Shown here: in pieces, positions 1-64,000 of the stretch
How positions within the stretch are numbered: the first letter of the stretch is position 1
Layout of the letters: each line of letters opens with the position of its first letter
DNA from: Sulfurimonas sp. HSL3-1
GTDB taxonomy: Bacteria > Campylobacterota > Campylobacteria > Campylobacterales > Sulfurimonadaceae
Assembly: GCF_039645995.1 (NCBI RefSeq)
Contig: NZ_CP147920.1
Coordinates: 496,001-560,000, forward strand
Reading direction: 5' to 3'
DNA: 64,000 nucleotides
Translations under genes and position numbers: made by a program
Notes under the pieces: model-generated
Told to the model about the DNA's origin: nothing
Seen by the model: only the letters and a program-made list of their open reading frames with translations
The model's database searches: none

Positions 1-735
1 GTACTCCCGCGCGATGGCCTTCTCCTTGATGTCCGTGATCGTCAGGACGTTGCGCCCTTCGATGCCGGGAAAGGCCGGGTTGACCAGTTCGACGCCGGAG
101 GCGGAGGTGACGAAGACGTAGGTGTCGTGGAAATAGAAGCGGCTCTTCTTGTCGCGCAGGGTTTTAAAGGCGGCCTTTCCCTCCTTTTGAAGCAGGGCGA
201 CGGCGGCGTTGACTTCATCGACGAGGAACGCCTTTTCCATCACGCTTTTATAGTTGCCGCTGCCGACGAGGTAGACCTTGCCCGAGGGGGCGGTGCTTCG
301 CATGATGTAGGTGGATTTCCAGATGGGCGCCGTCTCTCCCGGGCGGTTCCACTGGTAGTGGACCCACCCTCTGCCCGCTTTGCTCGCGGCCGCATCGACG
401 ATCATCCGCCCGATCGGTTTGCCCCCGACGTCTGTGAGCCCGATGAGGTTCCGCTTCTCATGCGCAAGATCGGGCGGATAGACGTAGCGGTTGCCTTTGA
501 GGTCCCAGACAAAGATGTACCTGTCGCCCCGGAACCACTTCCCGCCTTTTTGTCTGAAAGCGGGGAAGACGGCTTCGCCCTCCTTGGCGACCGCGTCGGC
601 CGCCGCCTGGACGAAGGCGACGAGGTCGCGGGTCTCCTTGTGCTCATACGCCACCGGCTCCGCGGCGGCAAGGTTCACCGCCGTCCAGATGAAAAGCAGC
701 AGTGCCGCGCTTCTTATCCCCCGTAGAACTTTCAT
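1..735 (-). CDS. Exported cache-domain sensory protein, 3' end cut off by the window edge
   Basis: Translating the minus strand from an ATG at 735 gives an open frame that runs off the left edge, so only the first 245 codons are seen. It starts with a signal peptide (MKVLRGIRSAALLLFIWTAV, then a cleavage-like AAA) and continues with two copies of a cache-like unit: the phrases YIFVWDLKGNRYVYPP and YVFVTSASGVELVNP occupy equivalent places. Such domains bind small ligands outside the membrane in chemoreceptors, kinases and cyclases. Whether an output domain follows cannot be seen. A good ribosome site (GGAGG) lies just upstream of the ATG. It reads in the same direction as selO. Confidence 0.75.
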   Translation of the reverse strand, partial: MKVLRGIRSAALLLFIWTAVNLAAAEPVAYEHKETRDLVAFVQAAADAVAKEGEAVFPAFRQKGGKWFRGDRYIFVWDLKGNRYVYPPDLAHEKRNLIGLTDVGGKPIGRMIVDAAASKAGRGWVHYQWNRPGETAPIWKSTYIMRSTAPSGKVYLVGSGNYKSVMEKAFLVDEVNAAVALLQKEGKAAFKTLRDKKSRFYFHDTYVFVTSASGVELVNPAFPGIEGRNVLTITDIKEKAIAREY

Positions 736-816
736 GGTATCTGCCTCCGTGTTGAGGTGTGCAGCTTTTATCGTATGGCAATCCCGCTAAAAGGTATCTA
801 AAGGCAGTGGAGCGAA

Positions 817-838
817 GAAGGGCATGAAGATGCCCTTC
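817..838 (-). terminator. Hairpin after selO, weak terminator candidate
   Basis: Nine-base arms GAAGGGCAT and ATGCCCTTC are separated by a 4-base loop, eight bases beyond the selO stop. There is no clean run of T on the minus strand after the stem, so it may be only an mRNA-end structure. Confidence 0.4.
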
Positions 839-845
839 GCCCTAT

Positions 846-2579
846 TTAAGAGGAACAGGTGACGTGGGAGATGCCCGCGATCTCGAAGTACTCGGTGGGC
901 TTTTTCCGGTAGTACTTCGCCGCGGTCGCTTCGGACTGCTCGGCGTAGGGGTCCGTCATGACGGCCTGCAGCTCTTTGATGAGCGTATAGTCCCCGTCGG
1001 CGGCCTGCTGGTAGGCCGGGACGAGGAACCACTCCCTCAAGGTGTATTTGGGGTTGACGGCCTTCATCTGGCGTGAGAGCGCTTCGCGGGATTCCGGCGA
1101 CGTGGCGTTGATGTCGTCGGGGTTCGTCGTCTGTACGACACCCTTCCACTTCTCCAGCCATTCGCTCCAGCGGTTCAGCAGCGCGGCATCTTTGACCCCG
1201 TCGCCGTAAAAGCTCTTCGTCAGCGGGGCGATATCTTCGGGCACGGATGAGAGTTCGCGGAAGAAGATGGTGTAATCCACCCCCGTCTCGATCATCAACG
1301 TCACCAGTTCGTTGAACAGCGGTGCATCCAGCTTATGCAGCCCCAGCTTGGATGCCCACATGGGGATCATTTTCCCCTGCATCGCTCTTGCAAATCGAAG
1401 GGTCAGCATGTCCAGCTCGTTCACTGCCTTTTCATCCGACGTCAGCAGCGGCTTCAGCGCGGTGCAGAACATTGCAAAGTTCGTTTCCGCGGCCTGGGGC
1501 TGGTTCAGGAAGGAGAAGTGGTCTCCTCCGCCCGTCCACGGCTGGTAGCGCGGGTCGAACATCTCGATGAACCCGAAGGGACCGTAATCGAGGGTGAAGC
1601 CGCCGGCGGCGGTGTTGTCGCTGTTGAAGTTGCCCTGGCAGTAGCCCACGCGTATCCACTCCGCCACCAGCGTGGTGAGACGGTCGCGGAATGCCGTTGC
1701 CAGCAGGAGCACTTTGTCCCGGAGGGGAAGTGAGGTGTCGATAGTGTCGCTGTACTCACGGTCGATGAGGTGCAGGACGATCTGTTCGAGCTCTTCCAGC
1801 GCTTTGGGGTGTTCGTTCTTGCGCGCCCGCCGGCCGAAAAGTTCGACCTGCCCCACCCGGATGAAAGAGGGGGCGACCCGCGTGGTGATGGCCACGGCCT
1901 CCTCGAGCATGACTTCGGGGTTTCGCGAGTAGGAGCCGTTGTTGAACCACGGCCGCGCGACCGTCTCCGTCTTCGAGGTGTAGAGGCTCAGGGAGCGCGA
2001 TGTTTTTACGCCCAGGGCGTGCATGTGCTCCTGCGCCAGAAACTCGCGGATGCTGGAACGCAGCACGGCGCGGCCGTCGGCACCGCGGCAGTAGGGTGTC
2101 CTGCCGCCGCCTTTGAGCTGCATCTCCCAGCGCTGCCCGTTGATGACCGCTTCAAGGATGGAAACCGCGCGCCCGTCGCCGTAGCCGTTGCCCGTACGGA
2201 AGGGGCACTGCTCGTAGTATTCAGTCCCGTAGATGGAAAGCGCGTACCCCGTCGCCCAGCCCCGGCGGCGCAGCGGCTCGGGGAGCTGCGAACTGTCGCC
2301 GGAGAACATCCGCATAAAATCCTCCGAGGTTGCCAACGCGTCGCTAAAGCCCAGTTCACGGAAAAAGGTCTCGCTGTGCGCGATGTACACGGGGGTTTCT
2401 ATGGGCGTGGGGTTCACAGGCACATAATGCCCGCTGAAGACCTGCCGCGGCGCGTGGTCAACGCCGTCCGCCGTCGCCTCGGGGTCGGGGGTCAACGTGT
2501 CCACAAGCGAGTAGTTCGCCAGCGCCGCGAGATCGTCAAGGCTCTTTACCGCTGTAGGGGTTTCAATTGCTGCTTTCAT
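846..2579 (-). CDS. selO: Protein adenylyltransferase SelO (YdiU/UPF0061 family)
   Basis: SelO is a pseudokinase-fold enzyme that transfers AMP from ATP to Ser, Thr or Tyr of other proteins and is linked to redox control. The 577-residue product has full family length. It carries the GNGYGDGRA region, the [16 protein letters not shown] glycine-rich loop and the GNFNSDN and LDYGPFGF stretches of the active site. It ends in CSS, the position where eukaryotic homologues carry selenocysteine; here it is cysteine. I choose the ATG at 2579 because AAAGGAAAC lies in front of it; an in-frame ATG at 2597 would add six residues. It is the last ordinary gene before the AT-rich defence island. Confidence 0.93.
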
Positions 2580-2723
2580 ACTTGTTTCCTTTAGCATTCG
2601 CGACGGGCATGCAAAAATGGTTCGGCTATCTAAAAAGTGAATTCTTGCAGGCTATTCTAAAAAAGGCTATTAATGAGGTTTGGTATAAAAGTTTCGGTGT
2701 TTTTTCTTTAAGGAGTGGGATCG

Positions 2724-2967
2724 TTGAATTTGGCAGAGCAGTTCTTCGAGCTAATGGTCATGGTAGGGCTGGAAATGAGGTGTCACGGTGGAGCGCCTCA
2801 ACAGCTCAAAAGAGTACTTCACCGCTAACAGCAAAGATGACGATATCATGCGGGCTGCTTTGCACTACCCTTGCACCGAAACAGAAGGTGTTGTGACGTT
2901 CGAAGTGCGCTTATTAGCTCTTCTGTCTTGTTGTATGCTAATTAATCATAGGCTTTTCGGATTTTAA
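2724..2967 (+). pseudogene. Possible remnant of a small gene in the selO-island gap
   Basis: The gap 2580-2941 holds no clear gene. A TTG at 2724, preceded by AAGGAG, opens a 34-codon frame (MNLAEQFFELMVMVGLEMRC...) that stops at 2826-2828. A second frame opened by a GTG at 2788 (VERLNSSKEYFTANSKDDD...) overlaps it and runs to a stop at 2965-2967, inside the end of the neighbouring TIR gene. Both read like protein, and together they could be a gene frameshifted and cut short when the island arrived. I recognise no family, and it could equally be chance. A longer overlapping frame at 2567-2896 starts inside selO and looks less plausible. Confidence 0.25.
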
Positions 2968-3442
2968 TTGCTTCTTCTATCCAATAGTCAATGTTTTCTG
3001 CAATGTGATTGTAGACATTACTACTTAACTTATATGGAGGGTCATAGGACTTGGCAATGGATGATAGTCTTTTTTTTGTCGGAATATGAGTAATATAAAA
3101 GAGAGGGTTTGCACCCTTTGAAGACTGTTTGCCATTAACATCTTTTAAATTGTGAATGTGAATGACCAACACACCCAAACCCCTGTTCCAAGACTCAACA
3201 ATCTCATGATTAATCCATTTCCTGTTAGCAGTTTTTGAGCCCGCTAGGATAACCGTACATGTTCTTCCTTTCATTTGACTGGATATCCACTCTTTAATTT
3301 TTTTGTCACCTCCACCAACGACAGTTTCCCAATCATTGTCCTTGGCAGGCTTATTTCCTTCGATTGTCCCAATATTTCTAACTTGTGAAACACGCCAATT
3401 GTCTGGTTTGTAATGAAAACTAAAAAAACACTTTCTAGCCAT
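2942..3442 (-). CDS. ThsB-type TIR-like protein (MTH538 fold), second copy
   Basis: This 166-residue protein opens with MARKCFFSFHYKPDNWRVSQ, the start typical of the MTH538 TIR-like domain (Pfam PF08937) found in Thoeris ThsB. ThsB enzymes use NAD to make a cyclic ADP-ribose-type signal on phage infection. A glutamate in WINHE (residue 80) is the candidate catalytic residue. The ATG at 3442 is chosen over one at 3478 because AAAGGAGA sits seven bases ahead. It begins 14 bases after the SLOG-patatin stop, so the two are surely co-transcribed. Its first 112 residues are close to the copy at 5103-5597. The role as signal maker is inferred from the family. Confidence 0.85.
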   Translation of the reverse strand: MARKCFFSFHYKPDNWRVSQVRNIGTIEGNKPAKDNDWETVVGGGDKKIKEWISSQMKGRTCTVILAGSKTANRKWINHEIVESWNRGLGVLVIHIHNLKDVNGKQSSKGANPLFYITHIPTKKRLSSIAKSYDPPYKLSSNVYNHIAENIDYWIEEAIKIRKAYD

Positions 3443-3456
3443 AAATGTCTCCTTTG

Positions 3457-5091
3457 CTAATATTCTGTTATGCGCCAATCAGGAACATGAGTTCCATCAA
3501 AGAATCGTGATCGGACTGCAACAAATGAGTCTTTGCCTATATCGTTTCCCCGCGAAGTCAATTCTGCGATTGCTTCTGCATCATCCAATTTGATTTCACT
3601 TGATGCTTGTTGATTAATGCGAAGATGGTGAGCTGGACCGAGAAAGCCGTCAGCCATAATAGAAGCAGCATGCTCTTGCGCGGAAAAAAAGAGATCCGTA
3701 CTGTCTTCTGCCCATCCAAACTTACCTTTTCCTAGTGATTCAGTAAAATCAATTTCGTGGCTCATCGTTCCTATACTTAGAACATCTATTCTATCCATGG
3801 GGATATTAAGATATCGGACAGCCTCTGCCAATGCTGGAAGTATCGGATTATTGGCCCAAATTCCACCATCAATGAACTTTTCTATTGTGATTGGCCCTTC
3901 ATATGTGGCCTCATCAAAATATGTTGGTGCTGCAGAGGATGCAAGTGCTGCCTCAACAGCAGTGATATCACGGAATGCAGTGCGGTCTTCGCTATGAGCT
4001 GTAGTAATTACCTCGGCTTTCCCATGGAGAGCGCGTACTGTTGGAATGACAAGTCTGCAACACGAGTCATGAGAGAGTGTTTTATCGCCAAAAACATCTT
4101 TTAGCATATCACGGAGAGTTGCTGATTCATGTTTGGACTTAAGCCAATGGCGCAATTTTCTATTTTTGGGGAAAATACTTGATCCTTTTTCTTTATAAAA
4201 ATCTAGTATTTCAGCTGGTGTTAGTCCAAGACTAAGTCCGATGGCAAGTATCGCTCCTGTTGATGTCCCTGCTACAAGATCAAAGTGCTTAATTAGATCA
4301 TTACCACCACCACTCTTAATCATGTCATCCCATTTTGCAAGGACAGCGGCAGTGAACGTGCCCCGTAAACCACCACCATCAAGAACTAATATGCGGAAAT
4401 TACGTCCTTGTGAAACACTTTCTCGAACTAGTGGTAAAAGTTTTAATTGAGTGACAATTGTTTCTGTAAGTTCTTCAACAGTTTCATTTTCTGCAATCTT
4501 TTGGTTTTGTATATCTGAAAGGCCATTTTTGAGACGAGAAATTAATGTTGAATCTTCTTTAACATAGCCAGCTGTTGCACCTCCAAAACTAGTAATAATA
4601 AATCCGGGCTTTCCTAGTGATAACATAGCATCCAATTCGAGAGGAACCCCCGCTCGTTTCTTGTTTGTATCCCACCATTTGCCACCAATACATACAATGA
4701 CATCTGAACGTTCAGCCATCCATTCTCGCATCGGGATCAAATTCTCATTTGGGTCTCCAGGAGCAGAAGGCATTATTTGGACAGAAGCGAATTTTCTTTG
4801 ACGCTCAATTTCTTCCAAGTGTTCAGTTGAGATAGCAAACTTTTGGGCACGGACAAGAACAAGAGAGTCTTTTTCTCCATCTGCTTCGATGAATTGTCTT
4901 GCAGCAGTCTCAAGTGGCTCCAAAAATGTGGGATGGCTTCCGTGAATTAATACCCCTCCTTCACTGAATATCTTACGTGCAAATTTTTCAACAAATTTTC
5001 GTATTCCTGCTTCTTGTTCAGGGGTTGAATCTTCAGGGATTGCACCGGACAGATGAATTCTTACTCCAAGTAAAGGCAAGCTAAGTGGCAT
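3457..5091 (-). CDS. SLOG-patatin: predicted ligand-gated phospholipase effector
   Basis: The 544-residue protein has two parts. Residues 1-190 resemble a SLOG nucleotide-sensor domain: a strand-helix layout with GGKWW at 136-140 and GVPLELDAM at 148-156, the LOG-like pocket. Residues 230-450 are a complete patatin lipase: oxyanion loop DGGGLRG (238-244), nucleophile Ser277 in GTSTG, and catalytic Asp408 in FIDGG. Patatins strip acyl chains from phospholipids; in CBASS the patatin CapV kills infected cells this way. In Thoeris, the SLOG domain of ThsA binds the TIR-made signal. A TIR product switching on this lipase is therefore the obvious inference. It lies between two ThsB-like genes, with gaps of 11 and 14 bases. 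No signal peptide is seen, so it should be cytoplasmic. Confidence 0.88.
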   Translation of the reverse strand: MPLSLPLLGVRIHLSGAIPEDSTPEQEAGIRKFVEKFARKIFSEGGVLIHGSHPTFLEPLETAARQFIEADGEKDSLVLVRAQKFAISTEHLEEIERQRKFASVQIMPSAPGDPNENLIPMREWMAERSDVIVCIGGKWWDTNKKRAGVPLELDAMLSLGKPGFIITSFGGATAGYVKEDSTLISRLKNGLSDIQNQKIAENETVEELTETIVTQLKLLPLVRESVSQGRNFRILVLDGGGLRGTFTAAVLAKWDDMIKSGGGNDLIKHFDLVAGTSTGAILAIGLSLGLTPAEILDFYKEKGSSIFPKNRKLRHWLKSKHESATLRDMLKDVFGDKTLSHDSCCRLVIPTVRALHGKAEVITTAHSEDRTAFRDITAVEAALASSAAPTYFDEATYEGPITIEKFIDGGIWANNPILPALAEAVRYLNIPMDRIDVLSIGTMSHEIDFTESLGKGKFGWAEDSTDLFFSAQEHAASIMADGFLGPAHHLRINQQASSEIKLDDAEAIAELTSRGNDIGKDSFVAVRSRFFDGTHVPDWRITEY

Positions 5092-5102
5092 GGACTTTAT
5101 CC

Positions 5103-5597
5103 TTAGTCGTATTTGTTTCGAATCTCGATGGCTTTTTCAATCCAAGTGGCAAGATTCTCTTTTATATGGTCATAAACGTATGTGCTAGTAGAATATGGAG
5201 GATCATATGCTTTGACAATATTTGCTAGTGATGTGCCATTTAAAGTATATGCATCGAATGGATTAGACCCCTTGCGCGATTGACTTCCATTACTATCCTT
5301 CAAATTATGAATATATATTCCTAGTACTCCCTTTTTGTCATTCCACGCTTTTTTGATTTCATAGTTAATCCACTTTCTTCCAGCAGTATTTTCACCAATA
5401 AGAATAATAGCAACAGATTTTCCATCTAATTGACCATCTATCCATCTTTGAATGGCTGGATCACCACCTTTTTTGACAGTCTCCCAATCATTGTCAGAAA
5501 CAGGTTTGTTTCCATCAATAACACCCATATTTCGTACTTGGGAAACTCGCCAGTTATCTGGTTTGTAGTGAAAACTGTAAAATGCTCTACGAGCCAT
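5103..5597 (-). CDS. ThsB-type TIR-like protein (MTH538 fold), first copy
   Basis: This 164-residue protein belongs to the same MTH538 TIR-like family as the gene at 2942-3442, opening MARRAFYSFHYKPDNWRVSQ and carrying WINYE with the candidate catalytic Glu80. The strand pattern SVAIILIG and VLGIYIHNLK fits the TIR-like core. The ATG at 5597 follows GCAAAGGAGATG; the ATG two codons earlier lacks that spacing. Its stop lies 11 bases before the SLOG-patatin start, so the ribosome site of the patatin gene overlaps it and translation is likely coupled. Thoeris loci often carry several ThsB genes for one effector, each sensing different phages; that is known of the family and inferred here. Confidence 0.87.
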   Translation of the reverse strand: MARRAFYSFHYKPDNWRVSQVRNMGVIDGNKPVSDNDWETVKKGGDPAIQRWIDGQLDGKSVAIILIGENTAGRKWINYEIKKAWNDKKGVLGIYIHNLKDSNGSQSRKGSNPFDAYTLNGTSLANIVKAYDPPYSTSTYVYDHIKENLATWIEKAIEIRNKYD

Positions 5598-5633
5598 AAA
5601 CATCTCCTTTGCTTGATTTTTTATATGAGTTAA

Positions 5634-6212
5634 TCATGTGTATTTTTTCGGATTTTCACCTTTCATCCAATCCTTTAAGGTTACCCATGTTCCAATGCCT
5701 CTTTGAACGTAGAAATTGTCACTAGTTAGATCTAAATAGGGGTACAATCCAAGGTATTCTCGCCCTTCAAACTCTTCATCATCTTCCATGATTGGTGCGA
5801 CAGCAACCCTTCTAGTACGTGCATCCATATAACCTAATTCCCATGGCATCCAGACTGAGCGACTAGCTGATACTGATGTTAAATATATTAAAGAAGAGCA
5901 GTGATCCATTCTATTTCGAAGTACAGTGGCTGTATATTCTGATACATGATCTCTATTTAATTGATTGTCTTCTATCCAGTCTACATAAACAGAATATCCT
6001 TGCTTAAGTAACATGTCACGAATTTGCTTTACAATCCTTGCATCTGAATATGCATGAGATAAAAAAATATCATATGTTTCGGTAAAAGAAAACGATTCAA
6101 ATACTTCATTTAAAGAATTCGAGGCCCACTGTTTTTCTCGATATTCTTCAAAAAGAGTGGACTGAGCTGCATTGTAACGAGCTAGCAAGTCTGATTTTCT
6201 CAATACTGCCAT
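5634..6212 (-). CDS. Free-standing TIR-domain protein
   Basis: The 192-residue product has a short helical N-terminus (1-45) and then a TIR domain: YDIFLSHAYSD (residues 47-57), the GYSVYVDW strand, and WMPWELGYMD, where Glu125 matches the catalytic glutamate of NAD-consuming TIR enzymes. This class differs from the MTH538 type next door, so the operon carries two TIR lineages. It sits 74 bases after the ATPase-TIR gene and 36 bases before the first ThsB-like gene, all on one strand. It may be a further signal maker or a separate NAD hydrolase. No partner domain is fused to it. The start at 6212 has a modest GGAG upstream. Confidence 0.85.
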   Translation of the reverse strand: MAVLRKSDLLARYNAAQSTLFEEYREKQWASNSLNEVFESFSFTETYDIFLSHAYSDARIVKQIRDMLLKQGYSVYVDWIEDNQLNRDHVSEYTATVLRNRMDHCSSLIYLTSVSASRSVWMPWELGYMDARTRRVAVAPIMEDDEEFEGREYLGLYPYLDLTSDNFYVQRGIGTWVTLKDWMKGENPKKYT

Positions 6213-6286
6213 GCAACTCCAATCGTGTCACAACAATCTGAATTAAGCACACGAATCCCTTATAAGCATCGGCTGCTCTATTTGAC

Positions 6287-7756
6287 TTAACCAAGCCTCT
6301 CTATAAGTTTGAAAGCAATTTCATCCGTAACACGTGCGCTCTCTGACTCTGGATTTTCGTCTCGTTTGAAGTGAATCCCTATAATATCCTTTGGAATTCC
6401 CACAAATGTTGTGTCGTCCAAGAAAATAGGAATAACATCGCCGTCTGGTACGCGGGGAAGAAAACATTCTCGTTCAAAGGTTGGCCAGATTTTCTCACGA
6501 TAATAGTTGTCTAAAAGACAAACTACAAGACGAGAGTCGCTCCCAAAGATTCGCTCAAATTGAGTTGACCAGGCGCCACCAAGAAAGTTAGCTTCGAAGT
6601 GTTCATCGTAAAATACATGAGCATCGAGAAGAGAAAGCTGCTGGGCTATCTCACGAGCAAGTTCCCTGTTCTCACCTGCAAATGAGACTGCAAAGTCATA
6701 TTCAACGTCTCGTCCCGCAGCTCTGAATCCGCAATCATGTCTTAACTTCGCCCAATCTAAGTGTTTGAGGAAATAAAAAAGTGCAGGATCTTCGATTGCG
6801 AAGTTTGTCGTTTCGGCATTGTAGTAAAAGTGGCGTGCACAAGTCGGTTTATCTCTCAGGAGGATTGCTAGGCGACTCCCCTTGATATTATTAATGCTAC
6901 CGCGGATATCTTCATTTGAATTTGCGAGTTCATTCAGATCGACTATTGAGCTTTCCTGTTGACTGATTTTCTGCAGAAGTTTTAAATAGGGGTCGTTGTT
7001 GGGCCTAAAACGTACCCCTCTACAGAACTCCTTAACTGCGGGATAAAATGCAGCAGAAAGCCTCTCCACAACTCTTTTTCTCAAGAGTGCAATATCGAAT
7101 GAAAGTTCGCGTTTATTGTCTAACGTTTCCAGCACATCATTCATTATACAGATCGTTTGACATAGTTGCTGTGTAAGCCAATAGTCGCCACGTGATTCTT
7201 TGAATACTGATTCTACATCTGGGATATCCACGTTTAGCGCAGCAGATCCCTCTTTAATGAGTCGTTCTATATCTACTTTGGATCCCGCTTGTATCCGGTG
7301 GATTCCAGTTCGCTTGGCAATATCTGGTACTAATTGTATTAACTCCGATCCAACCTGGTTTATCCCAATAAGAACTAATTTAGTTTGCGATGTACTGGTC
7401 TGGCCGGATTCAGCAGCGAACTTTGCGATATTGGCAAGTTGCTCCTGTGTTTCGGTGGCGAGACGATGGAAATCGTCAATGACAAAACGTCCGGGTGCTC
7501 TGGATCGTATAATTTCCTCGATACGATGTATATTGGTCGCATCTCTGGCCGTTAAGTATTCTGCAGCTTCGCCACCAAGTTGTTCAAGAATTTTTCGCAC
7601 ACACGTTGTCTTCCCAGTACCGGACTGCCCCTCAATTATCACTGGTTTCCCTGGATGACGAATGTCTAATAAAATTTCGTTGAAATTTGGAGGTTTCACA
7701 AATGTGAACTTTGGAATACCCTCAGTTACAAAGACTTCTTCGACTAGCTGTTGCAT
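6287..7756 (-). CDS. P-loop (STAND-like) ATPase with C-terminal TIR domain
   Basis: The 489-residue protein starts with an ATPase module: Walker A GQSGTGKT (43-50), Walker B FVIDD (91-95), then a helical region to about residue 340. The C-terminal 140 residues form a TIR domain with YDFAVSFAGE (353-362) and a Trp-x3-Glu motif (WPTFERE, Glu428) as candidate catalytic site. NACHT/STAND proteins with TIR ends are known anti-phage sensors that oligomerise and burn NAD. Here the sensor repeats usually found after the ATPase (TPR, WD40) are absent, which makes the protein compact. It is first in the island operon, with a TATAAT element 29 bases upstream. It may work alone or feed the Thoeris-like genes behind it. 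Confidence 0.85.
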   Translation of the reverse strand: MQQLVEEVFVTEGIPKFTFVKPPNFNEILLDIRHPGKPVIIEGQSGTGKTTCVRKILEQLGGEAAEYLTARDATNIHRIEEIIRSRAPGRFVIDDFHRLATETQEQLANIAKFAAESGQTSTSQTKLVLIGINQVGSELIQLVPDIAKRTGIHRIQAGSKVDIERLIKEGSAALNVDIPDVESVFKESRGDYWLTQQLCQTICIMNDVLETLDNKRELSFDIALLRKRVVERLSAAFYPAVKEFCRGVRFRPNNDPYLKLLQKISQQESSIVDLNELANSNEDIRGSINNIKGSRLAILLRDKPTCARHFYYNAETTNFAIEDPALFYFLKHLDWAKLRHDCGFRAAGRDVEYDFAVSFAGENRELAREIAQQLSLLDAHVFYDEHFEANFLGGAWSTQFERIFGSDSRLVVCLLDNYYREKIWPTFERECFLPRVPDGDVIPIFLDDTTFVGIPKDIIGIHFKRDENPESESARVTDEIAFKLIERLG

Positions 7757-7784
7757 GTGTTACTTTTCCTGCCTTATTGTATAG

Positions 7785-7790
7785 ATTATA
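7785..7790 (-). promoter_or_regulatory. Candidate -10 element of the defence operon
   Basis: A perfect TATAAT on the minus strand lies 29 bases upstream of the ATG of the ATPase-TIR gene. I see no convincing -35 box. Confidence 0.5.
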
Positions 7791-7809
7791 TGAGTAGAGG
7801 ACATTTTAT

Positions 7810-7819
7810 GTTAATTAAC
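7810..7819. promoter_or_regulatory. Palindrome GTTAATTAAC upstream of the island promoter
   Basis: A perfect 10-base palindrome is centred about 27 bases upstream of the TATAAT box, where a regulator could act. Short AT-rich palindromes are common, so this is only suggestive. Confidence 0.3.
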
Positions 7820-7896
7820 CTTTAATCGTCAAAAACTGTTAAACAAAGATAATGTGATACTATGCAAGAAGCGGCTTTAACCCGCAAAGCGATACA

Positions 7897-8724
7897 ATGC
7901 CGATTATGAAAAAACTCACAGTAGCAATGATCGGTGACGTTGTCGGGCGGCCGGGACGGTCGATGATCAAGCAGCACCTGCCGCGGCTCAAAAAGGAGCA
8001 CGGCATCGACTTCGTCGTGGCCAACTACGAGAACGCCAGCCACGGCTTCGGGCTGACGGCCAAGAACGCCGACGAGCTTCTTGCAGCCGGTGTGGACGTT
8101 ATGACCGGGGGCAACCACAGCTTCGACAAGAAAGAGATCATCCCCCTTTTTGAAAAGCTGCCGCTGTTGCGTCCGCACAACTACCCCGAGGCGATGCCGG
8201 GCAAAGGCACAGGCATGTACGAGGTGAACGGCGTCAAAGTCGGGGTACTCAATGTCATGGGCTACTACGCCATGCCGATGGTCGACAACCCCTTCATCTG
8301 CGCGCAGAAGAGCGTCGAGGCGCTGCGGCGCGAGGGGGCCGAGGTCATCCTCGTCGACATGCACGCCGAGGCGACGAGCGAGAAAAGGGCGCTGCTGATG
8401 ATGCTGCGGGGCCACGTCAGCGCCATCATCGGTACCCATACCCACGTGGCGACGGACGACCTGCAGATTGACGGCGGCACGGGCTACGTCACGGACCTTG
8501 GCCTCAGCGGCTGCCGCGACAACGTTATCGGGATGGACCCCAAGATCCCGCTGCAGCGTTTCCTCACAGGCCTTCCCGGCCACTTTAACGTCCCGGAGAA
8601 GTGTAAAAAGATTTTGCAGACCGCCGTGTTCGAGCTGGACGAGAAGGGGCGCTGCGTAAGCGCCAAGAAGATCAAGACCTTCGACGACGGGCGCGAGATC
8701 ATCACCGATGCCTGGGAAGTCTAG
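7897..8724 (+). CDS. YmdB-family metallophosphoesterase (TIGR00282 type)
   Basis: The 275-residue protein has the metal-binding signatures of the YmdB/DR1281 family: GDVVGRPG near the N-terminus, NYENASHG, GGNHSFDKK, and GTHTHVATDD near residue 180. Members are two-metal phosphodiesterases; the Bacillus enzyme hydrolyses cyclic nucleotides and affects stress and biofilm choices. Neither possible start (7897 or the ATG at 7906) has a strong ribosome site. It is transcribed away from the defence island, with about 140 bases between. A cyclic-nucleotide esterase beside a nucleotide-signalling island is probably coincidence, because this gene has the base composition of the host chromosome. Confidence 0.88.
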   Translation: MPIMKKLTVAMIGDVVGRPGRSMIKQHLPRLKKEHGIDFVVANYENASHGFGLTAKNADELLAAGVDVMTGGNHSFDKKEIIPLFEKLPLLRPHNYPEAMPGKGTGMYEVNGVKVGVLNVMGYYAMPMVDNPFICAQKSVEALRREGAEVILVDMHAEATSEKRALLMMLRGHVSAIIGTHTHVATDDLQIDGGTGYVTDLGLSGCRDNVIGMDPKIPLQRFLTGLPGHFNVPEKCKKILQTAVFELDEKGRCVSAKKIKTFDDGREIITDAWEV

Positions 8725-8960
8725 CGTAGCGCAGGCACGCGCTTTTTGATTAATGGCGGACGCTCTCCGCAACGATGAGGTCACCCAAAGACGGTGACCG
8801 TCTTTCTTTCCACAACTATTACCTCTAAACCCCCACCGTAACGGCCCGACTGTTCTCGTCTTCTCCCTGCTGCTGTCAAGCGATCGACGCTGCACTTTTC
8901 CCTTTCTAAGGCCAAAACAGTTATAGTAAATTTCATATTTTTCAATTGGGGATCACATTA

Positions 8961-11138
8961 ATGAAAATATTTGTTTCGGCGCTTCTTCTACTTATGACGT
9001 CCTCGCTTTTGGGCAGCGGGATCGAAACGATGATGAAAACGTTCAAACCGACGGCACAGGAGATCGAGTCGGGGGCCGCCATTATCAAGAGAGAGTGGCA
9101 TGTCGTGCTCGATGAAAAGAACCGTGCCCATGAGACAATTCACTATGTGATCGCCGTTTTGAATGACGAAGCCGCCGTTGACTACAGCCAGTTCACTTTC
9201 GCGCACAACGCTTTTTACGAGCAGCAGCAGCTCGATTTTGCCGTGGCCTATACGCCTGATGGCAAAAAGAAGAGCGTGCACAAAGATGCCATCCAGATCA
9301 AGAGTTCGAACAGAGCCAGTTCGTATGACGATACGAAACTGCTGCAGTTCTCGATGCCTTCTGTCACTGCCGGATCGTTTATCGAGCTGCAGCTGAGTTC
9401 GGAACAGCTCCATTCGCCACTGCCCGGGGAGTGGACCGGCAAAAGTTATTTCTACCGCTGGCATGCGAACGGCGATATGCGCAAAGTGCGTTTTGACCCG
9501 ATACGGGAAAACACCGTCACGGTCGATACCCCGGAGGGGGCAAGCCTCTACTACAAGCTGCACAATGCCACAACCGCGCCGGAGATCCGGATAGAGGGCG
9601 GCCGGACCGTCTACACGTGGACAAAAAAAGATCTGCCCCGGATCAAGGCGGAAAACGGGACGGCCGTCTCCTATAATGAGATCATGCCCTGGCTGAGCCT
9701 GTCTACCCTTGCAAAATGGCACCGGGTTTCGGACGTGATGTACGGCGAGTATGCCAAGGCCTCGGAACCCTCCGACGCGATCCGAGAACGCGCGCTGCAA
9801 GTGACGGAAAAGGCCGCCTCGGACGAAGCGAAGATCAAAGCGCTCTACTACTACATGGACAAAAACATCAAATACATTTTTGCCCACCTGGGACGCGGGG
9901 GGTTGGTCCCGCACCGTTCCGGGGAGATCATGAACCAGATGTACGGGGACTGCAAAGACCAGGCGACCCTGCTGGTCTCGATGCTGAAGGCCGTGGGTAT
10001 CGAAGCCTACCCGGCACTGGTCAATGCGGCGGAAGAGATCGTCACCCCCGATCGTCTGCCGAACCTTCAACTGTTCAACCATGTCATCGTCTACGTCCCG
10101 AAGTATGAGATGTGGATCGATACGACCGGCACGCATTTCACCTTTCCCGGCATCGCCTGGAGCCTCGGCAATAAAGTGGCCTTTGTCCTCAACGGCAGCG
10201 GCGGCCGGTTCAGAACGATTCCCGAACGTTTCAATACCTCCGATGCCAGGATCGCCGTCGATTTCAGTGACGACGGCAGCTATTACGGCGGGAAAATCCG
10301 TATGGATCTGTCCGGGGCGGCCAGTCAGTTCTATAAATCCGTGATCGCCTTCTCGCAAGATCCGGAAGAGACCCTGCTGCAGCAGTTCAAGAGTCTGTTC
10401 GGCGCGGCTGCCGTGGTCAGCAACCTGAAGTACGAGGGTGCGGAAGACCCGAAAAAAGAGGTGTCGTTCTCCTTTGAGGTCAAAGGGGTGGAGCAGATCC
10501 CGGACGACAAAAGAGAGTATGCTGCGCTTTTTTACGGGTTTATCCGCCTGTTGGCGCTGCGCGATGTCCCGCAAGAGCAGCAGCGCACCTACGGGCTGGA
10601 TTTGGGCGCGCGTTCGACTCTGCAGATGCGTATGCACTGCAAGCCCGGCAGCAAGGCGTTCAACGAGTGGCGCTTTGTCAAGCTGCCGTCGTCGTACAAA
10701 GGCAAATTCTTCGAGTATGGGTTTGCGCACAAAGCCTCGGATGACGGGATGGTCATCGAGGAGCGTTTTGCCGTCAATCAGCGAAAGATCTACCCCGAGG
10801 CGTATGCCGACTTCTATCAGCAGTCGCTGACACTGCACCAGGGGATGCTGTGGTATCTGCGCTATACCAAGGACGAGCGCAAAGCGGCCGAAGCGCAGAT
10901 GAAGGCGAAACTGGATGAGAACAGCACTCTCGATAGCATGCATGCCCTTGCCGAGCACTACCTTGACAGTGCCGAGTACGACAAAGCCAAAGCGCTGCTT
11001 GAAAGCGCGGTCGCGAAGGGCACCGCGCAGGGGAGGACCTACTACCTTTACGGGCTGGTACTGGGCTACAGTTCCGAATTCGAAAGCTCGTCCGAAGCGT
11101 TCAAGAAAGCCAAAGCGCTCGGGTATCAACCGGAATAG
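8961..11138 (+). CDS. Exported DUF3857 and transglutaminase-like protein
   Basis: A signal peptide (MKIFVSALLLLMTSSLLGSG) leads a 725-residue protein. An N-terminal DUF3857 beta domain (about 45-215) is followed by a transglutaminase-like fold around residues 265-400 with the triad visible: Cys in GDCKDQATLL, His in FNHVIVYV, Asp in WIDTTG. A beta-rich region and TPR-like helices (YYLYGLVLGYSS) end it. Such proteins act in the periplasm; their substrates are not known. The ATG at 8961 is preferred over a TTG at 8946 because it gives a clean signal peptide. The next gene, a TPR lipoprotein, starts nine bases after the stop, so they form an operon. Confidence 0.85.
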   Translation: MKIFVSALLLLMTSSLLGSGIETMMKTFKPTAQEIESGAAIIKREWHVVLDEKNRAHETIHYVIAVLNDEAAVDYSQFTFAHNAFYEQQQLDFAVAYTPDGKKKSVHKDAIQIKSSNRASSYDDTKLLQFSMPSVTAGSFIELQLSSEQLHSPLPGEWTGKSYFYRWHANGDMRKVRFDPIRENTVTVDTPEGASLYYKLHNATTAPEIRIEGGRTVYTWTKKDLPRIKAENGTAVSYNEIMPWLSLSTLAKWHRVSDVMYGEYAKASEPSDAIRERALQVTEKAASDEAKIKALYYYMDKNIKYIFAHLGRGGLVPHRSGEIMNQMYGDCKDQATLLVSMLKAVGIEAYPALVNAAEEIVTPDRLPNLQLFNHVIVYVPKYEMWIDTTGTHFTFPGIAWSLGNKVAFVLNGSGGRFRTIPERFNTSDARIAVDFSDDGSYYGGKIRMDLSGAASQFYKSVIAFSQDPEETLLQQFKSLFGAAAVVSNLKYEGAEDPKKEVSFSFEVKGVEQIPDDKREYAALFYGFIRLLALRDVPQEQQRTYGLDLGARSTLQMRMHCKPGSKAFNEWRFVKLPSSYKGKFFEYGFAHKASDDGMVIEERFAVNQRKIYPEAYADFYQQSLTLHQGMLWYLRYTKDERKAAEAQMKAKLDENSTLDSMHALAEHYLDSAEYDKAKALLESAVAKGTAQGRTYYLYGLVLGYSSEFESSSEAFKKAKALGYQPE

Positions 11139-11147
11139 GAGGGAGTG

Positions 11148-12506
11148 ATGAAGTTGAAGATTTTCGCAGGGGTTTTGACGGCCCTCATCGTCGCGGGGTG
11201 CGCACCGATGGAGACGCCCGTTTCCAAAGAGCTGAAACAGCAGATCGAACATGATAAGAACAATGCGATGCTGCAGGCAGGGTTGGCCGAAGAGTACTAT
11301 CGTCAGTTCATGGAGGACCGCCGCCGGGTATCTTCCCTTCTCGAGGCCAAAAAGACGATTCTGAAGGCCGAGGCGCTGGAACCGGACAGTCTGCGGATCA
11401 AAAAACTCGCCTATTTGATCATCAAGGATTATGCGCTCGGCTTTCGGGATCGGGAGATGTTCGATGAACTGTACCGGCGGTTCCCCGAGCTCAAAAGCGC
11501 CGGGGTCAAAGTCTACCCTCCCTCCTTTATCAAAGCGGTGACACTGGACAGGAACGGCGACGAGAAGGAGATAGTCCGCCTCTACACCCAGGCGATCCGC
11601 GAGGAGCCCGATTTCATGGGATCATACGCGCTCCTGGCGGAGTTCTACAACTACAAGGAGCACTACGATCTTGCAATCGATACGGCCAAGCGCGCCATCA
11701 AAAAGGTGCCGGAGTATGCGGACATGCATGCCACACTCGCCGAGGCCTACTATTGGAAGGTCGCCGAACTTGAAGACCAAAAGGAGTGCGGCGCCGGGAA
11801 CGCCGCACTGAACCAGAAAGTATTGGATTCTGCGGCACAGGCGATACGTTTGGACCATAAAGCGTTTGCGGAGCCGATGAACGTCCTGATGCTGCAATCC
11901 TACGAACGTCTGGGACAGAGGGAACTGGCACTGTTCCTGGCCGACAAAGTGCTCAAGGCCGATGACAATATCGGCCTCTATGCGCAAACCCTCCAGATCA
12001 ACGGCAAACTGAAAGCGTCCATGGCGCTGCTGCAAGAGCAGCAAGAAGAGGATGCTTTCCACAGCCAGTTGAAGGGAATGGGGTATTTTATGCAGCAAGA
12101 TTGGAAACGGGCAATAGAAGAATACGAACGCTACTTTGAGAGTGAGGACGACGAGCTGGATTACACGGACTACGTCTACTACCTCTCGGCGCTGCGTATG
12201 GACGGGCAGACGGCGAAACTGGACAAGACGTTGAAGACCCTCCGCGACAGGAGCTTCGAAGGCCGCTGGCAGGAGACGGTTATCAAGTTCATGCTGGGGG
12301 AACGCTCCAAAGAGGAGCTGATAGAGGCTTCGGAAAACCGCTGCAGCACGACGGAAGCCATGTTTGTCCTCGGGATGGACGCGCTGGCGCGAAAGCAGCG
12401 GGACGAAGCCATAGGGTATTTTCACGAGCTGCAGGCACAGAAAGTCTATTCGTATTGTGAATATGCCGTGGCTACCTACTTCCTGGAAAACGGGCTGGAA
12501 GGCTAG
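11148..12506 (+). CDS. TPR-rich lipoprotein
   Basis: The 452-residue product begins with a lipoprotein signal ending in the lipobox LIVAGC, so it should be lipid-anchored. Behind it, helical repeats of TPR type cover most of the length, for example around GSYALLAEFYNYKEHYDLAI and ADMHATLAEAYYW, and a last pair near the C-terminus. No enzyme motif is seen, so a scaffold or docking role beside the transglutaminase-like neighbour is likely. The ATG at 11148 has AGGAGG five bases ahead; the GTG one codon earlier is too close to it. It converges on the alcohol dehydrogenase gene with only nine bases between stops. Confidence 0.82.
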   Translation: MKLKIFAGVLTALIVAGCAPMETPVSKELKQQIEHDKNNAMLQAGLAEEYYRQFMEDRRRVSSLLEAKKTILKAEALEPDSLRIKKLAYLIIKDYALGFRDREMFDELYRRFPELKSAGVKVYPPSFIKAVTLDRNGDEKEIVRLYTQAIREEPDFMGSYALLAEFYNYKEHYDLAIDTAKRAIKKVPEYADMHATLAEAYYWKVAELEDQKECGAGNAALNQKVLDSAAQAIRLDHKAFAEPMNVLMLQSYERLGQRELALFLADKVLKADDNIGLYAQTLQINGKLKASMALLQEQQEEDAFHSQLKGMGYFMQQDWKRAIEEYERYFESEDDELDYTDYVYYLSALRMDGQTAKLDKTLKTLRDRSFEGRWQETVIKFMLGERSKEELIEASENRCSTTEAMFVLGMDALARKQRDEAIGYFHELQAQKVYSYCEYAVATYFLENGLEG

Positions 12507-12515
12507 TCGGGCGCG

Positions 12516-13664
12516 TTAGAGCGCCAGTTTGAGGATCGTTCTGAGAACGTCCTCGGTGTAGGTGTCGGCCAGGCCGAACATCTTGGCATTCGCCGCGGCG
12601 TTTTCGACGATGGCGTCGATGTCACTCTCTTTGATCGAGAACTGCGACAGCTTTGTCGGCGTGCCGACCTTGTCGAACCACTGCTCCAGCGCTTCGATCC
12701 CCTCCATGGCAGTTGATTTTCCGAAAAGATTCTTTGCAAACCGTTCGAACTGGGCTTCGTTCTGCTTATGGTACCACTTCATCCATGCCGGCATGATGAC
12801 CGAGAGGCCGGCGCCGTGGGCGACGTTGAAGAGCGCCGAGAGGCTGTGCTCGATCATGTGGTTGGGGAAGCTGTAGCCCGCGACGCCGAGGGTGGTCGTG
12901 CCGTTGAGCGCCTGCGTCGCCGCCCAGGCGAACTCGCCGCGGGCGTCGTAGTCGTCCGGGTCGGCCAGCAGTGTCTCCGTCGTGCTCATGACGGTGGAGA
13001 TGTTCGCCTCGATGTACTTGGCGATGATGTCGGGGTGATACGAGGCGGTAAAGTACCCCTCGATGGAGTGGGCGATGATGTCCGCGGCGGAGTAGACGAG
13101 GTACTCTTTGGAGACGGACTTCTGCAGCTCCGGGTTGACGACGGAGACTTTCGGGTAGACATGGGGCGAGGCGATGGAGAATTTCTGCTGCGTTTTCTCG
13201 TTGGTGACGACGGCGTAGGTGTTCATCTCGCTCCCCGTCGCGGCGAGGGTGATGATGTCAAAGACCGGCAGCGCTTTTTCGATGACGCTTTTGCCGATAA
13301 AGAAGTCCCAGACGTCACCGTCGTAGAGGCTGCCCGCCGCGATGGCCTTGGAACTGTCCAAAACGGAACCGCCGCCGACGCTGAGGATGGCCCCGACGCC
13401 TTCGGCTTTGGCCGCCTCGACCCCTTCGTACACCTTCGAGAGCAGCGGGTTGCTGACGATGCCGCCCAGTTCGACGTACTCGATATTGTTCGCTTTCAGG
13501 CTGGCGACGACGGTGTCGAAGAGGCCGTCTTTTTTGATGCGGTCACTGCCGAAGGTGAGGAGCACCTTACTGACGCCCGCCGCGGCGATGTGGTCGCCGA
13601 TGGCTTTTTCTTTGTCTCTTCCGAATTCGATCTTGGTGGGGTTATGGTAAGTAAAATCTCTCAT
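12516..13664 (-). CDS. Iron-containing alcohol dehydrogenase (butanol dehydrogenase/YqhD type)
   Basis: The 382-residue protein is full length for group III alcohol dehydrogenases, which reduce aldehydes with NADH or NADPH. The nucleotide-binding GVGAILSVGGGSVLDSSKA segment lies near residue 90. The metal-site stretch shows ADIIAHSIEGYF and later NHMIEHSLSALFNVAHGAGL, giving the Asp and three His ligands. It starts MRDFTYHNPTKIEFG, the usual opening of the BdhA/YqhD branch. It is monocistronic, with its own leader of about 130 bases before it. Substrate cannot be told; detoxification of short aldehydes is the common role. Confidence 0.9.
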   Translation of the reverse strand: MRDFTYHNPTKIEFGRDKEKAIGDHIAAAGVSKVLLTFGSDRIKKDGLFDTVVASLKANNIEYVELGGIVSNPLLSKVYEGVEAAKAEGVGAILSVGGGSVLDSSKAIAAGSLYDGDVWDFFIGKSVIEKALPVFDIITLAATGSEMNTYAVVTNEKTQQKFSIASPHVYPKVSVVNPELQKSVSKEYLVYSAADIIAHSIEGYFTASYHPDIIAKYIEANISTVMSTTETLLADPDDYDARGEFAWAATQALNGTTTLGVAGYSFPNHMIEHSLSALFNVAHGAGLSVIMPAWMKWYHKQNEAQFERFAKNLFGKSTAMEGIEALEQWFDKVGTPTKLSQFSIKESDIDAIVENAAANAKMFGLADTYTEDVLRTILKLAL

Positions 13665-13800
13665 ATTGTTCTCCTGGATGCTTTTGGATAATTATAGGGG
13701 GATTTGCGTTTACGCGGTAGAACGATGCTATGCGGGAGTTGCCTGATTCTCCAAGCGTTTCATAAATGTGACGGATTTGTGAAGGTGAGAGGGGGAAGGG

Positions 13801-13824
13801 GGCGGGACGCGCGGGGCGCCCGCC
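13801..13824 (-). terminator. GC-rich hairpin after soxZ
   Basis: On the minus strand the stem GGCGGG/CCCGCC with a 12-base loop follows the soxZ stop by about eight bases and is followed by a pyrimidine-rich run (CCCTTCCCCCTCTC). It is a plausible but not classical terminator. Confidence 0.42.
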
Positions 13825-13831
13825 TCAATAA

Positions 13832-14137
13832 TTATTTGATTTTGGCTTTGGAACTCTTGGTGTTGCCCTTGAGGTCAACCCAAGTCATAACGAGTTCGTC
13901 ACCCTTTTTGAAGTCGCCTTTGAACGCGAACTTGAAGATCGGGTTCTTGGAGAGGAACTGGCTGACAGAAGCGTCAAGAACAGTCGCCGCGCCGACTTTG
14001 GCGTCGATGTGTGTGATGAAGTTCGCGTTGTTGCGGTCGCCGGTTTTCTTCTCAGCGATATCGTATGTCCACATGTCGTGCTTCGCCATCGCTTTTACAG
14101 AAACAACATTACCTTTGAGTTTTGCTTTGATTCTCAT
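13832..14137 (-). CDS. soxZ: Sulfur-oxidation carrier subunit SoxZ
   Basis: SoxZ pairs with SoxY to form the periplasmic carrier on which thiosulfate sulfur is bound and oxidised. This 101-residue protein has the family's immunoglobulin-like strands, the opening MRIKAKLKGNVVSVKAM and the end region DELVMTWVDLKGN. It has no signal peptide, as expected, since SoxZ is carried out of the cell together with SoxY. It follows soxY by 41 bases on the same strand, so both are co-expressed. No soxX, A, B, C or D lies nearby, which makes this a stand-alone carrier pair. Confidence 0.93.
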   Translation of the reverse strand: MRIKAKLKGNVVSVKAMAKHDMWTYDIAEKKTGDRNNANFITHIDAKVGAATVLDASVSQFLSKNPIFKFAFKGDFKKGDELVMTWVDLKGNTKSSKAKIK

Positions 14138-14178
14138 GATATTACCTTTCTATTTTCGTTTTCTATAGGCGAAGGCGA

Positions 14179-14631
14179 TCAGCCCTCACAACCACCGAGT
14201 GCAACGTCGAGTGTTTTGGAGCCGCTGTAGAGCTTGCCGTCGTTACCCTGTACGACTGCTGTGATCGTACCGGAAGCTTTCATCTTGATCTTGATGGAGA
14301 AGTCGATGATGCTGTACTCGTTGAGGTCGTAAACGATAACCGCAGATTCCGGGTTGACGTTCTGAACGATCATAACGGATTTTGCAGCGATGTCAGACTT
14401 GACATCAACCGGAACCGCACCACCGTTGCTTGCAACGTCCGGAGCGACGACTGTAACGCCTTCAGCGACAGTTGCTGTTGTGCCGTACATCGCTTTGAGG
14501 GCGTCGTCGACAGTTTTTGCTGTCCAAACTGTCGGCTTGGATTTACGGAAATCTTCCGCCAGGACGCTTGCCGGTACGGCAGCGAGGGCACAGGCGCCGG
14601 CAGCCATGGAGAGGAATGTTCTTCTTTGCAT
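14179..14631 (-). CDS. soxY: Sulfur-oxidation carrier subunit SoxY (Tat-exported)
   Basis: SoxY holds the sulfur intermediate on a cysteine at the end of a flexible C-terminal arm. The 150-residue product starts MQRRTFLSMAAGACALAAVP, a twin-arginine signal, and ends LGGCEG. The usual arm is GGCGG, so the cysteine is kept but the following Gly is Glu. Between them lies the SoxY fold with conserved SIIDFSIKIKMKASG. AAAGGATAAC precedes the ATG. It is first in a soxY-soxZ pair, downstream of a DUF302 lipoprotein gene on the same strand. It probably accepts sulfur from Sox enzymes encoded elsewhere. Confidence 0.93.
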   Translation of the reverse strand: MQRRTFLSMAAGACALAAVPASVLAEDFRKSKPTVWTAKTVDDALKAMYGTTATVAEGVTVVAPDVASNGGAVPVDVKSDIAAKSVMIVQNVNPESAVIVYDLNEYSIIDFSIKIKMKASGTITAVVQGNDGKLYSGSKTLDVALGGCEG

Positions 14632-14766
14632 AGGGTTATCCTTTGGTTCGAGATCTATATTGCTCTAACGGAGCATGATGTAATCACAGTGTTAATGTAG
14701 CGTACAAATGTGAATTGATTGTGAACACCGCGGCGTCGGAGGGTGCCGCAGTGCAAAGGGGGTAAA

Positions 14767-15354
14767 TTAGAAGTCGCCGATCGCCGCGCGAGCCGGGATC
14801 TCATCCATCGCCTTTTTGACGGAGAGGGCCATCTTCAGCATATCTTCGGGCAGCTCGTAACCGCCGTGGATCGCCAGGGTCATGTCCATGCTAACGAGCC
14901 AGCGGTCGCCGTTGCCGTACTCGACGAGCATGATGCGGCACGGCATGAACCCGCCGTAGTAGCGTGAATGGTTGAGGAAGACCTTCGCGATCGGCAGGCT
15001 GCACAGGGAGAAGATGCGCGCGTGCTTGACCTCTTCGGGTGCCGCGTCGTCTTTGGTGTACATTTTGATGTCGCCGGTAACGCGCATGTTGTACTCTTCC
15101 GCGAGGGACTTGATCGTCTCTGCGACGTCGTCATTCGGAATGTCGGCGTTGACCAGCCACTCCTGCATCATGGCACGTGCAGGGTCGCCGTACTCGACAA
15201 CCTTCGTGAACATGTTGTCATAGGCTTCCATGGCGTTGTCGTCAAGCTTGTGCTGACCCGTGACGGCAGTCCAGCCCATGTGCATCGTAGAACAGCCGCT
15301 CATCAGCATTGTGAGGGCAACCGCGAACAGTGAAGTCATCAGACCTTTTATCAT
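14767..15354 (-). CDS. DUF302-domain lipoprotein
   Basis: A lipoprotein signal with lipobox LMSGC anchors this 195-residue protein. The rest matches the DUF302 layout: a first strand-helix half, then ARIFSLCSLPIAKVFLNHSR and a final strand pair with MPCRIMLVEYGNGDRWLV. DUF302 proteins are common near sulfur-oxidation genes; their biochemical task is not settled. Two cysteines (in SLCSL and MPCRI) could bind a ligand. It lies upstream of soxY on the same strand with about 135 bases between and may be part of the same transcript. Its start is divergent from an AraC-type regulator. Confidence 0.8.
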   Translation of the reverse strand: MIKGLMTSLFAVALTMLMSGCSTMHMGWTAVTGQHKLDDNAMEAYDNMFTKVVEYGDPARAMMQEWLVNADIPNDDVAETIKSLAEEYNMRVTGDIKMYTKDDAAPEEVKHARIFSLCSLPIAKVFLNHSRYYGGFMPCRIMLVEYGNGDRWLVSMDMTLAIHGGYELPEDMLKMALSVKKAMDEIPARAAIGDF

Positions 15355-15465
15355 TACGTTTCCTTCAATAAAGTTTTCACTATGAATAATAGTCTATTTA
15401 TTAATGGATTTGAATGGGTAAATCTACGAAAATGTTGCCTAATTGTACAAAAGGAGCTTTCAACC

Positions 15466-16335
15466 ATGAAGGAAAAACTCATCGAGGCGCTTTTCAAAAA
15501 GTATGATTTCGAGCATGAAGTGGGGGTAAAACCCACCTATATCGAGAAGGTCAAACTGCTTAAAAGCGACCATTATGAGCACGGCAAGGAGCTCCTCTAC
15601 AACCGCGGCATTTTCCTTATTGCCAGCGGACAGAACCGGGGGATCATCGACGACGAGCAGGTGACATTGGGCAGCGGCCAGTACGTCATCATCGCCACCG
15701 TCCACCCCGCCGAATGCAAGACGTTCCTCTTCGACAAGGTGATGAAAGGGGTCTACATCGACCTGGACCTGCAGCGGCTGCAGAAGATCCACTCGTTGAT
15801 GGAGAAGCAGCCACCGGCCGACCCTTTTAAAACGCCTAAGAACGTCGTCACCGGCACGATGAACGAGGAGATCGAGTCCGCTTTCAACCGGCTGATGAAG
15901 ATTCTGCTCGACCCCCAGGAATCCAAGATCCTCGGCGACAATGTGCTGGACGAACTCTACTACCGCATCATCAATACGAGTGCGGGGGAGCACCTGCTGC
16001 AGCTCTGCTGCCAGCTCACCCACTTTTCAAGGATCTCGACGATTGTCGACGAGGTGCAGAACGAACTAGACCAGGAGATCAACATCGACGATCTGGCGCA
16101 GCGGGCCAATATGCGCAAGGCGAATTTCCATAAAAAATTCAAAGAGATCTACAACGACTCGCCGATCCAGTACATCAAGAAGATCCGGCTGAATAAGGCG
16201 CGCCAGTACATCATGTTCGACAAGATGAAGATCTCGGACGCCGCGTCCAGGGTGGGCTACGAAAGCCCCGCCCAGTTCAGCCGCGAATTCAAAAGCCACT
16301 TCGGTTTCCCGCCCTCGGAGCTGAAAAACCAGTGA
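15466..16335 (+). CDS. AraC-family transcription regulator
   Basis: The 289-residue protein has an N-terminal ligand domain (about 1-180) and a C-terminal pair of helix-turn-helix units: IDDLAQRANMRKANFHKKFK and the signature ISDAASRVGYESPAQFSREF near the end. I choose the ATG at 15466 because AAAGGAGC precedes it; an earlier in-frame ATG at 15382 has no such site. It is divergent from the DUF302-soxYZ genes (gap about 110 bases), so it is a candidate regulator of them. The N-terminal half resembles the AraC_N type seen in regulators of oxidoreductase genes. The effector is unknown. Confidence 0.88.
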   Translation: MKEKLIEALFKKYDFEHEVGVKPTYIEKVKLLKSDHYEHGKELLYNRGIFLIASGQNRGIIDDEQVTLGSGQYVIIATVHPAECKTFLFDKVMKGVYIDLDLQRLQKIHSLMEKQPPADPFKTPKNVVTGTMNEEIESAFNRLMKILLDPQESKILGDNVLDELYYRIINTSAGEHLLQLCCQLTHFSRISTIVDEVQNELDQEINIDDLAQRANMRKANFHKKFKEIYNDSPIQYIKKIRLNKARQYIMFDKMKISDAASRVGYESPAQFSREFKSHFGFPPSELKNQ

Positions 16336-16356
16336 GGGCAGGGGGGTCGTCGCGGC

Positions 16357-16776
16357 TTACTCTGCCGCTTCGACCGTGATGACCCCGGACATCGTTTCAA
16401 TATACCCGCCGCCTTCGACGGCATGCCCCAGCTCGTACAGCCCGCTTGCCTTTCCGAAATCCTTGTAGAACATGACGACGTCGCCCCAGGGAGCGTAGTA
16501 GGCAAGGGTGCCCGCTTTAGCTTCCGCCAGGGGCGTGTTGTCCGTTGAGAGTTTCTTCGGGGGGTAGAAGATCTTTTCGTTGCTGCCGTACTCCTCTACT
16601 TCGATGGTGAGGGGGAGTTGGGCGTAGAGGGCCTTCGCGGCGGGGGAGTCGTTGAGTTGAAAGAGGGTGGTGTTTCCGTTGGCGTGGACGCTGATCTGCA
16701 TGAGGTTACCTCCGTCGCGGGCGGCCAGAGGCAGGGTGAAGAGCGCTATGAAGATCATCATGAATAGTGCCTTCAT
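16357..16776 (-). CDS. Exported cyclophilin-like fold protein
   Basis: The 139-residue product begins with a signal peptide (MKALFMMIFIALFTLPLAAR) and then shows the pattern of the bacterial cyclophilin-like domain: QISVHANGNTTLFQLNDS, the KIFYPPKKLS segment, and GDVVMFYKDFG. Some members come with flavin or reductase genes; none has a proven activity that I can name. The ATG at 16776 is preceded by GGAGG, while the longer frame to 16851 lacks one. It lies 26 bases downstream of a flavoprotein gene on the same strand, so the two are probably one transcript. Confidence 0.7.
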   Translation of the reverse strand: MKALFMMIFIALFTLPLAARDGGNLMQISVHANGNTTLFQLNDSPAAKALYAQLPLTIEVEEYGSNEKIFYPPKKLSTDNTPLAEAKAGTLAYYAPWGDVVMFYKDFGKASGLYELGHAVEGGGYIETMSGVITVEAAE

Positions 16777-16802
16777 GTCTTGCCCCCCTCCGACGCAGCT
16801 GT

Positions 16803-17408
16803 TTAGCGCTTTTTGAGCACGTCGTGGATGACGGTGTATTTGCCGGCCCATGCGCTGATGATGTCCGTCGCCGTCTGCGCCCCGTAGCCCGCGGCCGAGG
16901 CGAACATGGAGGTGGCGCCCGCCGCACAGCCGGTGACATACTTGCCTTCGTCGACGACGCCGTTACTGTTTTCGATCATCACCATACCGGGGCGCGGGGC
17001 GCGGACGTGGTCAACGACGGGGGCGCCGATACCCTCGACAGCGATGGTCTGCATCCCGTTGGCAAAGACGACGGTATCCGCCTCGTAGCTTTCGCCCGAT
17101 TCGGTGTTGACTGTAAACGCCCCCGCACTCCCGGAGACGGAGGTGACGGTGTCTTCTTGCAAGACGACGTTCTCATACGCTTCCGCCCGCGCTGCCAAAG
17201 AGGCCAGCAGTTCGGGACCCTTCGTCCCTTCGGCGACACCGGGGACGTTATGGAGCTCCGCCATGTTCAGATGGGACTTCCCGGCGTCGATGACGAGGAT
17301 ATTTTTCGCGCGTGCGATCTCCATTTTCGGCCCCGCCGATCCCAGCGTGATGGCGCACGAGAGTCCCGAAACCCCGCCGCCGATGATAATGACATCGTAT
17401 TTTTGCAT
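16803..17408 (-). CDS. Small FAD/NAD(P)-binding oxidoreductase, thioredoxin-reductase-like
   Basis: The 201-residue protein starts with the dinucleotide-binding motif VIIIGGGVSGLSCA and ends with a second FAD-contact segment, VDEGKYVTGCAAGATS. This is the frame of a thioredoxin reductase whose NAD(P)H-binding inserted domain and CxxC active site are missing, leaving a single flavin module of two-thirds length. Family members with this shape are annotated only as pyridine nucleotide-disulfide oxidoreductases. It precedes the cyclophilin-like gene on the same strand and follows the SDR gene by about 95 bases. Electron donor and acceptor are unknown. Confidence 0.78.
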   Translation of the reverse strand: MQKYDVIIIGGGVSGLSCAITLGSAGPKMEIARAKNILVIDAGKSHLNMAELHNVPGVAEGTKGPELLASLAARAEAYENVVLQEDTVTSVSGSAGAFTVNTESGESYEADTVVFANGMQTIAVEGIGAPVVDHVRAPRPGMVMIENSNGVVDEGKYVTGCAAGATSMFASAAGYGAQTATDIISAWAGKYTVIHDVLKKR

Positions 17409-17504
17409 CTTCTCTCCTTTGCATAGAGTCTATTTTAGCAGCTAACCCCGATGAGGGCTAGCACGATACCGGCGCAGGATTGCCCGATACTACATGATTG
17501 CCCG

Positions 17505-18248
17505 TTACGACATATAAGCCCCGCCGCTGACGGAGAGGTAGGCCCCCGTCACCTGGGCGCTCTCCTCTTTGGCGAGGAAGCTGACGGCGTTCGCGACATC
17601 TTCGGGTCTGGAGATCGTCTGCGTCGGCGTCATGGAGCGGATGAACTCTTTGAACGCCTCCGGGGCGCCTTCGGTCGCATCGGTGAGAACCAGGCCCGGC
17701 GCGACGATGTTGGAGGTGATGCCATGCGCACCCAGCTCCTGCGCAAGGTACTTGCTGAAGGTGTCGAGCGCACCCTTGGCGGAACCGTGGGCGATGAAAG
17801 AGGGCGCCGGACTTTCGGAGAGGGTGCTGGAGATAAAGATCAGGCGGCCGAACTTCTTCTCCGTCATCGAGGCTGCGGCATACCGGGCACAGAGGTAGGA
17901 GGCGCGAATTTCGTCGTTGAGCTTCTGGGAAAATTCGTCCCAGCTCTGCTCCATGAACGGCTTCTGCGTAAAGTGCATGTTGGCATTGGAGACGAGGATG
18001 TCGACGCCGCCGTGGTCGCGTTTGATGGTGTCGAACATCGCCTTGATGCTTTCTTCGTCCCGGACGTCCGCCTGGATGGGGTACGCTTCGCCGCCGGCAC
18101 CGTTGATGGCCGAGGCCAGGTCATTGGCGACCTGGGTGCTGTTGACGTAGTTGATAAACACGCGGTGGCCGTCTGCGGCGAGGGCTTTGGCCGTGGCCGC
18201 GCCGATGCCTCTGGCACCGCCGGTAATCAGAACATTTTTCTTAGACAT
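17505..18248 (-). CDS. Short-chain dehydrogenase/reductase with altered active site
   Basis: This 247-residue protein has the Rossmann motif TGGARGIGAA, the Asp-Val NAD contact (ADVRDEES) and SNANMHF where NNAG normally sits. The serine of the catalytic set is present (FISSTL), and the lysine is present, but the tyrosine of YxxxK is replaced by histidine: the segment reads FIAHGSAKGAL. It may be inactive, or work on another principle. The start MSKKNVL at 18248 has AAAGGACC ahead; a start at 18266 is possible. It diverges from an AraC-type regulator gene across an AT-rich gap of about 210 bases. Confidence 0.85.
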   Translation of the reverse strand: MSKKNVLITGGARGIGAATAKALAADGHRVFINYVNSTQVANDLASAINGAGGEAYPIQADVRDEESIKAMFDTIKRDHGGVDILVSNANMHFTQKPFMEQSWDEFSQKLNDEIRASYLCARYAAASMTEKKFGRLIFISSTLSESPAPSFIAHGSAKGALDTFSKYLAQELGAHGITSNIVAPGLVLTDATEGAPEAFKEFIRSMTPTQTISRPEDVANAVSFLAKEESAQVTGAYLSVSGGAYMS

Positions 18249-18462
18249 TTCAGGTCCTTTCATCATTGGATTGATGGGGACTATTGTAGCGGCCTGCGTG
18301 TTTCCGTGTAAGAGTAAAAACTCCTATTAATTGTCAATTTTTCTTATTTAAAAAAACAATGAGCTTAAAAACTTAATAATAACGCTATGTTTCGACTATA
18401 CAATGGACAAAAACACGTTTAGGCGTAAAAATGGTGCCCAACGGCATACATCAGGATTAATT

Positions 18463-19347
18463 ATGGAACTTTTGAGCATGTCCCAGGCGCTGGAGCGCTA
18501 CAGGCAGATCCACCTGGAAACACCCGCATTCGGCATGAACGTCCTCTCGGACGATTTCCGGCCTACCGACATCGTCATTCTTCAGAGCAACTCCCAGCGC
18601 AAAGAGGGGGTGCCCGTGCGGTGCGACTTCTACACGATGGTGTTCTGCCTGGCGGGCGGCTCGATCCGCTATGTCAACCAGTTCGAATACACGATCAACG
18701 CGCACTCCCTGCACCTGTTGCCGCCGGGGTCGATCCATTCGTTCCGGGACACCTTTGACACGACGGAGTATTACGTGATTTTGTTCGAGAAGGATTTCCC
18801 GGGGGAGACGGCGTTGCTGGCCTTTCACGACCGGCACCTCGAAAGCGTCGACCTGGAGCCGTCGCTGTTCGGCAGGGTCAAAGAGCTTTTTGAGGAGATC
18901 GAGCGTGAGCTCAAAAAGTCCGACGTCGACAGCGGCCTCTATGCCAAACACCTGCTGGACCTTATTTTGCTGATCCTGAAACGGGAGAAGCTGAAACTGG
19001 GGAGCGACGCACCCAGAACGCGCAGCGATGTCATCTGCAGCCGCTTTCTCTCGCTGCTGGAAGAGCACTTCAAGACGATGAAGCGCGTCGACGACTACGC
19101 GGCGCTGCTCGACCTGACGCCGAAATATCTCAGCGAAACGGTCAAGGCGAACCTGGGGAACAGCGCGCTGCACTACATCCATAAACGCATCGTCAAGGAG
19201 GCCGAATACCTGCTGGTCTATACGCCAAGGACGGTCGGCAGCATCGCGGAAACGCTCAATTTTCATGACGCCTCTCAGTTCACCAAGTTTTTCAAACAGA
19301 AAGTCGGCAAAAGCCCGAAGCAGTACCGTATAGACAATGCAGGCTAG
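18463..19347 (+). CDS. AraC-family transcription regulator
   Basis: The 294-residue product (from the ATG at 18463) has a cupin-type sensing domain at 40-140, marked by LHLLPPGSIHSFRD, and a C-terminal helix-turn-helix pair ending in VGSIAETLNFHDASQFTKFF and KVGKSPKQYR. This is the typical AraC layout. An in-frame ATG at 18403 would add 20 residues; neither start has a strong ribosome site, so the start is uncertain. It is divergent from the SDR-flavoprotein-cyclophilin-like genes, which it may control. The upstream gap is unusually AT-rich, fitting a promoter region for both sides. Confidence 0.86.
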   Translation: MELLSMSQALERYRQIHLETPAFGMNVLSDDFRPTDIVILQSNSQRKEGVPVRCDFYTMVFCLAGGSIRYVNQFEYTINAHSLHLLPPGSIHSFRDTFDTTEYYVILFEKDFPGETALLAFHDRHLESVDLEPSLFGRVKELFEEIERELKKSDVDSGLYAKHLLDLILLILKREKLKLGSDAPRTRSDVICSRFLSLLEEHFKTMKRVDDYAALLDLTPKYLSETVKANLGNSALHYIHKRIVKEAEYLLVYTPRTVGSIAETLNFHDASQFTKFFKQKVGKSPKQYRIDNAG

Positions 19348-19456
19348 CCTCCGTCTGCGTTTTGAAGCGTAGGGGAACTGCTGCACAATTTTTATGCGGG
19401 CCGTAGGCTGCAATCCCCGTGGCCATCGTTTAAAATAGCGCAAAAAAAGAGGCCGC

Positions 19457-20173
19457 GTGAAACGGATCTGCATTATCAAAACAGGATCGACGTTCGGTAC
19501 AACCCGAAGCGCGTACAACGATTTTGAAGATTGGATCATTGACAAGCTGGAGTTGCCGCAATCGCGCCCGTTTACGGTGAACGTCCAGGGGGGCGACGCC
19601 CTGCCGGACCTGGCGCGGTGCGACGGTGTGATCGTCACCGGTTCGCACGCCATGGTCACCGAAGAGGAGGCCTGGAGCCGTCAGACGGCGGCGTGGCTGG
19701 CGGAAGTAGTGGCGCGGGGCATCCCGATGCTGGCGATCTGCTACGGGCACCAGCTCCTGGCCAAGGCCCTTGGCGGCGTCTCGGGTTACCACCGCAACGG
19801 CATGGAGATAGGGACGGTCGCTATTGACCTGACCGACAACGCGCGGGACGATAGGCTCTTTTGCGACCTGCCGATGCGTTTTGATGCCCATACCATCCAC
19901 TCCCAGACGGTCGTCACCCTGCCCGAAGGCGCCGTGCGGCTCGCGTTCAACACCCACGATGAAAACCACGCCTTCAGGATGGGACCGAGTGCCTGGGGTG
20001 TGCAGTTCCACCCCGAGTTCGACAGGGCCGTCATGCGCTCCTACATTGATGAGGTTTCCAAATCCGAACCGTTCGGGGAGGAGAAGAGGGCGGCACTGCT
20101 GGAAGCGGCGCGCGAAACCGCCGAAGCGACGGCGATCCTGAAGAGGTTCGAGAAGCTCGTCTGCGAAGGGTGA
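19457..20173 (+). CDS. Class I glutamine amidotransferase-like protein
   Basis: The 238-residue protein shows the class I glutaminase triad: Cys in LAICYGHQLLA, and His with Glu in QFHPEF. It stands alone without a synthetase domain, like the GMP-synthase-related stand-alone amidotransferases such as YfeJ and GuaA-like proteins. Which amine acceptor it serves, or whether it is a peptidase of gamma-glutamyl bonds, cannot be read. The start is a GTG at 19457 with AAAGAGG ahead. It converges on the CMD gene with 11 bases between stops, and follows the AraC gene by about 110 bases. Confidence 0.85.
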   Translation: MKRICIIKTGSTFGTTRSAYNDFEDWIIDKLELPQSRPFTVNVQGGDALPDLARCDGVIVTGSHAMVTEEEAWSRQTAAWLAEVVARGIPMLAICYGHQLLAKALGGVSGYHRNGMEIGTVAIDLTDNARDDRLFCDLPMRFDAHTIHSQTVVTLPEGAVRLAFNTHDENHAFRMGPSAWGVQFHPEFDRAVMRSYIDEVSKSEPFGEEKRAALLEAARETAEATAILKRFEKLVCEG

Positions 20174-20184
20174 CGCCGCTTTTT

Positions 20185-20916
20185 TCAGCCGTCCCCCGCT
20201 GTGAGCAGGTCTCGGAGCAGTTGTCGTACTGACTCGGCTGCGCGCACTCCCACTTTTGATTCAAGCACGGCGACGAACGCCGCCATCTGATCGGCACTCA
20301 ATCCCGTATTCATGGCGGCACCCAGATGGAACCTTAGCTGCCCCTCCGTCCCGGGCATGGCGGCCAGCGCCGAGATGGTGACCAGCTCGCGGCTACGGTG
20401 GTCCAGAACGTCCCGGGCGAAGATGTCCGCGAAGAGGTGCTCTTTGAGGTAGGTGTCCATCACCGGGGTAAAGAGCTGGTAGCCCTGGGCCGGAGGCTCT
20501 TCTGTAACGCCCATCAGTTTTCGGCGCACCTCTGCGCCGTACGCATCCCTGTCCATACCCTTCGGCAGCGGCGAAGCCGCTTTGCCGACGGTGTCCTTGA
20601 TGCCCTCTGCCTCGCGCACTTTCATGACCTCCATAAAGGCGTTGATGCCGTTGAGACTGCGCGGGAACCCGCAGTAGGCGTAGAGCTGGATAAGGATCTC
20701 CTTGATTTCGTTGACGCTGAGACCGGCATCCAGCCCTTTCTCCAACGCGGGTTTGAGCCGCTCCATATCGCCTGCTGCCGTCAACGCGGCGATGGGGATC
20801 ATGGCCTGTTCTTTCGCTGTGAGGGCTTCGACTTCTTTGGGTCCACCCATGTCTGCCGCAAAACTGCAGGTAACGCTAAAGATGGAAAAAAGGAAAGTGA
20901 TAAATCCGGTTCGCAT
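20185..20916 (-). CDS. Exported carboxymuconolactone decarboxylase-family protein, two domains
   Basis: A signal peptide (MRTGFITFLFSIFSVTCSFA) precedes two carboxymuconolactone decarboxylase (CMD)-type helical domains in 243 residues. The first contains IKEILIQLYAYCGFPRSL and the second DHRSRELVTISALAAM, the standard CMD signature. Canonical AhpD-like members use a CxxC pair; here the first domain keeps a single Cys (YAYC) and the second has none in that place, so peroxidase action is doubtful. Periplasmic location is unusual for the family. It is last in a four-gene run with cupin, SDR and alcohol dehydrogenase genes on the same strand. Confidence 0.85.
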   Translation of the reverse strand: MRTGFITFLFSIFSVTCSFAADMGGPKEVEALTAKEQAMIPIAALTAAGDMERLKPALEKGLDAGLSVNEIKEILIQLYAYCGFPRSLNGINAFMEVMKVREAEGIKDTVGKAASPLPKGMDRDAYGAEVRRKLMGVTEEPPAQGYQLFTPVMDTYLKEHLFADIFARDVLDHRSRELVTISALAAMPGTEGQLRFHLGAAMNTGLSADQMAAFVAVLESKVGVRAAESVRQLLRDLLTAGDG

Positions 20917-20931
20917 GGCTGCTCCTTTCGC

Positions 20932-21366
20932 TTACAGCGTGTTGTAGTACGCATCGTCTACAGGCTCAAGCCACTCGTTGCTCGTTTCCGTTCCCGGGAT
21001 CTCCACGGAGATGTGGCTGAACCAGCTGTCGGCTTTGGCACCGTGCCAGTGCTTCACCCCTGTCGGGATGTAGACGACGGAGCCCTCGCGCAGGCTGACA
21101 GCATCTTGCCCCTCCGTCTGGTACCACCCTTCGCCCGCGGTGCAGATCAGCAGCTGCCCGCCGCCGGTTGCTGCGTGGTGGATGTGCCAGTGGTTGCGGC
21201 ATCCGGGCTCGAACGTTACGTTGGCGACGAAGGCGGGGGAGCCTTCGGGGTTGATCGCGAGGTTCAGAAAGGAATCGCCGACGAAGTATTCCGCATACAT
21301 CTCGTTGGGCACGCCCGTTCCGAACATATTGGCCTTGTCGAATGTCTCTTTATTCATATATTTCAT
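20932..21366 (-). CDS. Small cupin-domain protein
   Basis: This 144-residue protein is one cupin barrel. The first metal motif is seen in CRNHWHIHHAATGGGQLLI (two His after the HWH segment), and the second in YIPTGVKHWHGAK. Such cupins often travel with CMD-family genes, as here (15 bases upstream). The start MKYMNKETF at 21366 has AAAAAGGAGCAGG in front; the much longer frame to 21651 overlaps the SDR gene and is not needed. Ligand and activity are unknown; an oxidoreductase-linked detoxification role fits the neighbours. Confidence 0.85.
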   Translation of the reverse strand: MKYMNKETFDKANMFGTGVPNEMYAEYFVGDSFLNLAINPEGSPAFVANVTFEPGCRNHWHIHHAATGGGQLLICTAGEGWYQTEGQDAVSLREGSVVYIPTGVKHWHGAKADSWFSHISVEIPGTETSNEWLEPVDDAYYNTL

Positions 21367-21389
21367 TTCCTGCTCCTTTTTGGCGCGCT

Positions 21390-22118
21390 TCACTGCGCCG
21401 GGAAAGTGATGCCGCTGACCGCTTCGCAGCGCGCCAGCAGCGCCTCCTGCGCGGCGACGTCGTCGGCCTTTGAGGCATAAGACGCCTCTTGCATATGGAA
21501 AAGGTAGCGGCCGCTGACGGCGGCATCCCCGCCCGAGGCGAGCCACACCTGCGTCCGCGCCCCCTCTTGCAGGTCGTCCGGCGCGCCTTTGCCGCCCATC
21601 TTGGTGGGGACCCACCCGGGGTCGACGGTGTTGGCGTAGACGCCCGGCCATCGGCGCGCCACGGCGTTGGAGAGCATCAGCACCAGCAGCTTGGAGTCGG
21701 AGTAGGTGACTCCCGTCTCCGGTGCGAGCGCATCTATCTCCGCGCTGCCCTGCGTGTGCATGTTCGACCCGATGTAAACAAGCCGTTTCGGCCGCGCGAT
21801 CAATGCCGTCAGGATGTAGGGGGCGAGCACGTTGACCGCAAAGATCGCGGGCTTCGGCGCCCGGTAGACGCCGGCGTTGTGGATGACGGCGTCGAAAGGG
21901 CCGATGGCGTTGACCGCTTCGGCCAGCCGCACGGTCGCCGCCATATCGGAGAGGTCGGCAATCAGTACGTCCCTGGCCTCCGAGAGCTGCCGTCTGGCGT
22001 CATCGGCCCGCGCGGCGTTGCGGGCGTGCAGGACGACGTCGTGCCCCGCCTCGACGAGCATCCGCGCCGCGAGCAGCCCGAGCCCGTCCGAGGAGCCGGT
22101 AATGAATACTTTTGCCAT
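21390..22118 (-). CDS. Short-chain dehydrogenase/reductase
   Basis: The 242-residue protein has the Rossmann motif TGSSDGLGLLAA, the NAG of the SDR core (IHNAGVY), a catalytic serine (IGSNMH) and an intact YxxxK (YSDSK). DPGWVPTKMGG is the usual loop after the active site. It therefore looks active, unlike the SDR at 17505. It lies between the cupin and the Tat-exported alcohol dehydrogenase, with gaps of 23 and 11 bases, so the four genes form one operon. Substrate is not visible. Confidence 0.87.
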   Translation of the reverse strand: MAKVFITGSSDGLGLLAARMLVEAGHDVVLHARNAARADDARRQLSEARDVLIADLSDMAATVRLAEAVNAIGPFDAVIHNAGVYRAPKPAIFAVNVLAPYILTALIARPKRLVYIGSNMHTQGSAEIDALAPETGVTYSDSKLLVLMLSNAVARRWPGVYANTVDPGWVPTKMGGKGAPDDLQEGARTQVWLASGGDAAVSGRYLFHMQEASYASKADDVAAQEALLARCEAVSGITFPAQ

Positions 22119-22129
22119 CGTAAGCCCTT

Positions 22130-23293
22130 TTAGATCGTGGCCGAATCGATGACGTATCTATAGCGTGCCTCTTTGTTCTCCACTTTTTTCCATGCCTCGG
22201 TAATCGCTTTGGCCTCGATCATCTCGATCTGGGGATAGATCTTATTGGCGGCACAATAGTCCACCACTTCTTGTGTCTCTTTCATCCCACCGATAAGGGA
22301 GGCGTTGAAGTTGACCCGGCTTGCGGAGAGGGCGAGGTTGTTCATCATGATCTCGAAATTGTCCGGCATGCCGACGTAGGTGAAGACCCCGAACGGCTTC
22401 ACGGCCGCGATATAAGCCGCGATGTTGTGCTTGTAGGGAATGGTGCTGATCATGTAGTCCAGCGTGCCGGCGTAGGGCGCTATTTTTGAGAGGCCGTCGA
22501 CGACGATGGCCTCTTTCGCCCCGAATTTCAGGATATCGTCCACCTTGTCCGGCGACGTCGTAAAGGCGTAGACCTCCGCGCCTTTGGAAACGGCGAGCTT
22601 GATGGCCATATGCCCCAGACCGCCGATGCCGGCCACGCCGACCTTGTCCCCTTTTTTAAGATCGAACTTCATCAGGGGAGAGTAGGTCGTGATCCCCGCG
22701 CAGAGCAGCGGCGCCGCGACTTTGAAGTCGAGGTTCTCGGGAATGTGCACGACATAGTGATCCCTGACGACGATGCTTTTCGAGTAACCGCCCTGCGAGA
22801 TCCCCGTCGGCTCTCTTTTGTCGGGATAGCCGTAGGTGAAGAGGGTGTCGGGCTGATACTGCTCCTCGTTCTCGCACGTCGTGCAGCCGTCGACCATACA
22901 GCCCACACCGGCCCTGTCGCCGACTTTGAACTCGGTGACATTCTTGCCGACGGCGGCAACGATACCGACGATCTCATGCCCCGGGACCTGGGGGTACTGC
23001 TGCGGTCCCCAGTGCCCTTTCATCTGGTGGATATCCGAGTGACAGATCGAAGCGTATTTGATGTCGATAAGGACATCGTTGTCGCCAACGGGACGACGCT
23101 CGAACTCCCACGGTTTGAACACACCGCTGGTGTCGAATACCGCATACCCTTTTGTTTTAATGTTTCCGTTCATCGTTTTTCCTTTTTCGTTCGCAAAGAG
23201 TGTCGCCGGGTCGAAAAAAACCAAACCGGCTCCCAGTACTGCCGATTTTTTAATAAAGTCCCTTCTGGACTGATCGTTCGTTTTGTGTTCCAT
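22130..23293 (-). CDS. Tat-exported zinc alcohol dehydrogenase-like protein (YahK/CAD type)
   Basis: The 387-residue product carries a twin-arginine signal (SRRDFIKKSAVLGAGLVFF) followed by a medium-chain dehydrogenase of the cinnamyl-alcohol type. The catalytic zinc ligands are kept: Cys and His in ASICHSDIHQMKG and HE in VPGHEIVG. The NAD(P) motif is VGVAGIGGLGHMA. The loop for the structural zinc is degenerate: the usual four Cys are reduced to GCTTCENEEQYQ, with part of the loop deleted. Export of an NAD(P) enzyme is odd, as the periplasm lacks free cofactor; folded export with bound cofactor is possible by the Tat path. The start at 23293 has AAGGAGCC upstream. Confidence 0.87.
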   Translation of the reverse strand: MEHKTNDQSRRDFIKKSAVLGAGLVFFDPATLFANEKGKTMNGNIKTKGYAVFDTSGVFKPWEFERRPVGDNDVLIDIKYASICHSDIHQMKGHWGPQQYPQVPGHEIVGIVAAVGKNVTEFKVGDRAGVGCMVDGCTTCENEEQYQPDTLFTYGYPDKREPTGISQGGYSKSIVVRDHYVVHIPENLDFKVAAPLLCAGITTYSPLMKFDLKKGDKVGVAGIGGLGHMAIKLAVSKGAEVYAFTTSPDKVDDILKFGAKEAIVVDGLSKIAPYAGTLDYMISTIPYKHNIAAYIAAVKPFGVFTYVGMPDNFEIMMNNLALSASRVNFNASLIGGMKETQEVVDYCAANKIYPQIEMIEAKAITEAWKKVENKEARYRYVIDSATI

Positions 23294-23445
23294 CCGCGGC
23301 TCCTTGCATAGGATTGGTTGGCTGCCAAACACAGCGACTGTATAAGATTATTGTATAGCAATTTCCCGACGGGGGATAGAACGATCCTTTCTGTTGATTG
23401 CCTATTTCTCCAAAAGATGTATAATGTCCTTCATAAGGAGCTAGG

Positions 23446-24333
23446 ATGAAGACTGAGCAGCTTGACCGTTATCGCGAGGAAATCAAGAGCCGGATCGGGG
23501 CCGAGTTCCGGGGTGAAAACGCCATTTCCACCCCAGTTGATGAGCTCTCCTTCTACTACAGCAGTACGCCGACGAATATGCTGGCGACCATCTATGAACC
23601 CTCCATCTGTGTTATCGTACAGGGCTCGAAAGAGGTGGGAGTGGACGAAGAGCTGATCCCCTACGATCCCAATATGTACCTGCTGGCCTCCGTCCATATG
23701 CCCGCCCGTGTCCGCATCACGGAAGCAACGGAATCACGTCCCTATATGGGGCTGACCGTCACCTTTTCCATGGAGCAGATCTTCGACGTGCTCAAAGAGG
23801 TGGGGCGTTCTTCAAACCCTTCAAAAGGAGCCAAGAGGGGGCTCTATTTCGGCGACATGCAGCCGCGCCTCCTCGACCCTGTTGCCCGCCTGGTGCGGCT
23901 CCTTGAGACCCCGGAGGACATCCCGGTCCTCGCACCCCTCATCACCAAGGAGATCCTCTATAACGTTATGCGCGACGAGGGCGGCGACTTTATCCGCCAG
24001 TACGTGATGGACGGGAGCGCGACCCAGCGGGTTGTCAAGGCGATTACAAAGATCAAAGACGAGTTCCGCGAGGCGCTTCAGGTCAAAGAGCTCGCACACC
24101 ATGTCGGCATGAGCGAATCATCTCTCTACGCGAACTTCAAGAAGATCACGGGGATGAGCCCGCTGCAGTTCCAAAAAAGCCTCCGCCTCCAGGAAGCGCG
24201 CCAGCTGCTGATGTCGCGGGACGTCGAAGCGGCGGAGGTCGCCTTCGAAGTGGGCTACGAAAGCCCGTCGCAGTTCAGCCGGGAATACGCCAGAATGTTC
24301 GGGCTGCCGCCCAAGACCGACACCCGTTTATAA
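23446..24333 (+). CDS. AraC-family transcription regulator (AraC_N type)
   Basis: The 295-residue protein has an N-terminal ligand domain with YEPSICVIVQGSKEV and MYLLASVHMP, typical of the AraC_N regulators often found beside alcohol dehydrogenase genes. The DNA-binding end shows VKELAHHVGMSESSLYANFK and VAFEVGYESPSQFSREYARM. AAGGAGCTAGG precedes the ATG. It is divergent from the ADH-SDR-cupin-CMD operon (gap about 150 bases) and is its likely activator. Its tail is followed by a 120-base gap that leads into the multihaem cytochrome gene on the same strand. Confidence 0.9.
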   Translation: MKTEQLDRYREEIKSRIGAEFRGENAISTPVDELSFYYSSTPTNMLATIYEPSICVIVQGSKEVGVDEELIPYDPNMYLLASVHMPARVRITEATESRPYMGLTVTFSMEQIFDVLKEVGRSSNPSKGAKRGLYFGDMQPRLLDPVARLVRLLETPEDIPVLAPLITKEILYNVMRDEGGDFIRQYVMDGSATQRVVKAITKIKDEFREALQVKELAHHVGMSESSLYANFKKITGMSPLQFQKSLRLQEARQLLMSRDVEAAEVAFEVGYESPSQFSREYARMFGLPPKTDTRL

Positions 24334-24359
24334 AATTCCCCCTTTTTTCGTCCCAAAAC

Positions 24360-24376
24360 GTAAAGTTGAACTTTAC
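24360..24376. promoter_or_regulatory. Perfect 8-1-8 palindrome upstream of the cytochrome gene
   Basis: GTAAAGTT and AACTTTAC flank one base. It lies 78 bases before the cytochrome start and 26 bases after the AraC stop, and is followed by an A-rich tract. It is not a + strand terminator, as no T run follows. An operator for a dimeric regulator is the best guess. Confidence 0.5.
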
Positions 24377-24453
24377 AAAAAAGAAAAAATTATAATAACT
24401 CTGTGATATTTCTCCGGTAGAATCGTTTAAAATTTTCGTCGGAGTGATAAAAA

Positions 24454-26808
24454 ATGTTTCGAATGATGACCGCTGCACTCCTGCTTGGCACGGCGGCGCT
24501 GGCCTACAACGCCCAGCCCCCCTTCGCGCAGGACAGACTGATACCGACCACGATCGAACAATACGGCAAAAAGGTTGATGCGTTCAACCCCTTCCGCAAA
24601 TATAACGTCTTCATCAACTACGAGCTTGGCATGCACTGCGCCGGGTTCGACGAGAGCTACTGCTGCATCATCCCGCCCTACAACAGTATCCAGGCGCAGG
24701 GGGTCATCACCGGCAAGGACGGCAAGTCTCCCTATTTCATCCGCAAGGACAACGAGATCCAGCTCTACTACTACGTGGATGACAACAGCTACTCCGAGGG
24801 CAACAAGATGCGCTACTGGGGGGTCAAGAAGGACGTCAACGGAAACGGCCGTACCGACGACAACAACGACAACCTCCCCAACTACGTCTGGAAGCACCTC
24901 TACATCTACGAGGACACTCAGGGGACGATTCCCAAGGGCGCGACCAAGGCGGACCGCAAGTACCTGGGTCTCGACATGCCCATCAAAACCGACCACGGCC
25001 CGACGAACAAACCGCTGTACGGCGGCTACCTCGACTTTGCCGACGAGCACGGCGACAACGTCGTCATGACCGAGACGCTTATTCCCGAGTTGCAGGATGT
25101 CAAGCTCAAGCTCAGCGCCGAGTACACCTGGGACGCCCTGGGGCTGCCGCTGACGGCCTTTACGGACACGGAGCGCAAAGGCACCATCCGCGGCGTCGAC
25201 GACCGCACCTTTCAGCCCTACCAGGTCTCCAAAGTGCGGGTCCACGATAAGCACGGCAAGGCGATCCTCGACGACGAGAAAAGGATCTACGAGTTCATGG
25301 GTACGAACCCCATCGACATTCCCAACTGCCAGGTCTGCCACTCCCGCCAGGGTGTCGCCGCCGTCAAGTCCCGCGAAGAGGGGGTGTGGCAGAGCGACAC
25401 CGAGTACGAGTACTGGATCGGCTACCACCCCGACGTGACCGAGTACATGGCGCGGCTCGCCGAGGGGCTCATCAACATCCTCGCCCTGCACGACAAGCAC
25501 CACGGCACCGATTTCCTGCGCGATTTCAAGACCGACACGCCGAATTTCCGCCTGGGGACCGTCAGCTCCGTCAACTGTACCGACTGCCACGGCGACAACA
25601 TCTCCGGCAACCTGAAGACGCCGCGTGACGGGGTCACGAGCTACAAAGTCATGAAGGCGAAACCGCTGGCCGAGGCGGTCCACGGCTTCCACATGAAAGC
25701 GGCCCCGGTGCCCGACGGCGCCGACCGCCCGGCGAATTGCCAGGTCTGCCACCCGACCCACGGACAGGACAAGAGCATGAACGATGCCGATATGCTCTTC
25801 CGCCTCACGGACGCCTACGGCCACAACATGGTCAAAAACAAAGACCTCCGCATCGCCGGGGGTGGCTGCTACAACGGCCGCGACGCCCACACGAACCAAG
25901 ATGTCAAACCGCCCTTCTTCCTCAACAGCGTCGGACGCTACTACCTCGAAGAGGTGAGCATGAAGGACGAAAAGGGCAAGAAGGTTGAAAAGATGCGCGG
26001 GCTCTACTGTACGCACTGCCACAATACGCTGTCGCAGGAGCTCTACGCCTACGACGCCATCAAGGACCCCAAGTACCAGTCGGGCAAGACCCTGCGCAAC
26101 CGCGACCTCAAAACGGTCGTCTCCGCCCTCGCCGGCGGCAGCATGAAGAAGTTCGCGGCGATGGCGGACCCGAAAGTGGCGGAGACGGAGGCCTACTACA
26201 CCGAGCATGAGGGCGCGGTGCTCTCCACGCTGAAGGGGGCGAAAAAAGACGGAAGCCCGATTCTCGGCGAGTGGGACGACCCGAAAGGCAAAGCGGTCGG
26301 CTACGATGCCGTCAGCGGCGGCTCCGACTGGTGGCTGGCATCGGGCGAACCGCACTGCGCCGACTGCCACGCGGCGCCGTTTGTCGAGGACGAGGGCGGG
26401 GACTACTTCCCGATGGACCAGAACAAGAAGTATGCCCTCTACCGCCACTCGAAAGGGCACGGCAAGCTCTCCTGCCAGAGCTGCCACGAGTCGACGCACG
26501 GTCTCTACCCGACCCGCTTCGACGGGACGCGCAGCATCGACCAGACGACCCATGACCAGGCCATGCAGTACAGCCCCGACGGCAAATACGCCGGTCCGGT
26601 CACCTGCAGTGCCTGCCATACGGTCAACAAAGAGGGCGTCCCGACGTCGCTGGCGGGTACGGAGTACGAGCACGACTACTGGGCATCGGTCACCCTGATG
26701 CACTTCATGCGCCAGAAGAACTTCGATATGCTCCTGCCCATCGACGAACTGCTGCAGCGCTACCCCTACAAACGCTCGAAACAGATCGTAGAGGAGAGTT
26801 GGAAGTAA
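24454..26808 (+). CDS. Periplasmic seven-haem c-type cytochrome
   Basis: The 784-residue protein has a signal peptide (MFRMMTAALLLGTAALA) and seven CxxCH haem sites, with first cysteines at about residues 292, 375, 429, 519, 635, 674 and 718. The first 290 residues have no haem site; they hold a beta-rich module with ELGMHCAGFDESYCC, a phrase I recall from multihaem cytochromes of metal-reducing deltaproteobacteria. The function is unknown: electron transfer to sulfur, nitrogen or extracellular acceptors are all open. It has no cytochrome partners next to it, and it lies downstream of an AraC gene and a palindrome. AT-rich sequence just upstream fits a strong promoter. Confidence 0.88.
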   Translation: MFRMMTAALLLGTAALAYNAQPPFAQDRLIPTTIEQYGKKVDAFNPFRKYNVFINYELGMHCAGFDESYCCIIPPYNSIQAQGVITGKDGKSPYFIRKDNEIQLYYYVDDNSYSEGNKMRYWGVKKDVNGNGRTDDNNDNLPNYVWKHLYIYEDTQGTIPKGATKADRKYLGLDMPIKTDHGPTNKPLYGGYLDFADEHGDNVVMTETLIPELQDVKLKLSAEYTWDALGLPLTAFTDTERKGTIRGVDDRTFQPYQVSKVRVHDKHGKAILDDEKRIYEFMGTNPIDIPNCQVCHSRQGVAAVKSREEGVWQSDTEYEYWIGYHPDVTEYMARLAEGLINILALHDKHHGTDFLRDFKTDTPNFRLGTVSSVNCTDCHGDNISGNLKTPRDGVTSYKVMKAKPLAEAVHGFHMKAAPVPDGADRPANCQVCHPTHGQDKSMNDADMLFRLTDAYGHNMVKNKDLRIAGGGCYNGRDAHTNQDVKPPFFLNSVGRYYLEEVSMKDEKGKKVEKMRGLYCTHCHNTLSQELYAYDAIKDPKYQSGKTLRNRDLKTVVSALAGGSMKKFAAMADPKVAETEAYYTEHEGAVLSTLKGAKKDGSPILGEWDDPKGKAVGYDAVSGGSDWWLASGEPHCADCHAAPFVEDEGGDYFPMDQNKKYALYRHSKGHGKLSCQSCHESTHGLYPTRFDGTRSIDQTTHDQAMQYSPDGKYAGPVTCSACHTVNKEGVPTSLAGTEYEHDYWASVTLMHFMRQKNFDMLLPIDELLQRYPYKRSKQIVEESWK

Positions 26809-26811
26809 TTA

Positions 26812-26840
26812 TCAGGGCCTTTGCCCTGAATAACGTATCC
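26812..26840 (+). terminator. Terminator-like hairpin after the cytochrome gene
   Basis: TCAGGGC and GCCCTGA form a 7-base stem with a 4-base loop a few bases after the stop. The T run (ATTTTTC) comes some bases later than is classical. Confidence 0.5.
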
Positions 26841-26941
26841 TGATTTTTCATCCTCTCATTCTTATATTGCAATCACATTCAGAATCTTCAGAATCTTCTT
26901 TTTTATCTGCTCTCTTTGACATACGGACAGAGTCTCCTAGG

Positions 26942-26947
26942 TATAAT
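26942..26947 (+). promoter_or_regulatory. Candidate -10 element of the glycosylase gene
   Basis: TATAAT lies 31 bases before the ATG at 26978, preceded by GG. No clear -35 box is seen. Confidence 0.45.
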
Positions 26948-26977
26948 GCGTAAAACAGCCAAGAGAGGGAGGGCGTA

Positions 26978-27631
26978 ATGGTGGAACTGCCCGATGCCAA
27001 TGCCCTTTACAGCGCCCTGGAGTCGCTGAACCTGCTCGAAGGGAAACCGCCGATGTGGTGGCCGGAGTACGGCACCTTCACTGTCGTCGTGGGGGCGGTG
27101 CTGACGCAGAACAGCCAGTGGACGCGGGTGGAGCAGTCGCTGGCCAACCTGGAAACGGCGGGGGTACTCAATGCCGAAGCGATTGCGAATACAGACCTTG
27201 ACACGCTGATGGAGCTGATCCGTCCCAGCGGGCTTTTCAAGAACAAGGCGAAGGTGCTGCAGGCCCTCTCTGCGGCGCTGCTGGAGTCCTACGGCGGCTT
27301 TGAGACCTTCCGCGATGAGGTCAGCAGGGAGTGGCTGCTGGAGCAAAAGGGGATCGGCCCCGAGACGGCGGACTCCATCCTCTGCTACGCCTGCGGGCGC
27401 GACGTGATGGTCGTGGACGCCTACACATCAAGGCTGCTTCGAGCCTTCGGGTTTGAGCACGAGAGCTACGACGCGCTGCAGGCGTGGTGCGTTGAAGGGA
27501 TTGCGGGGCGTTTCGAGTCGCAGGAGCTGCCCATGATCTATGCTCTTTTGCACGGGATGATCGTCGAATACGTCAAACGGTACAAAAAGGGGAGAGAGGT
27601 GGACGTGGGGGCGCTAGCGCCCCTGCTGTGA
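26978..27631 (+). CDS. 3-methyladenine DNA glycosylase, MagIII-like (HhH-GPD)
   Basis: The 217-residue protein matches the Helicobacter MagIII glycosylase as I recall it: AVLTQNSQW near the start, IRPSGLFKNKAK, the helix-hairpin-helix QKGIGPETADSILCYACGR, and VMVVDAY with the catalytic Asp. MagIII removes 3-methyladenine from alkylated DNA as a first step of base excision repair. It lacks the four-Cys iron-sulfur cluster of endonuclease III at its C-terminus. It ends inside the 3' end of the opposite-strand small membrane gene (18 bases overlap). Confidence 0.87.
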   Translation: MVELPDANALYSALESLNLLEGKPPMWWPEYGTFTVVVGAVLTQNSQWTRVEQSLANLETAGVLNAEAIANTDLDTLMELIRPSGLFKNKAKVLQALSAALLESYGGFETFRDEVSREWLLEQKGIGPETADSILCYACGRDVMVVDAYTSRLLRAFGFEHESYDALQAWCVEGIAGRFESQELPMIYALLHGMIVEYVKRYKKGREVDVGALAPLL

Positions 27632-27904
27632 CCCTCCTAGTGATTTTTCGATCTGCTGCTTGTGGAGCTGCTGCGGGGTGAGCCGGGCCGAGGGGGAGAA
27701 GAGCAGGGCGTAGGCGAGCATCAGCAGCGGAATGCCGATGCCGATGACCCCCGCCAGCCACATCTGTCCTTTGTGCGGCGGTTTCGGCGGCCCCTTCTCC
27801 CCGGCGCGGATGAGCAGGTACATCACGGCGATCGCGATCAGCGTGGCGAAGAAGACGGTGACGAAGACGACCATAGCGGCCCTGGTAACGGGATCATCCA
27901 ACAT
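27614..27904 (-). CDS. Small two-helix membrane protein
   Basis: The 96-residue product has two hydrophobic spans, about residues 10-32 (MVVFVTVFFATLIAIAVMYL) and 48-68 (MWLAGVIGIGIPLLMLAYAL), joined by a short charged, proline-rich loop, with a charged tail of about 28 residues. I recognise no family. It converges on the glycosylase gene with an 18-base tail overlap and is divergent from the gene at 28007. The ribosome site is weak (TATAGG), so the start is moderately sure. Confidence 0.6.
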   Translation of the reverse strand: MLDDPVTRAAMVVFVTVFFATLIAIAVMYLLIRAGEKGPPKPPHKGQMWLAGVIGIGIPLLMLAYALLFSPSARLTPQQLHKQQIEKSLGGSQQGR

Positions 27905-28006
27905 CCTATAACTTTAGCCCAATCGCAAAGCGTTTGTCAAAGGGAATGAAGCGAACCGGGGCCGGAAATGCGCTATGATAGTGCAAAATCTGCCAAGGTC
28001 GGATGC

Positions 28007-28579
28007 ATGGCGAACCACAAAAGCTACCTCGGACGCTACGAGCGTGATGCGCAGGGGCGGTATATCATCGATGTGGCGGCACAGCGCCCGGAGGCACTCT
28101 ATGACGACTTCGACAGATACGCCGACTACCTGCGCCGGGACCTGGACCAGGATCTGACGGATTACCTCACCTCGTGCGCCAGGGAATTGCCGCGACAGAC
28201 GCCGTTGGTCATAAGGTTTACCTTCCCCGAGGAGCAGGCAGAGGAGAAGTATGCCCGCATCCGCCGGAGCATCGGCACGTTTTTTCAGTACATGGCCGAG
28301 CTGGAGCGGGAGACGACGGCGGAGATGCTGCGCAAGGCGGGGCTCCTTTTCGCCGTCGGTGTGGCCATCATGTTCCTGGCCGTCTGGGTACGGCAGTGGA
28401 TAGGCGAGAGCCCCTCCGTCGTGGGGGAGGTCTTCGCCGAGGGGCTGACCGTGGCGGCCTGGGTGTCGCTCTGGGAAGGGGTGGCCCTCGTGCTGCTGGA
28501 GTGGCGTCCGCACCGTACACGGGTGCGGCGCTACGAGCGGCTGGAGGCGGCAGAGGTCCAGTTCCGCAGCAAGGCGTAA
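28007..28579 (+). CDS. Conserved-looking membrane protein of unknown function
   Basis: The 190-residue product has a charged N-terminal half (MANHKSYLGRYERDAQGRYI; then a DDFDRYADYLRRDLDQ region) and two hydrophobic segments, about 107-128 (LLFAVGVAIMFLAVWV) and 136-157. The C-terminus is basic. The N-terminal half has the pattern of a helical soluble domain with RETPLVIRF-like strands. I do not recognise the family. The ATG at 28007 is favoured by AAGG in front over an earlier ATG at 27968. It is followed 36 bases later by the symporter gene on the same strand. Confidence 0.6.
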   Translation: MANHKSYLGRYERDAQGRYIIDVAAQRPEALYDDFDRYADYLRRDLDQDLTDYLTSCARELPRQTPLVIRFTFPEEQAEEKYARIRRSIGTFFQYMAELERETTAEMLRKAGLLFAVGVAIMFLAVWVRQWIGESPSVVGEVFAEGLTVAAWVSLWEGVALVLLEWRPHRTRVRRYERLEAAEVQFRSKA

Positions 28580-28615
28580 ATGTGAGACGATTTCAAGGTG
28601 TAATCAGGAGGTTTG

Positions 28616-29950
28616 ATGGAGATGTTTGAACAGGCGGTCGCGGCGGCGGCGGGCTTTATATGGGGGGCGCCGGTCCTGATACTGCTGGTCGGTACGGGGC
28701 TGTTTCTGACCATTAGGCTGCGTGGGCTCCAGTTCCGCGCGCTGGGACACGCTTTCAAGCTTATCTGGCACCGCAACGACGAGTGCGAAGGGGACATCTC
28801 CCACTTCGCTGCGCTGATGACGGCCCTGGCCGCGACAGTCGGCATCGGGAACATCGTCGGGGTCGCGACGGCCATCGCGCTGGGCGGTCCCGGCGCGGTC
28901 TTTTGGATGTGGACGATAGGGCTTATCGGGATGGCGACGAAGTACTCCGAAGCGGTCCTGGCGGTCAAGTACCGCGTCAAGGGGAGCAACGGCATGAAGG
29001 GCGGGCCGATGTACTACATTTCCGAGGGAGCGGGACTGCCGTGGCTGGGCGCGGCCTTTGCCGTGTTTACGGCGGTAGCGGCCTTCGGCATCGGGAATAT
29101 GGTGCAGTCCAATGCTGTGGCGTCGGCGCTGCAGGGCCAGTTTGCGCTCCCCACCTGGGTGACCGGGATCGTCCTGACGGTGCTCTCTGGGGTCGTCATC
29201 CTCGGCGGCATCAAGTCCATCGCGCGCTTTACAAGCGTCCTGGTTCCTTTTATGATTGCCGGCTACGTGCTGGGGGCGCTTGCCATCATCGTGCTGAACC
29301 TTGACAAGGTGCCGGGGGCGTTCGGGCTTATCTTTACCCATGCCGTCACGCCCATCGCGGCAGGGGGCGGTTTTGTCGGGGCGACGGTCGCGGCGGCCAT
29401 AAGGTACGGGGTCGCGCGGGGCGTCTTTTCCAACGAATCGGGCCTCGGTTCCGCGCCCATCGCCGCGGCGGCGGCGCGGACGGATTCGCCGACGCGCCAG
29501 GCGCTGGTGAGCATGACGCAGACCTTCATCGACACCCTGGTCGTCTGTACGATGACGGCCCTGGTCATCCTCATGGCGCCGCAGTGGCACGAAGGGGTGG
29601 CGGCAGGGGAGCTGACGATGGCAAGCTTCACCCACTTCCTGGGGGTTGCCGGGACGGTGATCGTGACGGCCGCGACGGTGCTCTTCGCCTACTCGACGCT
29701 GATTGGCTGGGGCTACTACGGCGAAAAGGCGATTGAGTACCTCTTCGGCGAAGGTCACATCCGCTATTACCGTGTCGTTTTTGTCCTGATGATCTTCGTC
29801 GGGGCGGTGCTGAAGCTGGAGCTGGTCTGGAACATCTCCGATCTCTTCAACGGGCTGATGATTATCCCGAACCTGATCGGCCTCCTACTGCTGCATAAGG
29901 TGATCGTGGGCGAGACCGAGCGCTATTTCGGCGGCAACGCGAAGCAATAA
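28616..29950 (+). CDS. Alanine or glycine:cation symporter (AGCS family)
   Basis: This 444-residue inner-membrane protein has the AGCS pattern of about eleven hydrophobic spans. Visible family phrases are FLTIRLRGLQFR, GIGNIVGVATAIALGGPGAV and GGPMYYISEGAG. AGCS carriers import alanine or glycine with Na+ or H+. CAGGAGG precedes the ATG at 28616; the ATG six bases on is also possible. Spacing to the upstream membrane gene is 36 bases, so they may be one transcript. It converges on the sensor kinase gene with 15 bases between stops. Confidence 0.9.
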   Translation: MEMFEQAVAAAAGFIWGAPVLILLVGTGLFLTIRLRGLQFRALGHAFKLIWHRNDECEGDISHFAALMTALAATVGIGNIVGVATAIALGGPGAVFWMWTIGLIGMATKYSEAVLAVKYRVKGSNGMKGGPMYYISEGAGLPWLGAAFAVFTAVAAFGIGNMVQSNAVASALQGQFALPTWVTGIVLTVLSGVVILGGIKSIARFTSVLVPFMIAGYVLGALAIIVLNLDKVPGAFGLIFTHAVTPIAAGGGFVGATVAAAIRYGVARGVFSNESGLGSAPIAAAAARTDSPTRQALVSMTQTFIDTLVVCTMTALVILMAPQWHEGVAAGELTMASFTHFLGVAGTVIVTAATVLFAYSTLIGWGYYGEKAIEYLFGEGHIRYYRVVFVLMIFVGAVLKLELVWNISDLFNGLMIIPNLIGLLLLHKVIVGETERYFGGNAKQ

Positions 29951-29965
29951 CGTTTACCGCTCTTT

Positions 29966-31195
29966 TTAAAAGCGGATGCAGAAGCGGTGCGTCCCCTCGC
30001 GGTAGTCGTAGACAAGGGTGAAGCCGTGTGCCTGCACGACGGTATCGGTGATGGAGAGGCCGAGGCCGAGCCCGCCGGCCGGATTGGCGCTGGAGAAGGG
30101 CTGCATAACGGTGTCCAAAGGCACATCCAGCGGTGCTCCCGTGTTGGCGATGCAGATCCCCTGGCGGTCGGCGGTGACGGTGACCGGGGGCGCGCTGCTG
30201 TATTTTAGGGCGTTGTCGAGGAGGTTGGACAGGGCACTGATGAAGAGGGGGGCGTCGGCATTGATGCTGACGTCTGGTTCGATGGTGATCATCAGCGCCT
30301 GGCGCCGCTCGGCGGAAAGGTAGAGCTGATGCACTGCGGTTTCCAGCAGCGCACCGAGCTTTTGGGGCGTGCGGTCGAGCCCGACGCTCTGGAGTTTTTC
30401 GACCTGGGCCACGCCGTTGATCAGGTCGTCCATGCGGCTGAAGAGGCGGTTGAGGTAAGCGGTTTGTTCGTTTTCTTCCATCATCGCCAGGGAGAGTTTG
30501 CCCTTGGTCAACGGGGTTTTCAGCTCATGCATGACGTTGCGCAGAAAGAGCTGGCGTGACGCGCGCAGCTGCCGGAGCTGTTCTAGGGCATCATTGAACT
30601 CGTTGGCGATCGCCGCGATCTCGTCACGGCGCGTGCTGGAAGTGTCGATATCGAGGTCGCCGCGGCCGAAACGGCGGATCTGGGTATGCAGATCGCGCAG
30701 CGGCAGGAGGCTGCGGCGCAGCAGGACATAGAGGGTGACGAGCCCCGCCAGCAGCAGCACGAAGATCAGTTGCAGGCCGCCGAAGTTTTCGGCGGGCCGT
30801 TCATCTTTGACAAGGAAGGGATCGCGCCGGATCGTGGAGCGGAAGTAGTAGCTCCCGTCCGCCTCGTAGAGACGCAGCGGCGGTCGCTCCCGGTGTTCCC
30901 GCGCGTCATGGTCGTCCGCGTTACGGGGCGGCTGCAGCTCCCTGGCGTTTTTGGGCAGGGCGCCGGTGGTGAGCAGCGCAAATTGCGCCTCCGCGAGCGC
31001 GGAAGTGCGTTCGGCGCGATCCGTACTGCGGAGGTGGTGCAGCAGACGTGCCAGCTCCATCCCCCGCAGGACCTCCCGGCGTGTTTCCATATGCGAAGCG
31101 GTGACGTGGAACAGGGCGAAGAGCAGCGCCAGCGTCAGTAGCGCCAGGACGAAAAAGAGGTTGAGTTTGAAAAAGATGGAGCGGTGGGGAAGCAT
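29966..31195 (-). CDS. Sensor histidine kinase, Cpx/ArsS-like
   Basis: The 409-residue protein has a transmembrane helix near the start, a periplasmic loop rich in Arg and Asp (DADD/REHRERPPLRL region), a second helix near 150-170 (LQLIFVLLLAGLVTLYVLL), a HAMP linker, the phospho-acceptor segment FLRNVMHELKTPLTKGK, and an ATPase end with NLLDNALKYS and GGLGLGLSI. It starts two bases after the response regulator's stop, so the two are translationally coupled. With the CpxP-like gene upstream, it reads as an envelope stress sensor. Campylobacterotal ArsS kinases have the same shape. Confidence 0.9.
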   Translation of the reverse strand: MLPHRSIFFKLNLFFVLALLTLALLFALFHVTASHMETRREVLRGMELARLLHHLRSTDRAERTSALAEAQFALLTTGALPKNARELQPPRNADDHDAREHRERPPLRLYEADGSYYFRSTIRRDPFLVKDERPAENFGGLQLIFVLLLAGLVTLYVLLRRSLLPLRDLHTQIRRFGRGDLDIDTSSTRRDEIAAIANEFNDALEQLRQLRASRQLFLRNVMHELKTPLTKGKLSLAMMEENEQTAYLNRLFSRMDDLINGVAQVEKLQSVGLDRTPQKLGALLETAVHQLYLSAERRQALMITIEPDVSINADAPLFISALSNLLDNALKYSSAPPVTVTADRQGICIANTGAPLDVPLDTVMQPFSSANPAGGLGLGLSITDTVVQAHGFTLVYDYREGTHRFCIRF

Positions 31196-31197
31196 GC

Positions 31198-31863
31198 TCA
31201 CTCCGTGAATTTGTAGCCGACGCCGCGGACGGAGTGGATGAAGGCGGGGTGTTTCGGGTCCGTCTCGATCTTGCGGCGGATGCGGCCGATGAGCACGTCG
31301 ATGCTGCGTTCCGTGCTCTCCCACCCGATGGCGTCGACGTTGTTGGCGATGAAATCGCGGGAGACGACTTCGCCTTTATGCTTGATGAGCAGGGCGAGAA
31401 GTTCGTATTCGGCGACTGTGAGCGAGAGGGGCTCGCCTTCTTTGTCGATGCGCATGCGCGCGGCATCGACCGAAAACCGTGAGGATTGGCGCGTGACGGT
31501 GCCCGCGTAGCGCCGCAGGTGGCTCTGGATGCGGGCGACGAGTTCGCGTGGTTCGTAGGGCTTGGGGAGGTAATCGTCCGCCCCGTACTCGAGGGCGATG
31601 ACTTTGTCGCTGAGGTCATGCCGGGCGGAGGAGATGATGATGGGGATGTCACTGCGTTCGCGAAGACGACGGCACACCTCGAGCCCGTCGATCTGCGGCA
31701 GGGTCAGGTCCAGCAGCACGGCATCGTAGGATTCGATGCCCAGCGAGCTCAGGGCGCTTGCGGGATGGGTGTAGGCGACGACGTCCATGCCGTACTGCCC
31801 GAGGTAACGTTCGAGCAGTGCGGTGATTTCGGTGTCATCTTCGATTAACAGTATTTTTGCCAT
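31198..31863 (-). CDS. OmpR-family response regulator, CpxR-like
   Basis: The 221-residue protein has a receiver domain with acidic pocket EDD (8-10), phospho-acceptor Asp52 in LLDLTLP and Lys in YLPKPYEP, followed by an OmpR-type winged helix (VISRDFIANNV-like region, RSIDVLIGRIRRKIETD, VRGVGYKF). It sits between the CpxP-like gene and the kinase gene on one strand, with gaps of three and two bases, so all three are one operon. A consensus CpxR-type box lies upstream of the operon. Confidence 0.92.
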   Translation of the reverse strand: MAKILLIEDDTEITALLERYLGQYGMDVVAYTHPASALSSLGIESYDAVLLDLTLPQIDGLEVCRRLRERSDIPIIISSARHDLSDKVIALEYGADDYLPKPYEPRELVARIQSHLRRYAGTVTRQSSRFSVDAARMRIDKEGEPLSLTVAEYELLALLIKHKGEVVSRDFIANNVDAIGWESTERSIDVLIGRIRRKIETDPKHPAFIHSVRGVGYKFTE

Positions 31864-31866
31864 TGC

Positions 31867-32208
31867 CTAGTCGTATTTTGGTCTTTTCATAGGCATTTTA
31901 TCACGATCGCACCGTTTATCCATACGCTGTTTCATGCGGTCGCTGCGCGCGGCGATGTAGGCCTTCTTCTGGTCGTCGGTGAGGACGGCCAAAATGCGGT
32001 CGTTTGTTTTGTCGCGCAGATCGTCCATCTGGTCCATCAGTTTGAACCGTTCGTTTCGCGCTTCCTTGCGGATGGTCTTGAGCTGCTGTTTCTGCGCCGA
32101 TGTGAGGTCAAGGGAATTGAGAAGCATGCGGCTGTCGCCGTGCGGTCCCGCGAAGGCGGCCGTGCCGGCGGCTGCGAGCAGTGCTCCGATGAGAAGTGTC
32201 CGTTTCAT
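31867..32208 (-). CDS. CpxP/Spy-like periplasmic protein
   Basis: The 113-residue product has a signal peptide (MKRTLLIGALLAAAGTAAFA) and a helical body with two LTxxQ motifs, LTSAQKQQL and LTDDQKKAY, which define the CpxP/Spy group. These proteins chaperone unfolded proteins and can damp a Cpx kinase. The C-terminus is rich in Lys, Arg and Met. It is first in the operon with the response regulator (three bases on) and the kinase, which matches CpxP acting on its own sensor. The upstream gap carries a CpxR-type box and a hairpin. Confidence 0.88.
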   Translation of the reverse strand: MKRTLLIGALLAAAGTAAFAGPHGDSRMLLNSLDLTSAQKQQLKTIRKEARNERFKLMDQMDDLRDKTNDRILAVLTDDQKKAYIAARSDRMKQRMDKRCDRDKMPMKRPKYD

Positions 32209-32234
32209 GGTGTGTCCTTTGAAGGAGAATTTTC

Positions 32235-32252
32235 AAGAGGAAACTTCCTCTT
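32235..32252. repeat. Inverted repeat in the leader of the Cpx-like operon
   Basis: AAGAGGAA and TTCCTCTT flank two bases, 27-44 bases before the first gene. It may be a leader hairpin or an operator. Confidence 0.4.
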
Positions 32253-32299
32253 TACGTTTACCATGATAGGACGTCAATGTAAGCGCTCGCGCAACGGGG

Positions 32300-32314
32300 T
32301 GTAAACCGGTGTAA
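32300..32314. promoter_or_regulatory. CpxR-type box GTAAA-N5-GTAAA
   Basis: Two GTAAA half-sites are five bases apart, exactly the direct-repeat consensus known for E. coli CpxR. The box lies about 92-106 bases before the CpxP-like gene, in the short gap after the radical SAM gene. It suggests that the operon activates itself. Confidence 0.6.
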
Positions 32315-32319
32315 ACGGC

Positions 32320-33834
32320 TTAGGCCCGCTGGGCCTGCCGTTTTGTCGATGCGCTTCCCCGGGCGGCCTCCCCGTCGCTGCGCTCCTCCGGGGCATAGGG
32401 GCGCAGAAAGGGCGGGAGGCGCTTGCCGTGGCCCTTGGAGAAGTCCGCAGCCATCGCGCGGCCGACGTCTTCTTTGTCACAGTGCCTGACATCGACGAGA
32501 TAGTCGAAGAGCAGGCGGGCCATCCGCTCCTGGGCGATCTTCCAGGTCGCCGCGGTCTGGTCGTAGACCCAGGCACTGAAATCCCGGAATTCGTCGAAGA
32601 CCTTTCCCTCGGGCCAGAGCAGGGCGACGCTTTGTGTAAAGTTGCCGCTGTTGTAGAGGATGTCCCAGTAGCGGGCGAAGCGCTTCATCTTCTGAATCTC
32701 TTCGAAGGAGACGTGGGTCGTCTTGAGGACGTCGTAGGGCGGGGTGTCGGCGTAGACCATGCCGAAGGGGTCGTCGTGGCGGGCCATTGTCGTGCCCGAC
32801 AGTTTTTTGAGGATGCCGATCTGGATCTCCCCGCTGCTCCAGGAGACGAGGGTGTCGAGCCCCTGGGCAAAGCTCTCCAGCGTCTCGCCGGGGAGGCCGA
32901 CGATAAGGTCGAGGTGGAGGTGGGCGCGGGTGTGCTCCTCCAAAAAACGGAGGTTCTCCTCTATCTTTGCCAGCCGCAGGGGGCGGTGGATGTTGTCGGC
33001 GATCTCGGGGTTGAGGGTCTGGATGCCGACCTCGAGCTGCAGGGCCGCCGGGGCGAAACGCGCGATGCGGCCGCGCAGCGCTTCGGGGAAGTGGTCGGGG
33101 ATCACTTCGAAGTGCAGGAAGTAGGGCTCATCCTTGGCGAGGAAGAAATCAAGGATCCTGTTCGCATAGGAGAGCTTGAGGTTGAAGGTGCGGTCGATGA
33201 ACTTGAAGCTGCGCACCCCGCGCTGCCAGAGCTTCTCGAACTCCGCGGTCATAACGTCGATGTCGAAGTAGCGCATCTTGTCGTCGATGGCCGAGAGGCA
33301 GAACTCGCAAAGATAGGGGCAGCCCCGGGACGTCTCCAGGTAGACGTAGCGGTGGGCAATATCGTTGCTGTCGTAATCGTCATAGGGGAGGGCGATGGCG
33401 GAAAGGTCTACGGTCGGTGCCTTGATGAAACGGTTGTTCCGTTCCACACCTGAAAGCAGGTCGCGGCAGAGTTCGTAGAAGGCGATCTCCCCCTCGCCGC
33501 CGATGATGTAGTCCGCGTTTGAGAAATCGACACGGTGGGGGAGGTGCGACGCTTCCGGACCGCCGAGGACGATGACGGTTTCGGGGGAGACCTTCTTGAG
33601 GATGCCGATCAGCTCGGCCACGTCGCCGGCGTTCCAGATGTAGGTGCTGATCCCGACGATCCTGGGGGCTTCGGCCAGGATACGTTCGGCGATCTGCTGG
33701 ATGTTCTCGTTGATGACGAATTCGCGGATTGCGCTCTGGGGGCGCAGTTCACGCAGGTTGGCATAGAGGTAGCGCAGCGCGAGGGAGGCGTGGCTGTAGC
33801 GCGCGTTAAAGGTGGCGAGAACGATGGTATGCAT
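32320..33834 (-). CDS. B12-binding-domain radical SAM protein (DUF4080-like)
   Basis: The 504-residue protein has a cobalamin-binding-type N-terminus (residues 1-130, with IVLGGPEASHLPH), then the radical SAM cluster motif SRGCPYLCEFC (about residues 180-190), a TIM-barrel core with LIVGLPGETLESF, and a C-terminal helical domain. Such enzymes use a 4Fe-4S cluster and S-adenosylmethionine, often for methylation of unreactive carbon. The substrate is unknown. I take MHTIVLATFNARYS at 33834 as start, the usual opening of this family; an upstream ATG would add nine residues. It shares no operon with the Cpx-like genes downstream. Confidence 0.85.
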   Translation of the reverse strand: MHTIVLATFNARYSHASLALRYLYANLRELRPQSAIREFVINENIQQIAERILAEAPRIVGISTYIWNAGDVAELIGILKKVSPETVIVLGGPEASHLPHRVDFSNADYIIGGEGEIAFYELCRDLLSGVERNNRFIKAPTVDLSAIALPYDDYDSNDIAHRYVYLETSRGCPYLCEFCLSAIDDKMRYFDIDVMTAEFEKLWQRGVRSFKFIDRTFNLKLSYANRILDFFLAKDEPYFLHFEVIPDHFPEALRGRIARFAPAALQLEVGIQTLNPEIADNIHRPLRLAKIEENLRFLEEHTRAHLHLDLIVGLPGETLESFAQGLDTLVSWSSGEIQIGILKKLSGTTMARHDDPFGMVYADTPPYDVLKTTHVSFEEIQKMKRFARYWDILYNSGNFTQSVALLWPEGKVFDEFRDFSAWVYDQTAATWKIAQERMARLLFDYLVDVRHCDKEDVGRAMAADFSKGHGKRLPPFLRPYAPEERSDGEAARGSASTKRQAQRA

Positions 33835-33884
33835 AATGGCATTGTAGCGTGTCTGCGGCAAGCTGATTCTAAAAGGGGCGTGGC

Positions 33885-33890
33885 TATAAT
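33885..33890 (+). promoter_or_regulatory. Candidate -10 element of the small lipoprotein gene
   Basis: TATAAT preceded by TGGC lies 25 bases before the ATG at 33915. The same ten bases occur before glyQ. Confidence 0.5.
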
Positions 33891-33914
33891 CAACGCAAAA
33901 AAAGGAGCGTAGGC

Positions 33915-34058
33915 ATGCGCATTACGGTTTTTCTTGCTTTGGCACTTTCAGTTATGGCGGCGTTCGGCGGCTGCTCATCCGCACAGATCAACGAGACGGC
34001 GGACAGCATCGGTTCGGACATCAAAAATTTCGGTGAAAAGGTGACCGAGCAGCATTAA
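33915..34058 (+). CDS. Small entericidin-like lipoprotein
   Basis: A 47-residue product starts MRITVFLALALSVMAAFGGC, a lipoprotein signal with lipobox FGGC, and continues with a short charged helix containing TADSIGSDIKNFGEKV. This is the shape of the entericidin family, small lipoproteins linked in enteric bacteria to toxin-antidote control of lysis and to stationary phase. AAAGGAGCG precedes the ATG, and a TATAAT element lies 25 bases upstream. It is flanked by genes on the other strand, so it has its own transcript. The role here is inferred from the family only. Confidence 0.8.
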   Translation: MRITVFLALALSVMAAFGGCSSAQINETADSIGSDIKNFGEKVTEQH

Positions 34059-34070
34059 GCTGCCGGCGGC

Positions 34071-35909
<1,839 letters not shown>

Positions 35910-35992
35910 GTTGGGAATCCTTTGACGATTAATGTCTTTGAGTTTAACACACGATGGTTGAAGCGGGGGTTATTTATGGCAGTTAGCCGGGC

Positions 35993-36745
35993 TTACGGGG
36001 TCGGGAGGCCGAGCCACTGCGCGGCGACCTGCCGCAGCCCGTCGGGGTTTTCCGAGGCGAAGAATTTCATCTCGGTGTTCGCGGCGCTCTCTTGGATGCC
36101 GTAATGGGCTTCGAGGTACTCCACGATCGCTTCGCCGGAGTGGATCATCAGCGCTTTATCTCCGAAATAGTTGGAGATCGCCCCGGCGATGAGGGGGAAG
36201 TGGGTGCAGCCGAGGATGACGGCGTCGGGGGCTTTGCACCCGGCGAAGTAGTGGTGCATCGTACTTTCGAGCACTTCGCCCTCGAAGAGCCCCTCTTCGA
36301 CGATAGGGACAAAGAGTCCCGTCGCTTTGGCTTCGACGTTGCGGTAGCCGTGGGTGGTGAGCAGCTGCTGGTAGGCCCCGGAGCCGACGGTCGCCTTCGT
36401 GCCGAGCACGAGGACCTCCGAGTCGCTGTTCGCCAGGGCGTTCTTCGCGGCGAGGATGCCCGGTTCGACGACGCCGACGACGTCAAAGGGGGCCTGGGCG
36501 CGCATCTCGTCCAGGGCGTAGGCGCTGACGGTGTTGCAGGCGACGATCAGCAGGTCAATGTCGAAGTTTTTGAAAAATTCCACCGCTTCGAGGGCGTAGC
36601 GGATGATGGTGTTGCGGTCCTTGACCCCGTAGGGGACACGGGCGGTGTCGCCGTAGTAGACGATCTCATCGAAAAGGCGGTGTTCCAGCAGGGATTTGAC
36701 GACAGTCAGGCCGCCGATACCGCTGTCGAAAACACCGACACGCAC
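35993..36745 (-). CDS. murI: Glutamate racemase
   Basis: MurI makes D-glutamate for peptidoglycan. The 250-residue protein has family length and shows the opening GVFDSGIGGLTVV, the two catalytic cysteines in VACNTVSA and LGCTHFPL, and YYGDTARVPYG, all conserved in the family. It starts four bases after the rho stop on the same strand. The rho-murI order is the same in Helicobacter. It ends about 80 bases before the dnaX start, on the same strand. Confidence 0.96.
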   Translation of the reverse strand: MRVGVFDSGIGGLTVVKSLLEHRLFDEIVYYGDTARVPYGVKDRNTIIRYALEAVEFFKNFDIDLLIVACNTVSAYALDEMRAQAPFDVVGVVEPGILAAKNALANSDSEVLVLGTKATVGSGAYQQLLTTHGYRNVEAKATGLFVPIVEEGLFEGEVLESTMHHYFAGCKAPDAVILGCTHFPLIAGAISNYFGDKALMIHSGEAIVEYLEAHYGIQESAANTEMKFFASENPDGLRQVAAQWLGLPTP

Positions 36746-36749
36746 CGGT

Positions 36750-38072
36750 TTAGCCCTCGTTCATCATGGAGAGGAATTCGTCGTTGGACTTCGTTTTCTG
36801 CATCTTGGTGTAGAGGAAACGGAGCGCCTCGACCTCGTCCTCTTGCTTGTGCAGCATGGAGCGGAGGATAAAGACTTTTTGCAGGACGTCCGGCCCGATG
36901 AGGAGCTCCTCTTTGCGGGTACCGGACTTGAGGATGTCGATCGCCGGGAAGATACGGCGGTCGGAGATCTTGCGGCTCAACACCACTTCGGAGTTACCCG
37001 TACCCTTGAACTCTTCGAAGATGACCTCGTCCATGCGGCTCCCGGTCTCGATCAGGGCTGTCGCGATGATGGTGAGGGAACCGCCGTTCTCGATATTACG
37101 GGCGGCACCGAAGAAGCGCTTCGGTTTGTGCAGGGCGTTGGCGTCGACACCACCTGAGAGGACCTTACCTGAACTCGGTGTAACGGTGTTGTAGGCGCGG
37201 GCGAGGCGGGTGATGGAGTCAAGCAGGATGACGACGTTCTTACCGATCTCGACGCGGCGCTTGGCACGCTCGATGACCATTTCGGCGACCTTGACGTGGT
37301 TCTTTGCCGGCATGTCGAAAGTGGAGGAGTAGACCTCGCCCTTGACGGAGCGCTCCATGTCGGTGACCTCTTCGGGGCGTTCGTCGACGAGCAGGACCAT
37401 CAGTTCCGCTTCCGGGTGGTTGTGGCTGATACCGTGGGCGATCTCTTTCATCAGCTCCGTTTTACCCGAACGCGGCGGGGCGACGATGAGCCCGCGCTGC
37501 CCTTTACCGATGGGGGCGAAGAGGTCCATCATACGGCCGGTGAGATGGGTCGGCTGGTACTCGAGCTTGAGCTGCTCCAGGGCATAGAGGGGCGTGAGGT
37601 TTTCGAAGAGCGGGCGCTTTTTGCTCTCTTCGGGCGGCACGTAGTTGATCGCTTCGATCTTCAGCAGGGCGTAGTAGCGCTCCTGGTCCTTCGGCGCACG
37701 GACTTGGCCGGTGACGACGTCCCCGTTACGCAGGGCGAAGCGCTTGATCTGGGTGCTGGAGACATAGGCATCGTTGAGGGAGTCGCTGAAGCTCTTGTCG
37801 ACGGAGCGGAGGAAGCCGTAGCCGTCCTGCATCACTTCGAGGATACCGGTAAAGAGGATAAAGCCTCCCTGGGCCGTCTGCGCCTTGAGGATTTCGAAGA
37901 TGATGTCCTGGCGTTTGAGCTCGTTGGGGCTCTCGACACCGAGCTCTTCGGCCATGGTGACGAGTTCGTCGATCGTCTTTTCTCTGAGGGCCTCTACAGT
38001 GTAGCCTTCGACGGGCTTATGGGTCCTGTTTTTATTGTTTCGTGAATGGTTGCTGCGCGAAGTATCGCTCAT
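36750..38072 (-). CDS. rho: Transcription termination factor Rho
   Basis: The 440-residue protein has an N-terminal RNA-binding region (Rho_N helices then an oligonucleotide-binding fold, about 60-150 with GYGFLRS) and a RecA-like ATPase with Walker [12 protein letters not shown] and Walker [16 protein letters not shown]. Rho is an RNA translocase that ends transcription of untranslated RNA. A basic, low-complexity N-terminus (about 20 residues) is visible. It heads the rho-murI pair. The upstream gap of about 180 bases up to gmhA holds divergent promoters. Confidence 0.96.
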
Positions 38073-38254
38073 GAAGGTGTTCCTCTATGTCTGCTGAGTG
38101 GATTTTTCTAAGGAAGAAATCGAGGTCGTTAATGTGAAAGATTTCCCGTATTTTATACTATTTGCGTTTTACTTGTCAACAAGTAACGCTCTTTTTACCC
38201 TATCGGCGGTACAATGGCATCACTACTAATAGAGAGAGGAAGGAAGAGCTATTG

Positions 38255-38845
38255 ATGAGAGCCTACCTTGAAAAAGAGATTTCAGCTTCCATAGAGACCA
38301 AACAAAAAATTTTGAACGATGACGCCCTGTTGGGCACGATCGAAGCGGCGGCTAAAGCCTGTGTCGAGGCCTACCGCCGCGGCAACAAAACGCTGCTTGC
38401 GGGCAACGGCGGCAGCGCGGCGGATGCCCAGCATATCGCGGCGGAACTGGTTGGCCGCTATGGTTTCGACCGCCCCTCCATCCCGTCCCTGGCCCTCACC
38501 ACCGATACCTCGAACCTGACGGCGATCGGTAACGACTACGGCTACGACAAGGTTTTCTCCCGCCAGCTCGAGGGCATGGGTGTGGAAGGTGACATCTTCT
38601 TCGGCATCTCCACCTCGGGCAACTCCCAGAACATCGTCAATGCGTTTGAGAGCGCCAAGGCAAAGGGGATCACGACCGTCGCCCTGGTCGGCCGCGACGG
38701 CGGCAAGATGGGACAGATGGCCGATATCGCCATCATCGTCCCCTCCAACGCAACACCGCGCATCCAGGAGTCGCACATCCTGATCGGGCACATCATCTGC
38801 GACGTGATCGAAAAAGAGCTTTTCGGCGACGGCGTCGGAGCATAG
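38255..38845 (+). CDS. gmhA: Phosphoheptose isomerase GmhA
   Basis: GmhA converts sedoheptulose 7-phosphate to D-glycero-D-manno-heptose 7-phosphate, the first step toward the lipopolysaccharide core heptose. The 196-residue protein has the SIS-domain signature LLAGNGGSAADAQHIAAELV and GISTSGNSQN. I choose the ATG at 38255 with GGAAGGAAGAGC ahead; the longer frame to 38162 lacks a ribosome site. The next gene, gmhB, encodes the phosphatase two steps later in the pathway. Between them are about 105 bases with no clear feature. Confidence 0.94.
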   Translation: MRAYLEKEISASIETKQKILNDDALLGTIEAAAKACVEAYRRGNKTLLAGNGGSAADAQHIAAELVGRYGFDRPSIPSLALTTDTSNLTAIGNDYGYDKVFSRQLEGMGVEGDIFFGISTSGNSQNIVNAFESAKAKGITTVALVGRDGGKMGQMADIAIIVPSNATPRIQESHILIGHIICDVIEKELFGDGVGA

Positions 38846-38951
38846 GCAAACAGACGATGCGTATGTCTGAGAATTCACAAAGAGCGCAAGGCGCGAGGGC
38901 ACGCCGCCGAGGCGAACTCAGCGTTGGCGTAGCTGTCCGGACTTAGTTCGG

Positions 38952-39473
38952 ATGGCGTTTTCATCAATGGGAAAACCTGCCCTCTTCCTCGACCGCGACG
39001 GCGTGATCAACGTCGACACGGATTACCTGTATCGCATCGAGGAGTTCGAGTTTATCGACGGCATCTTCGAACTCTGCGCAGCCTACCAGGCGCGGGGTTT
39101 TCTGATCGTCGTTGTCACGAACCAGTCCGGCATTGCCCGCGGACGCTACAGCGAAGCGGATTTCGACCATCTGACGAAGTGGATGGTGGGGGAGTTTGGT
39201 AAGCGGGGCGTCAGGATCGCCGGGGTCTACTACTGTCCGCATCATCCGGAAGTGACGGGGGCCTGTACCTGCCGCAAACCCGAACCCGGCATGCTGCTTC
39301 AGGCCGCGGAAGAGCTCGGCATCGATCTGGGACGTTCGGTGATGGTCGGCGACAAGGAGCGCGACATCGTTGCGGCGCATCGTGCCGGTGTCAGAGAGGC
39401 CTACCTGTTCGATGCCGATGCAAAGCACACGGAAGCGACGCGCACTATCAAATCATTAAGGGAGCTGTTATGA
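38952..39473 (+). CDS. gmhB: Heptose-1,7-bisphosphate 7-phosphatase GmhB
   Basis: The 173-residue HAD-family enzyme shows the nucleophile motif FLDRDGVIN, VVTNQSGIARG, the zinc-binding loop CPHHPEVTGACTCRKP, and VGDKERDI. It removes the 7-phosphate from the heptose bisphosphate after GmhA action. The stop overlaps the start of the asparaginase-like gene by four bases (ATGA), so the two are translationally coupled. It belongs with gmhA in envelope heptose synthesis, though the kinase gene hldE is not in the window. Confidence 0.93.
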   Translation: MAFSSMGKPALFLDRDGVINVDTDYLYRIEEFEFIDGIFELCAAYQARGFLIVVVTNQSGIARGRYSEADFDHLTKWMVGEFGKRGVRIAGVYYCPHHPEVTGACTCRKPEPGMLLQAAEELGIDLGRSVMVGDKERDIVAAHRAGVREAYLFDADAKHTEATRTIKSLRELL

Positions 39474-39964
39474 AAATCCTCAATACCGGCGGGACGTTCA
39501 ATAAACGCTACGATCCCATCCGCGGGGAGCTCGAGGTCCCCTTCGACAACGAAGCCATCGAAGATATTGTCGAGAGCTTTGCTTACAGTGTCGAGATTGC
39601 CGGGATGCTCTATAAAGATTCGCTGGAGATGACCGAGGAGGACCGCGAACAGCTCATCAACATCATCGACGTTGACGACGAAGAGGTCTACGTCATCGTC
39701 CACGGTACCGACACGATGGACCTGACGGCCAAAGCCCTGGCGGAGTGGATGGAAGAGGATGAAGAGGAGCGGGTCATCGTCCTCACCGGCGCCATGGTGC
39801 CTTACAGCATCGACAAAACCGAAGCGAGCGTCAACCTGGGGATGGCGCTGGGATACGCCGCGACGCAACCCGCGCCGGGGGTCTACATCTGTATGAGCGG
39901 GATCATCGCGCCCTATGACCGCATTCGCAAAAACCGTGGAGAGGGGATTTTCGAGATTGTCTAA
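39470..39964 (+). CDS. Short asparaginase-like protein (N-terminal domain only)
   Basis: The 164-residue protein carries the nucleophile motif LNTGGTFNK and the second active-site motif HGTDTMDLTA of bacterial L-asparaginases, but stops at about half their usual length of 330 residues, so the C-terminal domain is missing. It may still hydrolyse amides, or bind them. It overlaps gmhB by four bases and ccoI by eight bases in other frames, so it sits in a tight chain with functionally unrelated genes. Forms of this short length seem to recur in relatives, but I cannot check this. Confidence 0.8.
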   Translation: MKILNTGGTFNKRYDPIRGELEVPFDNEAIEDIVESFAYSVEIAGMLYKDSLEMTEEDREQLINIIDVDDEEVYVIVHGTDTMDLTAKALAEWMEEDEEERVIVLTGAMVPYSIDKTEASVNLGMALGYAATQPAPGVYICMSGIIAPYDRIRKNRGEGIFEIV

Positions 39965-42377
39965 CGTCAAGTGCGACCACTGCCATCTGCAGTTCGATGA
40001 ATCGGTCATGATCAAGGAGGGGGAGCTCCATTTCTGCTGCAAGGGGTGCCAGGGGATCTATCACCTGCTCAAAGACGAGGGGCTGGAGCGCTTCTACGAC
40101 AAGCTCGGCGAGGAGACCCTCGTGCCGCCGACGGAACAGTTCGAGGACAGCGGCAACTTCAATTCGCCGGCCTTCTATGACCGCTACGTCACCATAGACA
40201 GCGAAGGGTTCAGCGAGGTGTCGCTCATCATCGAGGGGATCCACTGCTCCGCCTGCGTCTGGCTCAATGAAAAAGCACTGCACAAGATGGAGGGCATCGT
40301 CGAGGCGCACATCAACCATACGAACAACAAGGCGCGGATCGTCTGGGACGACGAGGTGCTCAAACTCTCCCAAATCATCGACATGATCCGCGCCATCGGC
40401 TACGATGCTTTTCCGTACGATCCGCAGATCCAGGAAGCGCGGGCGGAGAAGGAGCGCAAGGATTACTACCTTCGTATCGCCGTCGCCGTTTTTGCGATGA
40501 TGAACATCATGACCATCGCCGTGGCGCAGTACGCCGGCTTCTTTACGGGAATGACGCAGGGGATCAAGAACATCCTCAACGTCGCCGAGTGGATTCTCTC
40601 GACGCCGGTGCTCTTCTACAGCGGCTGGGTCTTCTTCAGGGGAGCCTACTACGGCATCCGTACCCGGTCGGTCAACATGGACATCCTTGTCGCGACCGGG
40701 GCGTCGCTGACCTATCTCTACTCCATCTATATCACCCTATTCGAGCTGGGCGAAGCCTATTTCGACTCGGTGACGATGATCATCACCTTCGTGCTTGTCG
40801 GCAAGTTCCTTGAGGTGCTCAGCAAAAAAAGCGCCGCCGATACTCTCGATGTGCTCTCCAAGCATGTACCCGGGGAGGTAACCCTGCTCAAAGATGGCAC
40901 CCAGGTGAACGTCAGCGTTAATGAGGTCGTCGTCGGCGACGTCATTTTGCTCAAAGCGGGGGAGAAAGCGGGCATAGATGGGGAAATCCTCTCGGGCGAG
41001 GGGAGCTTCGACGAATCGAGCCTGACGGGGGAGAGCGACCCTATCTATAAACGCACAGGCGATAGCGTCGTCAGCGGCACGACGAGCATCGATGCCGTCG
41101 TACAGTATGAGGCGACGAAGGATTTTGAACACTCGACCCTGTCGAACATCCTGACGATGCTCGAACGCTCCATGGCCAAGAAACCGCGCATTGAGCAGTT
41201 GGCGAATAGGCTTTCGGAGTACTTCTCCACCGTTATTTTGCTGTTGGCCTTCGGTACCTTCTTTGTCTGGTGGTTCTGGCCGCACCCTTTCAATATCGCC
41301 TTTATGGTCGGTATCTCCGTCATTGTCATCGCCTGCCCCTGCGCCCTGGCGTTGGCGACGCCGGTGGCGACCCTGGTCGGCTTGGGGCAGGGGGCGAAGC
41401 GGGGCATCCTCTTCAAAGAGGCTGCCCAACTCGAGACCCTGGCGCAGACCGATACCCTGGTGCTCGACAAAACAGGGACCATCACCGAGGGGCGGCCTCA
41501 GGTCGTTGACGTACAGTGGTATGGCACAGACAGTGAAGGCTACCGCCTGAAACTCCAGGCCCTGCTCAACGCCTCCAAACACCCCGTCGCCATCGGCGTT
41601 TCCGAGTATCTCAGCGGTGAAGCGGAACTGACGGCACTGCCCATTCTCGATGAGGTGCGGCAGATCGCGGCCAAGGGGATGGTCGCGCGCTGCGAGGAGC
41701 AGATGCTCAGCGGCGGCAATGCCGCATTGATGCGCGACCAGGGGATCGCTCCCGCCGACGAGAGCGCGCATACACTCTTCTATTTTGCCGTCGGCGAGAC
41801 ACTGGTCGCCCGTTTTGAACTGGCTGACAAACCCCGCCCTGATGCGGCAGAGGCGATCCGTGCACTGACCCATGCCGGCATCGACGTCATCATGCTGACG
41901 GGGGACCACGAACGCTCTGCTCGGAAGGTGGCTGCGGAAGTCGGGATCGAGCACTACCATGCGGAGCTGACCCCCGAAGCGAAAGCGGCTTTGGTCGCAC
42001 AGATGCAGAGCGAGGGGCACAAGGTCGTGATGGCCGGCGACGGCGTCAACGACATCCTCGCGCTGGCCCAGGCGGAAATCGGTATTGCCATGGGCAACGG
42101 CAGCGACATCGCCATCGACGTCAGCGACGTGGTCCTGATGAACGATTCGCTCACCTCCCTCGAGGAGGCGTTCAGGATCGGGCGGGCGACCTATGGCCTG
42201 GTCAAGCAGAACCTCGGCCTGTCTCTGGTGTATAATGCCGTCACAGTCCCATTGGCGATGGCGGGTTATATCATCCCCCTTGTCGCCGCAATATCGATGT
42301 CGCTGAGTTCCCTGCTCGTCGTGGGCAACTCGATGCGCATCGCCTACAGCTGGAAGCGCGCGGCCAAACGCCGCTGA
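39957..42377 (+). CDS. ccoI: Copper-exporting P-type ATPase of cbb3 oxidase assembly (CcoI/FixI)
   Basis: CcoI pumps copper for cbb3 cytochrome oxidase. From a TTG at 39957 the product is 806 residues: a cysteine cluster (CDHCHLQF, FCCKGCQGIY), a metal-binding domain with GIHCSACVWLNE, transmembrane helices with CPCALALATP, the phosphorylation site DKTGTITEG, and GDGVND. I choose TTG because it opens the protein right before the Cys cluster and GGAGAGGGG lies ahead; an earlier ATG at 39915 would add 14 residues within the asparaginase-like gene. ccoS follows 12 bases on. Confidence 0.9.
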   Translation: MSNVKCDHCHLQFDESVMIKEGELHFCCKGCQGIYHLLKDEGLERFYDKLGEETLVPPTEQFEDSGNFNSPAFYDRYVTIDSEGFSEVSLIIEGIHCSACVWLNEKALHKMEGIVEAHINHTNNKARIVWDDEVLKLSQIIDMIRAIGYDAFPYDPQIQEARAEKERKDYYLRIAVAVFAMMNIMTIAVAQYAGFFTGMTQGIKNILNVAEWILSTPVLFYSGWVFFRGAYYGIRTRSVNMDILVATGASLTYLYSIYITLFELGEAYFDSVTMIITFVLVGKFLEVLSKKSAADTLDVLSKHVPGEVTLLKDGTQVNVSVNEVVVGDVILLKAGEKAGIDGEILSGEGSFDESSLTGESDPIYKRTGDSVVSGTTSIDAVVQYEATKDFEHSTLSNILTMLERSMAKKPRIEQLANRLSEYFSTVILLLAFGTFFVWWFWPHPFNIAFMVGISVIVIACPCALALATPVATLVGLGQGAKRGILFKEAAQLETLAQTDTLVLDKTGTITEGRPQVVDVQWYGTDSEGYRLKLQALLNASKHPVAIGVSEYLSGEAELTALPILDEVRQIAAKGMVARCEEQMLSGGNAALMRDQGIAPADESAHTLFYFAVGETLVARFELADKPRPDAAEAIRALTHAGIDVIMLTGDHERSARKVAAEVGIEHYHAELTPEAKAALVAQMQSEGHKVVMAGDGVNDILALAQAEIGIAMGNGSDIAIDVSDVVLMNDSLTSLEEAFRIGRATYGLVKQNLGLSLVYNAVTVPLAMAGYIIPLVAAISMSLSSLLVVGNSMRIAYSWKRAAKRR

Positions 42378-42389
42378 AAAAGGAGAGAC

Positions 42390-42614
42390 ATGGACAGTTG
42401 GGTGATTATCATGATGCTGGCCGTCTCGGTCTTTCTGGGATCGCTGGCACTGCTGGGGATCATGTGGGCTATCCGGACCGGGCAGTTCGATGACAAAGAG
42501 AAGTTCCTCAACCAGGTGCAGTACGACGGGGAGGACGAACTCAATGACGCCGCGAAGCAGGCGGAAAAGAAAAAAGCAATGAAGAAGAAAAAAGAGGAGT
42601 ACCGGCCGGAGTAG
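42390..42614 (+). CDS. ccoS: cbb3 oxidase assembly protein CcoS
   Basis: CcoS is a small membrane protein needed to put cofactors into cbb3 oxidase. The 74-residue product has one transmembrane helix (about 5-30, VIIMMLAVSVFLGSLALLGI) and the family's GQFDDKEK motif right after it, then a highly charged Lys/Glu tail of unusual length. It follows ccoI by 12 bases, the standard ccoI-ccoS order. AAAAGGAGAGAC precedes the ATG. Confidence 0.92.
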   Translation: MDSWVIIMMLAVSVFLGSLALLGIMWAIRTGQFDDKEKFLNQVQYDGEDELNDAAKQAEKKKAMKKKKEEYRPE

Positions 42615-42627
42615 GGCCGGGAGTGTT

Positions 42628-43170
42628 GTGAAACGCACCAGACGCTTTTCTCCTTTTATCCTGATGTGTGCCCTGCTGCTTTCATCGCCGGGCAGCGCTA
42701 ATGACACGATTGAACGATCGGGAGATGCGCTTAGCGTCATTCTTCCGCTCTGTGCGGCGGCGGCGACTGCCTACCATCATGACGGCGAAGGGGCGCTGCA
42801 GTTCGCCGAAGCGTTCGCGACGACCATGGGGGTCACCTACGCGCTCAAGTACAGCATTGATAAAAGGCGTCCCGATGGCAGCGGTCAGGATTCCTTTCCT
42901 TCCGGCCATACGGCTGCCGCGTTCTCTGGGGCCTCATTTCTGCAACAGCGTTATGGCACGTCTTATGGACTTCCAGCGTATCTGGCAGCCGTTTATGTCG
43001 GTTGGAGCCGTGTGGAGGTAAAGGCCCACGCCGTTGAGGATGTCCTTGCCGGTGCCACAATCGGGATCATCGGCACGTACCTGTTTACCAAAAAGTTCAA
43101 TAGGGAAATCTCTTTTCTTCCCGTGGTCGGCAAAAAACAATACGGATTGGTGTTTCAAAAAAAGTTTTGA
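42628..43170 (+). CDS. Exported PAP2-family phosphatase
   Basis: The 180-residue protein has a signal peptide (residues 1-24, ending SSPGSA) and the three PAP2 motifs: KYSIDKRRP, FPSGHTAAAFSG and SRVEVKAHAVEDVLAG. These form a vanadium-haloperoxidase-like phosphatase site facing the periplasm. Members remove phosphate from lipids such as undecaprenyl pyrophosphate or lipid A. Substrate cannot be read. The start is a GTG at 42628 with GGGAG ahead. It follows ccoS by 13 bases and may share its transcript. Confidence 0.88.
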   Translation: MKRTRRFSPFILMCALLLSSPGSANDTIERSGDALSVILPLCAAAATAYHHDGEGALQFAEAFATTMGVTYALKYSIDKRRPDGSGQDSFPSGHTAAAFSGASFLQQRYGTSYGLPAYLAAVYVGWSRVEVKAHAVEDVLAGATIGIIGTYLFTKKFNREISFLPVVGKKQYGLVFQKKF

Positions 43171-43191
43171 GGATCGATGTGGGTGAAAAAG

Positions 43192-43268
43192 TGGTACGCC
43201 CGGAGGGATTCGAACCCCCGACTCCTGGTACCGGAAACCAGTGCTCTATCCAGCTGAGCTACGGACGC
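43192..43268 (-). tRNA. tRNA-Arg (anticodon CCG)
   Basis: The 77-base sequence folds as a clover leaf: acceptor arms GCGTCCG and CGGGCGT, D-arm GCTCAGCTGGATAGAGC, anticodon stem CTGGT/ACCAG around loop TTCCGGT, and GTTCGAATC in the T-arm. CCA is encoded. It reads CGG codons. Confidence 0.93.
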
Positions 43269-43355
43269 ATCGTTAGTGAAGCGCGAAATTATAACTTACA
43301 ATCTTTAAACCGCGCCATAGTGGCATATACGGCGTTTTCTCCCCGCACAGAGGAT

Positions 43356-43994
43356 TCAGGCTGCGGATAGGAACCGGAGCACCTGCCCCTCGACTCTGAG
43401 TCTGAAATCACTCCCTTTCTGCTTTTGCCAGGCGTTTTGCAGCGCGATGAGCAAAGAGAGGTCCGGACGCTTCTGTATGACAATGGGCTTGAAAAACTCC
43501 GCTTCTTCGACGACGACGGCATGCTCTTTTTTATCAAAGCCCATCGCTTCCAGACCCCTGGGGTGGGAGAGCCCCAAAGCGACGGCGATGGGATGGAGAC
43601 TCTCTTCGTCTTTCAGCTCGATAGCGTCATCGTAGATGCAGTACGCTTCCACGGGGTTTTGGAGGTAGCACTGGTAGATGGCGGCCAGGTCGATAATATA
43701 GAAGAGATCGTCGGCAATGCGCAGCAGCTCTTTATTGTTTTCGCTTTCGTTGCCGAGGAGGAGCGGGACGATATCGCTGCCCTGCTGCTGCAGCAGGGCT
43801 TTGCCCGTCGCGACCATCCATTCGACAAGGGGAAGGGTCTCGGTATCGGTGGCGCTGCCGATGACGATGACGCTCCCCTCTTCATTCTGCAGCAGCGAAA
43901 CGCCTTTGCCCCGGGTCTCGATAACGGGAGGGAGGGGATCGACCCCGAAGGCTTTTAGGTGATCCAGCATGAAGGCTTTGGCTTTTTCGAACAT
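43356..43994 (-). CDS. Protein of unknown function, about 210 residues
   Basis: The 212-residue product has no signal peptide and no long hydrophobic span. It starts MFEKAKAFMLDHLKAFG and is acidic, with alternating strands and helices such as GSVIVIGSATDTETLPLVEW and DLFYIIDLAAIYQCYL. Its end is Arg/Lys-rich with DLSLLIALQNAWQ. I recognise no domain. It lies between the two arginine tRNA genes, on their strand, and may be co-expressed with them or simply adjacent. The 384 bases from 43995 to 44378, up to the second tRNA, hold no gene I can support. Confidence 0.65.
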   Translation of the reverse strand: MFEKAKAFMLDHLKAFGVDPLPPVIETRGKGVSLLQNEEGSVIVIGSATDTETLPLVEWMVATGKALLQQQGSDIVPLLLGNESENNKELLRIADDLFYIIDLAAIYQCYLQNPVEAYCIYDDAIELKDEESLHPIAVALGLSHPRGLEAMGFDKKEHAVVVEEAEFFKPIVIQKRPDLSLLIALQNAWQKQKGSDFRLRVEGQVLRFLSAA

Positions 43995-44378
43995 CGGGTC
44001 TCCGGAGTTTTGGTTGCGCTATTGTACTCCAAACAAGTGCAAAGGCTATACGAAGTTATAAAGTAACAGAAAAATGTCTGTCCTAGGGCTGTATTGGAAA
44101 AGCGAGAGCAAAATAGGTAAGATTGATGGTGTGGCCGGAACGGATCAAGTCACAGACTCCCGCGATCGGAAACCTCGCATCGAAGAAGTCGCCGCAGCGG
44201 GAGAAACAACACCCCGATCGCAGGTGCTGCCGATCGTCGTTGATTTTCTGAAACGTTATGAAATAGCTTACTTTAGCCAAATCAAGATGGGTATGACACA
44301 TGACATATGTGTTGAATACTTTGAAAATCGTTTAACAGTAGTAAGAATGTTTGTGTGGATTGTATTCTTGAAAGTAAA

Positions 44379-44455
44379 TGGTGCGCCCGGAGCGATTCGA
44401 ACGCCCGACCGCTGGTACCGCAAACCAGTGCTCTATCCAGCTGAGCTACGAGCGC
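44379..44455 (-). tRNA. tRNA-Arg (anticodon GCG)
   Basis: A 77-base clover leaf closely related to the one at 43192: acceptor arms GCGCTCG and CGGGCGC, the same D-arm, anticodon stem CTGGT/ACCAG around loop TTGCGGT, encoded CCA. Anticodon GCG would read CGC and CGU directly, unlike the usual inosine tRNA. Confidence 0.9.
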
Positions 44456-44512
44456 ACACCAGTTATCCGTTTAAGGAGGCTGAAATTATAGCTGTAAAAG
44501 CTTATAGTTTTT

Positions 44513-44839
44513 TTAAAAATCCTGCTTCTGAGCCAATTCCGTCAAAAAAGTCTCCATATCGTATTTGCTGCGGTATTCCGGCGTCATAATGTGGATAAGA
44601 ACGTCACCGAGATCAACGACGATCCATTCGCCGCTTTCATCCACCTGGTTGAACTGTTCGCCCGGCTTGAGGTCCTTCTTCAGATAGTCCAGAAGAGCGT
44701 GGGTATGGCGTTCACCCAGGGAGGTGGCGATGATGACGTAGTCGACGAAGTAGTCCCGCTCGCGAAGATCGAAGAGTTCGATCGCCTCCGCTTTGTTGCG
44801 GTCAAGTACGTCAATAATTTTCTCTAAGCGTTTTTGCAC
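44513..44839 (-). CDS. rsfS: Ribosome silencing factor RsfS
   Basis: RsfS (Iojap family) binds ribosomal protein L14 and keeps the subunits apart when nutrients run out. The 108-residue protein has the family phrases IELFDLRERDYFVDYVIIA, SLGERHTHALLDYL and GEWIVVDLGDVLIHIMTPEYR. It overlaps the 3' end of nadD by 16 bases on the same strand; nadD-rsfS is a common order. The start follows that overlap, so translation of the two is likely coupled. Confidence 0.94.
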   Translation of the reverse strand: MQKRLEKIIDVLDRNKAEAIELFDLRERDYFVDYVIIATSLGERHTHALLDYLKKDLKPGEQFNQVDESGEWIVVDLGDVLIHIMTPEYRSKYDMETFLTELAQKQDF

Positions 44840-45369
44840 TGAATATCCTTGTAATAGTTTTCAATTTCTTCCCGGACGCCGTCGGGGATGAGATGGGTCT
44901 TCTCCAGAGAACGGAGTTCGGTCGAGCTGACGTCGACATCGACGTCCAGGCGCAGATAGTTCGCGGGGACGTGACTGCCCGGCCGGCTGGCCACGACCCA
45001 GGTGACCATCCGGTTCAACGCCTCATACTCATGCCACTTCGTAAGCGTACCGATGTTGTCCGCACCGATGATGAGGTAGATCTCCGGATCGACCGCTTTG
45101 AAATGGCGGACGGTCTCAATCGTCGGAACGGGACGACCCTCTTCGATTTCGAATGCGCTGACACGGACGCGCTCCATAGAGGCAAAAATGCGTTCAAGCC
45201 ATCTCAGACGCAGTGCCGGCGGGGCGTGCGTGCCGCTTTTAAAAGGGTTGACGTATGCCGGTACGATATAGAGCATTTCGATCGGCAGGGTCTCAAGAAC
45301 CCGTGAAACGACGGCGGCGTGCCCGGCATGGGGAGGATCGAAAGAACCGCCGAAAATCGCTATCGCCAT
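44824..45369 (-). CDS. nadD: Nicotinate-mononucleotide adenylyltransferase NadD
   Basis: NadD joins nicotinate mononucleotide and ATP in NAD synthesis. The 181-residue protein opens with [13 protein letters not shown], the nucleotidyl-transferase motif with HxGH, and carries SSTELR near residue 150. It matches the family in length. It precedes rsfS with an overlap of 16 bases. The divergent gene is pgk, with an 80-base gap that is AT-rich near both starts. Confidence 0.94.
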
Positions 45370-45449
45370 GGCCCCGCTTTTTAACGAAATTATATCTTAG
45401 CTTGGGTAAAATCACGCACAATCATAACTCTAGTGAAGGACGACACTGC

Positions 45450-46648
45450 ATGGAGCTTCTCAATATCAAAGATCTGGACCTGCAGGACAAGAAAGTATTT
45501 ATCCGCTGTGATTTCAATGTGCCGCTGGATTCATTCGGGAATATCTCCGATGACCGCCGTATCCGTTCGGCGATAGCGACGATCAACTACTGCCTGGATA
45601 AAGACTGCGCCGTCATCCTGGCATCGCACATGGGACGTCCGAAGGGCGAGGTTGATCCGAAGTACTCCCTCGAACCGGTACGCCTGCGTCTGCAGCAGCT
45701 GCTCAAGCGCAGTGTCACGCTGGCGAAGGATGTCGTCGGCGAAGATGCCATTGCCAAAGCGGCGGCACTGCCGCGCCATGAAGTCCTTCTTCTGGAAAAC
45801 CTTCGCTTTGAAAAAGGCGAAACGAAAAATGATGATATTCTTGCCGAGAAGCTGGCGGGGATGGCGGAGTTCTATATCAATGATGCGTTCGGCGTCAGCC
45901 ACCGCGCCCATGCCTCCGTTGAGGCGATCACCAAACATTTTGATGAGAAGCACAAGGCGGCGGGCTTCCTGCTGCAAAAAGAGATCCGCTTCTTCGGAAC
46001 GCTGATCAAACAGCCGGTGCGTCCCTTTGCGGCGATCGTCGGCGGGAGCAAGGTGTCGGGCAAGCTCGAAGCGCTGATCAACCTGCTGCCGCGCGTCGAC
46101 AAGATCATCATCGGCGGAGGGATGGCCTTTACCTTCCTTAAACAGTTGGGCTACGATATCGGCAACTCCCTGGTCGAAGACGACCTGCTCGAAGAGGCGC
46201 AGAAGATCATGGACGAGGCGCGCCGCCGCAAGGTGAAGTTCTATCTGCCGGTCGACGTTGTCGCCGCGCAGACCTTCTCCGCGGATGCCACGAGCAAACT
46301 TGTGTCGGCACAGGAGATCCCGCAGGGGTGGATGGGCCTCGACATCGGGCCGGCAACTGTCCGTCTCTACCGCGAAGTCCTCAATGACGTTCAGACGGTA
46401 CTTTGGAACGGTCCGATGGGCGTTTACGAGATGGAACGTTTCGCCCGCGGTTCCAGCAAGATCGCCCACTTCGTCGCCGACTCCTACGCCACGACGGTCG
46501 TCGGCGGAGGGGATACGGCGGACCTGGTCCAGCGTATCGGCCTTGACGAAGAGATGACCTTTATCTCCACGGGGGGCGGGGCATCCCTGGAGCTGCTTGA
46601 AGGCAAAGTACTTCCGGGTGTCAAGCCGCTTGTGATCAAGGAACACGA

Positions 46649-46652
<4 letters not shown>
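45450..46652 (+). CDS. pgk: Phosphoglycerate kinase
   Basis: The 400-residue enzyme of central carbon metabolism shows RCDFNVPLD (about 20-28), the catalytic Arg region, the GGSKVSGK loop (ATP contact) and the end signature [11 protein letters not shown] with [14 protein letters not shown] choose the ATG at 45450, with AAGGA ahead and the usual family start; the long upstream frame to 45255 runs into the nadD promoter region. It overlaps tpiA by four bases (TTGA), as in many campylobacterotal genomes. Confidence 0.96.
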
Positions 46653-48188
<1,536 letters not shown>

Positions 48189-48199
48189 TCTTTTACCGA

Positions 48200-48232
48200 G
48201 GAGAGCGTTATGCTCTCTTCATCTTATTTATA
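48200..48232 (+). terminator. Terminator after fabI
   Basis: GAGAGC and GCTCTC form a stem around GTTAT, followed by TTCATCTTATTTAT. It is placed 12 bases after the fabI stop and is a good candidate. Confidence 0.6.
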
Positions 48233-48266
48233 GAAGGTGCCCTCTACAGCGCCAATCCTTCCTAAT

Positions 48267-48764
48267 TCATTTTCCTATGACCGGCATTTCATTGAGTTTT
48301 TCAGAATGCAACGGTTTCGTACGTCTTTTTTCTTTCTCATCAAGGTAGCGGTCCCATTTGTCATAATAGTATTGTAGTGTGAACCATTTACGAAAATCAG
48401 ATTCAGAGTCAGCTTCCTCCTCTGTCTTCTCTTCCGATTCCTCAGCGCCGCTTACTTTCGCCGAAGCATTCGTTTCCATCAGAGGCGCCGTATTATTATC
48501 AACTGTTTCTGGATCAGCAGTATCGACCGACGAGCGCTCCGGTTCGGCAACCGACTCCGGCTCGGTGTCGGACGGTGCAGCCGTCTCTTCCTCTTCTTCA
48601 TAGGCACGCTGCAAAAAACCCTTTTTTTCAGGGTCGATCTTCCCTGAGGGGGTGATGGCATTGAGTTGAGTGTTCTGCGAGGGAGAGCTTGTGTCTATGT
48701 CAGTGGCACCTACCGTTACATGAAGGATACAACTTGCCAACATAATGGGCATAAAATGTTTCAT
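48267..48764 (-). CDS. Exported acidic low-complexity protein
   Basis: The 165-residue product has a signal peptide (MKHFMPIMLASCILHVTVGA). From about 45 to 130 it is nearly all Glu, Ser, Thr, Ala and Pro (for example EEEEETAAPSDTEPES), a natively disordered region. A short Lys/Arg/Tyr-rich end (YYYDKWDRYLDEKEKRR) follows. I recognise no domain. AAAGGAAACAAGT precedes the ATG at 48764; an earlier ATG at 48791 would add nine residues. It is divergent from the porin gene and its job is unknown. Confidence 0.7.
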   Translation of the reverse strand: MKHFMPIMLASCILHVTVGATDIDTSSPSQNTQLNAITPSGKIDPEKKGFLQRAYEEEEETAAPSDTEPESVAEPERSSVDTADPETVDNNTAPLMETNASAKVSGAEESEEKTEEEADSESDFRKWFTLQYYYDKWDRYLDEKEKRRTKPLHSEKLNEMPVIGK

Positions 48765-48938
48765 ACTTGTTTCCTTTGAGTTTTCTTGCATAGTATAGTT
48801 ATATTAAACATAATCGAAGCTTTGGGAGAATGATAGACTTTTTTAATATTATCACAAAGCTATCAAGCCCGCTGTACAGGGGGTTTAGAGGGTGTAGAAA
48901 TTTCTTTTGAATTACAGAATTTTTTAAGATTTGTGTGT

Positions 48939-48944
48939 TAGAAT
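48939..48944 (+). promoter_or_regulatory. Candidate extended -10 element of the porin gene
   Basis: TAGAAT preceded by TGT lies about 52 bases before the porin ATG. There is no clear -35 box, but the region is AT-rich, as expected for a strong promoter in this group. Confidence 0.4.
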
Positions 48945-48995
48945 GGACGGCGACGAAACTTAAACATAGGTCAAGCTTAACTTGAAGGAGAATGA

Positions 48996-50330
48996 ATGAA
49001 GTTAGTCAAAATGAGCCTGGCAGCAGCTATGCTGATGGGTGTTAGTGCGTTTGCGGTTGATAATGTTAAGATCAGCGGTGACGCTCAGGTTTTCTATAGC
49101 ACATGGGATGCTGATGGTAAAGGTTATGATGCAGTAGCATCTGATCCGAGTGGTGCTCTTTTCGATAAAGACTCTTCTGCTGCAGATGCTGCGCTTCACC
49201 TGAGCGTTAGTGCTGATCTGCTGCCAATCGTTTCTGCCGGTGCTACTTATACGGCTATTTCAAGCCTCGGACTCGAAAACAACTTCGTTTCCAACGTTTG
49301 GGCAGGTTCTCACACTGCTGTAGCTGGAAACGGCAATAACTATGGTTCTGCTCTTGGCGGTGCTAAAGTTGAAAATGCAAGCTGGTTCAGCGAAGCATGG
49401 GCGGCGATCACTCTGGGTCACACAACGGCTAAAGTCGGTCGTATGGCACTCGATACTCCGATGGCGTTTACAGAGACTTGGTCTATCGAGCAGAACACTT
49501 TTGAAGCAGCTGTTCTTCTTAACCAAGACCTCCCGGATACAACACTGGTTGCTGCATACGTCGGTAACGGTAACGGTACAGAGTGGTACGGTGACAGCCC
49601 GGTCTTCGGCCCTGGTGTAAACACAAGTAACGTTTATCAGCTTGGTCTCGCGACAGGTGGTGTTGCGAACGCAGACGGTAAATTTGCTACATACGGTACA
49701 GACGGTGCATACGCATTCGCTATCGTCAACAACTCGTTTAAACCGCTGACGGTTCAGGCGTGGTACTATGACGTTACGCGTATGGCACAGGCTTACTGGA
49801 TCCAGGCTGACCTGAATATGGAAGGCATCATGCTCGGCGGTCAGTACAACAGTACAGATACAGGCGACCTGACTACCCTGGATGCAAACACCGCTTATGC
49901 TGCGATGCTCGGTTATTCAACTGACGCGTTCACAGTCAAAGGTGCTTTCTCCTCTGTAAGCGATGACAACGGTATCGTGGGTGCAGCTTTCAATACTGCG
50001 ACAGATCTTCGTTACGCTCAGTCTAAACTGTACACGGAAGCATGGTGGAATTACGGGTACGTTACACGCCCGGATACAACTGCCTTCAACGTAACGGCGA
50101 CAGCTGCACTTAGCGGATTCGATCTCGGTGCGTTCTATACAAGCACGTCAACGAACAACGACTTCTTCTACGGTGGCGATGTTGACATGAGCGAACTGAC
50201 TCTCTCTGCAGGTACAACACTGCTGGGCGCTCTTGATGCTACTCTCGTATACATTAACACTACTGCGGACGACCAAAACAACGGCGACGCTTACAACACT
50301 GTTCAGGCTTACCTGACACTGAACTTCTAA
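48996..50330 (+). CDS. Major outer-membrane porin, campylobacterotal type
   Basis: The 444-residue protein has a signal peptide (MKLVKMSLAAAMLMGVSAFA) and then a beta-barrel pattern of alternating strands that ends in AYLTLNF, with the terminal Phe needed for outer-membrane insertion. It has many Thr, Asn, Asp and aromatic residues, as in the large campylobacterotal porins. The codon use is more AT-rich than in neighbours, which fits high expression. AAGGAG precedes the ATG and a terminator follows. Channel selectivity is not visible. Confidence 0.85.
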   Translation: MKLVKMSLAAAMLMGVSAFAVDNVKISGDAQVFYSTWDADGKGYDAVASDPSGALFDKDSSAADAALHLSVSADLLPIVSAGATYTAISSLGLENNFVSNVWAGSHTAVAGNGNNYGSALGGAKVENASWFSEAWAAITLGHTTAKVGRMALDTPMAFTETWSIEQNTFEAAVLLNQDLPDTTLVAAYVGNGNGTEWYGDSPVFGPGVNTSNVYQLGLATGGVANADGKFATYGTDGAYAFAIVNNSFKPLTVQAWYYDVTRMAQAYWIQADLNMEGIMLGGQYNSTDTGDLTTLDANTAYAAMLGYSTDAFTVKGAFSSVSDDNGIVGAAFNTATDLRYAQSKLYTEAWWNYGYVTRPDTTAFNVTATAALSGFDLGAFYTSTSTNNDFFYGGDVDMSELTLSAGTTLLGALDATLVYINTTADDQNNGDAYNTVQAYLTLNF

Positions 50331-50345
50331 TTCCGGAAGTTCTTC

Positions 50346-50378
50346 TTCCGCCTCCGGGCGGAACCCTTTCTTTTCTTT
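50346..50378 (+). terminator. Strong terminator after the porin gene
   Basis: TTCCGCC and GGCGGAA form a 7-base stem with a TCCG loop, followed by CCCTTTCTTTTCTTT, 15 bases after the stop codon. Classical Rho-independent shape. Confidence 0.8.
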
Positions 50379-50425
50379 ATTTCTTTTCCCGCTATAATTT
50401 TTCAACCCAACAAAAAGTACACGCT

Positions 50426-51388
50426 TTGAACCTACTCTTGCGCAAGGCAGGTTACCTGCTGCTGATGCTCCTGCTCATTACGATCATCTCTTTTTTGGCC
50501 ATCCATGCTGCCCCCAACAGTTTTCTAAGCGGCGGAGAACTCAACCCGAACATGTCTGCAGAGGCCATCGATCGCCTCAAAGCCGTTTACGGGCTGGACA
50601 AGCCGCTCTGGCAGCAGTATACGGACTGGATTGTCAATATGACGCAGCTCGATTTCGGCATCTCCTTTGTCAGCGGGCAGGACGTGACCGCTGAGATCAT
50701 GAAGCGTCTTCCGATCACGCTGGGGATCAATATCGTCTCCTTGCTGCTCGTCTTTGCTCTGTCGCTCTGGATGGGTATCAAGGCGGCAATGCGCTTTGAG
50801 CAAAAGGCGGACCATGCCATCCGACAGCTCTCACTGGTCTCGTTCGCGATGCCATCATTCTACCTGGCACTGCTGATGATCCTGCTCTTCAGTGTCGAGC
50901 TGGAGTGGCTGCCGATCACGGGGTTACACAGTATCGGCGGACCGGAAGAGGGGGCGGCCTACTGGCTTGATACGGCGTGGCACCTGATCCTCCCCGTATT
51001 CGTCATGGTCTTCCTGGCATTGGGGTCGATGACGGTCTATGTCCGCTCCCTGACGCTGGAGATTCTCAAAAGCGACTACTACTTCTTCGCAAAGGCAAGA
51101 GACCTGCCGGAACGGACACTCTTTCGGCGTTACATTTTGCCGAACCTGATGCCCCCCGTCATTACGCTTTTGGGGCTCTCATTGCCCGGGCTCATCGGCG
51201 GCAGTGTTATCCTGGAACAGATCTTCGGTATCGAGGGGATGGGGCAGCTCTTCTACCTGAGCGCACTGAGCCGAGACTATCCCGTTATTATGGGTATTCT
51301 GATGATCACGGCGTTTCTGACGCTGCTGGGAAATATGCTGGCGGATATGCTGCTGCTGAAACTGAACCCTTATGCAAAACGGGGATAG
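50426..51388 (+). CDS. ABC transporter permease, peptide/nickel (DppB/OppB) type
   Basis: The 320-residue inner-membrane protein shows the DppB/OppB-type pattern: a first helix (LLLMLLLITIISFLAIHAAP), a periplasmic stretch with YGLDKPLWQQYTDWI, and the EAA-like loop YYFFAKARDLPERTLFRRYI. Such proteins form the channel for uptake of di- or oligopeptides or nickel. The other parts (second permease, ATPases, binding protein) are not beside it; the next gene, nusA, is convergent. It starts at a TTG at 50426 with no strong ribosome site. Confidence 0.85.
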   Translation: MNLLLRKAGYLLLMLLLITIISFLAIHAAPNSFLSGGELNPNMSAEAIDRLKAVYGLDKPLWQQYTDWIVNMTQLDFGISFVSGQDVTAEIMKRLPITLGINIVSLLLVFALSLWMGIKAAMRFEQKADHAIRQLSLVSFAMPSFYLALLMILLFSVELEWLPITGLHSIGGPEEGAAYWLDTAWHLILPVFVMVFLALGSMTVYVRSLTLEILKSDYYFFAKARDLPERTLFRRYILPNLMPPVITLLGLSLPGLIGGSVILEQIFGIEGMGQLFYLSALSRDYPVIMGILMITAFLTLLGNMLADMLLLKLNPYAKRG

Positions 51389-51461
51389 GTAGAACGCAGT
51401 AAAGCGATGTAAGGGGGAAGGGTGTTCCCACCCTTTGAAGCGTTTGTAGGAAACGCGGAGT

Positions 51462-52610
51462 TTATTCGCCGAACAGCGCTTCGAGAGAGGAGAGGTCCTC
51501 TTTCTTCTCTTCGGCAGGCATGCCCTCTTCGGTAGTCGCGGTTCCGCCCTGCTCGACGAGCTCGATGGCGTAGCCGGTGAGCATGGATGCCAGACGGATG
51601 TTGATACCGCTCTTGCCGATCGCTTTGGATTTCTGGTCGCTCGGCAGGGTGACGATGGCTTTTGCTTCGCTCTCTTCATCCTCCGGGTCGCCTTCGATCG
51701 TCACGGAGCTGATGATGGCAGGGCTCATCGCACGGGCGATAAAGAGTTCAGGAACGGAGGTGTATTCGACACAGTCGATGTTTTCGCCCAGCAGTTCGTC
51801 GCTGACGGCGTTGATACGGACCCCTTTGACACCGACGGTCGCGCCGACCGGGTCAACCTGCGGGTGAGTAGAAAGCAGGGCGATCTTGGCGCGTTCGCCC
51901 GGGATGCGCGCGCACTTTTCGACGATGACGAGTTTGTCGTTGATTTCGGGCACTTCGAGGCGGAGCAGCTCTTCGAGGAATTTCGGAGAGGTGCGCGACA
52001 GTTCGATGGAGATACCGTTGACCTTGTCGATGTTGACGCGGCGGACAACGGCGTTGACGACGTCGCCGACTTTGAAGTGCTCGCCCTTGATACGGCTTTT
52101 CATCGGAAGAACGGCTTTCACCTCTTCCATTTCGATGTAGGTGTTTTGCTTGCCGTCGACGCGGGTAACGCGTCCGGAGACGATGGTGCCGATCTTCTCT
52201 TTGTACTTGTTGTACAGTTCGTTCTCGACCATGCGCTGGATATGGAACTCGATTTCGCGGAACAGTGTTGCGGCCGCGGTACGGCCGTGGGATTCGATGT
52301 CGTGCTCGATCTGGAACTCGTCGCCGACTTCGACGTCGGGGTCAACCTCGGCCTTGGCACGGGTCAGGCCGATGTAGGCAGCGGCCTCTTCGCCTTCAAG
52401 GCGTTCGTCGTCATCTTCCACAACGGTAATGGTCTGGTAGACGCGGATGCTCTTTGTCTCAGGATCGATTTCCGCATCATAGGCGAACTCCGGGTTGACC
52501 AGGCGCTTGGCCGTCTGGATAAATGCCGCTTTGACCGCTTCTTTCACGTTTTCGGAGGAGAGCCCTTTTTCGTGTGCGATCGATTCAATAATGTCCAGAA
52601 TATTTTCCAT
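51462..52610 (-). CDS. nusA: Transcription elongation/termination factor NusA
   Basis: The 382-residue protein has an N-terminal RNA-polymerase-binding domain (1-130), an S1 domain (about 135-200, GTIVSGRVTRVD), and two KH domains with GVKGVRINAVSDEL and GKSGINIRLASML. It ends with a short Glu-rich tail; the acidic repeats of the E. coli protein (495 residues) are absent, as in other campylobacterota. It converges on the permease gene across a 73-base gap. Confidence 0.95.
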   Translation of the reverse strand: MENILDIIESIAHEKGLSSENVKEAVKAAFIQTAKRLVNPEFAYDAEIDPETKSIRVYQTITVVEDDDERLEGEEAAAYIGLTRAKAEVDPDVEVGDEFQIEHDIESHGRTAAATLFREIEFHIQRMVENELYNKYKEKIGTIVSGRVTRVDGKQNTYIEMEEVKAVLPMKSRIKGEHFKVGDVVNAVVRRVNIDKVNGISIELSRTSPKFLEELLRLEVPEINDKLVIVEKCARIPGERAKIALLSTHPQVDPVGATVGVKGVRINAVSDELLGENIDCVEYTSVPELFIARAMSPAIISSVTIEGDPEDEESEAKAIVTLPSDQKSKAIGKSGINIRLASMLTGYAIELVEQGGTATTEEGMPAEEKKEDLSSLEALFGE

Positions 52611-52683
52611 AACTATCCCTGTGTGTATTCGCTAGTCGTTCCATAAAAAAATGAGGTGTGATTGTTTTTTATAGAAGGGTAGT

Positions 52684-52689
52684 ATTATA
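52684..52689 (-). promoter_or_regulatory. Candidate -10 element of nusA
   Basis: TATAAT on the minus strand, 74 bases before the nusA ATG, preceded by GGG and T-rich sequence. No clear -35 box. Confidence 0.45.
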
Positions 52690-52752
52690 CCCAAAAAACA
52701 CTAAAGTTGCCACTAAGCATACAACTTAATGCATGCTTAATCAAACGCGGGC

Positions 52753-52758
52753 TATAAT
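52753..52758 (+). promoter_or_regulatory. Candidate -10 element of the HP0268-like gene
   Basis: TATAAT preceded by GGGC lies 42 bases before the ATG at 52800, probably serving the whole run to the recombinase gene. Confidence 0.5.
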
Positions 52759-52799
52759 CGCGTCATTATTAATAGCGCTGATATGAGGCGGGAGAAAGG

Positions 52800-53048
52800 A
52801 TGAGTATGGAGCTTAAAATCGCTCGCAGTCACACCGATAAGAAACCGAAGAAAGTTGATGTCGATAAGATCGAGGGAATGGTCGAAAAAGAGGGTTCTGT
52901 GATCCTTTACTTTGACCGTGAAAACTCGCACAAGGACCTGCTGGCACTGCAGGAACACTTCGAGAACGAAGGTAAAAGCGTTTATATGCGCGAAGTACGT
53001 TTCGGTCTTGCCGATAACGAATATATGTACGAAGTGCATATCCTCTAA
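52800..53048 (+). CDS. HP0268-like small nuclease-family protein
   Basis: The 82-residue protein resembles Helicobacter HP0268 as I recall it: a charged N-terminus, then VILYFDRENSHKDLLALQEHF and an end with EVRFGLADNEYMYEVHI. HP0268 has been reported as a nicking nuclease with RNase activity and a small alpha/beta fold. Here too the next genes are miaB and a DUF374 acyltransferase, the same order as HP0268-HP0269-HP0270. The ATG at 52800 and one at 52806 are both possible starts. Confidence 0.8.
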   Translation: MSMELKIARSHTDKKPKKVDVDKIEGMVEKEGSVILYFDRENSHKDLLALQEHFENEGKSVYMREVRFGLADNEYMYEVHIL

Positions 53049-53075
53049 GCCCTCCCGGGCACCCAAAGCATTCCT

Positions 53076-54377
53076 GTGAAAAAACTGTTTATCGAAACCC
53101 TCGGCTGTGCCATGAACGTCCGCGATAGCGAACATATGATCGCCGAACTCTCCCAAAAAGAGGATTATGCGCTGTGCGACACGGCCGAAGAGGCGGACCT
53201 GATCCTGATCAATACCTGTTCCGTCCGCGAAAAGCCGGTGCACAAACTCTTCTCCGAACTGGGCGCGTTCAACAAAAAGAAAAAGGCCGATGCGAAGATC
53301 GGCGTATGCGGCTGCACGGCCTCGCATCTCGGCGAGGAGATCATTAAAAAGGCCCCTTACGTCAACTTTGTTTTGGGGGCGCGCAACGTCTCCAAGATCA
53401 CCGATGTATTGCACCGGGACAAGGCCGTTGAGACGGAAATCGATTACGACGAGTCCCAGTTCGCCTTCAGCGAGTTCCGCAGTTCGCCGTGGAAGGCTTT
53501 CATCAACATCTCTATCGGCTGCGACAAGCAGTGTACTTTCTGTATCGTGCCCAAGACCCGGGGCGACGAGATCTCCATTCCCGCCGACCTGATCGTTAAA
53601 GAGGCGGAGAAAGCGGCGGCAACCGGCGCCAAAGAGATCTTCCTGTTGGGGCAGAATGTCAACAACTACGGCCGCCGTTTTTCAGGGGAGCATGAGAAGA
53701 TCAACTTTACCGAACTGCTGCGCCGCGTCAGCGCCGTCGAGGGGATCGAGCGTATCCGTTTTACCTCGCCGCATCCTTTCCACATGGATGACGAGTTTAT
53801 CGGGGAGTTCGCCTCCAACCCGAAGATCTGCAAGTCCATCCACGTCCCGCTGCAGAGCGGCTCGACACCCATTCTCAAAGCGATGAAACGCGGCTATACC
53901 AAGGAGTGGTTCCTCAACCGCATCGAGAAGCTCCGGACGATGGTGCCTGATGTGAGCATCAGTACCGACGTCATCGTCGCCTTCCCCGGGGAGAGCGAGG
54001 CGGATTTCGAAGAGACGATGGAAGTCGTCCGCAAATCCTCCTTTGAGCAGATGTTCAGTTTCAAATACTCCCCCCGTCCCCTGACCGAAGCGGCGGAGTA
54101 CAGCGAAACGGTCGACCCGGAGGTCGCATCGGAGCGCCTGATGCGCCTGCAGAGCATGCATGACGCGATGCTGGACGAAAAGTGCAAAGCGTATCTGGGC
54201 AGAACTTTCACCGTCTATTTCGAAGAACTGCGCAGCGACGGCTATGTGGCCGGGCGCAGCGACAACAACATTCTGATCAAAGTCAAAGGCAGCGAGGAGC
54301 TGCTGGGGCAGTTCGCGGACGTCCGCATTACCCAGACCTACCGCATGGGCCAGGTAGGGGAGCTGGTCGGCGAATAA
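53076..54377 (+). CDS. miaB: tRNA 2-methylthio-N6-isopentenyladenosine synthase MiaB
   Basis: MiaB is a radical SAM enzyme that adds a methylthio group to A37 of tRNAs that read UNN codons. The 433-residue protein shows the methylthiotransferase N-terminal cysteines ([23 protein letters not shown]), the radical SAM cluster [11 protein letters not shown], and a TRAM domain at the end. The start is a GTG at 53076. It follows the HP0268-like gene by 27 bases and is followed one base later by the acyltransferase gene, so they form an operon. Confidence 0.95.
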
Positions 54378-54378
54378 G

Positions 54379-55032
54379 ATGGCGGCAAAAACGAAGCGAC
54401 AGTCGTTCAAGAAGGCGCTGCTTCAGAAGCTGGGTCTCTGGCTCCTCCCGCCGATCGGCGCCCTGCTGATCCGTGTTATCTATCATACCTCCAAAAAACA
54501 GTTCAACCTTCCGAAGCATGTGCCGGAGGACCCCGTCATTTTCGCCTTTTGGCACGGGGACCTGCTGCTGATGCCCTACCTCTACTACCGTTTCCGCAAG
54601 ATCCCCAATGCCAACGTCATGATCTCGGACCATTTTGACGGCCGAATTATCGCGCAGGTGATGCGCTTTTTCCGCCTGGGCACCATCCACGGATCTTCCA
54701 ACCGCAAGGCCGCGAAGGTGCTGATTGCGGCGATGCGCACCCTCAAAGCGGGGACGGATATCGGCATCACCCCCGACGGCCCCCGAGGACCGCGCTATGA
54801 AGTAGCGGACGGGATCGTCGCCATGGCGCAGAAGACCGGGGCGAAGGTCATTGTCTTCAACTGCGTGCCGAGCCGCTGCTGGCGTCTGAAGAGCTGGGAC
54901 CGCTTCGTCGTTCCAAAACCTTTCGGCCGGTTGGCGTTCTACGCCTCCGAGCCGATCGATCTGAATGGGCTGGAACTGGACGCGGCCAAAGACGTGGTAA
55001 AATCGAAACTGATGGAACACGCACTGGAGTAG
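54379..55032 (+). CDS. DUF374 lysophospholipid acyltransferase-like protein
   Basis: The 217-residue protein has an N-terminal hydrophobic segment (LGLWLLPPIGALLIRVIYH) and the acyltransferase signs of the DUF374 (LPLAT) group: FAFWHGDLLLMPY (the HxxxxD equivalent), ISDHFDGRIIAQ and TPDGPRGPR. Related proteins transfer acyl groups in phospholipid or lipid A synthesis at the inner membrane. It is the HP0270 equivalent by position. It starts one base after miaB and lies five bases before the recombinase gene. Confidence 0.85.
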   Translation: MAAKTKRQSFKKALLQKLGLWLLPPIGALLIRVIYHTSKKQFNLPKHVPEDPVIFAFWHGDLLLMPYLYYRFRKIPNANVMISDHFDGRIIAQVMRFFRLGTIHGSSNRKAAKVLIAAMRTLKAGTDIGITPDGPRGPRYEVADGIVAMAQKTGAKVIVFNCVPSRCWRLKSWDRFVVPKPFGRLAFYASEPIDLNGLELDAAKDVVKSKLMEHALE

Positions 55033-55037
55033 AAAAA

Positions 55038-55886
55038 ATGACCAAAGCCGACCTCGTCCAAAACCGACTCGACTTTCTTGACTATCTATTGGATATCCGG
55101 GGTTATTCGGATCTGACGGTCAAGAGTTACGACGAGGCGCTCCGGGAGGCCCTCCCCCGGGTCGAAGTGGCGGATGAGTCAGGCATCTCGGTCGTCGACC
55201 TGATGCCCTACCGGCTGATGATCGCTTCGCAAAAGCCCAGGACGATCGCGAAGAAACTCAGCGCCTGGCGCAGCTACATCGCCTACCTGAAAAAACAGGG
55301 GCAGGCGGTGGAACTCCGCGCGGACGAAAGCATCAAAGTCCCCAAAACTCTTCCCAAACCTGTCTCTCACTCGCATATCATGGAAGCCCTCGCGGTTGCC
55401 GAACCGGAGGAACGGCTGGTGGTGGTCCTGCTCTATACCCTCGGGCTGCGCCTTTCGGAACTGCACGGCTTAAGCCTCGACCAGATCGGCCGGGAGTGGG
55501 TGCGCATTCGCGGAAAGGGAGACAAGGTCCGCGATGTTCCGCTGCCGCCTGCCGCCTCTGAGGCGATAGCGGCCCACCGGCAAACGTGTGCTCCACGAAC
55601 TTTCCTTTGCGAGTGTAACGGTAGGCGTTTAAGCGAAAATAGTTTAAGATATCTCGTTAACAGGGCCTTTGCGCGGGTCGGCCTGAAGGTGACACCGCAT
55701 CAGCTCCGCCATGCCTATGCGACCGAACTGCTCAATCATGATGCCCGGATCGCCGACGTGAGCGAACTGCTGGGCCATGCGTCGATGGCAACGACGCAGA
55801 TCTATACGAAACTGGGCAGTGCCCTAAAAATGAAGCATTACCGGATCGCCCATCCGCTGTGCAAGGAAACCGATGGCATTGGCTGA
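55038..55886 (+). CDS. Tyrosine recombinase, Xer type
   Basis: The 282-residue protein has an N-terminal SAM-like core-binding domain (1-110) and a catalytic domain with the full set: Arg in LGLRLSELHGLS, Lys in GKGDKVRD, HxxR in HQLRHAYATELL, His in LGHASMATTQ and Tyr in QIYTKL. Xer enzymes resolve chromosome dimers at dif; campylobacterota use XerH with difH. Length and place in a housekeeping run argue for a Xer role over a phage integrase. It overlaps the next gene by 14 bases, so it heads the pilM-like chain. Confidence 0.88.
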   Translation: MTKADLVQNRLDFLDYLLDIRGYSDLTVKSYDEALREALPRVEVADESGISVVDLMPYRLMIASQKPRTIAKKLSAWRSYIAYLKKQGQAVELRADESIKVPKTLPKPVSHSHIMEALAVAEPEERLVVVLLYTLGLRLSELHGLSLDQIGREWVRIRGKGDKVRDVPLPPAASEAIAAHRQTCAPRTFLCECNGRRLSENSLRYLVNRAFARVGLKVTPHQLRHAYATELLNHDARIADVSELLGHASMATTQIYTKLGSALKMKHYRIAHPLCKETDGIG

Positions 55887-56658
55887 TTTTCTCGCCCGCT
55901 TTTATGACAAGGTCTTCATCGGCCTCTATGCGCATAACGACACGCTGCAGATCGGTGTCATGACGCAGACGAGACGCGGAGAGGTTCAGGTGCGGCAGCG
56001 GGTATTCTTCGCCGGCCTGGACGAAGAGGCAATCGCCTTTTTGCAAGAAGCGGTTGATCGTACGCCCTATAACTACATCGCCGTACTGACCGATCATGAA
56101 CGGTGCGGTGCTTTGCCGACCTGTTCACTCTCCAAGGCGAAGGAGATGGCTCCGATCGTCGAGCGGAGCCGGACGCTCTGTATCGATGAAGAGTGGATGA
56201 ACTACTGCGACGAAGAGGTGCTTTACGGTATCCAGGCGGGATATGCGGATCTGGCACCCGATGCCATTTACACTCCCTTTGCCGTGCTGCATGCCTATTT
56301 CGAATCGACAATGGCGGGTGCGCATGCGCTTTATGTGCTGATTACGTCCGGGGGGATGAGCCTTGCGGTTGTCAAAGAGAGCCATTTGCGTTTCGCGGAG
56401 CAGTATCGCTGTGACGGGAACGGTTCCGCGGCGCCGATGGTGGAGAAAATCACGACGACGCTTGATACCTACTATGGCAAACCGTGCTGCCGCGGAGAAT
56501 TTGTCGAGGCCGTTTATATCCTCGACGCCACCGGGTCGGGAGAGGAACTTGCAGCGGCCTTGGAAGAGACGTTGCTGGTCGAGGCGCAGAACCGCATGGT
56601 CGATGCCGCCGCGCTTTGCGCACAAACGTGTATGAAGGAGAACGGCTATGGATTATAG
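55873..56658 (+). CDS. PilM-like protein of a pilus or DNA-uptake system (tentative)
   Basis: The 261-residue protein lacks signal and membrane segments. It has an actin-like feel: an alternating strand pattern with KVFIGLYAHNDTLQIGV and a later ALYVLITSGGMSLAVVKES segment. By position it is first of a three-gene run whose next two proteins have one N-terminal membrane helix followed by coiled coil, the layout of pilM-pilN-pilO in type IV pili and of the cts genes of Campylobacter competence. Overlaps of 14 and 11 bases with its neighbours show tight coupling. Identity beyond that is not sure. Confidence 0.6.
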   Translation: MALADFLARFYDKVFIGLYAHNDTLQIGVMTQTRRGEVQVRQRVFFAGLDEEAIAFLQEAVDRTPYNYIAVLTDHERCGALPTCSLSKAKEMAPIVERSRTLCIDEEWMNYCDEEVLYGIQAGYADLAPDAIYTPFAVLHAYFESTMAGAHALYVLITSGGMSLAVVKESHLRFAEQYRCDGNGSAAPMVEKITTTLDTYYGKPCCRGEFVEAVYILDATGSGEELAAALEETLLVEAQNRMVDAAALCAQTCMKENGYGL

Positions 56659-57145
56659 TTTTATTGATCAGGCGGTCAAAAGCCCCTTTACAGCCGCTGT
56701 CCGCCGGGTGTGGGTCGGCGGGGCTATCCTGGTCGCTCTCCTGTTGGCGGCATCGGCTTCCTTACACCTGATGAACGGGGAGCTGCGCACTGCAGCGCAG
56801 AAAGAGCAGCATGCCCAGGGGACGATCCTGTTGCAGACGGCGCAGCTGCAGGCCCAGCAGGCGCAGTTCACGAAGAAAAAGGTGGTGTGGCAGCAGATCG
56901 TGGCCATGGACAAGCTCCTGGCGGATCAGCTCTATGATCTGCTCGACCGCATTCCCGACGACGCCGTGCTGTCGCGTTTCGCGTATGATGAGAAGCAGAT
57001 CCTTTTTGAAGGGACATGCCGCCGTTTCGACGCACTGAAGGCGGACCTCGAGCGGGGGCTTTCGGGACGCTATGTTCTGGCCTCCGCCTCGGAGAGATCC
57101 GGTAGGTTTACTCTCCGGTTCAACGTGACGGGAGGGTTGCAGTGA
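56648..57145 (+). CDS. PilN-like membrane protein (tentative)
   Basis: The 165-residue protein has one transmembrane helix near the start (about 20-40, WVGGAILVALLLAASASLHL), then a coiled-coil stretch of Gln, Ala and Lys (TAQLQAQQAQFTKKK), and a C-terminal alpha/beta domain with RIPDDAVLSRFAYDEKQILF. PilN of type IV pili has this layout. It starts 11 bases before the pilM-like stop, and its own stop overlaps the next start (TGATG). With its neighbours it may build the inner-membrane platform of a DNA-uptake or pilus machine. Confidence 0.62.
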   Translation: MDYSFIDQAVKSPFTAAVRRVWVGGAILVALLLAASASLHLMNGELRTAAQKEQHAQGTILLQTAQLQAQQAQFTKKKVVWQQIVAMDKLLADQLYDLLDRIPDDAVLSRFAYDEKQILFEGTCRRFDALKADLERGLSGRYVLASASERSGRFTLRFNVTGGLQ

Positions 57146-57654
57146 TGCTGAGACGCCAGAGTACGAGCTTTGAACTGACCCTTTCGCTTTTCGCGGTCAT
57201 TTTCCTGATCCTCGGCGTGACGATAGGTGTGCTGATCCCGGAGACGAAAGCTTACCTGCAACTCCAGGATGACGTCCAGCGTGCGGTGGAGCACAGCGAC
57301 AGGCTTCAGATGGAATATGACCGCCTTTATGAAGCAAAAGAGCAACTGGCCGCGGAAGATACCCGGCTTTCGGAGCGTTTCGAGAACAGTATTGATGCTA
57401 CACAGCTTCAGGCGTGGGTTGCAACGGTACTGGGCGATGCCACGGTGAGCGTAACGGCAACGGATGGAGGGTTTGAGATCGCGGCGCGGGTGAAAACCCC
57501 GATGGCATTTTATACGCTGATCGGCAGCCTCGATACGGCACCATGGGTTTTGAAGGTCGGGCCTTCTGTTTCCATGCAGGCCGACCGCGGGGCGGTACGG
57601 GTCACGTTCGCGCTTCGCCCTTTGCCGCATCCAGCGCGCTCTTCACGGCGTTAA
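57145..57654 (+). CDS. PilO-like membrane protein (tentative)
   Basis: The 169-residue protein has one N-terminal transmembrane helix (SLFAVIFLILGVTIGVLIPE), a coiled coil (DDVQRAVEHSDRLQMEYDRL) and a C-terminal domain with two strand units (VSVTATDGGFEIAARV and VRVTFALRP). This is the PilO layout. The ATG at 57145 overlaps the previous stop; a GTG one codon earlier is also possible. Its last 53 bases overlap the 3' end of tilS on the other strand. No pilin, secretin or motor ATPase gene is nearby in the window. Confidence 0.62.
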   Translation: MLRRQSTSFELTLSLFAVIFLILGVTIGVLIPETKAYLQLQDDVQRAVEHSDRLQMEYDRLYEAKEQLAAEDTRLSERFENSIDATQLQAWVATVLGDATVSVTATDGGFEIAARVKTPMAFYTLIGSLDTAPWVLKVGPSVSMQADRGAVRVTFALRPLPHPARSSRR

Positions 57655-58615
57655 AGTACGCCTTGTTCGCACAGAGATAGGGGCGGACGCTCGCGCCGAT
57701 CCCCAGCACTCTGCACTCCTCACGGAAGGCTTTCGGCATCGTTCGCGCTGTCAGCGGCGTCACCAAGGTACATTGCGGTGTGATGCTCAGTGCGTAACGG
57801 CGCCCGATGAGCAGATCGTTTTCGGTTATCATCCGCTCTTTTTCCCCCTGGCGGAGCAGGTACCCCCTCTGCTTCAACCAACGGTCGACGGCGCGCATCA
57901 GCGCCGTACGTTCCTGCCGACCGGTATACATCAGTAACTCCGTCTCGATGGTGGGACGGGGCAGCGGCGGCAGGGCCGCTGCATCGCGGCTGAGAAACTC
58001 CAGCGAGTTTTGAATTCCGCTGCGGTATTGCTCCAGCAGCGGTCCCGCATACTGTTCCCGGAAGCGGTTGCGTTTATAGCGCGGGTCACCGTTGGAATTG
58101 TCTTGATAGTAGCGGTAGCCTTGCGTGTCCAGCCAGGATCGCAGGTCGTTTTTTGTGCTACTTAGTAAAGGGCGGACTAGCCGGTATCCCTTACGCTGTG
58201 TGACCGGGGCCATCCCCAGCAGCTCGGGCAGCCCGGCCCCCTTGCACAACTGCATCAGCAGCCACTCCAGCCGGTCATCGAGCTGGTGTGCCGTCAGCAG
58301 GACGTCATAACCGTACGCCTCCATCAAAGTGTCAAAGAAACCGTACCGGATGCGGCGGGCCTCCGCCTCGAAGTTTTCGGAGATCTCACCGCAGTCGTGA
58401 ACGTAGCACTGTTTGCCGTACTGTGCGGCGAGTGCGCGGGCATGGTCGGCCTCTGCATCGCTCTGTTCGCGGGTATGGTAGTTGACGTGGGCGATATCGA
58501 AGGGGATTTTTTCGTGCAGCAGCAGGTAAAACAGGGCGGTGGAGTCAATGCCGGCGGAGAACGCCAGCAGGTTTTTTCCCTTCGCTAGGAGCGGAAGGGT
58601 TTTGGCCTCAAGCAT
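57602..58615 (-). CDS. tilS: tRNA(Ile)-lysidine synthase TilS
   Basis: TilS puts lysine on C34 of the AUA-reading isoleucine tRNA. The 337-residue protein has the PP-loop FSAGIDSTALFYL (the SGGxDS site with Ala for one Gly), HVNYHTREQSDAEA, and TAHQLDDRLEWLLMQL, all family hallmarks. Its start overlaps the rimO stop by eight bases on the same strand. It ends with a 53-base antisense overlap with the pilO-like gene. Confidence 0.93.
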   Translation of the reverse strand: MLEAKTLPLLAKGKNLLAFSAGIDSTALFYLLLHEKIPFDIAHVNYHTREQSDAEADHARALAAQYGKQCYVHDCGEISENFEAEARRIRYGFFDTLMEAYGYDVLLTAHQLDDRLEWLLMQLCKGAGLPELLGMAPVTQRKGYRLVRPLLSSTKNDLRSWLDTQGYRYYQDNSNGDPRYKRNRFREQYAGPLLEQYRSGIQNSLEFLSRDAAALPPLPRPTIETELLMYTGRQERTALMRAVDRWLKQRGYLLRQGEKERMITENDLLIGRRYALSITPQCTLVTPLTARTMPKAFREECRVLGIGASVRPYLCANKAYFNAVKSALDAAKGEART

Positions 58616-59927
58616 GGCCCGTAACGGTCGCCGTCAGTGTCCCTCCGACGAGTTCGGTAATCTTGGCGCGGTAGGGGACACCGAAGGAGAGCTCTTCGTC
58701 GAGGGCGTTGTCGTTGACGTAGATCTCGCCGTCGATCTCGGGGGCCCAGCGCAGGTCGCGAGCACTAAGGAGGTATTCGTGCTCGTCGCTTTCGCCGTCG
58801 ATAACAAGGGTGATCTCGCGGCCGACCATCTCCTGGAGGGAGGCGAGCTTCGCCTCTTCGGCGATGGCGCCCAGGATCTCGGCGCGTTCCGCAATGATCT
58901 CCGGGGCGACCTTGTCCGTACGCTCAAAAGCGCTTGTCCCCTCTTCGTCGGAGTAGGCGAAGACGTTGATACGGTCAAAACCGAAATCACGGGCGTAGTC
59001 GCACATTGTCTTGAAGCTTTCCTCTGTTTCGCCGGGATGGCCGACGATGAAGCTGGTGCGTACGAAACTCTCCGGCAGCCGGCGCATGTAATCGAGCAGC
59101 TTCCCCGTCTGCTCCCGGCCGGCACCGCGTTTCATGATCTTAAGCATGGCGTCGTCGATATGCTGGATCGGCATATCGAAGTAGTTATGGAAGGTCTTTG
59201 ACTTCGCGATCGTCTCCAGTAGCTTCATCGATGTCGTCGTGGGATAGAGGTAGAGGATACGTGCGCTTCTGACCCCCTCGATCAGCTCGATGCGCTTGAT
59301 GAGGTGGACAAGCCCGTCCTTGAAACCCTGATCACGCAGGAAGGAACTGGAATCCTGGGAGATGAAACTGAAGTCGTAGTACCCTTTCTTCACTAACCCC
59401 TCGACTTCGGCGGCGATGCTCTCAAGTGTCCGGGAGTGGAGCTTGCCCTTAAAGGAGGGGATCGCGCAGAAAGAGCAGCTCTGGTTACACCCCTCTGAGA
59501 GTTTAACGTAGGCGTGGTAAGTCGAGCCGGTGACAACGCGCTCGGCGCCGTCGATGAGGTAGACTTCGTCGCTGAAGCGGCTCTGCTTTGCCGCCAGAAG
59601 CTCGTCGATCTTGTCATAGTCGCCGACGCCGGTGAAGATGTCGACTTCGCTGAGCTCTTTGCTCAGCTCCTCTTTGTAGCGTTCGCTGAGGCAGCCGGCC
59701 ATGACGAGTACCGAATCCTCTTTACGGCCGGCATCGAGGCTCAGGACCGTATTGAGGGACTCCTCCTTTGCCGCATCGATGAAGCCGCAGGTGTTGACGA
59801 TGATGACGTCGGCGTCTTCGCTCTGATGGGTCAGCTCATATGATTGTAGCCGTCCCATCATGACTTCGGTGTCGACAAGATTCTTGGTGCATCCCAACGA
59901 GACGATATGCAGTTTTTTTGTACTCAT
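58608..59927 (-). CDS. rimO: Ribosomal protein S12 methylthiotransferase RimO
   Basis: RimO adds a methylthio group to an aspartate of ribosomal protein S12. The 439-residue radical SAM protein shows the N-terminal cysteines (SLGCTKNLVD, VNTCGFIDAAKEES, VMAGCLSERYKEEL), the cluster EGCNQSCSFC and a TRAM-type end. I choose MSTKKLHIV at 59927 because family members begin there; the frame is open to 60062, without a ribosome site. It is a paralogue of the miaB gene at 53076 and forms a pair with tilS. Confidence 0.95.
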   Translation of the reverse strand: MSTKKLHIVSLGCTKNLVDTEVMMGRLQSYELTHQSEDADVIIVNTCGFIDAAKEESLNTVLSLDAGRKEDSVLVMAGCLSERYKEELSKELSEVDIFTGVGDYDKIDELLAAKQSRFSDEVYLIDGAERVVTGSTYHAYVKLSEGCNQSCSFCAIPSFKGKLHSRTLESIAAEVEGLVKKGYYDFSFISQDSSSFLRDQGFKDGLVHLIKRIELIEGVRSARILYLYPTTTSMKLLETIAKSKTFHNYFDMPIQHIDDAMLKIMKRGAGREQTGKLLDYMRRLPESFVRTSFIVGHPGETEESFKTMCDYARDFGFDRINVFAYSDEEGTSAFERTDKVAPEIIAERAEILGAIAEEAKLASLQEMVGREITLVIDGESDEHEYLLSARDLRWAPEIDGEIYVNDNALDEELSFGVPYRAKITELVGGTLTATVTGHA

Positions 59928-59972
59928 GCTTTGCCTGTGAGAGGGCACAGCGGTTTTCCCTGTGCCCTTTAT

Positions 59973-59978
59973 TATAAT
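59973..59978 (+). promoter_or_regulatory. Candidate -10 element of the flavoprotein gene
   Basis: TATAAT lies 27 bases before the GTG start at 60005, in the gap divergent from rimO. Confidence 0.45.
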
Positions 59979-60004
59979 TACGCAATTATAGCGAAAGGAG
60001 ACGC

Positions 60005-61171
60005 GTGGAGTTTGATGTAGCCATTCTCGGCGGCGGCGCGGCGGGTCTGATGGCCGCGGCACGCCTGAGCGAACGGGGCGGTCTCTCCGTCTGTGTCATT
60101 GAGGGCAATGCGAAACCCGGGGCGAAAATCCGCATCAGCGGGGGCGGGAAGTGCAACCTCACCAATGTCTCGGTCTCCGAAAACAACTATCTTGGGGATG
60201 AGATATTGGTGAGGAGCATCCTGAAACGTTTTGACGAGCATGCCTTGCTGAAATGGGTGCGGGCGCGGGGGTGTGAGCCGGTTGTCCGTAAAAAGCGCTA
60301 CTATTTCTGCCCCCGCAGCGCACAGGAGATGATCGATATCCTGGTGAACTCTGCCATCGAAACACGTTTTTTTCTCGGCGACAGGATCGAGTATGTCCGA
60401 AAAGAGCAGGGAGGGTTTCTTGTCACGACGGACAAGCGGACCCTGAGCGCGCGCAACGTCATTGTCGCGACGGGCGGCGTGAGCTACGCCTCCGTCGGGG
60501 CGACGGATGTCGGCATGAAGGTTGCGGAAAGCTTCGGGATCGAAACGGTGCCGTTCCGTCCGGCACTGGCGGGGATGACCCTGCAAAAAGAGCAGTTCTG
60601 GATGAAGGCGCTGACCGGAATCAGTTTCCCGGTCACGATAAGCGTGGGAGAGAAGCGTCTGCGCGAAGATATGCTCTTCGCCCACCGGGGCATCAGCGGC
60701 CCCGCCGTTTTGTCAGCGTCGCTTTACTGGGAGAAGGGGACGCTCTCGATCGACTTTCTTGACGGCCGGTCGGTCGAAAGCCTGCTCAAAGGGGGAGGTA
60801 ACAAAAAGATCGCCACCGCCTTGCCCTTGCCTAAACGTTTTGTAACAGAGTTCCTCGCCGTACTGGGGGTGGATGACAAGCCCTGCAGCAGCGTGACCCC
60901 GGAAGAAAAAACGGCGCTGCAGGCTTTTAACGCCTATACGTTCGCTCCGGCAGGAACCTTCGGTTTTACGAAAGCGGAAGTGAGCAAGGGAGGGGTCGCC
61001 TGCGGCGCGCTGCAGCCCTTCTCGTGCGAGAGCAGGGCGGTGAAGGGGCTCTACTTTGTCGGGGAGGTCGTTGACGTGACGGGGGAACTCGGCGGCTACA
61101 ACTTTCAGTGGGCCTTTGCCAGCGGACGTTGCGCGGCGGATCACATCGGGGGCGGTTTAAAGTTGCGTTAA
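60005..61171 (+). CDS. NAD(P)/FAD-dependent oxidoreductase, HI0933/BaiN family
   Basis: The 388-residue flavoprotein opens with the dinucleotide motif AILGGGAAGLMAAARL and has the family hallmark ISGGGKCNLTN, then FAPAGTFGFTKAEVSKGGV and the closing GELGGYNFQWAFASGRCAA. This group is widespread and its physiological substrate is mostly unknown; one member (BaiN) acts on bile acids. The start is a GTG at 60005 with AAAGGAGAC in front. It is transcribed on its own from the gap divergent to rimO. Confidence 0.9.
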   Translation: MEFDVAILGGGAAGLMAAARLSERGGLSVCVIEGNAKPGAKIRISGGGKCNLTNVSVSENNYLGDEILVRSILKRFDEHALLKWVRARGCEPVVRKKRYYFCPRSAQEMIDILVNSAIETRFFLGDRIEYVRKEQGGFLVTTDKRTLSARNVIVATGGVSYASVGATDVGMKVAESFGIETVPFRPALAGMTLQKEQFWMKALTGISFPVTISVGEKRLREDMLFAHRGISGPAVLSASLYWEKGTLSIDFLDGRSVESLLKGGGNKKIATALPLPKRFVTEFLAVLGVDDKPCSSVTPEEKTALQAFNAYTFAPAGTFGFTKAEVSKGGVACGALQPFSCESRAVKGLYFVGEVVDVTGELGGYNFQWAFASGRCAADHIGGGLKLR

Positions 61172-61183
61172 AATCGCAGTGGG

Positions 61184-61189
61184 TATAAT
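61184..61189 (+). promoter_or_regulatory. Candidate -10 element of the first barrel gene
   Basis: TATAAT preceded by GGG lies 44 bases before the ATG at 61233. Confidence 0.45.
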
Positions 61190-61232
61190 CAGGGAAACAC
61201 AGCAGGTGTTATACTGTAGTAAAAGGTGTACT

Positions 61233-61763
61233 ATGCTTAAAAAAATCATGCTGCCGGCGTTATTGGTTCTGGGAATGAATGCCTATGCCGAGGACGCAAA
61301 AGGTCTTCTCGGTGTGGAAGTCGGTTATATTAATACGAAGTACAACACGCCGGGGACCGCGGGTACGGAAACAAGTCAAGTGGGTATGATGTCGGGCGGT
61401 CTGAAATTGGGGGCGGAGAGCCGCCACTACCGCGTATTTATCGACAGCAGTTTCTGGTATGCGGATGACCAGTACAAGAAAGCCGGCAAGGTCGGCGGGG
61501 CACTGCAGTATCTTCTGCCGATCGGGGATGTGTTCAATATTTTCATGGGCCTCAACGGTGGTGTGATTAACTCTGCTGGCGATACGGACGTTGATCCCTA
61601 CTACGGTGCGGACCTCGGTTTCAACCTTAACCTGAGCGAAAGTTTTGGTATCGAAGTGGGCGGACGCTTTTGTGATGTGGCGAACTCGAACAAAGATAAG
61701 GTTATTACAGACTTTGTACAGGGATACGTCTCTGCAATCTTCAAATTCGACAGCGATTATTAA
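61233..61763 (+). CDS. Small outer-membrane beta-barrel protein, first of two paralogues
   Basis: The 176-residue protein has a signal peptide (MLKKIMLPALLVLGMNAYA) and a strand pattern of an eight-stranded barrel, opening GLLGVEVGYINTKYN and ending with SAIFKFDSDY, whose last aromatic residue fits outer-membrane sorting. The core phrases VEVGYINTKYN, GGALQYL and YYGADLGFN recur in the next gene. AAAAGGTGTACT precedes the ATG; an earlier in-frame start at 61179 is unlikely. Role unknown; such barrels may be structural, adhesive or stress-related. Confidence 0.78.
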   Translation: MLKKIMLPALLVLGMNAYAEDAKGLLGVEVGYINTKYNTPGTAGTETSQVGMMSGGLKLGAESRHYRVFIDSSFWYADDQYKKAGKVGGALQYLLPIGDVFNIFMGLNGGVINSAGDTDVDPYYGADLGFNLNLSESFGIEVGGRFCDVANSNKDKVITDFVQGYVSAIFKFDSDY

Positions 61764-61771
61764 TGCGCTGT

Positions 61772-61814
61772 CAGTGCAGCGGTAGCTCCGCTGCACTGCA
61801 TCTACAAGCATTTT
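61772..61814 (+). terminator. Long hairpin between the two barrel genes
   Basis: CAGTGCAGCGG and CCGCTGCACTG form a perfect 11-base stem with loop TAGCT, starting eight bases after the stop. A T run (TTTTTT) comes ten bases after the stem. It is a likely terminator for the first gene. Confidence 0.6.
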
Positions 61815-61903
61815 TTCATAATGCGACGGTTTCCTCCTCTGTCTCAGAGGAACAGTAACAAGCTATCGGGACCGTACTTTCCATCACGATTCAGGAACAT
61901 AGA

Positions 61904-62437
61904 ATGATTCGAAAAAGCGCTTTGGGGCTTTTACTCGCTGTCGGTCCGTATATCATGGCCAAAGAGAACAGCTTCTCCTCCATTTTTGGTGTGGAAGCAG
62001 GTTATATTGATACGAACTATAATGCTCCCGGGTCGGCGGGGGGCGTGTCCGAAAACGTTTCAACAGGGTATGTCGGTTTGAAGCTGGGCGGCGAGGAGGG
62101 TGCCGTCCGATTTCTGCTCGACGGCGCTATCTGGCACACTGACGATTACAACTACGCCGGACGTATCGGCGGATCACTGCAGTACGTCTACCGTATGGCC
62201 AAAACATTCGATCTCTTTTTCGGTGCGGCCTTCGGGGGTGCGAATTCCGTTGGTCGGACGAACGTCAACCTCTATTACGGCGCGGAAGGCGGGCTTGATG
62301 TGGCTCTTTCTGGAGGGTGGTGGCTGCAGGCAGGCGGACGGTATGGCGATGTCGACGAAGGGAGCGATGATCAATGTATCCGTGACTTTTCTCAACTCTT
62401 TCTGGCCGTCATCTATAAGTTCGGAGAGAGGCAATAG
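61904..62437 (+). CDS. Small outer-membrane beta-barrel protein, second paralogue
   Basis: The 177-residue product has a signal-type start (MIRKSALGLLLAVGPYIMA) and matches the previous protein along its whole length: FGVEAGYIDTNYNAPGSAGG against the corresponding VEVGYINTKYNTPG stretch, RIGGSLQYVY against VGGALQYLL, and LYYGAEGGLD against YYGADLGFN. It ends VIYKFGERQ, without an aromatic last residue. The two genes arose by tandem duplication and then diverged. A hairpin separates them, so they may be expressed separately. Confidence 0.75.
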   Translation: MIRKSALGLLLAVGPYIMAKENSFSSIFGVEAGYIDTNYNAPGSAGGVSENVSTGYVGLKLGGEEGAVRFLLDGAIWHTDDYNYAGRIGGSLQYVYRMAKTFDLFFGAAFGGANSVGRTNVNLYYGAEGGLDVALSGGWWLQAGGRYGDVDEGSDDQCIRDFSQLFLAVIYKFGERQ

Positions 62438-62475
62438 ATGCTCCGTTGCAATGAAATGCCAAAGGGATACTTCCG

Positions 62476-62901
62476 ATGATCGAAACGCCGTATGTAAGTG
62501 TCGACGGCATCGTTGAGCTCTTTGACAGTGAGGGGTGTTTTGTCGGCATCGTGCTGATATCGCGGAAAAACCCACCTTATGGTTGGGCTCTCCCCGGCGG
62601 ATTCGTCGATATCGGTGAAACGGTCGAACAGGCGGTGTGCCGCGAGATGCATGAAGAGATCAGCCTGGAGGTGCAGGTGGATCGGCTGCTGGGGGTCTAT
62701 TCGGATCCTGCCCGCGATCCGCGTTTTCATACGGTATCGGCCGTCTTTGTCTGTCGGGCAACGGGGGTGCCTATGGCGGCCGACGATGCGAAAGAGGTTC
62801 GGGTCGTATCCCGGGATGAAGCGCACGCATTGCCGCTGGTCTTTGATCATCAGCGCATCATGGAAGACTACCTCTCAGGGAAGCAGTGCGTGACCGACTG
62901 A
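62476..62901 (+). CDS. Nudix hydrolase
   Basis: The 141-residue protein carries the Nudix box in GFVDIGETVEQAVCREMHEE (pattern GX5EX7REUXEE), with Ser for the following conserved Gly. Nudix enzymes cut nucleoside diphosphates linked to another group, such as ADP-ribose or NADH. The strand SVDGIVELFD and the later VSAVFVCRA are typical. ADP-ribose would link loosely to the NAD-cutting TIR proteins of the left end, but this is a housekeeping-like gene and the substrate cannot be read. Confidence 0.88.
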   Translation: MIETPYVSVDGIVELFDSEGCFVGIVLISRKNPPYGWALPGGFVDIGETVEQAVCREMHEEISLEVQVDRLLGVYSDPARDPRFHTVSAVFVCRATGVPMAADDAKEVRVVSRDEAHALPLVFDHQRIMEDYLSGKQCVTD

Positions 62902-62934
62902 GCCGTCGCCATCGATGCCTCAGAAAGGAGTGGC

Positions 62935-62940
62935 TATAAT
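62935..62940 (+). promoter_or_regulatory. Candidate -10 element of glyQ
   Basis: TATAAT preceded by TGGC lies 28 bases before the ATG at 62968. Confidence 0.5.
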
Positions 62941-62967
62941 GGCGTAATTTTTTTCAAGGCGATAGCG

Positions 62968-63849
62968 ATGTTGACATTTAGTGACCTGCTGCTCAAACTG
63001 CAGCAATTTTGGAAAGAACAAGGCTGTAATATCGTGCAACCCTACGATATCCCGGCCGGCGCGGGGACCTTCCACCCCGCGACTTTCCTCCGTTCGCTTG
63101 ATTCGACGCCGTGGTCGGTGGCTTATGTCGCCCCCAGCCGCCGTCCGACGGACGGGCGCTACGGCGAGAATCCCAACCGCCTGGGAAGCTACTACCAGTT
63201 TCAGGCCCTGATCAAGCCGAGCCCGGACAATATCCAGGAACTTTATCTCAAAAGCCTGGAGTACCTTGGACTGAATCTCCAAGAGCACGACATCCGTTTC
63301 GTCGAGGATAACTGGGAATCTCCGACACTCGGGGCCTGGGGCCTTGGCTGGGAAGTCTGGCTCAACGGGATGGAGGTGACGCAGTTTACTTACTTCCAGC
63401 AGGTCGGCGGTGTCGCCTGCGACCCCGTCGCCGTCGAGATTACCTACGGCACGGAGCGCCTGGCGATGTATCTTCAGGGCGTCGATACGGTCTTTGACAT
63501 CGTCTGGAACGAAAACGAATTCGGCAAAACACTCTACCGCGATATCCACAAAGAGGGGGAGATCGAGTTCTCCAAGTACAACTTCGAAGTGGCGGACACG
63601 GCGATGCTCTTTGCCGACTTCGATGCGAAGGCTGCGGAGTGCAAGCGTGCCCTCGATGCGGAACTTCCCCTGCCGGCCTACGACCTCTGTATGGCGGCCA
63701 GCCACACCTTCAACACACTCGACGCACGCAAGGCGATCTCCCAGACCGAACGCGCCAACTACATCCTCAAGATCCGTGAACTGGCCAAGGGGTGCGCGGA
63801 GCTCTACAAAGCCCAGGAAGCGGAGCGGCTGGCACGCGTAAAGGCGTAA
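62968..63849 (+). CDS. glyQ: Glycyl-tRNA synthetase alpha subunit
   Basis: GlyQ is the catalytic half of the bacterial alpha2beta2 glycyl-tRNA synthetase. The 293-residue protein is typical throughout: the motif [39 protein letters not shown], and [20 protein letters not shown]. The beta subunit gene glyS is not next to it in this window. The next gene starts ten bases after the stop and may share the transcript. A TATAAT element lies just upstream. Confidence 0.96.
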
Positions 63850-63859
63850 CCCCACTTTC

Positions 63860-64000
63860 ATGAAACTCATCGGCCAGATCGAGAAGATCTTCTACGAGGA
63901 CGAGGGGTTCTTTGTCGGCGTACTTGGGACGGGCGAAAAGATCAGCGGCCACTATTTCGAGAGCAGTGTCGCCAGCATCGAAAACGCAGCAGTCACCCTT
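63860..64000 (+). CDS. Start of a probable RecD2-like helicase gene (cut by window edge)
   Basis: The first 47 codons are visible and remain open at the right edge. The product starts MKLIGQIEKIFYEDEGFFVG and continues with GEKISGHYFESSVASIENAA, which resembles the N-terminal oligonucleotide-binding part of RecD2-type helicases. That identity is a guess from a short fragment. It follows glyQ by ten bases on the same strand, without a strong ribosome site. Confidence 0.5.
   Translation, partial: MKLIGQIEKIFYEDEGFFVGVLGTGEKISGHYFESSVASIENAAVTL

Follow-up and report, generated by a model that had tools for sequence, protein, structure and literature searches.

The locus described here raises the question of which signal drives its lipase. 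A gene that joins a SLOG domain to a patatin phospholipase lies between two small TIR genes in a 64,000-nucleotide stretch of the Sulfurimonas sp. HSL3-1 genome (NZ_CP147920.1:496001-560000; hereafter the window), and parts of it resemble two different bacterial immune systems. On the strength of sequence comparison and structure modelling, we consider it likely that the locus is a Thoeris-like abortive-infection operon, with a lipase effector that would be driven by a TIR-made signal.

The operon comprises five minus-strand genes situated between SelO (846-2597) and YmdB (7897-8724). The intergenic gaps are 11-74 bp, and the GC content of the operon genes is 36-43%, compared with 61-62% in SelO and YmdB. 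This spacing, the GC contrast and conservation across phyla place the operon far beyond chance. An earlier note on this DNA had confined the system to 2942-5597. Its last three genes were correctly identified, but the operon reaches 7756 and two further TIR genes had been omitted. The features, in window coordinates, are as follows:

7785-7814, minus strand: promoter-like TTAACA-18-TATAAT, matching at 11/12 positions, on the operon's upstream side (motif match; the position is suggestive, and such sites occur in the region in the number expected by chance)
6287-7756, minus strand: NTPase-TIR protein of 489 aa, the first gene of the operon (Pfam, PADLOC)
5634-6212, minus strand: TIR protein of 192 aa with a WMPWEL motif (TIR_2, PADLOC ThsB, PDB)
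5103-5597, minus strand: upstream ThsB-type TIR protein, 5' of the effector (PF08937, PDB)
3457-5091, minus strand: SLOG-patatin effector of 544 aa (PF18163 and PF01734)
4423-5091, minus strand: SLOG sensor domain, effector residues 1-223 (AlphaFold2, PDB fold matches)
3829-4389, minus strand: patatin phospholipase domain, effector residues 235-421 (PF01734, NCBIfam CBASS_lipase, PDB)
2942-3442, minus strand: second ThsB-type TIR protein, 3' of the effector with a 14-bp gap (PF08937)

The effector is encoded by a single-copy gene in this genome. Its patatin domain scores above the Pfam cut-off (PF01734, 3.2e-30), and the same half of the protein passes the NCBIfam CBASS_lipase model (228 bits, cut-off 200), marking it as a CapV-type patatin effector, a feature of CBASS. 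Its nearest relatives in the PDB are the CBASS patatins 9wn1 (1.4e-36) and CapV 8zr9 (2.9e-29). The DGGGLRG motif occupies residues 238-244, Ser277 lies within GTSTG (4261-4263) and Asp408 within DGG (3868-3870). Asp408 is invariant and Ser277 nearly so across 24 effector homologues, and the patatin previously read as intact from these motifs is indeed so. A Castellaniella metagenome-assembled genome (MAG) encodes a SLOG-patatin (L032:8001-9614) with GTATG in place of GTSTG and has thereby lost the nucleophile, through either natural inactivation or an error in the sequence. Most SLOG-patatins carry the RefSeq label ‘CBASS cGAMP-activated phospholipase’ (plasmid proteins H1-H13; E. coli proteins H70-H73), which is explained by the patatin half passing the CBASS_lipase cut-off. 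For this effector the label looks wrong, for reasons that lie in its other half and in its gene neighbourhood.

The N-terminal part of the effector belongs to SLOG cluster2 (LD_cluster2, PF18163; 27.6 bits, cut-off 25.3). An AlphaFold2 model of residues 1-223, made with an alignment of 19 SLOG domains, reached a pLDDT of 91.4 and a pTM of 0.90, and its top PDB fold match was 7uxs, in which the SLOG domain of BcThsA binds 3'cADPR (E=1.5e-6, probability 1.00, TM 0.64/0.71). The ten best matches were BcThsA or SeThsA, and 11 of the 12 best were BcThsA, SeThsA or EcThsA; LOG enzymes and TRPM channels matched more weakly. The proposal of a SLOG-like N-terminal sensor therefore holds at the level of both profile and fold, with ThsA as the closest structure. 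This likeness emerged from the fold search only: a profile sequence search of the PDB with the SLOG domain returned nothing meaningful, and only about 14% of residues are identical between this domain and ThsA. The window protein falls into LD_cluster2 instead of STALD, the SLOG family of ThsA, for which its homologues remained below the cut-off; a STALD search across 298 genomes of the phylum gave zero matches above it. The ThcA family (SLOG cluster3) aligns with the effector's SLOG family at the same motifs (hhalign probability 69%, E=5e-5), while the NCBIfam ThcA model matches the effector weakly and in its SLOG part only (20 bits, cut-off 110). A model of the full-length effector had a pLDDT of 58.6 and was poor beyond the SLOG part, such that the interface between SLOG and patatin is not readable from it.

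Invariant positions in the effector's SLOG family are R122, GG136-137, G148 and E152. In the SLOG family of ThsA, Ser288, Phe357, Arg371 and Glu403 form a conserved pocket (Ka et al., PMC7272460). Placed by fold position rather than by superposition, S15, F86 (F or Y), R122 and E152 would occupy the ThsA pocket positions, with S15, R122 and E152 the putative counterparts of Ser288, Arg371 and Glu403. Given the low identity to ThsA, the domain may bind another ADP-ribose derivative than ThsA does. It could also be argued that the SLOG domain does not sense a diffusible TIR product, and instead either synthesises or breaks down a nucleotide signal as an enzyme or binds a TIR protein directly. 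Some SLOG (LOG) proteins are indeed enzymes acting on AMP-like substrates (PMC9503650), and LOG enzymes are found among the weaker fold matches. However, the signal-binding ThsA domains outrank them, and the many unlike TIR families that partner the effector (see below) argue against one specific protein contact. We consider this explanation improbable, and favour a sensor domain.

The partners on either side of the effector gene, 11-14 bp away, match the ThsB_TIR family far above the cut-off (PF08937; E=1.9e-26 upstream, 1.5e-27 downstream) as well as the PADLOC ThsB models, in agreement with the earlier description of two ThsB-type genes closely flanking the SLOG-patatin gene. An AAAGGAG site precedes the downstream ATG at 3442, and the same motif favours ATG 5597 over ATG 5603 as the start of the upstream gene. 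PDB matches of the upstream protein include 8wcf (9.3e-44) and BcThsB 6lhy (2e-21). Its Glu82 (in WINYEI, counted from ATG 5603) aligns with residue 87 of the 6lhy chain, which we take to be the NADase glutamate of TIR enzymes, and the downstream protein keeps Glu80 in WINHEI (counted from ATG 3442). The Thoeris feature of a TIR protein with the NADase glutamate is thus present in the operon. The two paralogues share 60% identity, whereas the upstream copy shares 74% with the ThsB whose gene immediately precedes the Aliarcobacter SLOG-patatin gene (L022). From these identities, the pair of ThsB and SLOG-patatin looks like the core unit, to which the other TIR genes would be additions.

The 192-aa TIR protein matches TIR_2 (8.9e-9), PADLOC ThsB model PDLC00422 (4.8e-53) and PDB 8btn_B (7.8e-41), and is 73% identical to the TIR protein of an E. 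coli plasmid locus (L003:10541-11110). The 489-aa protein is a STAND/AAA-like NTPase (Pfam AAA_22 8.6e-9, nSTAND3 5.9e-6) with a C-terminal TIR_2 domain at 355-468 (7.3e-8), and matches PADLOC PDC-S59 (3.5e-13). Its homologue in Pantoea (L007:3467-4933; 52% identical) also adjoins a SLOG-patatin gene, and it is probably an extra sensor or signal maker.

The coupling of effector and TIR genes was assessed in a survey of SLOG-patatin loci not selected for TIR genes. It comprised seven of 13 plasmid records found by tblastn, 23 genomic loci from a SLOG-only query and one viral contig, making 32 loci with the window. A same-strand TIR gene lies within 1 kb in 30 of the 32, often 12-150 bp away. 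The 21 of 23 genomic loci with a TIR partner are the fairer count, since some plasmid loci are near-identical. The two exceptions are an intact SLOG-patatin beside insertion-sequence genes in Planctomycete Poly30 (L025) and a frame-broken MAG fragment (L041). By comparison, relatives of this genome provided 12 loci with a patatin but no SLOG domain, of which none had a TIR neighbour and eight had a cyclase neighbour. The coupling postulated in the earlier note is therefore supported, as homologues without a TIR partner are the minority.

This survey also bears on whether the patatin simply answers a CD-NTase cyclic nucleotide as a CBASS effector, with the SLOG domain and TIR genes being incidental. 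As shown above, the patatin half resembles CBASS lipases by both profile and structure. However, a CD-NTase was absent from all 32 loci, and a search of this genome found no SMODS nucleotidyltransferase although its E. coli control was positive. Furthermore, the fused SLOG domain and the adjacent TIR genes are conserved, and true CapV-like relatives do adjoin cyclases. We regard the CBASS explanation as highly improbable, and prefer a TIR-made signal as the cue.

TIR-partnered loci come from Campylobacterota, from three classes of proteobacteria (alpha, beta and gamma) and from a MAG with the label Gemmatimonadetes, and the partner family varies with lineage: ThsB type, 199-aa type, 275-aa type, ThcB4 or TIR-WD40. 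That such unlike families serve as the adjacent partner fits a common TIR product being what matters. In Bradyrhizobium elkanii (L006:5962-10962) a 1032-aa TIR-WD40 protein is the only TIR partner; the SLOG-patatin of this distant branch is 38% identical to that of the window. The SLOG-patatin family is carried on large Enterobacterales plasmids, many of them conjugative, and is also present in four complete genomes of E. coli. Among viral contigs there was one SLOG-patatin (L044), within the same TIR operon type, while phage records yielded only distant patatins.

Sister genomes of the genus carry the same SelO and YmdB genes, which are adjacent and insert-free in G003. Elsewhere the gap between them holds Septu (G006; PtuA 4e-198, PtuB 2.6e-106), a ThsB_TIR gene with a caspase-domain gene (G007), or SIR2, metallo-beta-lactamase-like and deaminase-like genes (G004). 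These differing defence-type sets identify the SelO-YmdB interval (window 2597-7897) as a defence hotspot. The related genomes searched contained no full-length SLOG-patatin, which together with the site points to horizontal gain and a role in defence. Between inserted modules, the 5' end of ymdB is repeated in copies of about 70-210 bp with 80-93% identity (L074:5636-5852 and 8284-8352; L075:4795-5003; L076:4288-4426 and 6861-6929), as if the start of the gene had been rebuilt with every insertion; no such copies were found in the window's own island.

A hotspot may also accumulate unrelated genes, and the NTPase-TIR and 192-aa TIR proteins could be stand-alone NADase killers stacked beside the only two components that belong together, ThsB and the SLOG-patatin. 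Consistent with this, unrelated systems occupy the site in sister genomes, and NTPase-TIR was seen in just one other examined locus (Pantoea L007). The two-gene form also stands alone in Sulfurimonas (L021) and Aliarcobacter (L022), where ThsB, 12 bp upstream of the SLOG-patatin, is the sole recognisable TIR partner. Against it, the five genes are closely spaced on one strand, all three TIR types (192-aa type, ThsB and NTPase-TIR) recur around the Pantoea SLOG-patatin, and the first two recur in other enterobacterial loci. We find such stacking rather unlikely; it would be compatible with a TIR-to-lipase mechanism, but in a system of only two or three genes. The Sulfurimonas MAG with the two-gene form encodes a HET-domain protein (PF06985, 1.8e-12; L021:1267-2718) directly upstream of ThsB and the SLOG-patatin.

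The domains, the ThsA-like fold, the catalytic motifs of both enzymes, the operon, the TIR linkage, the absence of a cyclase and the defence site were all established directly. Beyond these, we infer the identity of the signal, its binding by SLOG, the activation of the lipase and the protection from phage. In the favoured TIR-to-lipase mechanism, the TIR proteins would detect phage infection and turn NAD+ into an ADP-ribose-type signal. This signal could bind to the effector through its ThsA-like SLOG domain and alter the effector's assembly, thereby switching on the fused CapV-like patatin. Hydrolysis of membrane phospholipids by the patatin would then kill the infected cell ahead of phage release.

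The literature available for search contains no description of a SLOG-patatin beside TIR genes. Thoeris is cited with types as far as VI, and a preprint of December 2025 that surveys TIR signalling systems (cited in PMC13232231) may already include it. We are somewhat doubtful that the exact effector is still undescribed. Only tentatively do we suggest that this is a Thoeris type still to be described, its several unlike TIR sensors all feeding into a single lipase built of a ThsA-like SLOG and a CBASS patatin; in many proteobacteria, where it lies beside ThcA, one locus could read more than one TIR-made signal and answer with membrane hydrolysis. If the TIR-to-lipase mechanism is true, it would connect two pathways of bacterial immunity by joining a Thoeris-type sensor to a CBASS-type lipase, give TIR signalling a membrane-degrading output, and correct the RefSeq name for this class of proteins. 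Choice of a TIR product by a SLOG domain so divergent from ThsA (14% identity) would show evolution of signal specificity. The presence of the family in E. coli genomes and on Enterobacterales plasmids makes the proposal testable in E. coli with phages.

Among known systems, Thoeris type I likewise combines ThsB-type TIR genes, catalytic glutamate included, and an effector with a SLOG domain in one operon, and ThsA structures are the best PDB match to the SLOG fold seen here. The SIR2-SLOG protein ThsA is switched on by 3'cADPR (PMC11204291, PMC12847820). In contrast to that SIR2 NADase, the effector enzyme here is a patatin lipase: Pfam finds only SLOG and Patatin in the effector, and no SIR2 domain. 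The SLOG domain is also N-terminal and of cluster2 rather than STALD, and there are four TIR genes in the window. No NCBIfam Thoeris model (June 2026) matched the effector above its cut-off, and Pfam detected no TM-macro domain, the effector of type II, in the operon.

Type III (NCBIfam ThcA and ThcB4) likewise pairs a SLOG protein (ThcA, cluster3) with TIR partners, but ThcA lacks a lipase domain. Genes for ThcA and ThcB4 do occur in the neighbourhood of most beta- and gammaproteobacterial SLOG-patatin loci. Yet 17 of 29 plasmid records with ThcB4 (e.g., L078, L079) fall outside the set of 13 with a full-length SLOG-patatin, and this genome matches neither ThcA nor ThcB4. We therefore take them to be separable neighbours of the SLOG-patatin rather than parts of one fixed system, and type III membership is rejected for this genome. 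In type IV, a TIR-made signal turns on a degradative effector (PMC12847820), much as proposed here, and the SelO-YmdB interval of G007 holds a TIR-caspase pair. The type IV effector is, however, a caspase-like protease, and no caspase domain was found by Pfam in the five operon proteins.

The PADLOC candidate system PDC-M50 resembles the locus in its B subunit model, which matches both ThsB proteins (5.9e-62, 1.6e-65), but the SLOG-patatin matches none of its partner models. With CapV/patatin CBASS, the operon has in common a homologous patatin with the same catalytic dyad. It differs in its added SLOG sensor and in having no CD-NTase or source of cyclic oligonucleotides; with neither CD-NTase in the loci nor SMODS in the genome, CBASS membership is rejected. 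The TIR feature and the SLOG fold fit Thoeris, and with neither the effectors of types I, II and IV nor the markers of type III, the operon is probably Thoeris-like.

Follow-up and report, generated by a model that had tools for sequence, protein, structure and literature searches.

A Cpx-like operon with an ArsS-family kinase and a conserved TTTAC-repeat promoter in Sulfurimonas sp. HSL3-1

In Sulfurimonas sp. HSL3-1, genes for a Spy/CpxP-like secreted protein, an OmpR-type response regulator and a sensor histidine kinase form an operon whose promoter carries a direct TTTAC repeat at a fixed distance from its −10 hexamer. Judged by its sequence, this is a Cpx-like circuit in its anatomy but not a member of the CpxRA family; it is built on the campylobacterotan ArsRS family. 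We regard it as probable that an envelope-sensing kinase acts through the regulator, bound to four half-sites, to activate the operon itself, a second operon encoding an exporter, and a gene for a cytochrome.

The operon runs from 32208 to 29966 on the minus strand of the window, by which we mean the whole 64,000-nucleotide stretch of DNA that was analysed (Table 1). A preliminary description of this DNA had claimed a single operon with gaps of 2-3 bases and a CpxP/Spy-like gene at its head. Successive genes are separated by 3 bases (31864-31866) and 2 bases (31196-31197), and the first protein passes Pfam family PF07813 (27.6 bits; cut-off, 24.3), so that both points held. Among relatives of known structure, Spy is the best for this protein (E 2.3e-4). 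It shares the LTXXQ family with Spy and ZraP but scores only 36.4 bits against the Spy family model (cut-off, 174). A structure model (pLDDT 74.5, pTM 0.44; nine sequences) predicts a long two-helix hairpin, which would be compatible with Spy/CpxP; a Foldseek search with this model returned 0 matches. In Hydrogenimonas (L011-L014), the upstream box and the regulator-kinase pair are kept, but by eye the place of the CpxP-like gene is taken by an ORF of ~40 codons whose N-terminus is hydrophobic. Elsewhere in the window, a gene for a large multihaem cytochrome c, recognised by eye from its several CxxCH motifs, lies on the plus strand at 24454-26808, adjoining an AraC-type regulator at 23446-24333.

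Table 1. Genes and promoter elements of the operon (window positions; offsets are counted along the operon strand)
Feature	Position	Strand	Basis
Operator half-site 1, TTTACA, offset 0	32310..32315	-	Invariant across five aligned genus copies; column conservation
Operator half-site 2, TTTACA, offset 10; with half-site 1, the CpxR-type box of the preliminary description	32300..32305	-	Match searches and column conservation
Probable half-site 3, TTGCGC, offset 21	32289..32294	-	T-T at 21-22 in 94% of 18 aligned sites
Probable half-site 4, CTTACA, offset 32; 9 bases to −10	32278..32283	-	Majority TTGACA at 32-37 over 18 sites
−10 hexamer TATCAT, offset 47; without a good −35 at 16-18 bases	32263..32268	-	Pattern matches and 18-site alignment
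Spy/CpxP-like secreted protein, 113 aa, two LTXXQ motifs	31867..32208	-	PF07813; relative Spy; helix-hairpin model
OmpR-type response regulator, 221 aa	31198..31863	-	PF00072 and PF00486; tree
ArsS-family sensor histidine kinase, 409 aa, from ATG 31195	29966..31195	-	NF038389; HAMP, HisKA, HATPase_c (Pfam)

The match to the E. coli CpxR consensus had been taken as the mark of a Cpx system, and here the proteins point elsewhere. The kinase passes the ArsS family model NF038389 (296.6 bits, and 296.2 in a second run; cut-off, 250) and fails the NCBIfam CpxA model (80.6 bits; cut-off, 486), and the regulator fails the CpxR model (144.9 bits; cut-off, 341). The regulator scores higher with OmpR (182.5), RpaB (179), MtrA (175.2), CreB (170.6) and others than with CpxR, and it exceeds the cut-off of none of the 25 models listed. 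Nor do direct TTTAC repeats with a period of 10 bases belong to CpxR alone. PMC11633204 gives the HLR1 element of cyanobacterial RpaB as (G/T)TTACA(T/A)(T/A)NN(G/T)TTACA(T/A)(T/A); since half-sites of this type are also found with other members of the OmpR family, the box is not diagnostic of CpxR. RpaB resembles the present regulator in its family and its direct TTACA repeats, but it has other targets and its cut-off (330) lies far above the score found here.

The nearest named relatives found were in Hydrogenimonas, Sulfuricurvum and Sulfurospirillum (55-60% identity), with Helicobacter next. The pair resembles H. pylori ArsRS and the ArsS family in that its kinase is above the NF038389 cut-off and its regulator is 47-53% identical to the Helicobacter ArsR-type regulators. 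It differs from ArsRS proper in several respects. Three further ArsS-family kinases in this genome score above the cut-off, and the top one (C1:2073922, 394.9 bits) is likelier than the operon kinase to be the genome's ArsS counterpart. ArsR-type promoters lack the box, and in this comparison only the present operon contains the LTXXQ gene. In a regulator tree of 65 rows (L141 and L296 dropped for stops or length; identical rows merged), the 18 box regulators fall outside the 34-row ArsR/Helicobacter clade (support 84/88) and also outside an 11-row clade formed by a second LTXXQ-linked regulator. The box regulators may have a single origin; the joint clade of 12 is weakly supported (80/24). 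The putative start of the recognition helix reads mostly WES-S/T-x-R in box regulators and NxxSSNK in ArsR-type ones.

The second LTXXQ-regulator-kinase module of this genome (C1:1778609-1780791; L202, L281) has an ArsS-family kinase (253.5 bits) and no TTTAC box, and modules like it occur in G007, G014, G021, G022, G035, G072, G081 and G082. By eye, LTXXQ-regulator operons in G055, G095, G040 and G015 (L270, L300, L313 and L302) carry TTAA-N7-TTAA-like 11-base repeats upstream rather than TTTAC; these repeats may be what the ArsR-type branch uses as its operator.

The GTAAA-N5-GTAAA box, which the preliminary description had placed about 100 bases upstream, has its near edge 92 bases from the start codon of the first gene. 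It reads GTAAACCGGTGTAAA at 32301-32315 on the plus strand (TTTACACCGGTTTAC / TTTACACCGGTTTACA on the operon strand) and is the sole exact match within the window (expected, 0.02; present in 2 of 100 shuffles). An alignment of 18 sites extends it. The columns of half-sites 3 and 4 played no part in finding these sites, and the conservation there of TT at 21-22 and of a TTGACA-like word at 32-37 makes four direct half-sites (offsets 0, 10, 21 and 32) probable. The last of these half-sites ends 9 bases from the −10 hexamer, and transcription is predicted to start near 32256. At the 16-18 spacing of a −35 element, the best match to TTGACA in any of the 18 sites is 3/6. In PhoB-type promoters the activator stands in for the −35, and a repeat array in place of the missing −35 would likewise be an activator layout.

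Two further features were seen in this region. Directly after the −10 hexamer, at window positions 32249-32262, the TTTACGTTTACC motif occurs a second time (operon strand: GTAAACGTAAA); this copy is kept within the genus and not in other genera. In G004 (L098), the leader of the CpxP-like gene contains, downstream of the −10 region and upstream of the start codon, inserted DNA bearing a strong inverted repeat (AGGGCACCTCTAAAGA ... TCTTTAGAGGTGCCCT); the sister species lack this insertion.

A genome scan for further boxes, suggested along with the original claim, gave a divided answer. The bare 15-mer is not enriched genome-wide (6 matches vs 4 in the reversed-pattern control), whereas the box with a −10 at the fixed distance (TTTAC-N5-TTWAC-N32-TANNNT) is matched exactly at 3 places in this genome against 0 in the control. 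Over eight genomes of the genus, the extended pattern has 14 exact matches vs 1 control match; all but one of the 14, hence 13, fall at the three promoters or at the equivalent positions in G003, G004, G006 and G007, and the remaining one is an AT-rich site in G007. The genus members G001, G002 and G005, which have other ArsS-family regulators and no CpxP-like gene, have 0 matches to it. In this genome the three matches, all with the 47-base spacing, belong to the operon described here, to C1:264696 and to C1:1093942. The second promoter precedes genes for a DUF4405 protein, an outer-membrane efflux protein, a MacA-like adaptor, an ABC ATPase and a MacB-like permease, in that order, and the third precedes a cytochrome b561 gene. 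The three-site set was found again in three sister species, and G003 (86% complete) has the first site only.

The exporter and cytochrome sites are known from four close species only. Cytochrome b561 orthologues of other genera lack the site, among them the G021 protein with 74% identity; by eye, no site was seen within 200 bases upstream of 16 orthologues from outside the four species. The DUF4405 protein has matches in 8 of 60 genomes, weak beyond the four species (best-scoring, 32% identity). When two mismatches were allowed, the extended pattern gave 45 matches vs 53 in the controls in this genome, and other genera likewise showed no clear excess. At weak extra sites in G031 (C1:1245095 and 258298) and G012 (C47), there is no relative of the operon's proteins. 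At C1:1459526 of this genome and its counterparts in G004, G006 and G007, a conserved promoter-like stretch, TGTCAAGAGTAATT..CACTAAT.TGATAATTT, matches the pattern with one or two mismatches and is probably another regulator's site.

The preliminary description had also proposed looking for the box in relatives and had named its absence from close ones as what would refute the claim. The box is not lost: it persists in the genus and, in degenerate form, beyond it. In the five genus genomes with this promoter (this genome, G000, and G003, G004, G006 and G007), the stretch from the box through the −10 hexamer is nearly invariant and the DNA upstream of it has diverged. Other genera, including Hydrogenimonas, Sulfuricurvum and Sulfurospirillum, carry a degenerate pair (TTTACA-N4-TTAACA and similar). 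The distance from box start to the −10-like hexamer is 47 bases throughout, within and beyond the genus.

A matrix trained on this genome's three sites alone and scored against 300 dinucleotide shuffles per promoter finds the site in all 14 promoters that precede this operon, or parts of it, in other genomes (0-4 of the 300 shuffles score as well). It finds none in eight controls, namely five Helicobacter ArsR-type genes and three paralogues from this genome, for which 37-281 of the 300 shuffles score as well. Because most promoters had been viewed before the columns and spacing were picked, the 14-promoter test is not fully blind, and 3 of the 14 are close sisters. Two later surveys are nearer to blind. 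In one, of 30 ArsS-family loci, 28 have a regulator; a site is present at 6 of these 28, all six with box-lineage regulators, and absent from the other 22. In the other, PF07813 was searched for in 100 genomes and turned up at 52 places, of which 8 of the window type belong to the matrix test and 44 were scanned separately. Five of these 44 LTXXQ genes have a site, four of them, none viewed beforehand, beside a box-lineage regulator (G032, G041, G019 and G015 C195); at the fifth, G015 C117 (L272), the adjacent regulator is outside the box lineage. The CpxP-like gene of G021 (C128) is on a different contig from the regulator-kinase pair (C36), yet each has a site, which ties the gene to the regulator beyond mere neighbourhood. 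At the level of sequence, the box co-varies with this regulator lineage. Given the conserved box, its fixed spacing and the recurrence of the three-site set in sister species, the operator therefore looks real and functional.

We propose that an envelope signal would be sensed by the kinase and that the regulator would then be phosphorylated. The phosphorylated regulator would bind the four direct half-sites in substitution for a −35 and, once bound, would activate its own operon, the DUF4405-TolC-MacA-MacB exporter operon and the cytochrome b561 gene. The LTXXQ protein, made first, may guard the periplasm by analogy with Spy, CpxP and ZraP. CpxP feeds back on CpxA (PMC11790278), and the LTXXQ protein may similarly damp the present kinase. 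The self-activation put forward in the preliminary description is probable, and these data are best read as a small regulon that includes and activates its own regulator.

The direction of regulation leaves some doubt because H. pylori ArsRS is reported to be negatively autoregulated (PMC9449129). With that family precedent, reported for phosphorylated ArsR, the site could be real but repressive. We consider this improbable: the repeats stop 9 bases before the −10, where the −35 is absent, which is the usual place of an activator, and the spacing is constant in all 18 sites. A different question is what the kinase responds to. The signal could be a metal or redox condition rather than general envelope stress, with a ZraP/CnrX-like LTXXQ protein and with the exporter and the b-type cytochrome serving metal or redox stress. 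This reading is compatible with the activating circuit proposed above and is a serious alternative for the physiology, although on balance we think it rather unlikely. The LTXXQ protein comes close to the Pfam Metal_resist cut-off (27.7 bits vs 29.2) but misses it; a Cys-Asp near its C-terminus is present in 7 of 9 aligned rows (absent from L016 and from L102, a row cut short by the chosen coordinates); and cytochrome b561 and DUF4405 are in the regulon, but none of the three promoters serves a CusA/CzcA or P-type metal exporter.

In the enteric Cpx system CpxP restrains CpxA and NlpE is an activator. If the operon were a true CpxRA-CpxP system, either passed on from enteric bacteria or common to both groups, this would account for the gene set, since E. 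coli too combines an LTXXQ periplasmic protein, an OmpR-type regulator and a HAMP kinase. The E. coli K-12 cpxP promoter (TTTACGTTGTTTTAC) also has the same TTTAC-N5-TTTAC repeat on the cpxP strand, 94 bases from the start codon (107 here) and with a candidate −10, TAAACT, at offset 46 (47 here). With repeat, strand and near-equal spacing in common, the likeness goes deeper than had been stated. Even so, a true CpxRA system is very unlikely, and we rejected orthology on the CpxA and CpxR cut-offs that the pair misses. In the 65-row tree E. coli CpxR is isolated on a branch 3.06 long, E. coli cpxP diverges from cpxRA but the CpxP-like gene is the first of a co-directional operon here, and the target set of exporter and cytochrome b561 is unlike that of E. 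coli Cpx. We give equally little credence to a chance match, or to a plain −35 taken for a box (TTTACA-18-TACATT). The missing enrichment of the bare 15-mer would suit chance, but the box recurs, its spacing unchanged, in all 14 promoters taken from other genomes, and the extended pattern outnumbers its control across the genus; a plain −35 was rejected in its turn, as the alternative −10, TACATT, is lost in other genera.

In the open-access literature, we found no prior account of a Cpx-like system in Campylobacterota; PMC11790278 likens H. pylori ArsSR to Cpx for acid stress only. It is possible, and we suggest it tentatively, that the Campylobacterota have their own Cpx-like envelope circuit based on an ArsRS-family pair. 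Its operator and promoter spacing would agree with those of E. coli cpxP to nearly the last base, its core regulon would comprise a CpxP-like chaperone, a MacAB-TolC-type exporter and cytochrome b561, and in Hydrogenimonas a peptide of ~40 residues would replace the chaperone. If this is true, either two systems converged on one operator, or an old OmpR-family promoter was kept while the kinases were exchanged. The defined 53-base promoter signature and the three-operon regulon make this a directly testable regulator, and a clean case for the question of whether similar physiology leads regulators of the OmpR family to converge on one operator.
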